From positions 1 to 39,192 of the forward strand of contig NXFV01000354.1 in assembly GCA_002803225.1 (NCBI GenBank): 39,192 nucleotides of DNA. Reading direction: 5' to 3'. The position numbers and the translations under genes are program-made. Origin of the DNA: Gamarada debralockiae (Eukaryota > Ascomycota > Leotiomycetes > Helotiales > Hyphodiscaceae). Positions 1-39,192 of the stretch are shown in pieces. The notes below the pieces were generated by a model, which was not told where the DNA came from, did not search any database, and saw only the letters and a list, made by a program, of their open reading frames with translations. Position 1 is the first letter of the stretch; each line of letters begins with the position of its first letter.

Positions 1-182
1 GGAGTACAAGTAAGGCTTGCCAACCCTACTTGAAGAAGGGCAAGCTTGAGTTTTACTTTCAAACATCCGATTGTACGAAAGCTCAGGAAAATACAGTCAA
101 TACTTCTTCATCTACTGAACTGCTACTCCTCTGTTGTACTGTGATCCCTCCTGTTGCCCTCTAGCTACCACCAGCTATTACA
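1..182 (-). repeat. Partial LTR, cut by the window edge
   Basis: This stretch is similar, in opposite orientation, to part of the LTR at 9055-9507. The reverse complement of 1-60 matches about 9275-9330 (shared words such as CCCTACTTGA and GCAAGCTTGAGTT), and 130-180 matches about 9150-9195 (ATCCCTCCTG.TGCCCTC). The inner boundary is set at TGTAATAGC (reverse strand, 174-182), which resembles the TGTAACAGC start of the other copy. The other end lies beyond the window. The copies have diverged strongly, so this is an old relic. Confidence 0.55.
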
Positions 183-455
183 GTCGAGTCTTCTCTTGTG
201 GAGCACGAGTATCAGCGTCAACGATGTTTTTAGGGGTAATATATAGCTCCTCGGGCGTACGACCAGCGTTAATGTCTTGCTGCAGACGAGCTAATGCCGA
301 TAGCTTAGGCTACTTCGTTAGGGCTAGCATATTTCGAGGCATATAGACAAGAGGAGGTAGTTTAGGTAGAGGTAGATAGGTAGAGGATGATGTAAAGGCT
401 TGAGGTAAGCGAAGGAACTGATCGAATATAAAGGGCACTCGAAACTTGTACAGAT
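183..455 (-). pseudogene. Retroelement polyprotein C-terminal relic
   Basis: Read on the reverse strand, one frame runs from about 455 to a TAA at 178-180 with a single internal stop (TAG, roughly 50 codons in). It ends directly at the LTR boundary, the position expected for the end of a retrotransposon polyprotein. The peptide is proline-rich and then contains a segment with RLQQDINAGRTPEELYITP. I cannot assign it to gag or pol. The ORF-to-LTR order supports a minus-strand element leaving the window on the left. Confidence 0.4.
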
Positions 456-490
456 ATGCTTAGGAGCTCCGGAAAATTTGTACTGACCTG

Positions 491-520
491 CGTAGGCTTA
501 CGTAGGCTTGCGTATGCTTG
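491..520. repeat. Three tandem 10-bp units
   Basis: Three adjacent units, CGTAGGCTTA, CGTAGGCTTG and CGTATGCTTG, differ by one or two bases. They lie 48 bp before a 16-17 bp word (569-584, GGTGATTAGTGCCTGAG-like) that recurs with one mismatch at 10194-10210, so they probably belong to a transposon end. Confidence 0.6.
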
Positions 521-584
521 TGGAGACTCAAACCCTTGGGCTGCTTAGGTAAGCTGAGGGCCGACACGGTGATTAGTGCCTGAG

Positions 585-2411
585 AAAACTTACTACTAGT
601 GGCGGGGTCGGCAGAAAGGCAATGAGGAGAATGAGGAAAGCCAATTCCACATATACGATTATAACATATCGAGAAATTGTACCTTCAGCTCGTTCGATTT
701 CGGTCGAGCATCTGATTGGTTGCCGCCGAACCGGAAAGGGCATGCAAAAAGCGCCCTGGAATCGCGCCTACGTATGGGTGGATAAGTTACCCTTACCCCT
801 ACTGCATCATACCCCAACATATGGTACTGGAGCCTTGTGCTTCCCGTGACTTTGGAAAACCTTTAGCTAGCCAATAATAGCCTCAGTTACTATTACATAA
901 GCCGAAATTTCCAATCATTTGTGATGCCCTCGTTCCCCATTAGACACCCTGTGTCGGACGTTAATAACCAGGGGAATCTTCTTAAGTCTTGTTTTGTTAT
1001 TTCCGCTGCCCAGTCACTTAATGATTGCCGCATGGCTCAACAACGAGGCCCGGGACAAGTTCCATCTCTGGAGGCCAAGTTTACATCCTCCATCGTCAGT
1101 TCTCAACAAACACAATGTCAAAGAAACAGGGGTGTTTTTCTATGCTACATTCAATCTATCTGCCATTCTCCACCTCGCAGGACAGCTTCGAAATATACCA
1201 TGCTCTTGCGATTCGTCCAAGCAGCCGGAAACCGGAAGCCTGAATTGGTCAATTTTTCTTTCATTTGAGGGACGGCGTGGAATGGGTCTTGCTTTCTCCT
1301 CGAAGGTGCTATGCTGCCTTTGCACACTCACGACAAATCAAGAACAGCAAGGCCACGGAGACAAGTACTGATTGCACATGACAGGTTTATAGCCCATGTC
1401 ATACTTATGCAATTCTAGACAGTGCATCGCTTTGGGCCATGTTCGTTGAAAATAGGGCTGTCTACACAGCAACCGAGGTCTCACTGGCCCACGTAGCCTC
1501 CAAACACAAGGCGGCCCAATGCACATGAGCGAATTCGAGAGCAAAACTACTGCAAAATGACAAAACTCAGGTTCAATAAAGTACATAGTTTCCCCAGAAG
1601 ATGCTTTGCAAACAATTAAACTATACACCATGACGAGGAAAATTCCGTTCTACCGGTATTTGCAGTGGGCGGTGGGCGATGCCCCTTTCGGCCGTGCCAC
1701 AGGTGTCGAGACCGGCAGAAATACTCTTTTTTCCCACCATCCTGGAAGAAATCTATTCTGCCGCAAATTGTTCGACCAAAGCTCCTCAGAACACTGCTCA
1801 CATACTCCTCAATCCAAAGACAGATCGCAATCTGCCGCGAACAGTATTGTGGTGCGCTTGAGCAAGAACCGTAAGATATCGATTCAATGTTCCCTTCAAA
1901 GGGACTGTCTCAGTTACTCTCCTCACTTATTATCACAACAGGTAGCTTTCAGCAAGGTTTTTTTTTTATTTAATTTTTTTTTAAAAAAAAAAATAAATTT
2001 TTTTTATTTATTTATATATTATATATATATATAATTAAAAAAAATTTCTCCCATCGAAAAGCCTTGGGTAAGTGCTCATGTTGTGGAACGGGACATGGTC
2101 GTAGTCATACGGGAAATTCAGACGGCGCCTGCATTGAAAAGTACGCTGCGATTCCTGTTCTTCGTATGGTATCACCTTGCGATGAATCGTCATTCTTGTC
2201 CTTCCGGATGCGATCTCAATCCAAGTCAGCTACGGCGGGGTGGGAGAAGGAGGCGAATGTACTCACCGCCAAAGAGTGGGTGGCAATACGAGAGTAGGCA
2301 GCAAATGGTGGCGTGTTGACGGCGAGGTCCTTATAAGTAAGTCACCATCACCGCCCATCTTATCCTCAACATTCCCTGGTTGGTTTTTCGGAGTCAAACC
2401 TCCAACCGTAC
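585..2411. other. Gene-free stretch with an AT tract
   Basis: I see no supportable gene here. The open frames are short, overlap on both strands and show no recognisable domain. The one notable feature is an extreme A/T run at about 1957-2045 made of T-runs, A-runs and a TATATATA core, able to fold on itself. It could be a degraded element end or a slipped low-complexity tract. Confidence 0.5.
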
Positions 2412-3384
2412 TCATGTGTCATTATCAACAGTGCTTGGTTCTTTCACTCCTTTGGCTCCTTTCGCGAGAAGCATCGTCTTTCTGCCTAGGTTCAAAGTCT
2501 CTTCATCTGACATATTTTGTACCTTTTCGTTGAGCAAGAGCCGTGCAAAGATATTCTGGACCATAGGCTCTTCGATTTGCTCTTGCGATCGCTCCGAGGT
2601 TTCCCTAGATCGATTGAGGTCATCAAGCCCATCGTTCTCTGTTCAGGACGTCAGTCAGCCATTTCTGTTCGATGAACAACATAACGAAACGAGAGGCATA
2701 CCAATGTGCTGTTGTTGGCCTTGTGAGGATTTCTCCTTCTGCGCCGGCCTTTTTCTTGCAAAGACGATATCCGCATGACCATCCTTATCCTCTCGAATAG
2801 CAAACCTCGATCTAGACTTTTTTCCTCCCTTGTGTGGAATATAAGTAATGCCCACTTTCCCATCCTTGCCCTTGGGGGATTTTACTCGATCGTAGGCGGT
2901 CCGTAGGATATAGTCCTCGTCGGTGTCATCTGCAACGCAGCACCACAAAAGGACCCTTCCGTCTGGATTGTCGGTACTTTTTTCAACCAAGGCATAGACT
3001 ATGTAGGGCTCATCGGTCTGCGCGAAGACATCAGCTTCACACCATGCAAAGGATATATAGGGCAGAACAGCATACATCGTCAGGAGACTCCTCGGAGTGA
3101 GAGTGATAACCCGAGTCAGAATGCCTCTCCGACTCGGGCGACAACGCTAGCTTTCCTCCCTTCCCCTTATCCTCTGCAAGCTCCCTATTCAGAAGGCGTC
3201 GACGTTTCTTCAATGACTTCTTCCATTCCGCTTCGCTCCGCTTTGTATGGTCGATCGATTTGCCCTTTAGGAACATCTTCAGTAGCGGCCAGCAGGAGTC
3301 ATCGTCGTCATCCGGTATTTCCGAGTCCTTGGCCGCCTCCCAAAGCGCATCGTGATAAGTGGTGGATGCCAGCGCCATTGTCAC
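2412..3384 (-). CDS. Hypothetical protein, 283 aa, three exons
   Basis: I do not recognise this family. The proposed exons are 3384-3076, 3017-2702 and 2638-2412. Introns of 58 bp (3018-3075, GTATGC...GCGCAG) and 63 bp (2639-2701, GTATGC...GAACAG) join in phase 0 and phase 1, and the total is 852 bases, an exact multiple of three. The N-terminal third has an acidic run (DDDDD), a basic patch (KKRRRLLNRE) and a serine-rich stretch. The middle holds a compact region with DEPYIVYALVEK and RVLLWCCVADDTDEDYI. The C-terminal exon is charged and helical-looking. There is no signal peptide or membrane segment. It lies about 1 kb from the gasdermin/protease pair. That the third exon stays open for 75 codons supports the model. 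Confidence 0.6.
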
Positions 3385-3390
3385 GGTTGC

Positions 3391-4074
3391 TTAATGGCGC
3401 AGTTCATGGCTCGAGCTTCGTGGTGGCAAAAAAGGTACAAAATATGCCTCGGTCACGAACTTCGATAGAAGCGCATGCAGTATTGCAAGAGAAAATGGCC
3501 GCGGCGCAGAAATTCGACCGAAGGGAACGTATTTGTCGTATAATGTTGATGGGAAGCAGATGAGAAGAGTTGGTTGTTGAGCCATTCTTGCTGGTCGGTA
3601 TTTCGTTGTCAATGACCCCTCCACGGCGGCTCTGATACGTATTGGTTGCATGAGAATCCGGGGGCGAGATACGATGTCTGCCTGGGGCACGCGCCGCAAC
3701 ATATAAGGAGGAAAATGCTTTGGAGAGCTTGCCATGCCATTGTACAAATTTTGCACGTCGAAGTCTCTATATACGAGTATTCTCAAGTGGTGACAAGCTT
3801 CTAGTACGAGAATTCCCTGGCCCTCAAAACAGAAGATCAAACCCTTTTCTGTCCGGATTCGCGTCGGCAAGGGATGCGACAGGTCGCACAGATCTTGGGA
3901 AAACGATCGATTTTGGAGGAGCTGACAATGGCCCATATCTATGAATATTCCCAGCGGCAGGTCGCATTGGTAAGCTTTACTGGCTCCAAAATCCTCTCCC
4001 TGCTGGAGAAGTCGAATCTCTTGTCCATTGAACATGTTGAAACTTTCGGCGCGCATTTGTGTGTTCAATCCCAC
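3391..4074 (-). CDS. Doubtful 227-aa open frame
   Basis: An uninterrupted minus-strand frame begins at 4074 and stops 6 bp before the ATG of the 283-aa gene. It has no recognisable domain, and composition is unremarkable, with several Cys and His residues. A second frame in the same stretch has a short hydrophobic Met-led segment, so the coding frame is uncertain. It could be a real gene of unknown function, the upstream part of an unresolved spliced gene, or 5' flanking DNA that is open by chance. Confidence 0.22.
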   Translation of the reverse strand: MGLNTQMRAESFNMFNGQEIRLLQQGEDFGASKAYQCDLPLGIFIDMGHCQLLQNRSFSQDLCDLSHPLPTRIRTEKGLIFCFEGQGILVLEACHHLRILVYRDFDVQNLYNGMASSPKHFPPYMLRRVPQADIVSRPRILMQPIRIRAAVEGSLTTKYRPARMAQQPTLLICFPSTLYDKYVPFGRISAPRPFSLAILHALLSKFVTEAYFVPFLPPRSSSHELRH

Positions 4075-4372
4075 CGTAGAACCTTCTGTTTAGATTTGCT
4101 TTTTGGGGGGAGGCTTTTGAGGTGTGGTTACACAACATTGCGATTTTGTCTACGTCCAGTGACGTTCTGTTCTAAGGCATGAAATCTGATTACGAATTTT
4201 ATGCGAGTGATTTGTTGTTTGCGAGAGTCTTTTGTCCCACAAAACATTCGCCCAAGGCAATAGTCACACCGCGGTCTCTGCCCGACGAAATGGGGGCCTG
4301 GAGATATAATGACCAGCTCACCATCCACCTACGGCTCATCAACGTAAGTACTCTCTCTATGCAGAAGGCGCA

Positions 4373-5275
4373 ATGGCTTCTATCAAAACCTACATGCTTG
4401 TCCCTCACCACGATTTTCCTGCAGATGGTCCTATCGTACTTGGAAGCATCATCCTTGATCCGCGAGAACCGGGCGAGAGTCTGAACGAAGCAGAGATACC
4501 CGAAATACCGATCAAGTATAGCAGCCATAAAGACAACTGGGAACAAACTGTCGAGTCTATGAGGAATGGTAACGCTGGAGTATGGGCACGATGCGTCAAT
4601 ATTCTCGGGTTGGGAGGGTCTTTGGGAATGGGTTTCGACACTGTGACCGTCGATCACTACCGGTTCGCAGATTTGGAAACCACATTCTTTACCCCATCTC
4701 AGGATTACATTGAACAGGCTGTCAAGACGCCTAAGATAAGACTGTTTCTTGCGGGGGCCCGATACGCTCCCGTGTACATGATAACAGGCCTGAAGATAGT
4801 TCGTGGACCGGGATCTCATGTCATGAGCAGGAGGACGACGACACAAGGAGGCCAGGCAAATGTTGGACTTTCGGGGTCTACAGATGTTAGCGGCTTTGCG
4901 GTCGGCTCTGGTGATGTGTCGCTCCGGCGGGGAGGTACGACAAATACAAATAATTCTTATAGCGGGAGCTCTGACTTCGTGATCGGATATCGGCTGGGCA
5001 AAATAACTTTCGAGAGGGGCTGGTGGTCTGGGAAGGGGCCCCATACTCCTAAATATCAGCGGGAGGTAGCTGGAGCTGTGCTGGGAGTCAGCGAAGATCG
5101 AACGAATCAGGATTCCCGTTCCAATAACGATGTGGACGTCATCTTCGAAGGTGAAGAGGTCATTGCCGAGGAGCTTCGAGGGCAGAACTTGGTCGCAGTT
5201 ACGGCTATTGATGAAGGAGATGAGAAGGATTGCCAGTGCTTCATCATACCACTTCCAGGCACAGATCATAACTAG
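4373..5275 (+). CDS. Gasdermin-like pore-forming protein, 300 aa
   Basis: A single-exon gene. The start ATG at 4373 is the first in a frame open to the TAG at 5273-5275. No signal peptide is seen. Residues around 100-150 and 205-215 carry the pattern I associate with fungal gasdermin-like proteins (RCD-1/HET-Q1 type). A 'DLETTFFTPSQDYIEQAV' segment is followed by 'PVYMITGLKIVRG', then a Gly/Ser/Thr-rich linker and 'DFVIGYRLGKI'. The length fits that family (about 250-300 aa), with an N-terminal pore-forming domain and a short C-terminal inhibitory tail, here acidic and ending in PLPGTDHN. In the known pair, a clustered protease removes the tail and the N-terminal part permeabilises the plasma membrane, killing the cell. 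The convergent subtilisin gene ends only 89 bp away, which supports the call. The family assignment rests on motif memory and context, not an alignment. Confidence 0.58.
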   Translation: MASIKTYMLVPHHDFPADGPIVLGSIILDPREPGESLNEAEIPEIPIKYSSHKDNWEQTVESMRNGNAGVWARCVNILGLGGSLGMGFDTVTVDHYRFADLETTFFTPSQDYIEQAVKTPKIRLFLAGARYAPVYMITGLKIVRGPGSHVMSRRTTTQGGQANVGLSGSTDVSGFAVGSGDVSLRRGGTTNTNNSYSGSSDFVIGYRLGKITFERGWWSGKGPHTPKYQREVAGAVLGVSEDRTNQDSRSNNDVDVIFEGEEVIAEELRGQNLVAVTAIDEGDEKDCQCFIIPLPGTDHN

Positions 5276-5364
5276 TGCATTGCTTCACTGCCTTCCAGAC
5301 CAGTATTTTACAGCAAAACACCCATTATCAAACATAGATACCCATACTCCGCACATTCCTGACC
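5276..5364. promoter_or_regulatory. Shared 3' region of the convergent pair
   Basis: Only 89 bp separate the stop codons of the gasdermin-like gene and the protease gene, so both transcripts must end here or overlap. Antisense overlap could couple their expression; this is inference. Confidence 0.4.
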
Positions 5365-7352
5365 TCAATTTGAGCTATTCAAACATTCCAAAATGTCTGT
5401 TATGAGAGTAAGAATATTGTCGTCCTTGCGGGTCTTGTTAAACAGTTTCCATGGGCGGATATAATGAAACCCCCCTCTTTCTTCCACCAATTGGTTGACA
5501 AAGACCGCTTGCATACCTTTACGGCATCGGAGTTGCAGGTACTGTTCATCGTTCATACAGTTCATAAGAGAGAATTCAAGAACACATGCAGCTACCCCAG
5601 CCGCGATAGGGGTTGCAAAGGATGTTCCAGTCATCCTTCGTTCGAGAGTCTGACTTTTGGCCAGTTGTGCCTGCACTTTGGCAGGTTGTGTTGGCTCTGC
5701 CTCAGGGGTCACAATAGATATCCCGGTCATCTTTCGTTCGAGAGCCTCCCTTTCACCAAGATGTATCAGCCAGGCAGATTTTACCGCCTCTCCAAGAGTA
5801 GCAAAGTGATAAATTGCGCTCTCCATTGGTGTTGGGTTGCACTTCGAGCCGTTTCCCCATCCATCGGTGGAGAAAATACAGAATACGTCATCATACCTGG
5901 CCGGGTAGGTGACGGGGGAATTCCCTCCGTTATTAGATGCTGCTGCGAAAATGAGTATGTCTTTCGAATATGCATCTTTGACGGCGTCTTCAATCTCTTT
6001 CTGATGATTTCCTAGACCAAAAGACATGGTGATAATATCGACATTGAGATTTATAGCCCATCTGATAGCCTAAATACTCCAATTTTAGTCTCTTTCAACA
6101 AGAATCTCTATCTGCCAGGCTCACCTTCCCAATGTTGTTGTCCGGTGGAATTGTCCCCTCTTCAGTTACTTTCGCAACATACAACTCCGCATCAGGAGCG
6201 ACGTCAAGAAGTAGATTGGCAACATGAGTTCCATGGCCAAAACTATCCTCCGGACTATTGTTATTGTTGACAAAGCTTCTCGCAACTTGGATTCGCTTAG
6301 TCTTCAGTGCACCGGAGATAAAAGGATGCCTGGAGTCAATGCCCGTGTCGAGGACGGCGATCTTCACAGCAGGTATGCGTCGAGGATACTTCGATGGCTT
6401 GTCGGTATACATGCGAACTGACGACTTTAGCTCAGCTATCCACTTGTCCGCCCTGATGGACCTATTGTTGATTAGTTATCATAGTCAGCCAGAAGGGGAA
6501 CAGGTGCCTTCACTTTTCTGCATCGTCATCAATCCATTTTGGTTGTCCATCCAAAGTCAGTCCATCAAATGAACAAACTGCCGTTGGAGGCCTGGATAAA
6601 GAGGCAGATGAGTTCTCTGGTGTAACCAAACCTGGAATCTGGATCGAATCTGAAGGCGTTCGAGATGTCCTCTGAATTGGTCCTGCTGGAGGAGGTAGCA
6701 AACACTTCCTGAGGTAGAGATCGAAGCCCTCGGCATTGACAACGCGGCAATCGGTCTCTGTTGTTTTTAAGGAGTCCTTTTCGAACCACTGAACCTTGAT
6801 TCTTCCAAGGAACTTTACTGTCTTTAATTCAATGTGTCCATAGCCTTGTTCTTTGAAGGAGCATTTTGGATTCAAGCGTTCGACGAGACTCTTTGATATC
6901 CAGTCATCGTCCAAGTCGTCAACAAAAGTCGCTTTAGCTTCGATCAAATCCTTCTTCGAGTGCGATTTGATCTTTATGGTTCTGAGAACGTCGCTGAGAC
7001 TTGGTCGGTGAGTGGGCTGCCATAATTAGACAAGGCTGCGTTCGATGACGGTTCAACCAACCTCCTCGTTCAGTTTTAGGGCAATACCTGAGTCCCGTGT
7101 GTTTTTTAATTTGGGTGATGAAGAATAATTGATTGGGTTCGTAGTATCTTCATCTGAAGATAGAGAGGATGACGAGGAGGAATAGCTGGATCCACCGAAG
7201 GGCGATTCAGAACATGGTTTTCGTCCCCCGTTTTGTTGCGGCATTCGTCGGCGCTCTGTCATGATTTGCATCGACGCATTGTGATAGCTCTTGCCAGCGC
7301 TTAGGTCAGGAGAATGCAGAGAATCATCTGTAAAGACGATCTTCGGAAGCAT
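5365..7352 (-). CDS. Subtilisin-like (S8) protease, 611 aa, partner of gasdermin-like gene
   Basis: Exons are 7352-7062, 7016-6514, 6461-6125 and 6069-5365. Introns of 45, 52 and 55 bp are in phases 0, 2 and 0 (total 1836 bases). The catalytic domain is in the C-terminal half: Asp303 in AVLDTGID, His341 in FGHGTHVA, oxyanion Asn423 in AAASNNGGN, and Ser527 in GTSFATPIAAG. There is no signal peptide, so it is probably cytosolic, as in HET-Q2 and protease-type fungal NLRs. The first ~100 residues are low-complexity and serine-rich. Residues ~120-200 resemble a degenerate retropepsin-like fold (see findings). An in-frame, diverged duplication of the block before and including the catalytic Ser places a second Ser motif (GISIVTP, Ser495) 32 residues upstream. 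No NB-ARC, ankyrin or TPR region follows. The first intron has a weak donor (GTTGGT), so the N-terminus is less certain than the rest. Confidence 0.88.
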
Positions 7353-8669
7353 GCAGCATGATCTTATGCAGGGTGATGAAAAGACTAGATTGAAAAGAGG
7401 TAGCCTTCAATGCTGAAGTTCGACTAAGGCAGTCAATGAGCACGAAAGGCATTCACGAAGGCCTTGTTTTGCTTTTCTGAGACGGGCTACGCCCCGGTGA
7501 CAGGAATGGAATTGGGTATTCACCGCCCGCAGATAAGGGCCTACAATTGGCTATGAAAAAATCGCCCAACCCCCAGGTTCCCCGGTCACACCTCTTGTGA
7601 CCTCCAAATGGTGGCATTGTTGAGCCTCATGAAGTAGGCTGTGCGCCAGGAGGATTGCAAGGCATTCTCGAACATGTGCCCATACCCGAGAGACTCGTCA
7701 GCTGTTGTCGTGCTCTCAATGTGTTGTCTAGCCCTCTAGGTCTCATCTGAGATTCCTCCTTGCCTGATCGAGACCGCGAAATGATTGTTCGTGCATAGCC
7801 TGCCAGGTCATCAAGTCTCATATTCGAAAAAGGACGTACCGACCACTTTGCCAGTCTACCAAGAAGACCATGCAGGCAGCGACACAAAAGAGTAACTATG
7901 AGGTGATAAGATGAACTCCGTAGAATTTCCCCGTGGGAATTAAAAATAAAAAAAATAAAATGTCATGAGGAGTAACATTCTCCCAGAAGTTTGAGAGAGG
8001 TACGCGAGACAAATGAGCGCCAGTATCACGGTCTGCGCCGAATGGGTCCGGCTCATCAAAGACATATTTGGCTACAATGATGGTCCGCATTTCTGCGACC
8101 AGCCCTACGGGCAAACGCTACAGAAATGGAAACCGTGTCACTTTCCAGAATGCTTTGGAGGCCTTGCCTAACCAATAAGTTGAGATCCCTGTGAAAGATG
8201 GCTTGCATCGACTCGCTGCTTTAGTCGCTGTGCAGAACAAGGCTTGACTTGCAGAGGGGGGTAGTGTAGCACAAGGTTTGACGGAAACTTACAAATGACG
8301 AATTTCCAGTCTTCCCTAAAATTCCAATCTGTTATGCTAAATGCCATTCCTAAGCATGAATCCAATCACTATGCTATGGTCGACGTTGGTATTGGATTTC
8401 CGTCTCGCTTAACTGGAAAGGGGAGTGTCTCTAGGTGCACGGGACACAATCAAGGCTACCAATTACCTTCAAATACGCAAAAGAGTTCCAAACGTTATGT
8501 TTTCATTGTGCAAGATGTCAATGCATCGGTCGTTCTCTAACAGCCCACTTCCCCTCTCCTGCGCTCTCCAAGCGAGAGCGTAGAAGTTGGACCGACTATT
8601 ACCAAAGACTTGCTACTTAGCTAGGCAGGATCGCATTTATAGCTCCCCGTCAGTCTCTCTACCACCTCC
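7353..8669. other. Gene-free stretch upstream of the protease
   Basis: This stretch contains the presumed promoter of the protease gene at its left end. The remaining open frames are short and have no recognisable domain. One minus-strand frame near 7900-8110 looks protein-like in places but has no matching neighbouring exon. No further gene can be supported. Confidence 0.45.
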
Positions 8670-9051
8670 CTATAATCCCATAAACAACTCCAACGTAGCA
8701 GGATAATTAGGCGTGCCCAAACCCGTAACGGGATCTCACCCCTTCGCAGCAGAGAACCCATTCGTGTTACATCCAAGACTATCACCAGTAGTGATATCAT
8801 GCAAGACTTGCGGGTTGGCATACTAATCCCTATCAGTAAAAATTCAACACATATCTATCTTCCTGAATGTAGAACTTACCAAAGTCGGATTAACAATGCC
8901 AACAGTTGACTTTCCGGCAGCCAAAAGCTCTTCATTGATCTGGCTAAGAAGCGCTGTGAAAATTGGTGCTGCGACAGAGGTACCTCCGACCTGTGTAGGC
9001 ATTCCTTTGCTGTAAATCACGACGTTATCTCCTACGGCGCTGACATCTGGA
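8670..9051 (-). pseudogene. Sedolisin (S53 peptidase) C-terminal fragment
   Basis: Read on the reverse strand from 9051, the sequence starts at 'PDVSAVG' and continues through the sedolisin catalytic-Ser motif GGTSVAAPIF and then STVGIVNPTL. A GTAAGT donor (about 8874-8879) opens an apparent intron that ends before 'YANPQVLHDITTGD'. The last part has CNTNGFSAAKG, a TGA where the family has Trp, then DPVTGLGTPNYP, and a TAG at 8670-8672. Sedolisins are secreted acid endo- or tripeptidyl peptidases. The Glu/Asp half of the active site and the prodomain are absent because homology stops at the LTR that begins at 9055. The in-frame TGA (TGG to TGA) is a G-to-A change of the kind RIP produces. Confidence 0.85.
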
Positions 9052-9054
9052 TAA

Positions 9055-9507
9055 TGTAACAGCTAGCATGGCTATAATGGCGATACGGGCCCGAACTTAG
9101 CGAGCTCGGCTGATACTGGCTTTGGCGTATGGCGACTATCGCCTAGTATAGCTATAGTAGCTATGAGGGCAGCAGGAGGGATTAGAGTACGTCAAGAGGC
9201 CCGTACAAGGCAGGGTAGTTAACACAGTTGTATTCGTATATGGATGCAACAATGTATATTCAAATGATAGGTAAGAACTCAAGCTTGCCTTCTCAAGTAG
9301 GGTCAGCAAGCTTGCCCTTATACTACTACGCCCATAGCAGTATTTAGTGATTCCAAGCTATTATCGGTATCCCAGAGACATTCGGGGTCCCCGATAATCT
9401 AGGCTTCGGGGCTTCCGTAGCTTGTATGTAGGCTGAGAGCTTGCCTAGTACTCCCTCCCGAGACTCCTTCGTCTCGGCTACAGTCCTATTTAGCCTTGCC
9501 TGTTACA
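9055..9507 (+). mobile_element. LTR of a retrotransposon (453 bp)
   Basis: It begins TGTAACA and ends TGTTACA, a perfect 7-bp inverted terminal pair with TG...CA ends. Its interior is similar to the partial LTR at 1-182 in opposite orientation. The left flank is the truncated sedolisin gene. I see no matching 5-bp target duplication, no evident primer-binding site after 9507, and no sedolisin sequence on the right, so this is either one LTR of a rearranged copy or a solo LTR whose right flank was replaced. Confidence 0.55.
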
Positions 9508-9710
9508 AGAGAATATTAGGAAATATCCCTTCCTAGTTCTGCGGTGCTAAGGCACGAGTATAGTTTTTCATTGTTCCTAGCTGGAGGTCCTTTTTCACTC
9601 TTTTTCCGTTAATAATTTCTGACTTAATACTAGAGCCTTTACTGTGGGGTCGTGCGAAGAACTCCTCTAATGATTCCTTTTTTAGTATTAAGGATATTGA
9701 AATAATAACT
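9508..9710 (-). pseudogene. Coding relic, possibly of a recombinase-like protein
   Basis: On the reverse strand one frame stays open for about 45 codons (peptide includes LEEFFARPHSKG and GTMKNYTRALA), then has a TAG and, a few codons later, a TAA at the LTR boundary. A 'TMKNYTRAL' segment recalls the start of the core-binding region in fungal tyrosine-recombinase-like or FluG-like proteins, but this is weak. It is clearly degenerate. Confidence 0.28.
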
Positions 9711-10078
9711 TGTACGAACTAGAAGATAGGAGATAATTGATAAAACGAATTATAATAGAAAGATTTAGGAAGTCAGTCGAACGATAAGGTTAAAGAAGGG
9801 AGGTATTCAGATCATATAAGTACGGAGGAAGGAATTTATAGAGGGAAGAGCAGTACTCAATTCAGGGACATCCATATTGAACCGACTTACACCGTAGACA
9901 AAGCACTAGGTATATTATTGGAAAGTGTCTACTTTGGGATGCTTGGGAACTTGTTTGGGCTCCTTAAGCATTGTCGGTAAAACTTGACGAAAATGATATG
10001 AGAGAACGGAGGTCAGATCAAGTGTGATTGGCTAAAAAGCAAGAAGTCAAAACATGTGGCGATTTGCTAGATCTTCCT
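9711..10078. other. Gene-free AT-leaning stretch
   Basis: There is no open frame of useful length and no repeat I can identify. Probably transposon debris between the coding relic and the CCTGAG-rich element. Confidence 0.4.
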
Positions 10079-10083
10079 CAGGA

Positions 10084-10210
10084 TGCTCGGGGTGCTCAGG
10101 CGAGTTGCTCAGGGTGCTCAGGGTGCTCAGGTGAGGTGCTCAGGTGAGTTGCTCAGGTTGCTCATGCGGCTCAGGCGAGTTGACTGAGCCGAGGGTGATT
10201 AGCGCCTGAG
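10084..10210. repeat. Left arm of an element: GCTCAGG array
   Basis: At least seven copies of GCTCAGG spaced 9-13 bp apart, often as GTGCTCAGG or GAGTTGCTCAGG. GCTCAGG is the reverse complement of CCTGAGC, which dominates the array at 10369-10482, so the two arrays face each other as subterminal inverted repeats. The arm ends with GGTGATTAGCGCCTGAG (10194-10210), which matches 568-584 with one mismatch. Confidence 0.65.
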
Positions 10211-10270
10211 CAGGCGCGGCAAGCTGCCTAACCGAATGCGACGCACAAGAGAGAAAGAATTGTTTCACAA

Positions 10271-10611
10271 TACCACGAAAGTCAGACTCTAATCTCATCT
10301 TCGCTGGTTCCGTTTTAGTCTCCGGACGTGAGCAACCGCTGCTTTAACCTGAACTCAGGGTGAGCGTACCTGAGTGTACCTGAGCAAGCCTGAGCCGAGC
10401 CTGAGCAAGCCTGAGTAGAGCCTGAGTAGAGCCTGAGTAGAGCCTGAGTAGAGCCTGAGTAGAGCCTGAGCACGACCTGAGTCAGCCTACGCACTATAAG
10501 TGGAACCCATTTTGGCCTCCTGTGTGCTCCGGCTACAGTTTCCTGACCGAATTTTGCCCGGGAACCCGTTTCTGCTCTCTTACAGGGTTCCTGCTAGAGC
10601 AATTTCGGATC
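10271..10611 (+). repeat. Repeat family copy A, with 11-bp tandem array
   Basis: Copy A begins with a 46-bp stretch (TACCACGAAAGTCAGACTCT... through GGTTCCGTTTTA) that is identical in copy B at 14050. Similarity resumes after the central array to the end (…CTAGAGC.ATTTCGGATC). Inside, 10369-10482 is an array of CCTGAG-containing units, with five exact copies of CCTGAGTAGAG (11 bp) starting at 10410, 10421, 10432, 10443 and 10454. Copy B has only a few units, so the array expanded or contracted after the copies separated. Confidence 0.8.
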
Positions 10612-11214
10612 ATTCGTGTCACGAAGCCAAAGATTAGCATTCAGCGTCGTTTCGACTATGAATCTACTACTTCTACGACCCGACCGGGGTTGTAGGCCTG
10701 AGTGCTAGTCCCATAGGACCTAACTTCATCATATGGTTACAAAACTCCCAGTCTCCTATCGCCACACTTGCATCAGCAGAGCCAGAACTTCAAGGGAAAT
10801 AATAGCCATCCAACGTGATATCAAGAAATGCTCACCTATCTCCCTCACCGCTCCAGAGGTACTGGAGCTTGAACGCTGTGCACTATTTGATGTCGTTGTT
10901 ACCCTACATTGTCGGAAGGAGAAACCGAATGAGAGCAGCGTTTGAACCGACGTCAACGTTAAGATGACAGTTGGGAAAGTCGTAGAAGCTGCGATGAGCA
11001 TGTCAACGAGAAAGCAGCCGCAATTTCATATTCATTTGTTTGGCCATCGGAAAATTTATGTCAGAGTGAGAGCCAATCCTTGTATTCATCTACCACAGCT
11101 TTTCAACTTTTACTCGCTCGTGCTACCATCCAAATGCTACATTATTCTTTGACTCCACATCTCTTCTTCGATGTCCTCTTATGACTTATCGCACTCATAG
11201 GGAATTGCGAATGT
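10612..11214. other. Gene-free stretch downstream of the T5orf172 gene
   Basis: It contains a 70-codon plus-strand frame (10733-10945) with no recognisable domain and an antisense frame over the same bases; neither can be supported. The right end serves as the 3' region of the minus-strand T5orf172 gene. Confidence 0.4.
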
Positions 11215-13514
11215 TCAAGCGCTCCCCTCTCTGACCCATTTGTTATATCGATTGATTCGTTCATAATGATATGACGAGACATTGGGCACATTGCCGCCCC
11301 CAAGAACCTTTTCTAGGAGACAGGTTTCGGTAGAGTCAGGCTTGGGCAGCAAAGTCAACCTCCTAGCCCATTCCTCTTTGATTGTACCATCAGAAGTATA
11401 AGCGCGACAAGTGAAATCGCGCCATAAGTAGACTGAATGAATCGCCACATCTTCAGTGACATCGAACCATTCTCCATGTTCTGATTGAACTGCTTCGTTG
11501 TTATACTCAGGGTGATGGTGACCCTCGCAGCTTAGCTTGGCTCGGAAATTCTGCAACTCCAAATGAACAAGCTTTGTGACTCGCTCGGGAAACTTAGTAC
11601 GTATGGCTATCACGTTGACTTGATCGAAATCTTGGAGCTGGCATCCGGCTTGAAATTGCTGTTTGCGTATGTTGATATCTGTAGCTTTCCCAATCTTGCA
11701 TAGCTTTCTATGGGGCGACTTGAAGATGTGCACATAGCCTCCTAGTAAATATGGCGAGTTCATCTCTTTGATTAATTCCTTGTCAATGATATCTTGAGAA
11801 TGAATCCGATTTGTCTGCTGGATGGCTCCTTGGAATGAGGACAGAATTGTAGGTGTCTTCGGCCGGGAATCTTGAGTTACAGTGTTTTGTTCCTGGGGAA
11901 TCGCTTCTTTGATGACTTCTTTAGATGCCGAAGAGGCAATGGTTTCTGACGGAGGACTCTCGTCCATCGGTCGCACATTAATGAACACCGGCGCTGGAAC
12001 TGACTGACGCTGGCGCTTGGTTCTCAAATCGTCGGCTGGATGATCTTGAGGGTGTTAGCATTTTGTGATGTAATTGTATCTTTGAAGCTCACCAGGCGAA
12101 GACGCACGCTCAAGAAAATCCTTGCGACTTAGCATGGTCCCAAATTTAGGTTCGAACGAGCGGCTGGGTAATGAGAATTCAAACTTTTGCGTTGGTGAAT
12201 CCAGTGGTGTCCTTCCTCCAGCATGCTCAGTGCTTCCGAAGTCGTATTTCTCCCCCAAACGTGAAGATAGATTAGAAGTTGATCTCGGTCTATTCAACGA
12301 CGTTGTTCGAAAGGAAATATCCTCCCTCTCGTCGTTCGAGAAAAATTGAACGGACATCCAGAAATCGGCGTTGAACTTCGACATTGCTTCTTCCTTTGAC
12401 AATCGTTGCTCTGAAAAGACGGCCCACTTCTCAGAGTACATTCGTGGTAGGTCTCCAATTGCATGCCCAGGACAGAGAACCAATCTAGGTAGGGGTTCTA
12501 TGTCAAGCTCTGATCCAGATGTAGAGTAAGAGCTTAAAAGCTCTCGAGCCTTAAGCAGTTGCTCTTTATGTATGACTGCCGGGCATCGCCAACCATCTGA
12601 AGTCATGGCGATACATTTCAGATTTTCCTGGTACATGATCTCGAGGTTTGCTACTCCCAATTCAATCGAGGCGTAAGACTCCATGCCTACAAGAACCGAA
12701 ATTTCTGGCAGATTTTGGGCAGCACGATCAGGCTCGGGTTCAGACGGACTCGGTTTTTCATAATCGCTGTTTATTTGCACCTGAGCTGCTCTATCCAGGT
12801 TATTCAGATAATTCTCGTCTATTGCCAAGTTAGCTGGATGACTATGAGAGTTAAGAATATAAGACCGAAAGCCCTAAAACTCCGTGCATCAACCTGACAC
12901 TTTTTGAAGTCATAGAATAACTTGCCTTTGGTGGAACTGTTAGGTGCAGAAACTGGCCTTCCTTGATTGTCTGGTGTAGATCTGGAGGACATAGCAATAT
13001 CGGGCAAAGAGCTTTCTTTATTGTCAATTACAATGGCTGATTGGTAGTCGACAACTGTACTCTCGAAGTGGGGATGGTCTTGCTTCGAGCCGTATACTGA
13101 CAACCAGTCGAGAAACAACGCATTGTGATAAACGGTCTTTCCCCAGTGCGTGGAACAGAGCATCAATGGCATCAGTTTAATAGGTGCCTGGATGTCAGTT
13201 AAGTCGAATTGATCCAAATTGGCAAGGAAATTTGAGTCGAGCAAAGTAATTTCTTTGCGACATCTCCCAAAAGAATGAAAAGCGGCGCAAATGACGAAGC
13301 CAGTCTGTGACGTCTTCAGGTTCTCGAGCGCTTCATTGAAGGTTATGACCTGTCGTCTCGATCGTGGTTTGTAGCTATTATGCGGAACCTTGAGGGCAGT
13401 TTTGACGCTATTTTTGAAAGTCGAGAGGGTCGGCATTGGAAGTGTGCGAGCGAAGATTGGGTGTGAAATAATAGATGAGGTTTGCTGTATCGAGTCGAGA
13501 ATTGAGAACATCAA
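11215..13514 (-). CDS. T5orf172 (GIY-YIG-like) domain protein, 727 aa
   Basis: Exons are 13514-12901, 12841-12093 and 12035-11215. Introns of 59 bp (GTGTCA...CATAG, branch TTAAC) and 57 bp (GTGAGC...TCCAG, branch CTAAC) are in phases 2 and 1 (total 2184 bases). The C-terminal exon carries the T5orf172 signature: GGYVHIF (about 553-559), KIGKATD (568-574), an Arg near 578, ERVTKLVHLEL (606-616) and HGEWFDV (641-647). This GIY-YIG relative occurs in fungal MUG113-like proteins and is presumed to bind or cut nucleic acid. Two upstream modules share the layout C.A....G.RC...(30-40)...LC..H, one in exon 1 (CAAFHSFGRC...LCSTHWG) and one in exon 2 (CIAMTSDGWRC...LCPGHAIG), suggesting paired Zn-binding units. 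The first intron is the less certain join. The gene is bracketed by repeat copies A and B. Confidence 0.82.
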
Positions 13515-13965
13515 AACGAATTAAAGAGCACATCGAATGTCGCACAAAGCTAAAGATAAGGGGCCGGTAGATGCCCACGTGTGGCTGATTGCATAATCCT
13601 GTTTCAGGGATATGCAGGAGCGCTCTTGTTTTGAAAAATTGTTGAATGTTGGTGTTGATTTTATCCAACTTGAGGAGGGGAGTAAGCGCCGGGAATTCCC
13701 CCGAGAATTGCGCTTCCTCATCGGTTCGGCGCCAACCTCTCCTCTCAGTGAACCAAAACGGTGATGAAACAACCCGCTCGGACCTATGAGAAATCCACGC
13801 GCGTTCATCTTTGGGAAAGGCCCAAGTGTAACATTACTGGTCTTGTGCAGTGGCACTTATGGGAGCAAGTTAAATACAAGGTGTAGACTGGACCGAAATA
13901 AAAGCTTTATTCTGGAGCTCTAGTTCAATACATATCTGCTTCTTGATTGTTTGAAGAATTCCGCC
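13515..13965. other. Upstream region of the T5orf172 gene
   Basis: A presumed promoter region of about 450 bp. Two short minus-strand frames overlap the coding start and have no recognisable domain. No gene is supported. Confidence 0.4.
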
Positions 13966-14040
13966 GCAGGCCAGGATTGAACCGCAGGCCCTGAATCGCA
14001 TGCTGTAGCTGAGCTTTCGGCATCGCCGATGGCTAAAATT
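13966..14040 (-). repeat. tRNA-like sequence, possible SINE head or tRNA relic
   Basis: On the reverse strand, AGCTCAGCTACAGCATG resembles a tRNA A box (TAGCTCAG.TGG.AGAGCA) and GGTTCAATCC is a near-consensus B box about 30 bp later. The 3' acceptor strand CTGCGGC can pair with GCCG.A. at the 5' side in about five of seven positions. T-arm pairing is poor, so it is not a functional tRNA. It directly abuts repeat copy B at 14050. Confidence 0.3.
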
Positions 14041-14049
14041 AGGTATTAT

Positions 14050-14290
14050 TACCACGAAAGTCAGACTCTAATCTCATCTTCGCTGGTTCCGTTTTATCTC
14101 CGGATGTGAGCTGCAGCCGCTTTAACCTGAGCAGAGCCTGAGCATCCTGAGCACGCCCTGAACTAGCCCGCCCATATAGTGCGGGTCCCATTTTGGCAGC
14201 CTGTGTGCCTCGGCCTCAGTTTCTTAGCCGAGTTTGCCAGGCACCTGTTCTGCTCCCGTTATAAGGTTCCACTAGAGCCGATTTTGGATC
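14050..14290 (+). repeat. Repeat family copy B
   Basis: Same orientation as copy A. The first ~46 bp are identical, and the rest aligns with substitutions. The CCTGAG array is short here (CCTGAGCAGAG, CCTGAGCAT, CCTGAGCACG at about 14129-14160), which explains most of the 100-bp length difference. Copies A and B enclose the T5orf172 gene. Confidence 0.8.
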
Positions 14291-15110
14291 CTCAATAGGA
14301 TTACTATACAAAGTTAAAAGTATACTATTCCACAAACTTCTTCAACGCATAAAGAAGGCAACAATATTATGGAGAAACATATTGTAATAACTACTCTTGT
14401 ACAGAAGTATATTTTCTATTACGTCGCAATAGTAAGTGGCAGATCATTCTATATGGTATCCAAGGTAATAATAGCGCTAATATTAAGGGGCATATTTGTT
14501 ACGATCTCTCATTGGACAAATGACTATTCATATACTCTAGCCTTAGTAGCAAAGCTGCGCTAGGTAGCTAATGAAAGTTCTGTAATAGAACCCCTAATTC
14601 TGGGTGTACAAAGGCACAAAGCGGTCCTAAAGTTTTATGGAGAAAGTGCATTTCAAGAATGTAGAAACACACTACTGATCCAGGTCATGACAGTCGTTGT
14701 CATCCAGAAGTCACGTGCACTTTTCAGCCAATAACCTTTGCCCAGCAGGTGCCGTGGTGCTGAAAATCAACCAAACTTGTCTCCCTGTTTCAAACCATAC
14801 ACATTCCAATCCATTCTTTTCTAGTTTTTGTCTATCATTGCAAAGTAAAGCCGCACAATACCATGCCAAGTCCAAGGACACAGTGATTGGTTACCTTCGA
14901 CGGAGTCAGCCAAACTCGCGTAAAGGCAGCGCATCATCACATCACGTCTTGCCCTCAGCCTCATTCATGTAAAACAACGATAAGTAAGGCGCACTCCTTC
15001 AAAATCTGAATCGTTTCTTGAGAGCAGTCACTTCTAGTATTTGAATGATCAAGTGACAGACATTGCTTGGTTTTATATCTTCATCGAGCTGAAACAAGTC
15101 CCAGTAGTGC
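14291..15110. other. Gene-free stretch before the 2EXR gene
   Basis: Short frames at 14369-14563 and 14697-14972 show no domain and no splice partner. The right end is the presumed promoter of the 2EXR gene. Confidence 0.4.
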
Positions 15111-16157
15111 ATGAGGGAATCATTTGCCGCGGAGCCGAGAAGGCTTCTGAGTTGGCTGCCTAGTCATATCCGCTCTCTTCCTGGTGTACAGAAGACAGGC
15201 CATTCAAAATCATCGGCAAAGGGAATGCAAGCAGCTCGAATCGCAACTGATCACAATTCACCACCCTCGCCATCACGGTCCCCCATCTCCATTTTCACGC
15301 CCACAACATCAAAACCCTCCACCACATTTCACAAATTCGCTCTTTTGCCTTCCGAGCTCCGCCTCCAGATCTGGGAACTCGCTCTCTTCACCACTCCACG
15401 GGTCATCCAATTCAACGAAGTTATCAGCATCCCCAAACCATTCAGTAACCTGAGATCCAACCACCTACTTGTCTCCACGCCTATACCACCAAGTCTACAA
15501 ATCTGCAGCGAAACCAGAGAACTGGCTTTGAAACGCTACATATTCTCGAATGGGAATATTAAACTCTATCTCGACCCGGAAATCGACTCGCTGTATTTCA
15601 GTTACCGTTGCTCAGAAAACACGTTACATATTTTTACTTGCTGCGCGAAGATAGAGGATTTGCGGAGGTTGAAGAAGCTCGTAGTTAACGAGAGGTTTCT
15701 TTCCATCCTTGGACGACCTGTGTGGAATGGTTCGGGTCCAACATCCTTCGAAGGACCAGCGTTCAAGCTCCTCAGCGGGCTGGAAGATCTGATTGTGGTA
15801 CAACGACCAGAAAAAGGAAAATCACGCGGCCTGAGCACCCTGGGACCGCTGTTCTATGAAAGACATTGCACAACATGTCAGAAGATGGATTGGTGGGTTG
15901 GTATGGATGGATGGATATTCCCTACCTACTGGCAGTTTGTGACGGCCGAACGCAACGAAGTGGAAGATATGATGTCGGAGAATGCTTATAATGGAGTGTT
16001 GAAACTGGTGCCTACAACAAGATCTAGATGGCTTGAAGGATTCGTGAATAGGAGAATGCAAAATGTGTGTAGGGTGGGTTTTGATAGGGGGCAAAGAAAG
16101 ATTAGGGCTTGTTCTGTTGCGGGATTGCATCGGTTTGTTGACCTGCTCAACGAGTGA
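15111..16157 (+). CDS. 2EXR domain-containing protein, 348 aa
   Basis: A single-exon gene. The 2EXR module occupies residues ~73-200. It starts with the family hallmark FHKFALLPSELRLQIWELAL followed by PRVIQ, and a second part near SLQICSETRELALKRY. 2EXR proteins are a large fungal family of unknown biochemical role, often highly variable between strains. The C-terminal half has Trp/Cys-rich HCTTCQKMDWW (about 250-262). The first ~70 residues are Ser/Pro-rich and disordered. The ATG at 15111 gives the longest protein; an internal ATG at 15225 (residue 39) would remove only disordered sequence and cannot be excluded. Confidence 0.85.
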   Translation: MRESFAAEPRRLLSWLPSHIRSLPGVQKTGHSKSSAKGMQAARIATDHNSPPSPSRSPISIFTPTTSKPSTTFHKFALLPSELRLQIWELALFTTPRVIQFNEVISIPKPFSNLRSNHLLVSTPIPPSLQICSETRELALKRYIFSNGNIKLYLDPEIDSLYFSYRCSENTLHIFTCCAKIEDLRRLKKLVVNERFLSILGRPVWNGSGPTSFEGPAFKLLSGLEDLIVVQRPEKGKSRGLSTLGPLFYERHCTTCQKMDWWVGMDGWIFPTYWQFVTAERNEVEDMMSENAYNGVLKLVPTTRSRWLEGFVNRRMQNVCRVGFDRGQRKIRACSVAGLHRFVDLLNE

Positions 16158-19100
16158 TGGGTCAAGACAGAGTGTGGCTCGAAAACTGTATCGCCCTGCG
16201 ATAAGGGGCTGAAAGATGTCTCTATCCTCAAGAGATGTTTGCTACCAATCGGGGCTCTCTAAAGAGGCTCATCGAACGCCGTCAGGCATTATCTCTAGCA
16301 TGCCGTCGGTATTTCTCTGTGAATGACTCTGTGCGCGTTGGAGCCCAAATTTGATCCTCCAAGGCAGAGACTGGGTTTCGTTGCACATCGGAGTTTAAGC
16401 GAGAGGATATCGGTAGGTTTCCAGGAGGTATCCCGCTGGATTAGGAAGAAAGGGGAACTCGCGTAAACTCTGAGAGAACGATGCTCAGGAAGGACAACAG
16501 AGCGGACGAAAGAGTAAGAAGTTCACGTTGGTGTTGGCGGTTTGTTGGCTGGTTGAGCTTGGAGATTGAGGTTGTGGGAAGATGGTTTGAGACTTCGAGG
16601 GCTGAGGAGATCTCGTTATAAAGCTGATTCTCAAATGCTCTCTTGGTGAATTTAGCTAATACTAGTAATAATCGAAGAGATAGAGCGTCACTAAGCAGTT
16701 GCGAGGGGTGTCAACTTAATCGTACTTCTCGTGGCTCGTTAGCGGATATTTCTGGGGGCCTGGTCCGTAATGGTGACCTAAGAATATACTTTGTACTGTG
16801 TGATGAAAAATATCTTACCAGTATTTGAATTCATAAAGTTGTCAAGGTGAAGAGTTCGCTTGTATTGGTCTGTTCCGGGGAAAGGGGGGCCAAGCGAGGG
16901 GTATGTTCCGGATAAAAAGTATGCTTAGAAGTAGCTCTGGACGTCAATACTCTTAAGATTTGTCAATCGTTGTCCTACTACTGCGGAGCAGCGGCGTGTG
17001 TATTTGTGAAGCAGTTATAGTGGCGAAGAGAAATTGAATAATTGCTAAATAGATTGAAGTTCTAGACTTGACGCGACGTTCGAAAAGTTCCAAACCCACT
17101 ATTCATGTGCAACCAAGGTCGGAAGGACACAAAAACGACTATGTGAGAATTCTTTATATGGGTGAATAAGGGAGCCAGAACTGGTGTCCTTACTCAATGT
17201 CTCTGTCCATCTTGATAGAGGGGCTGTTTTCAACGCAGCCGGCATAGTAAAATGTATATATAGCCAATACGGAAACTAAAACCTATTCCCAAAGGAGGAC
17301 AAGAGAGGGTCTCCTCTGCATGCTCTTGCTGATTCGTCGGCGTGTTCATAGCTCAGGGCTAGGCTCCAGGTTAGAGCAGCAACAGCACAGGTCCAAAGAC
17401 GTAAATGGAAATGCTTATGTCGAGATTCCGATATGGAATTACCTGTTTCTGCATATGATGGAGACGGATATTCTTCAGATACTGCATCGTGAGCGGAGTC
17501 CTTGCAGGCGAGCGATGACGAATATTTAATTGGAGACTCTGTTACTTTTAGGGCTAGAGATCCAACCAAAGCAGAAGATACTGTTGACAGGCCTAGAAGG
17601 TACTGTGATATCTGTATGATTTGGAAGGACTGTATATGGTAGACTTTCGGTAAGACCGAGAGTATCAGAGTAGTCGTAGGTCAGGCCGAATAGCTAGAGT
17701 CAGAAATAGTAGATATAAGGAGTAGGTTGCGTCTTGTAGGAAAGGAGGTAGAAATGAAGAATCGAAGAAAATCAAGCCTTTTTTTGAGACTAGCCTTACA
17801 TGCACCCCTGTTCACTGGCCCCTCATACCGACAGATACCTTGGTCGGAGATTCGGTGAAAGCAGAGGATGCTTTTCAGGACACAGATTATAGTATTAACT
17901 TGAAGGGATTGTACAAGGTTGGACAAGATGGAGTCTACTGCTTCTCTTGGTGAAAGCCCTGCTACAAAGAGTCAGAGGACCCCAAAGATGATCAGCAAGT
18001 AGCAAGTGTTAGGGTGAGAGATTCGTTCCTGCTATTTGCGATCTGGCTCAGAAACGATTGAGGTGAATTGTGCTGAGCTTTCAATAGAGTCCTATCAAGA
18101 GAACAAGGAATAAGCAAAGGAACACTCTTTCGACGACGTTAGTTGGCTCGTTAAATTCTTATCGCATAATCAACGCCGCCACGAGGATGAATTACTTGAC
18201 GCGCTGGCCTTATGGGGTGCAGTATGCAAAGGGACGAAGAGGCGGGCTCGGGAGGGGTATATGAGAAAGCGGCCTGGTACGAATTTTATCCCTAGACACC
18301 TATTCCTGCATATGGTTTGCGAAGACCTGACACTTCTGCAGGATTCAAAGGTTTCTTGCTTTTCTGGGGAGCAGTGATATCTTTGGACGTCAGCCGATAC
18401 TGCCGAACAATCCGCTTATCTGCAAGCTAACATTACAACTGATCTAGCAATCCGAATTGCTTCCGTTGATGGCTGCCTAGCAAAATCTGTCAAAGATGTA
18501 TGACTAAGGAAGCCAACAGGTCCTAACCCAAGTGTCTAGAGTATGCTTTGCTTGAGACAAGTCCGTCCAAGATTAGCACCGGACGTATGGGGTAACAACC
18601 TCTGCCAAGCATGTTTCGCGGTAGAAAACGTGCAGAATTGTACTGGATGATCAGACTCAATCAGTTGATTGAAAACAAGTTCTTGTGCCTTGTCTTATTT
18701 TGCTATGAAGGCCTAGGCTCAGTCTCTTCAGGATGATGATGAGTATCTGTAGGTGCTTGGAACAATTCGGACACTAATAGCCCACGAAAATCAGAAATGT
18801 CTAATCTAGGAATAACAAATTCTTAGATCAATCGTCCACAGATTGAGATCGGATAGTTGGGGCATAAAGAAGGCTTGCTAGAAGTAACGCACAATATTGT
18901 GGCGTATAGTCACTGTGACAGCCACTGGAAGTGACTTAACAAGGCTGGAAAACTTAGTATCCCGTGAGCCCGTCCACGGTGTTTGAGAAAACTAATAGCG
19001 TAAGCACTATTGGGGGTTGACGAGACGAGTTGCGATTATGAGTTGCGAATTGCATAGTGCTGAGAAGAAACAAGCGGAGAATGAGGGGGGTGTCGATGAA

Positions 19101-19400
19101 AAGACGGAGACATGACCAGACTGCGGATGTTGTATTAGGGGAATCGGAGGCGGGGCAGGCTGAATCTGAAAGCTTACTGTTATAGGATGGTCGGAGGGGC
19201 GATATGACGATGTAAGTGCAAAACGCGTCGAACATCGGAAGATCGGGAGTGTCTAAAATTTTTATAAACACTAGAACGGAAAAGCGGACGGACGATAAGA
19301 ATTTTGAAAGGGGACTCAATTGAACATCTTAATACTGTAAGTCACTTCGAGCTTCACCATGCCATAGTAAACATGCTTAAAATAGCCTTGCTAAACGTGT
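16158..19400. other. Long gene-free stretch with possible remnants
   Basis: I find no intact gene across 3.2 kb. Open frames are short and frequently stopped. The only stretch that reads like protein is 18114-18377 (+), open for 87 codons between a TAA and a TGA, with a peptide containing VSWLVKFLSHNQRRHEDELL and FIPRHLFLHMVCEDLTLL. It has no Met near its start and could be an exon of a dead gene. The remainder may be old, mutated repeat sequence. Confidence 0.45.
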
Positions 19401-20910
19401 TCAGGGTCTTAGCGGTCCATTCAATCTTCCTTCAAGATATCGAATCTCAGCATCTTGCTCCTCGATCATCTCCACATCCTCTTCAATCTTCTTTACAGCG
19501 CCCTCGATAATCTGCAGCGTGGTAGCCAACTGCGCGGCACTGGAGATAAACAGCAGGACCAGACTTACTCGAGTCTGGAAGGGGTAGCATACGGCTGCAC
19601 TCAAAGCTGTGACCAAACTCAGGAACAGGAGCCAGTGGAAGAGCTTCTTTGCCTTCTCATTGCCGACTTCGATGGTTTGCTCTCGAAGTAGCGGGATGAT
19701 CGTACAGTAGAGGCCAGCTATACCGATCAAAGCTGAGGAGATTGTTGACCAGAAGCCGCTGTCCACAGTTGGTATGGTACCTGGTGGCGAGCACTCCCAC
19801 GTAGAGACGCCAGCGGTGACAGCCCCCACAAGAGCGAGCGCTATCACATTTCCTAGAACGGCTTTTCTCTTTCCTAGCCCTTTCAAGAAAGGCCTTCCAT
19901 GGTCTTTTCGTTTGATTGACAACTCGTCGCCACTGTCTTTTAATTCGGCTCTGAAAACGACGATGAAAAGGCGGGCGGTCGTTGATTTCCGAGGATTGGA
20001 CGGTAGTTCCGTTCAAATGACCTTTTCGTGTGCCTCTGTTTTTCATACGCGTTGAATCTCGAGGTTCCTCCGACGAAGAGCTCCAAGATCCGGTTTTGGT
20101 GAGACGCCCCTGTAGATGCATTGCATCAGGTGGTTGGAGAAGTGGCTCCGATTTAATCTCTTCTGCTGCAAAAAACGTTTTAGAATGTGACAGTCTAACA
20201 ATAAAAGCGGGATTGAATGACTGACTTTCATACTCTTCGACAATCGCCTGATATTCCTGGATCAGAGCTGCCTTTTCCTTGAGGTATGCTACAAGCTCAC
20301 TCAAGCGCTCGCTCATCCCGGCGAACCTAGAAATTGGCTCCTCGATTTTCTGCAGCTCATAGTTGAAGTCTTCCCATGAATTCGCAATCACATCAACAGC
20401 ATCGCTAATCCATTTATCCTTGTCCTTCCACCAAAAGCACCGGTACTGATTTGGGAAGGCAGGATGGGGTCTGTTTAAAGAATCAAGATATCGTCGCCAA
20501 TGGTACTCTGTAGCCGAGCATTGGTGAAGTACAATTTTATGTACTCCATATGTATGCATATTATTGAGGCTATTGATGCTGCCCATGAGGTTATGTAGGC
20601 CGCCTCTCATGGCCTTAACACTGGAAGCTGTTCGGGGGTAAGCAAGACAAAAGCTGAGCCAGAAATCATCTTCGCCAACCTCCTTGAGGTTTTTGATGAT
20701 GCCGAATATCATCTTGGGGTCTGCGTACTCCCCATACTGCTCATGAAACTGTTCTCTAAGCGAAGCAATCAACGGCGCGTCCCCCATTTCGACCGCCACG
20801 ATGTGGTTATTGCTGCTCCGTTCCATGGATGGAGAGAGCGACGATTGTCGAGGATCATTTGGAAGTGGGAAGTCTGCTTCAGCTCTGGCGCCGCCTTCAT
20901 TTGTAGCCAT
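19401..20910 (-). CDS. Conserved-looking four-TM membrane protein with frame change
   Basis: The N-terminal frame starts at 20910. It encodes a soluble region with REQFHEQYGEYADPKMIFGI, a Trp-rich part (RCFWWKDKDKWISDAV) and a coiled-coil-like segment near ELVAYLKEKAALIQEYQ. A likely 60-bp intron (20166-20225, GTCAGT...TTGCAG) is divisible by three and therefore hidden in the open frame. After about 19990 the coding pattern moves to another frame that ends at 19401. That frame has four hydrophobic segments (starting near VIALALVGAV, FWSTISSALI, LFHWLLFLSL and RVSLVLLFIS) and a Glu-rich coiled coil. A good acceptor (TTTTCAG at about 19950) lies in between, but no donor gives a clean phase. Either a second intron with an atypical donor or a frameshift mutation is present. 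The layout of soluble helices followed by paired membrane helices resembles fungal SLATT-like proteins, but I cannot confirm the family. Confidence 0.55.
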
Positions 20911-22274
20911 AGTGGGCTATTCGAAAGCGATTGAGTTCGGATGAGACGTGAGTAGAAGTAATTATCCAACAATTGCTTGCGAGGCTAATACGACATACGA
21001 AGGTTGGATATTTGCCATGCACAGTCTCGAGGGAAAGTGGGACATCTTATTCGAGTTGCTCGACGTGCATTGAAGTGTGCCTTGAGCTCAGCCTTATGCA
21101 AGAAACTGTATGGACTAATACAAAAGCATCCTACTTGCATGACTCTACTTGGCAAGAATCAATGCCCAACTGAAGCTCGAATTTTGCGCCAGGACTCACC
21201 CTTGGTCACCTGGGCTTGCAATGGTGATAGGCCCTGAAAGAGCGGTGGAAGCCTAAATGTTGCCTCGCGGGAGCTACGAGCTTTAGCACCGGGCGTTCTA
21301 ACAGATGCTGAGACCGAGATGAGCGAGCCCGATGAGAGTGCTGGTGGCGACAGATAAAGAGACGAAGAGTATGATAAGCATGCGGACCCAAAACGGAAAG
21401 GGAAAAGGGCAAACGAAGCAGTCAAACAAGAGGAAGAAAGCACCTGCAACAAGCCACTTATCAAGAAGGTCTCTGCCAAGGAACGCCTGTTGAGCAGTAC
21501 TACTGCTGAGCCATGGCAAAATGATCTCGAACTCAACCGCACCTACTACTTCTGAGGCAGATGGTGATACTTCAGCCTTCAATCTTTGAAAAAAAAAAAA
21601 AAAAAAAATTTTTTGCCTGTGCACTCCACTGCTTCAGCGGGCTTCGGGCATCCATATAATGGAACGAGCAGTACGAAAAGATATGGGGAGAATTGACAAC
21701 TTCGTCAATTTAATAGGACAGACTGCAAATGCAGCAATGAGAGGCTGGTGAAGTCATAAGTGAGGCCGTGAGGAGTAACTGTAAGCTGTCAGAGTTGTAC
21801 CATGGCGGAGAACGTAGTTTCCATTGCTTGAATTTAGCCTCTTGTATATATACTGTACAGGGAGAGCGGATCATTCCTAACGTGGAATGATGAGATGGGC
21901 TTGCAAGAGGCTTTGGAAAGATGCCCGCTCGATCTTGACTTTCGCCACGATCTCTGGACCCCATTCTTCCTATCATCCTGCATCCTTCATGATACCATCA
22001 AATAGATCAGGAGTCATGCTATACTGTGCCGCGAAATTTCCCAGTATAGCCTGTAATGGATTCATCTGTGAGCGTGCCTCTGATGCCGTCTGCAATTTCA
22101 GAAAGCGCGGACTCATTCCTTTGCCAGATGTACACCACACAAAGGCTTCAGGACAAGGAGTCAGAGTTCCTGCTGTTGGGCGTATCCAAGCGACGAACGC
22201 AGAATTGCAGACCCGTACCTCGTCTAACCTATCGGTGACTCTGGCAAATATTCCTATGTCTTCAATCCACGCCT
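20911..22274. other. Gene-free stretch with poly-A tract
   Basis: The left end is the promoter side of the membrane protein gene; the right end is the 3' side of Trs20. In between are only short overlapping frames. A run of 21 A followed by six T lies at about 21588-21614. No gene can be supported. Confidence 0.45.
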
Positions 22275-22871
22275 TCACAGGAATTTCTTTCCCGCAGCAG
22301 CAACCCTGCTTCTGAATACCGGACTCTTGACCTCCATATTCACCTGGTAAAACGGGCTCATAATAGTCTTAATCCAGTTTTCGTAGACCTCTGTGAAGAA
22401 GGACTTGATAGCCTCTTCGGTCGCCGGAGATTCGGGGTTCGCAGCTATGGATGTGCTCGCACGGCTTGGGTTTGTCGTGGAAGGTTGAGAGGGGCAGTGC
22501 AGGAGAAGGAATTTGACGTCTAGAATCTTGTTAATTCTTTTCGAAGATGTAAAAATGGAGGGGATTCTTACTCCCAGCAGTTATCCAGCACGAGACGTAG
22601 TTGTTATAGAATCGATCGATGCGTTTGAGATACCTTGACTTCGTGTCAAAATGGATAGAAGAGGTGGTTAATAATGGCATTCATACATTTGCCCCGTACC
22701 CCATTGCACTTCCTCTACAATATCCAAGCTACTGTGGACGATGAATTGGTTCATATGTCGTGCTTGCTCTGCAAACCGCGCAACGCCATCTCCTCCCTGC
22801 TTTGCGGTACCAAACTCATATTCGAAGAGGGGATTATCCTGGGTGCCAATAATGGCAAAGTAATACGACAT
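22275..22871 (-). CDS. trs20: TRAPP complex subunit Trs20 / TRAPPC2 (sedlin), 163 aa
   Basis: Exons are 22871-22687, 22633-22572 and 22519-22275. Introns of 53 bp (22634-22686) and 52 bp (22520-22571, branch TTAAC) are in phases 2 and 1 (total 492 bases). The protein begins MSYYFAIIGTQDNPLFEYEF and continues with RHMNQFIVHSSLDIVEE, then WITAG, VKFLLLH, EEAIKSFFTEVYE and NPFYQ-like MSPFYQVNM. These are hallmarks of the longin-fold sedlin family. Trs20 is a core subunit of TRAPP complexes, which tether vesicles and activate Rab GTPases at the ER-Golgi and in autophagy. A Ser/Thr/Pro-rich insert lies between the LLLH strand and the C-terminal helices, where the human protein is shorter. It is divergent from mL60 with 163 bp between starts. 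Confidence 0.97.
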
Positions 22872-23034
22872 GGTTCGCTGTTGTTGAGAGTTGCGTTGTA
22901 GTGGGTTGTTGTGAAATTCGGGGAAGGTCGAGCGAAGCGGGATGTGATTGGTAGCGCAATTGATTTTCTTGGCGTCGATAATTCTTGAGCTGCTTCACAG
23001 GATCACTCTTCCACAACCTTCAGACACCACCACA
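22872..23034. promoter_or_regulatory. Bidirectional promoter Trs20/mL60
   Basis: Only 163 bp separate the two divergent start codons, so both housekeeping genes must share this region. It contains the CAACAACGAAC-type pyrimidine/purine runs common before fungal starts; no TATA box is evident. Confidence 0.6.
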
Positions 23035-23489
23035 ATGTTTGGAGCTTTCAGACCCACGAACTCGCTAAAGGGAGGTCTTCTATGGTACGTTTGATCCAAT
23101 TCCAATCGATTGGACCTCAGGAGGAGCTTGTGCTGACGGTAATGCTTCTACAGGAAGATCCCATGGCGACTCTCCAAATTCCAGAAAGCGCGACAACGGA
23201 AACGTTTACGAGCAGTTGATACAGTTGTTGCAGTGGTGGATCGTGCACTAGCTAAGAAGAGTATTACGACGAAGGCTGTGGAGAGATGGAAGGAGGAGAT
23301 GCCGACTGAACAGGAGATGTTGCCGAAGGACAAGTACACAATTTTTGATCGGAAGGAGAAGAAGTATAGGAAGGGCATTCACAGTGGGTTTCAAGACATG
23401 ATACTGAAGGTTTGAATAATGCTGACGAGATTGCAGAGCTTCCAAAGTGGACGAGGTTATCCCAACGACTCAACCCTCCTGGTTACTGA
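23035..23489 (+). CDS. mrpl31: Mitochondrial large ribosomal subunit protein mL60 (Mrpl31), 110 aa
   Basis: Exons are 23035-23084, 23154-23383 and 23437-23489. Introns of 69 bp (23085-23153, GTACGT...CTACAG) and 53 bp (23384-23436, GTGGGT...TTGCAG, branch CTGAC) are in phases 2 and 1 (total 333 bases). The protein starts MFGAFRPTN, followed by GGLLWKIPWRLSKFQKARQR, a central EEMPTEQEMLPKDKYTIFDR, and ends LPKWTRLSQRLNPPGY. This is the characteristic fungal mL60 (YmL31) pattern, including the basic Trp/Lys-rich start and the PPGY end. It is a fungus-specific component of the mitochondrial 54S subunit. The basic N-terminus can serve as the import signal. Confidence 0.96.
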
Positions 23490-23748
23490 TCGAGTGCAGC
23501 GGAATGTTTGGGAGCAGAAGTGTATGATACAGATGGGCATACAGACGGATGTATAGAAGTAGCATGGGCGGCGTTATGGCATGGCGTGTACATCAGGAAG
23601 GATCTCAATGTCATACGCTGTCAGGCTCAAATGAAGACCGATTCCTTTGCAGATGCATAGTCCTCCTGAAATCACCATAGAAGGGTAAATAGGACCCTGG
23701 ACTTTTCCCATACGCCTCCCCAACGCCCAAAAGCACCATCCGGGATAT

Positions 23749-24416
23749 CTATCTACCCTTGCCGTACTCCTCTTCCTCCTTCAGTCTCTCCGCCTGGATA
23801 GCTCTACCAAGACCTCCTCTGCCTTCATCATATTCCTCGCGGTACTCGTCGCGCACCTGGCCCCCAGACTTTCCTCTGCCATATTGCCTTCCCTCCTGAA
23901 ATCCAGGGTCTAAATCCGTTCGAATGATACGCTCATCAAGCTTCGTGCCCCCAATATATTTCATGCAGTCAAGCGCATCCTGGTGAGTGTAGTATTCCAC
24001 GAAGCAGAATCCACAAGGCGTCTTGTTGAATCTGTCCAAGCCCATGATTAACCTCTTGATCTCTCCGCATTTCGCAAAGAGCTCGTGAATCTGTTCTTCG
24101 GTTGTGTAGAAGGACCTGCAGAGGTGTAAGCTTCCGTTCCAAAAGTAAATAGAGTTAGGACCTGGGTACTTACAGATTTCCCACATAAAGGGTTGTAGCA
24201 TCCTTCAGTGGGTCTTCAGCTGGCTCCTCCGGTGTGCGTTCCCTTCCGATTTCCTCATCCCTATCGTACTTGCGCTTCTTGTTCTGAAGGGGAGGTCCCA
24301 TGTTAGGCCGGCCCGCAATTGAGCAAGAAAACAATAATTGAGTCACTTACTCTGCTTTGATAGTAAGCACTGGGCTTATCAAGCCTGTCAACAGTGTTTC
24401 GTACCGCTGCTGGCAT
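23749..24416 (-). CDS. cbc2: Nuclear cap-binding complex subunit 2 (CBP20), 180 aa
   Basis: Exons are 24416-24351, 24283-24174 and 24115-23749. Introns of 67 bp (24284-24350) and 58 bp (24116-24173) are in phases 0 and 2 (total 543 bases). The RRM carries RNP2 LYVGNL (54-59) and RNP1 GFCFVEYY (94-101), framed by the CBP20-specific [17 protein letters not shown] and [16 protein letters not shown]-terminal tail has [18 protein letters not shown]. These residues bind the 7-methylguanosine cap together with the large subunit CBP80, acting in splicing, export and decay of nuclear transcripts. Length matches the family. The gene is divergent from Nup82 over 245 bp. Confidence 0.97.
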
Positions 24417-24661
24417 GTTTGTTGTCGTGCAAGTTTGATAAACACGCTTGGTCTTGTTCTCTTTGAGAGCTCCGTTTCGACGCGCTAGCGAGTGAATTCC
24501 TTTGGCGGCACGTCAAACCTCTAAGAGCTGGAACGTTGTCAACAACTTAAAACCAACAATCAACTTCTCGCTTGTCGCATCATAATTTGCTCATGACTTT
24601 TCCATAATTCGAAAAGGTGAGGAAGCTTCTGGAGCTCCTACGAGCTTGCAACCCTTCGAAA
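24417..24661. promoter_or_regulatory. Bidirectional promoter CBP20/Nup82
   Basis: A 245-bp interval between the divergent start codons of two nuclear RNA-export-related genes, presumably a shared promoter. No specific operator recognised. Confidence 0.55.
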
Positions 24662-27312
24662 ATGCCGAAAATTACGAGCTACACTCCTGCATGGCTCTCC
24701 AAGCCAAATCCCGGCCACGACATCTTCACAGCACCTTCTACGCCGAGCTTGAATCTGAGCAGCAAGAAGAACTCAAAACCTGGCCCTCGTCGAACGATTG
24801 CTCACCGTGGAACGGAGGTATTCATAGCTGTTGGGAGGGAAATACGATGGGCGGATCTTGTTTACCTCAAGGAAGCCTGGGAGCACAAGGAGCAGAGAAA
24901 GAAGAGCTTTGGAAAGGCAAAGGACAGAGATAATCAGTTCGAGGAAGATCACGCCCAAGGATACCGGGTATGTTGCGCAAAACTCCAACTGCTGGTATAA
25001 ATACTAACCCTTGATAGACAATCAAAGCCCCAGTCGCAGACGACATAAAGCAACTCATTATCTCGCCAAATGCCAACTATCTTGCCATTTTAACCACCCA
25101 TACTGTCCATATCGCCATTCTTCCCGAACCCTCCCACCTCACGGCTCCTGATACTGGTCCCATGCGACTCAAGACATACACATTAGGACCAACAACTCAT
25201 GTCACATCTCAGTCTGCTGTTGCTTCTGCCTTGTGGCATCCGCTGGGAGTTAATGGAACATGCTTGGTTACTGTCACAGAAGATGCTGTGGTACGGGTTT
25301 GGGAGCTGGCTACTTCGGATCGCTGGTCTTTTGACCGGCCAACGCTTGCTATCGACCTCCAAAAACTGGCAGACGGAACATCACTGGATCAAGATTTTGG
25401 CGCCTCAGTATCGGGAATGAAGAAAGGCTTTTCACCGGATTCCTTCGAAATGGAGGTAGCATCAGCGTGTTTTGCGGGCAGAGGATCGGGAGGGTGGTCC
25501 CCAATGACACTCTGGATTGCTATGAGAGAAGGGGATGTGTATGCGCTGTGTCCACTTCTTCCTGAGAAGTGGTCTCCACCACCGACTCTGATACCTTCAT
25601 TATCAGTCTCGATTGTTGCTAAGGTTGCAGCCATGGAAGACGACCCGACGATATCTCAAGAGAGCAAGCTCCTGGCTCAGCAACAACTAGCGTGGATGTC
25701 AGATATTGATGACCAAGACCCAATGCATATCGAAGCCGGCATTGGGGAGCCTGCAGCAGAAGTCTACTTGAGACCAAGCAGACCAGGTCGGGTACCAAAA
25801 TTACAAGGGCCTTTCGATTTTGAACTGGCCCCCGAACAGTCGGAAGACGAGCTTGACAGTCTGCTCAGCGATATCTACGTGATTGGTGCGAAGATTGACG
25901 CGGATGAATTAATGGATGGAGAAGAGGACGACCTTGAAATGGATGAAGTTGATCAGGAAGGATTGTCTATGAGCGTCGTCTGCTTACTAACGAGCAGCGG
26001 TCGACTCTCAATATGCCTGGATCTTGACGGAGTTGAAGCACAATGGTTGCCAAAGTCCAAGTCCAAAGTTCTACGGTTCATTGAACAAGCCGACCCTCCA
26101 TCACTGTTGACATTTCAAACCCTCGACACTTTGCACAATGCCGAGGTATGGGATGGTAATTGGCCAATGTTCAGTCACGATGCGACCTCAAGATACTCCT
26201 TCTATGTCACAAGTACGTCGAGTGTAACCTTCATATCCCTCCCCTGGGCATTTCGACTAGAGAACGAGTTAAATGGGGTCTCAGCCGGCGCAGACTTCCG
26301 AATTGATCTCCTCGCTAAGCAAGGCTCAATTCGAGAGCGTATCTATTCCCAGAAGATGGAAGACCGTTCAGCACCTCTCGCAGCATGCGTAGTAACTCAA
26401 GACCCCGATCTTGGGTACTTTCTTCTCACAGCAACCCCACATGGTCCAATCGCTGTCACTTTTGAGACTGCGGAAATGGAGTTTGACCTTTTCCGCAGAG
26501 CTCGATCGCCTACTTATGATTCGGAACCTGACAAACCCTTGATTCTCTACGAACCACGACCTGTATACGAACCTGCGCATGCTCTCGAGATACGCTCCGC
26601 ATTGCCCTCGTTACTGGAAAAATTGAAGCACAGCAAATACAAGCGATTGTTGCAAGAAGAGGTCCGATTATCACCAGCTACCCTAACAATCTTGACCGAT
26701 GCCCACAAGCTACTCAGCGAGGAGACGCATCGATTGGGGACTGCTGCTGCAGAGCTTTTCAGAAAATGTGTGCGGCTGCAAATCGATCTGAAGAATCATA
26801 TTCAGAAAGCAAATGAGGTGGCTTCCCGCGTCGAGGCTGTCACAGGAGAAGACGTTGATGAGGGGCCGACAACATCAAGTAACGACATCATGGTGGAGCG
26901 AATAAAAGCTGCGAAGGACAGACAGCAGCAGATCACAGACCGCTTAGAGAAGCTCCGGAAACGAATCGCAAAGGGAACGAGCCGAGAATTGAGCGACAAG
27001 GAGAGAGCATGGGTGGAAGAGGTCAATGTTCTGGAGAGCAAAGTGCTTGGAGTTGGAGAGCAAAGTGGATCTTCCGAAACAGAATCGAAAGAACCCTGGG
27101 CACGATACGAGAAAATCGAGCAGCTGAAGGACAATTTGTTGGAGCAGGTGAAGGAACTTTCCGATGACGAGGAAGGGGCCACGTCTACAAGTGTCAAGGT
27201 TCCATCCGAGATCAGAAAGGCGAAAATGGGCCAGATTATGAATTTGTTGGACAGGGAAACTGCCTTGGTTGAGGGGGCCAAGAACCGACTAGAAAAGCTG
27301 AGTCTGTCTTAG
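24662..27312 (+). CDS. nup82: Nucleoporin Nup82 (NUP88 family), 866 aa
   Basis: Exons are 24662-24967 and 25018-27312, with one 50-bp intron (GTATGT...GATAG, branch CTAAC, phase 0). Residues ~45-600 form a WD-type propeller region. It includes EVFIAVGREIRWADL, an acidic/basic insert, IKQLIISPNANYLAILTTHTVHI and a clear SALWHPLG...VTEDAVVRVWEL. From ~655 to the end the protein is predicted coiled coil, rich in Lys/Glu (e.g. DRQQQITDRLEKLRKRIAKG). This propeller-plus-coiled-coil layout and size match fungal Nup82, the cytoplasmic-side scaffold that with Nup159 and Nsp1 supports mRNA export. The start is the ATG at 24662; an earlier GTG at 24617 is in frame but not needed. It shares its promoter with CBP20. 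Confidence 0.93.
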
Positions 27313-27567
27313 AGTATCTATGAAAGTGTTGGAGATATGTGTATCATCACTCTGCGTACTTGGAATTCGTGTTGTATGTTCAGCAATTCTGTGCTTAATA
27401 ATGTGGGCATAGGTGATGCGAGCTGCATCCCATCCCTTGGGCGCCTAAAGTAAGAGCTATCGTACGCATTGAGTTCCATCTGAGTGCTTCTCTTGCAACT
27501 ATTCCTGACTGCCCAATCATGCATTTCAACGCCTTTCCACTTGCTCTACATCGTCGACCTCCTTCCG

Positions 27568-28006
27568 GTCTCCAAACCCGGAGAAGTCAAACTACAATCC
27601 GCCAACGCTCTCGACGATCCATACGTCAACGTCAAATTCTTCGCCGATGATCTTGATTTGATTGCTATGCGTGACGGTGTTCGGTTTGTGGATGATATTT
27701 TGATGAATGGTGATGGGGTGAAGGATATTATTCAAGAGGACTATCCTTGGCCTATGCCTAGGTTCTCGGATGAGGCTATGAATAAGATGATTCTTGAGCC
27801 ATCACAAACTGGATTTCGTACGTTACATCCATTCCCCTACTCCTGGTTTGAAGGTGGTTGACATCGCCGTGGACCCCTTGCGGTCCGCGAGACTGTCCAA
27901 GAGCATCGAACAAGGTGTTGTTGATGGGAAGCTGAGGGACCATGGTGTCAAGAACTTGCGGATCATTGACGCCTCTGTCTTCCCTGTCATCCCTGATTCC
28001 AGGATA
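27568..28006 (+). pseudogene. GMC oxidoreductase C-terminal relic
   Basis: Two frames in succession resemble the C-terminal substrate domain of glucose-methanol-choline oxidoreductases. The first reads 'SKPGEVKLQSANALDDPYVNVKFF' then 'GVRFVDDIL' (27568 to ~27825). The second reads 'VVDGKLRDHGVKNLRIIDASVFPVIPDSRI' (to ~28006). The usual HPxGTxxMG segment between them is missing, the frame changes, and the whole FAD-binding half is absent. The family oxidises alcohols with FAD. A dead fragment. Confidence 0.75.
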
Positions 28007-28574
28007 CGACCTGTACTAATTGGCTTGGAAGAGAGATACCACTTGAATGGAATGTGAATTAGGGCGACGACTCCCTTCATCAGCTCATCACACTCGCCAT
28101 TTGAGTGGTAGACCACCACCTCGCTTAATACCAGAAGGACTCCCATCCGAAAGTCAATCGCCGCCACCTTCTTCCAGTCACAGGGGATATCAATTGGCCC
28201 ATTTACATGAGATTAACGGCAAGGATTTTCACGCACCTCGTGCTATCATCTCTCTATCTCTCGGGGGAGATCAAAACTTGAACCCAAAGGCTTGCGAGAA
28301 GTGGCTGGCGTCATGCCCTGCGCTTGTCAAGTTTGCCAAAGTGGAGGCAGTGTACAGTACAAAAGCTTCTCGACACTTCTACTTCTCTCTATTCCAGTTT
28401 TAATATGGAGTCTACTTTCAAATGTACTTGCTTGTTCTTTTGTGCGATATGTCACTTCGATGGACCTGTTGCGTCCGACCATGAAATTCACAAACGTGGG
28501 AGCAGCGGACTAAAGCATCTGCTTTCGTAAAACCTGCGAGGTTTTCTGAGGCCTCCCAATGATAAGACGTCTTT
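28007..28574. other. Gene-free stretch between two relics
   Basis: Short frames in several phases, none with a domain. Probably decayed sequence between the GMC relic and the zinc-cluster relic. Confidence 0.4.
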
Positions 28575-28757
28575 ATGGGACACTCAACTCGAATATGTAC
28601 TCGGTGCAAGGACAGAATGAAAAAAAGTGACGGTTCGCAGCCATCCTGTAAAGCTTGTGAGCGCAAGGGCAAGGTTTGTGTATACGAAATTTCCGATCAC
28701 AGGGTGATTGTTATGGAGAGCTACCTGAAATCACTGGAGCAAAGACACGGTAAATGA
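28575..28757 (+). pseudogene. Zn2Cys6 regulator relic, third Cys lost
   Basis: The 60-codon frame has the zinc-cluster spacing C-X2-C-X6-[S]-X6-C-X2-C-X6-C (CTRCKDRMKKS...CKACERKGKVC). The third ligand is Ser, so a normal binuclear cluster cannot form. The linker that follows (MESYLKSLEQR) resembles the usual dimerisation start and then ends in a stop. Downstream to ~29330, other frames contain short acidic, protein-like pieces, but no continuous gene remains. Confidence 0.65.
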
Positions 28758-29432
28758 CTTAACGAGATGATAATCCTGCAGAATCACGATAGATGAAGGT
28801 TAATGTGAAGCTAATATTTATCGTCAACTAGAAGCAGCACCAATGGTACTCAGGGCTAAGACACCAACCCTATAACTCCTAGGCAAGATGTCGGTTCCTC
28901 CGCAGGTCACGGCTATGAGGAGCCAGCGAATCCATCCACAATATTCAAAGTCTCCGACAACGGTCTGTATAGAGCTCCTTCGGATAAACCGGCCAAAATT
29001 GCCAATGATCCTACCTTTCAAGCAGAACATAACTAGGACGCAACTTCGTCGACACCTATTTCTCACCACCAGAAGTCCCCTCCGAAACTGGAACCCAACC
29101 CCAAGACTGGATCTTCAACTTCGATTCCCCAGTCCTACCCCCCAACTCGCAGGAACGTCATCCCAATGTAGATCCCGCGAGTCGTGGGATGCTCTCTAAT
29201 AAAACTACTGCCAAATAGTCATTTTATGGCAGAAATGCCTCTGGACGATGACGACTTTACGTTATGGGGTATGGATAGAGTGTCGAGCCATTTCCAGGAT
29301 CCGGCGAGACAACATTAGATGATAAGAAGGTCCGGCCGGGCTCGAGTGAGAGAATGAATTACTCACTGTCTTGCGGGACTGAAACTTCTGCGCCAAACAT
29401 ATTCAAGATCGAGAGTCAAGACGAGAAATGAT

Positions 29433-29850
29433 TTGAGACACCCGAAACGAATTCTCGACGAAGAGCCTGCCATAGACTCTCAAACCATGTCTAAATCTCT
29501 CGACCTCTCTCCGAAATCACGTCAAATCAGAATCACGAACAAGCTCGCTCAGCAGGGCTACCCAGAGAAATATTGGGGGGCAATCGCAGATATAGCGGAC
29601 AACGGCGAACGCAGACGAATCCAAAACCGGACAGCCCAAAGAAAATACCTTCAGTAAACTTCTTCCTCTCTTCTGCGTTTCGATTCCGGGATGACTGGCA
29701 GAGTTATTGTTGTATAGACGATGACCTTGAACGACGGATCGAGAATCTCGACAGACGAGCAGAAGCAGAAGCAACCACAAGTGATACGAACCTTGCTGAA
29801 GAGCCTCCAGGAACGTCCTTGGCTGATGCAACTTGGAAGCAGTACTAAGC
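29433..29850 (+). pseudogene. bZIP-like transcription factor relic
   Basis: A frame ending near 29657 has GERRRIQNRTAQRKY, matching the fungal bZIP basic-region pattern RRRIQNRxAQRxYR. It then stops. A different frame from ~29719 reads DDDLERRIENLDRRAEAEA, like the start of the following zipper. A GT...TAG interval (about 29654-29718) lies between them, but phases do not join without a stop. So this is either a broken gene or a badly resolved splice. The start of the first frame (29433) has no clear promoter. Confidence 0.5.
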
Positions 29851-30433
29851 ATTATAAACCCCCCCGAAAGATAGTGCTTCTACGCTCTATAAACTATCTA
29901 CGGTCCCGACACTCCTGGTCTCGGAAGACAAGCGCAGCAGTGAGGGCCCTCATGGCAGCTATATCCCGCTGCGAAGAAGTGAGTTAAGCGCAAGAGATGT
30001 TCGCTTGCCTAGAAGTGTGGTCCCTGGCACTGGATATGCGGCGTCTGTCATGTCGAGTGGTAACATGAATAGTATTAGAGGAAGAGCGAAAGAGAACGCC
30101 TGCGGGAGCGGATGGGTACGGCATAGTGAAGTTTCGTCGGCAAAGAAATGGCTGAAAGAATAGAAAGATAAGGCTTCTCCAGCTACTCTAGAACAAGATA
30201 TGCATACTTTTCGGGTGAATTAGCTTGCACTACTGGTACTGATTCGGGTATTAGGGAGCGGCCATTTTGCGGTTATCATCTCTTTGCATGGAGTCAGGGA
30301 GATTTGTCGATATCTGCTCGGGGGTTGATGGCTTCCGTCTAGATTTAGGTCAATACGAAGTTGAGGGGGAGATCCAAAATGGCCAGAAAGTGCTTTCGCT
30401 TATAATCGTCAGACTGTTGCTGTCTTCCATTGC
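29851..30433. other. Gene-free stretch
   Basis: Short frames only. The right end is the 3' side of the zinc-cluster regulator. Nothing else recognisable. Confidence 0.4.
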
Positions 30434-32123
30434 TTATACACAACAACGGAGAAGATCTAACATATCCAAATGATTGCCTTCTGCAATCTTCTTAGAAATA
30501 GTATCCAATGCTTGTAACACAAAGATGACATTTCCAGAGCTCGATTTCGACCAAATTTTCTCCATCGCTTGCCGAATGAGATCCCGACCAATGTTATTGT
30601 CTCGATCCAACGCGCATGTGATCACAAAGGCCGGCCAAGTGAAGTACTGTGCGCAGAGAGTCTCCCCAATATCATTGCGGATGATATCCAAGGCAGAACT
30701 TAGATATGTTGACATAGTTGAGCCCAAGGGGGGTTTGTTTGGGCGAATAATCTTATAGAGGAGGATCTTGGCGGCGATGATGTACAATTGTGCAGCTTGG
30801 CGTGCCTTGGGAACGGCGTAGTTCTCTAAATCACTGTCTGCGATGTCCGAGTACTGGAGATTGACGTTCCCAAGCTGTTCTTCAAGACGTAGAGCGTGGA
30901 CATAATCTAGGGGACCCAGAGGCACCTTGTAGCAAAGTTGGGAGACATCAAGAGTGATAAAAAAAATCTCAGTGGAAACTCCTAGAAGTGGAGAGTTCGC
31001 AATTGGAGAGGAGCCAGGTATGGCGCAGGTTGATAGGAACGGCTGAAGTGTGTCACGGAGGTTAGGGATAGAGATCGAAGCGAGATCTGGATCAAACAGT
31101 GCCGAAGTTGCGCAGTTGAAAAGTACAGATTCCGCAATAATACGTTCCCAAGGAGTTGGCAAACTTCGTTGATAGAAGGCTAATGACGATTTGCGTAATT
31201 GGAGAGTCCGCATGCAGGCTTTCAGGTGGTAGCCGGCGTGGCAGAGAAGTCCTTGCCTCATTTGCCATATCTAATATCACGAATCAGTAAATGGCCGAAT
31301 GAAGCGGACAATGATTTGTCTACCTCGAATATGTACAGCCATACGACTGTCATGATCAGATGGTCTTCAGATCCATCAATGGAACAGTTTTTCACCTGCT
31401 CCCGCAATTGATGAACTGATTCCGAGTAGTATCGCATGGCTTGAGTGCTATATTCTGGTAGCCTATTTGACAAATGCAGAGACGATACAGCCAAAAGAGC
31501 GTCTTTGGCTGGGTTGTCGTCCATTGTTGACGCCAAAAGAACACTGTGCTCTTTGAAGATAGGATGCGCATGAGAACTAATGAGGGTTGGAAGAGAGTGG
31601 AATAAGAAATGGTGCAGTAGATATAATTCATTTCTTGACTGTATGCCGAAGAATGTTTGGCGCGAAATCCAGGGAAATGTCAATAGCGGAGAACGGCGTT
31701 CACGGACGGCACCTAATCTGAGGCTACCAAGTGCTTCGTGGAGGAAGGTCGGTGAAGAATCTGATGCCTGCGAAGAGGGAGAGCATGAAGCCTGGACACT
31801 ATCAGGAGAGTCGTTCGTCTTCCAAGTACAGGAAAGCTTGTTTCGAGCACATGCGTCGCAAGTCGGGCGTTGTTCATTACACTTCTTGCGCCTCTGGCGA
31901 CCTAGCGATGGATTAGTAATTGCACAGTATGCAATAGGAAATTTTCTGAGAGATGTGGGGTTATCGGAGTGAAATGCCCACAAGTCAAGCAGCCCGTTTT
32001 GGTCCGCAATTTCGGAGGCGGTCGGCGCCTTCGTCCTTGTATGGATGGAACAGCCACGCCCGAAGAAACCGCTGGCTGCATGATATAGAATGGAGAATCG
32101 TGTTCTGCTCGATGATCATTCAT
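30434..32123 (-). CDS. Zn2Cys6 fungal transcription factor, 518 aa
   Basis: Exons are 32123-31982, 31901-31324 and 31270-30434. Introns of 80 bp (31902-31981) and 53 bp (31271-31323) are in phases 1 and 0 (total 1557 bases). The first intron splits the second Cys codon of the zinc cluster; joining restores C45-X2-C48-X6-C55-X6-C62-X2-C65-X6-C72, a perfect Zn2Cys6 DNA-binding domain of Gal4 type, preceded by a basic patch RRRRPPPKLR. The rest matches the fungal transcription factor middle-homology type (DUF3468-like), with helices such as LLHHFLFHSLPTL, KDALLAVSSLHLS and HLIMTVVWLYIFE. Nuclear regulator. It is divergent from the amidase gene with 375 bp between starts, so that gene is its likely target. 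An ATG 14 codons downstream is an alternative start. Confidence 0.9.
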
Positions 32124-32498
32124 TGCATGATGGACTGAAGTTGTCTAGGTTCGTCGTTTGTCTGGAAGCGCTAAAGTGCAAAAGTGGGGTCCGCCTCCTG
32201 CGCGCATTTTGGTCTGATTGGCCGGATTCAATATTGGCATGGATTGCACTACATAAGACGGGCATCTATACTTGTACATCTTTCAAGATCCTCCGACCTG
32301 GTTTATAATCACCAAGTTCGTGGCTTACGGGAACGCTGAGGACAACGTCAGCCCGCTTCTTGCGCGCTATTTGGTCTGATTTGCTGGATTCAGTATTGGC
32401 ATAGATTGTACTTATAGACAGGTATATATACTCATACATCTTTCAAGACTCTCCGACTTGGTTCATCACTTATTCATTGCCCAGCATCTACCTTCGCG
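32124..32498. promoter_or_regulatory. Bidirectional promoter with ~119-bp duplication
   Basis: This 375-bp interval lies between the start codons of the Zn2Cys6 regulator and the amidase. Two direct copies, 32191-32312 and 32352-32470, share TTTGGTCTGATT, GGATTCA.TATTGGCAT, ACATCTTTCAAGA and CTCCGAC.TGGTT. Copy 2 ends 28 bp before the amidase ATG. CGG/CCG triplets, typical zinc-cluster half-sites, occur in both copies (e.g. CTCCGAC), and a GGCCGG in copy 1 is TGCTGG in copy 2. Confidence 0.75.
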
Positions 32499-34426
32499 AT
32501 GACTTCTTGTAAGGATTGGCGGAGCATTGCAGCCGAGAAGCGCAGCGCTGCATTCGAACGCATACCCAAATCATGGCGCCTTCCCAATTCTGTACTCGAA
32601 TCGCATAACTCTAGCACGCCAGCAAACGTTTTGAACGTACCTCGAGATTGCGGCATCCTATCTGCGCAGGAGTTGGAAATAACAGAGCAATACGATGCCG
32701 TAGCACTTGCGGAAAAGCTGAAAATGAGAAGTTTCACAGCTACTGCCGTGATCACAGCGTTTTCAAAACGCGCAGCCATTGCCCAACAATTGGTTTGAGA
32801 GGTGACCCATCATAGTAACAAGAAGACTAACTTTTAACAGACGAACTGTCTGACAGAGACCTTCTTTGATGAGGCTCTGGAGAGAGCCAACTTTCTCGAT
32901 GAATATATGGAAAGAGAAAATAAGCCAATGGGGCCTCTTCATGGGGTTCCCATTAGTATCAAGGTCAGTGTGCATAAACCTTACGCACCGAATGAGTATT
33001 GAGAGTTTCACTTGCAGGACTCTTTCAGATATAAGGGCCAAGCAGCAACGATCGGATACGTCTCCTGGATAGGAAAACCGGTATCAACTGAACACTCTCC
33101 CCTAGTTAGCGTTTTGCTTGAGCTCGGAGCTGTGCTGTATGTAAAGACGAATATTCCACAAACTTTGATGGTAATTTCCCGCGATCCACCTACCTGTCAT
33201 CCCTACTGAGCATTGTAGACCGCAGATTCAGACAACAACGTCTTTGGAAGAACACTCAATCCCCATAGGCTGACGCTTACCGCTGGCGGGAGCAGCGGTG
33301 GAGAAGGTGCACTCATTGCAATGCGAGGTTCTATCCTCGGTGTTGGAACTGATATTGCAGGCTCAATTCGGATTCCGGCACTTTGCTGTGGAACGTTTGG
33401 CTTCAAGCCCAGCACGAATCGAGTGCCCTACAGTGGACAGGCTCAGCCAGGAAGAGATGGCATGCCCGGTATAATGCCAACTGCAGGTCCGCTATGCACG
33501 AGCGCTCGGGATATGGCATTCTTCATGGAGAAAGTGATCTCGAAGGCTCCCTGGGACTTCGATGCCAAAGCACTTTGTATGCCGTGGAGAGCTGTTGAAG
33601 GCAAAAAGAAGCTGAGAATCGGCATCCTATCCCCTGATTCGCATTTCCCCCTTGCACCTCCAGTGGTAAGGGCCATGGAAGTGGCTACTAAGAAGCTTTC
33701 AGAACCTGCCTATGAACTTGTGGAATTGAAGAATATCCCTAGCATCAAAGACGCCACCGATATTTGCGGAGAGTTCTTCTTCCTCGACAATACGAACGTC
33801 CCATTTCAACATATCCAAGCAAGCGGAGAGCCTGTTGTTCCATCGATCCCAAGCATTAACCTCACCCATAAAGATTTGTACACCCTGGATGACCTTTTCG
33901 AGCTGAATTCGAGGAGAGACGCGTTCATGGAGGATTGGCGGAAGCTTTTCCTTCAAGAGAAGCTCGATGTGATTGTTGCGCCAGCCGCAGAGACGACCGC
34001 TGTGCCCCACGACACCTACGGCGTGGCACCGTAGGTTGCCATTGAGTTGTTATTGTTCGTGGCTAACGCGTCGAGTAGGTATACGATGTTGTGGAATGTT
34101 CTTGATGTAGATCTCCTCCCACTCAGCTTTTGGAGCTGCCCGCTAAGCCTGTATAGTATCCCGCAGCCGTGATCCCATTCTTGAAAGCCGATGAAACGAT
34201 TGACAGAAACGAATTGTGGCGTGAGGGGGGCCTGAGAGCATGTGAGTTTGGTGCTGTTTCTCCAGGGCATTTTCGCGATAAAGGCGAGCTGACATTCGCA
34301 GACTCTGCAGAGGCTGTACATGGCGCACCGATTGCAATTCAGGTCATTGCGAGGACTGGTCACGATGAGGAGTTGTTAAGTGCCGTATCCATCATTTCTG
34401 AGGTGTTGACCAGCGGCTTGACGTGA
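32499..34426 (+). CDS. Amidase (amidase signature family), 539 aa
   Basis: Seven exons: 32499-32792, 32841-32963, 33018-33170, 33219-34030, 34079-34106, 34157-34241 and 34302-34426; the phases all agree (total 1620 bases). The intron at 34242-34301 is 60 bp, divisible by three and stop-free, but has GTGAGT, a CTGAC branch and TCGCAG, so I remove it. The catalytic triad is Lys139 (GVPISIK), Ser215 (TAGGSSGGE) and Ser239 (GTDIAGSIR), nearly the numbering of mammalian FAAH. C-terminal WNVLDYPAAVIPF and HGAPIAIQ are also typical. The enzyme hydrolyses amides to acid and ammonia; fungal members include acetamidase-type and fatty-acid-amide enzymes, and substrate cannot be told here. No signal peptide, so cytosolic. 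Divergent from the Zn2Cys6 regulator. Confidence 0.93.
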
Positions 34427-37400
34427 AGCTCCGACTTCAGCCAATCTCTGTTTAACCCACACCGGTGTGTTGGAATCAGACCTATCGACGCCCAACTTCA
34501 TAGCAAATAATCCACAGAAATTTCGAATTATTCGTTTCATTCTCAAAATCTCTTCTCTTGGAAGCTGTCAAAATGATCATTCATCTGGGTCTGCTTCCAG
34601 CCTTGTAGTTCTCGGTCTTGAAGCTAGTAGCTACAGGAGTGCACCTAAAAGACAGTTTACCCAAAAGGACGGATGAACTTTCACTTCTCACTTACACCAC
34701 GCGAATTATATGCAGCACCTGCTGAAAGTAATATTCTCGACTATACTCTTTCCAGTGGCAGGGTTATTCGAATGTTGACGTGTGCCCGATTATGATTTAA
34801 GAGCTTCTATCCACGGAATGCAGCTCGGACGCGGAAGAACATGGCGAGAAAGGGGCATGCAGCTTGAATAGCTGAAGTCTTTAATGATGATCAGGACACA
34901 GAGATAAAAACTCATCGAAGGCGAAAATTGAACTTTAAATAGTAATCAACAAAATTTTACGTTCATTCTTCGTGGAAAATTAATGGGGGTACACAACATG
35001 CCCCTATCTCATAGTTCGGAGACGCTGTGGAATCATAACATTGTGTCGACAGCATCGAAATTAAGGAATCATAAATTTCAATTACGCAAGACCTATGGAA
35101 TTATCTTGAGAAAGAGATCAAGTGAGAAAATGATCATGGCATGCTTCCATGGTGCTTTCCAGGACCTCACTGAGCTCGGCACGTCTCAACTTGGTAAATC
35201 CTTGAGAGTTGAGAGTTGTGAGTTGAGAGTTGGAAGACGCGACAAGAAGGAGAGGAAGAACACTATGATACTGGCAAAACTGACAGAAGCGCTGCTCTGG
35301 CTGGCAAATCCCGAGGGCCTCATGGTATGATCATTTCAACTCGGGCGAGGAACCAAGAACGAAAGGATGGGCCCCAAGAGCGGCGCTGCTAGAATCAGAT
35401 GCAACTATTGTTTTTGAGCGGCCAGCGAAGGAATCGTAGAAAAACGGAATTTATCTCGGATCACCAAAACGGAACATATATTTCTCGGCATATGATTCCC
35501 ACTGAAAGGCGAAAACATATCGAAGATACCAGGACTGCTTTGCCGTGCTTACTCTTCTCGCGGTTTTATTGATCTTTCGGTTTCTCCATCACCGATGAAT
35601 TTTCGGGGGGCACTAAGCCCAAAACAATCGCAGAAGCAGAAAATGGTGGCCCGTCACAGATATTCACAAATAAACTTTTGTGTAATGTTCGGAGTTGTCT
35701 CGACACTCGATTCGACTACAGGACGATCCTTGCAGACTGAATCTGCCTCGACCTTCTGCCCTACATGTTCCGTTGATCAGCCACCCTACTTCGCGCTAGT
35801 AGTCGGCTTCTGTCTCCTGCCAACCATGTGAAATAAAAGGACCAAACTTAAGTGACAAGAGTTTAGTTAACGGAAACTACCCAACATTGAAATATTGATG
35901 ATGTACAAATTTAGAAAGACAGAAAGAAGAGACCATAGCCCATTATTTAGAAATATTCTAGAAGATAGAAAGCCCAAGAGCGTTGGAATGGCCACAGGAA
36001 ATTCTTGGGGGGTTGCCGGCTTACACATTTTGGGAACGACCTGCTGCAGAAACATAGGTAAGGGTAATCAAAGTGACAAATTTTAGTGGTTCCTGATCAT
36101 AAAAATGGGAACTGAAATGGCAGAAACCTTAAGGGCGGAGCTGAAAGAGGCAGTAGAAAAGGGCTGCTTTGAGGGTGCTATTACGCCAATTATTGGTACA
36201 GTAACTTGATATCGTCAACTGCTCACCTTCATCTGTAACTTTGTGGTAGCATTAAATGAGACTCTCCTGACTATCCAGACCTGAGGGAATAGTTAGAAAA
36301 GAGTTTTCAATTTGCCTGCCTTCTAAATGAGTGACAACAGCCTCTAATCCTGTCGGGTATGGCTTTTTAACGCCTACTTTTCCCCACGACTTGCTGGGAT
36401 TTTCTTTGTAACGGGTGTGCCATCTGCCTGACGTGCCCTTTCATTTTGATCTTCCAACGAAGCCTACAGAATTGGGCGCTGGGATAAAGATAGAGACACT
36501 GAGTTCAATGTCACTTTCCTTCTGGTCGGCTGCTGCAAGTCACTGCAACAGATGTAACTTGGCTAATCTTTGTCACAAAAACCGGAAAGGAGTAAAATTT
36601 CATCGCAGTCAGTATGGCGGCCGTTCTGTCCTTCCAATTAACTGGACGGTGTAGGAGTAGTCTTCCCTGACATTAGTGTATGGGCTGCTAACAGCGATGT
36701 GGAAAACGAATCAAACTATGAACAAACCGTATTCCAAGCTCCAAAGACTAACTTGATCCAATGGAGGAATGAGGATCTGTTCATTATGATAATTGTGCTA
36801 ACTACCCGCGGCTCTTTCGCGGGGCACTTCCAAAGGATTGCGCATAATTTTGAAAGAATGTGTGGCAGAGAGTAATTCTTTTTAATGTTTTAGCGTTTCA
36901 TAGAATTACTTCGATTCGGAAGTCGCGGACTACTTGACAACAACAGGCAGCTTCGTGGTGCTGAATGAGAGTGGCCGGGGAAAAAAATGCGAATAATAGG
37001 GGGGTTCTGAAGGCTTCCGTGAGTATCTTGATATGAGGTGTTCAAGAAGGTAGAAGTCTGGACAGCGCAGATCCTCGAGTCATATTTCGACTCTCACCCA
37101 CGTCAACTTATCCTTCCTTTATGTCAGTAGTCTACGAGATGTTTTTGACATGTATCTTGTCAACTTGTCAAATATAGAACTGCTAGGGAAATCCCACACT
37201 ATAGCGAGCTGGAAGCCTGAAGCCTGTGAGATGTCGACTTTGGGATCTTTTAGAGAATGGCCGTCGTTCGCTAGGTATGATACTGTAATTTTAAATAGCT
37301 ATGATCTAATTCAGAATTTCATGTACTGTGTTATTGGAAGTAAAAAATTATTTGGTGAATCTGGATCATTTGGGTGTGCAACAATTACGAGAGTGAGATC

Positions 37401-39192
37401 ACTGGATCTTCTGAGAAGGTTTCTGCAGTCATGCCCCTGGCGAATGATCCCCTGCACGGGCCGTTTGACTCTGCCGCTCCCAGGCCCGAGCCATGGAAAC
37501 AAAGAAATGAAACATGACATTTCGAGCTTGACGAAACCCTTGGAGGCCCAAAGAGACGGATGGAGACGGCAGCATGCCTTTACGAATGGTTGTACCTGTG
37601 CGACCGCCGTCAAAGGTTCCTTGCATGTCCCAAACTGTATTGTGTCTTTCTCATTATCGTGCATGCGGCTTCCTACCTAAATTACTGTGTCAACCCATAC
37701 TGTCTTGCATAGATCCATCTGTAGGGACTTTCGAGTACCTTGGGACTTGCTTTACAATCCCGCCCATGGTACTCGTAAGAAGCACTTTGCCGTCCACCAA
37801 ACTGACGGTGCTGCTCCACAACGCGCTGTATGGGCTGTTGTCCTATCGCCCTGGACTCCTGGAATTGCTTGTGTCGCTTCAGCGGTGCGCTTCCCCGGCT
37901 TTGAGTTCCGGCGCATACAATACGACGGGCACACCCGTTCAAGGCTGAAAATCATCATCCGGGATGGAGCGTCGAAATTCCTGATAGAGATAGTCTTGCG
38001 AAGTTTCGTAACTCGCTAGCCGTCCCATGTCCCTTGACATTTTTGCATTATCAGGATCCGATTATGGGCAGGGACTCAAGAGAGATCCCGATCTGACAGG
38101 TTTGTGTTGCGACTTCTGTGGTTCCCTCTCGCCACAGGCGATCCTGCAGGGCACGTCTCGTCAATCTCAGTTCCATGTTCTCCACTCTCGATCAACGACA
38201 ACACGACATGCCAACTCGTCCCCAGGTCACCCTCCCAAAGTGCAGTATAAATTTTAGATTCTGTGGAACAAACATGAATAACAGGAGCTTTCATTCAACT
38301 CCCGCTTGTGCCCCAGTCTGATCAACCACATTTGCATGGGTCACGCCACACAAGCCCGCTTCCATCCATGACTCGCCGACACCATGACGCTTCTACCTGC
38401 ATCATCGTTTCAGGGGCTCGCGGTCCCCGCTGTGGCTTAGAACCACGTCAAAACTTTTCGAGGAAAGAGGTATTTTTGCAAGATGACTGTCCAAACCTTC
38501 CAAGAAAGAGAATTTTAGCCTCTTAACAGTGAAACCCGATTCGACATGGTTTCCACATACCATACGGGGTGCAGCATTCATTGTTACATGTTGGAGTATT
38601 AGGACCATTTCGAATCCCAAGAGCGGCCAGATTCGTCTGAAGTTTCTCTAGTTTCCCGACAGCGTCTGAGCACCTCGAGGAACACGACGCCAGATCTAGG
38701 GATAGCTGCATCATGGTGATCACATGTCTCAAACTCCCTAGACGGCAGACGCAACTATAGTTCGATATTTCAGGCTGTGGCTGTCAGCTTGAAGATAGTC
38801 CCTAAGTCTTGGCAGAATCCCTTTCCTGTGGTGGTAACTTCTCTCCTCGTTATGTTGCGGGGCATTCGATAATCCCACTCGTGGGAGCCACACTTCCTGG
38901 TAGTAGTGGTGTGATCGTTGGGGTGATTCTAAATACTAGATCTTCTTCAGACCCTCGAGGTACAATCACTTGCTCAGATAAGGAGGGGACCACCTGACGG
39001 GTAATATCAAGGATCAAAACTGCTCGGTGGATATGCCAAATGCCGAGGAGCTGTCAACATCGGCAGAGAAGTTGCGCGCAAGGATGTCACTCCGAAAACC
39101 AGTGTTGCGAGTTTACTGATACTCTTGGCTATGCACTGTACCTACCAAAAAAAAAAAAAAAAAAAACCAACAAAAACCTCTCTAATGAGAAA
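34427..39192. other. Long gene-free stretch to the window end
   Basis: In 4.8 kb I find no gene I can support. Frames are short or overlap on both strands (e.g. 37150-37680 plus and 37311-37664 minus), without domains or credible splice partners. Small features are a GAGAGTTG-rich patch at about 35205-35233 and a 20-A run at about 39147-39166. This may be decayed repeat DNA or hold a non-coding RNA I cannot detect. Confidence 0.45.

Follow-up and report, generated by a model that had tools for sequence, protein, structure and literature searches.

Gasdermin and protease genes at the locus

The window, which is the whole 39,192-nt stretch of Gamarada debralockiae DNA analysed here, holds a fungal gasdermin gene and a gene for an S8 subtilisin-like protease of the Q2-L type, placed tail to tail. 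The gasdermin gene is a single exon encoding 300 aa (4373..5275, plus strand, stop included), and the protease gene encodes 611 aa in four exons (5365..7352, minus strand, stop included). The original prediction had described the two genes as convergent and 89 bp apart, and our gene models agree with this, the distance being that between the two stop codons.

The gasdermin reading frame is real and contains both motifs that had been quoted for it. Among PDB chains, the best sequence match of its product was RCD-1-2 of Neurospora crassa (phmmer, E = 7.5e-7), and HET-Q1 of Podospora also matched (phmmer, 2.1e-5), which places the protein by homology with the characterised fungal gasdermins of the RCD-1/HET-Q1 family. 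No Pfam model matched it, and 40 relatives were found, the nearest of them 80% identical. The AlphaFold model predicts the gasdermin pore-forming fold and had its best PDB matches in RCD-1 (Foldseek top match with rmsd 9.2 and TM 0.45/0.61), at a mean pLDDT of 67.4 and with core stretches 66-88 and 160-187 below 50. By sequence and predicted fold the 300-aa protein is a fungal gasdermin, as had been proposed, and neither the sequence search nor the predicted fold refutes that assignment.

Antisense to the gasdermin gene runs an open frame of 361 aa (stop to stop, 4199-5284, minus strand), which is longer than the gasdermin frame and probably spurious; we took the plus strand as coding because its protein has 40 relatives. 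Two of these relatives, P0038 and P0040, both lack some 35-45 residues around positions 150-195, which points either to a hairpin region that was truly lost or to a gene-model error common to the two.

Domain organization of the gasdermin

The pore-forming domain was assigned to residues 1-215 (4373..5017, plus strand), based on the stretches aligned to RCD-1-2 (19-213) and HET-Q1 (9-225) and on the last core strand of the model, which ends at residue 215. It is followed by a short C-terminal extension composed of a flexible interdomain linker (residues 216-252; 5018..5128, plus strand), with low pLDDT (below 50 over residues 217-251) and low identity, and an acidic cap (residues 253-300; 5129..5272, plus strand), delimited by its model elements and charge and a candidate autoinhibitor.

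Conservation by region was assessed on 39 of 41 aligned rows, with the second gasdermin of the genome kept apart and two rows without tail coverage left out, which judging from the alignment are P0020 (truncated) and P0039 (with a tail lacking CxC). Mean pairwise identity was 0.71 over residues 201-215, fell to 0.28 over 216-232, rose to 0.50 over 233-240, dropped again to 0.17 over 241-252 and reached 0.58 over 273-292. The linker thus contains a conserved hydrophobic islet within a variable stretch, GAVLG at residues 234-238 (5072..5086, plus strand), which follows the pattern GA[MVLF][LWMF]G across the gasdermin relatives. Within it, G234 is found in 38 of the 39 counted rows and A235 in 35, while residue 237 is hydrophobic in all 39 (L 27, W 8, M 2, F 2). 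When the 37 linker columns were shuffled, a similar cluster arose in 23 of 100,000 trials, and within the whole gasdermin the five-residue window of the islet ranks 28 of 295 in conservation, so that the islet is conserved like parts of the core.

HET-Q1 is reported to be cut at F238 (PMC10989679, PMC12881547). In the PDB alignment, residue 225 of the gasdermin studied here faces residue 227 of the HET-Q1 chain, and a gap-free extrapolation beyond the end of the alignment brings F238 to residue 236, next to Leu237, provided that the chain follows the HET-Q1 numbering. The second gasdermin of the genome has GAMF where the islet stands. Conservation within a variable linker, the extrapolated HET-Q1 position and this GAMF together led us to place the putative cut at the islet (GAVL/G), with Leu237 as the predicted P1 residue; cleavage there would free 63 residues of 6.9 kDa. 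The original prediction had instead put residues 148-200 forward as a linker that might be a cleavage or inhibition region. Their Gly/Ser/Thr-rich composition is real, but they lie inside the stretches aligned to RCD-1-2 and HET-Q1 and are followed by the best conserved strand region, residues 201-215; we therefore rejected them as the cleavage linker, although residues 160-187 have, admittedly, low pLDDT.

The cap carries a charge of −11.1 with a pI of 4.05 and is modelled as strand-helix-strand-strand (E254-260, H262-270, E275-280, E285-291), with pLDDT of 81, 86, 68 and 69 in blocks of ten from residue 251, such that the last strands are at 68-69. Its conserved motif, with the family consensus AIDExDxxECxCFxVP, spans residues 278-293 (5204..5251, plus strand), and D280, C287 and C289 are each present in all 39 counted rows of the 41. 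Exceptions are P0039, without CxC, P0020, truncated before the motif, and the second gasdermin of the genome, with a single cysteine.

The protease gene

The four exons of the protease gene (7352-7062, 7016-6514, 6461-6125 and 6069-5365, minus strand) were supported by the gene model, Pfam and homologues, and the three introns between them (45, 52 and 55 nt), each with GT..AG ends, were placed from the sequence alone. Pfam Peptidase_S8 matched the open reading frames holding exons 3 and 4 (7.9e-11 and 4.2e-12, respectively). The four-exon reading reproduces the residue numbers given in the original prediction for the Asp-His-Ser triad of this S8 domain: Asp303 in LDTG (6347..6349) and His341 in GHGTH (6233..6235) are invariant in 8 of 8 aligned rows, and Ser527 in MTGTSFATP (5620..5622, all on the minus strand) belongs to a GTS motif whose serine occurs in 7 of 8 rows, the exception being P0045, whose annotated form is without the serine motif. 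By hydrophobicity, the first 60 residues hold no hydrophobic stretch (best 12-residue mean 0.58), which is consistent with a cytosolic protein.

The protease has 379 relatives at E up to 1e-3. Among the best 120 of these, the top named ones are, in order, Cadophora gregata ONS95_008900 (9.9e-97), a protein tagged PAC_01091 and a protein of Oculimacula yallundae. Further down, many relatives combine their S8 domain with DUF7580 or TPR, so that one type of catalytic domain is joined to varying other parts. The PAC_01091 protein, P0044, has two S8 stretches; it is labelled Aspergillus udagawae and is possibly mislabelled, its tag prefix being that of Phialocephala subalpina P0061.

A 61-nt direct repeat with an offset of 96 nt and 74% identity (5608..5764, minus strand) adds 32 residues just upstream of the active serine and yields a degenerate second serine motif, MTGISIVTP (residues 491-499), beside MTGTSFATP. 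The copies agree at 31 of 39 nt across the motif, compared with a best chance match of 24 in 2000 exon shuffles. P0042 and P0043, the nearest two relatives, do not have the insertion, although the same loop varies in length among relatives and is longer in P0043 than in P0042. An intron in place of the insertion was considered, and a by-eye look for an in-frame GT..AG pair revealed none; the DNA repeat explains the added residues better. The insertion could disturb the protease.

Exon 2 (6514..7016, minus strand) encodes an N-terminal domain of about 110 residues that precedes the protease domain, is common to P0042, P0043 and partly P0045, and is unassigned to any family, with no Pfam match at E up to 10. 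HET-Q2 has 388 aa (PMC10989679), so the front part of the protease described here is an extra. We detected no second copy of the exon 2 domain in the genome at E up to 1, and a search of 5.8 billion proteins with P0042 residues 55-185 (90 candidates) returned only P0042 itself and P0043 at E up to 0.01. A retropepsin-like fold, suggested by the residue pattern, was not supported by the Pfam search or by the best PDB sequence matches, none of them a retropepsin (E-values of 0.16 for a profile of three sequences and 0.78 for exon 2 as the only query). AlphaFold gave a mean pLDDT of 37.7 for the N-terminal domain from four sequences. The domain is a candidate sensor that may hold the protease off until a trigger arrives.

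Recurrence of the pair

We searched the genome (54.3 Mb, 1112 contigs) for further gasdermins using two single-protein queries, by which more distant ones could be missed, and found one, 26% identical to the first (1.4e-13). It also belongs to a pair: on contig C189 (L003, 4968-8181) a gasdermin gene of about 282 aa converges with an S8 protease gene at a distance of 160 bp. The protease of this second pair has 698 aa and carries ankyrin repeats before its S8 domain (Pfam Ank_2, 3.9e-74), and an alignment of the proteases of the two pairs, covering 336 columns of the S8 part, gives 35% identity (1.7e-46). Both distances fall well within the 10 kb from a gasdermin gene that marks Q2-L proteases. 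S8 matches numbered at least 14 on 11 contigs, and with uniform placement and this lower bound as the S8 count, the chance of meeting an S8 gene no more than 160 bp away from each of the two gasdermin genes found is about 4e-9, indicating that the adjacency is more than coincidence.

Cadophora gregata has ONS95_008899 as its relative of the gasdermin and ONS95_008900 as that of the protease, consecutive judging from the locus numbers alone, and the tail-to-tail pair probably recurs there. Conservation of the pair rests on these locus numbers and on the second pair in the genome. A similar S8 exon (ALRWAIQ..GTSVATSVAAG) was seen at the very start of contig C187 (L022, 91-702), with its upstream part cut off by the contig end; among the open reading frames of at least 120 aa in the first 10 kb of that contig, none was a gasdermin by eye. 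In the window itself, the minus strand also holds an open reading frame with a T5orf172/MUG113 domain (11215-11967), followed by minus-strand frames without a Pfam match at 12055-13520.

Comparison with known gasdermin systems

The original prediction had stated that fungal gasdermin genes cluster with protease genes, and two reviews bear this out, giving more than 80% of fungal gasdermin genes as clustered (PMC12881547) and about 80% as adjacent to or within 10 kb of protease genes (PMC10989679). At such a frequency, the pair described here is a further example of a type known in fungi; it is expected in kind and not a new type. HET-Q1 and HET-Q2 had been cited as an instance of clustering, which does not hold: het-Q1 and het-Q2 are idiomorphs, that is, different genes at one locus (PMC12881547), and it is the Q2-L proteases that represent the clustered cases, about 60% of them S8 (PMC10989679).

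The likeness to HET-Q1/HET-Q2 of Podospora anserina lies in the shared gasdermin family and the S8 subtilase, and in a HET-Q1 cut that extrapolates to within about one residue of the islet. In contrast to the idiomorphs, both genes are found here in one genome, on one contig, 89 bp apart; the protease is 611 aa long with an extra N-terminal part where HET-Q2 has 388 aa, and the fragment released from HET-Q1 has 40 residues (~5 kDa) compared with the 63 residues predicted here. The pair resembles the Q2-L/gasdermin clusters more closely, with adjoining gasdermin and S8 protease genes and an additional sensor-like part in the protease. It differs from them in that this part has no Pfam family, whereas those named in PMC12881547 are WD40, ANK, TPR and NLR, and in the CxC motif of the cap. 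RCD-1-1/RCD-1-2 of Neurospora crassa provide the best sequence match (through RCD-1-2) and the best fold matches, yet RCD-1 is reportedly controlled by the meeting of two alleles and not by proteolysis (PMC12881547), while the gasdermin described here has a protease gene next to it and carries a cap behind a flexible linker. The sequence search at E up to 10, with 10 matches, returned none of the bacterial gasdermins that cluster with protease genes, and the genes described here are, unlike theirs, convergent.

Proposed activation by cleavage and alternative explanations

We consider it highly probable that the locus encodes a gasdermin together with an S8 protease whose triad is intact and which likely cuts the gasdermin linker close to Leu237. 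The acidic cap would thereby be lost, and the pore-forming part, once released, is predicted to kill the cell. The gasdermin would be produced with its cap in place, and the neighbouring protease, presumably the one that cuts it, would be restrained by its own N-terminal part until some signal releases it. The released protease would then cut near Leu237, the cap would depart, and the N-terminal part of the gasdermin would form pores, leading to cell death. These steps are modelled on HET-Q1/HET-Q2, on gasdermin anatomy and on a two-gene cluster of P. anserina whose gasdermin is activated by a TPR-CHAT protease (PMC12881547). As both genes sit in one genome, restraint of the protease must be something other than its absence, and the mere presence of both proteins can hardly be the trigger. 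Fusion of incompatible cells, the trigger named in the original prediction, is possible and is not indicated by two genes carried in the same genome, nor does it follow from adjacency, since het-Q1 and het-Q2 are idiomorphs and not neighbours.

The locus could instead be one of allorecognition (heterokaryon incompatibility) proper, at which strains differ and death requires that hyphal fusion bring different alleles together. Both gasdermin allorecognition systems described, het-Q1/het-Q2 and rcd-1, are indeed incompatibility loci (PMC12881547), but the idiomorph layout of het-Q1/het-Q2 is absent where gasdermin and protease stand side by side in one genome, and we regard this explanation as unlikely. 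It is also conceivable, at a distinctly low probability, that the gasdermin represents a subfamily with its own latch, in which the predicted strand-helix-strand-strand cap with its CxC motif, located behind a GA[ML][LW]G bait that lies exposed, would clamp the pore-forming domain, the two cysteines would let the latch respond to redox state, metal or lipid, and the sensor domain of the protease would belong to an undescribed family, such that two inputs would have to agree before cell suicide.

The direct repeat beside Ser527, with an insertion that the two nearest relatives do not share, could mean that an intact gasdermin adjoins a protease left catalytically dead or changed by the partial duplication and its degenerate serine motif, which would make the pair a decaying one or the protease a decoy. 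We find this very unlikely given that the reading frame, the triad and the GTSFATP motif are all intact and that P0042 and P0043 themselves differ in length at this loop. That the two genes are neighbours without a joint function, the subtilisin being an ordinary degradative enzyme, appears highly improbable: nothing speaks for it directly beyond the spread of S8 matches over 11 contigs of the genome, against which stand the S8 genes beside both gasdermins found, the consecutive locus numbers in Cadophora gregata and a protease start devoid of a hydrophobic signal-peptide-like stretch.

Significance for fungal cell death

Pairs of a gasdermin and a protease in fungi are regarded as ancient counterparts of pyroptosis. 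Two-gene clusters of a Q2-L protease and a gasdermin are reportedly the subject of a primary paper, Clave et al. 2022. A role in organismal defence has been suggested for the Q2-L clusters (PMC10989679), and the mechanisms that control fungal gasdermin proteases remain to be uncovered (PMC12881547), according to these reviews. We encountered neither the linker islet, the CxC cap motif nor the front domain of the protease in the literature searched, which included portions of PMC12881547, PMC11138114 and PMC10989679, and no paper on fungal gasdermins and Cadophora was found in that search. To the known pairs, the one described here adds a clean case, with a conserved cap and a predicted cut site testable in yeast; Saccharomyces cerevisiae has reportedly served as the heterologous host for HET-Q1 (PMC10989679). 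The two pairs of this genome, which share a catalytic domain and differ in the N-terminal parts of their proteases (an unassigned domain vs. ankyrin repeats), constitute a natural test of the role of the front part in the trigger.
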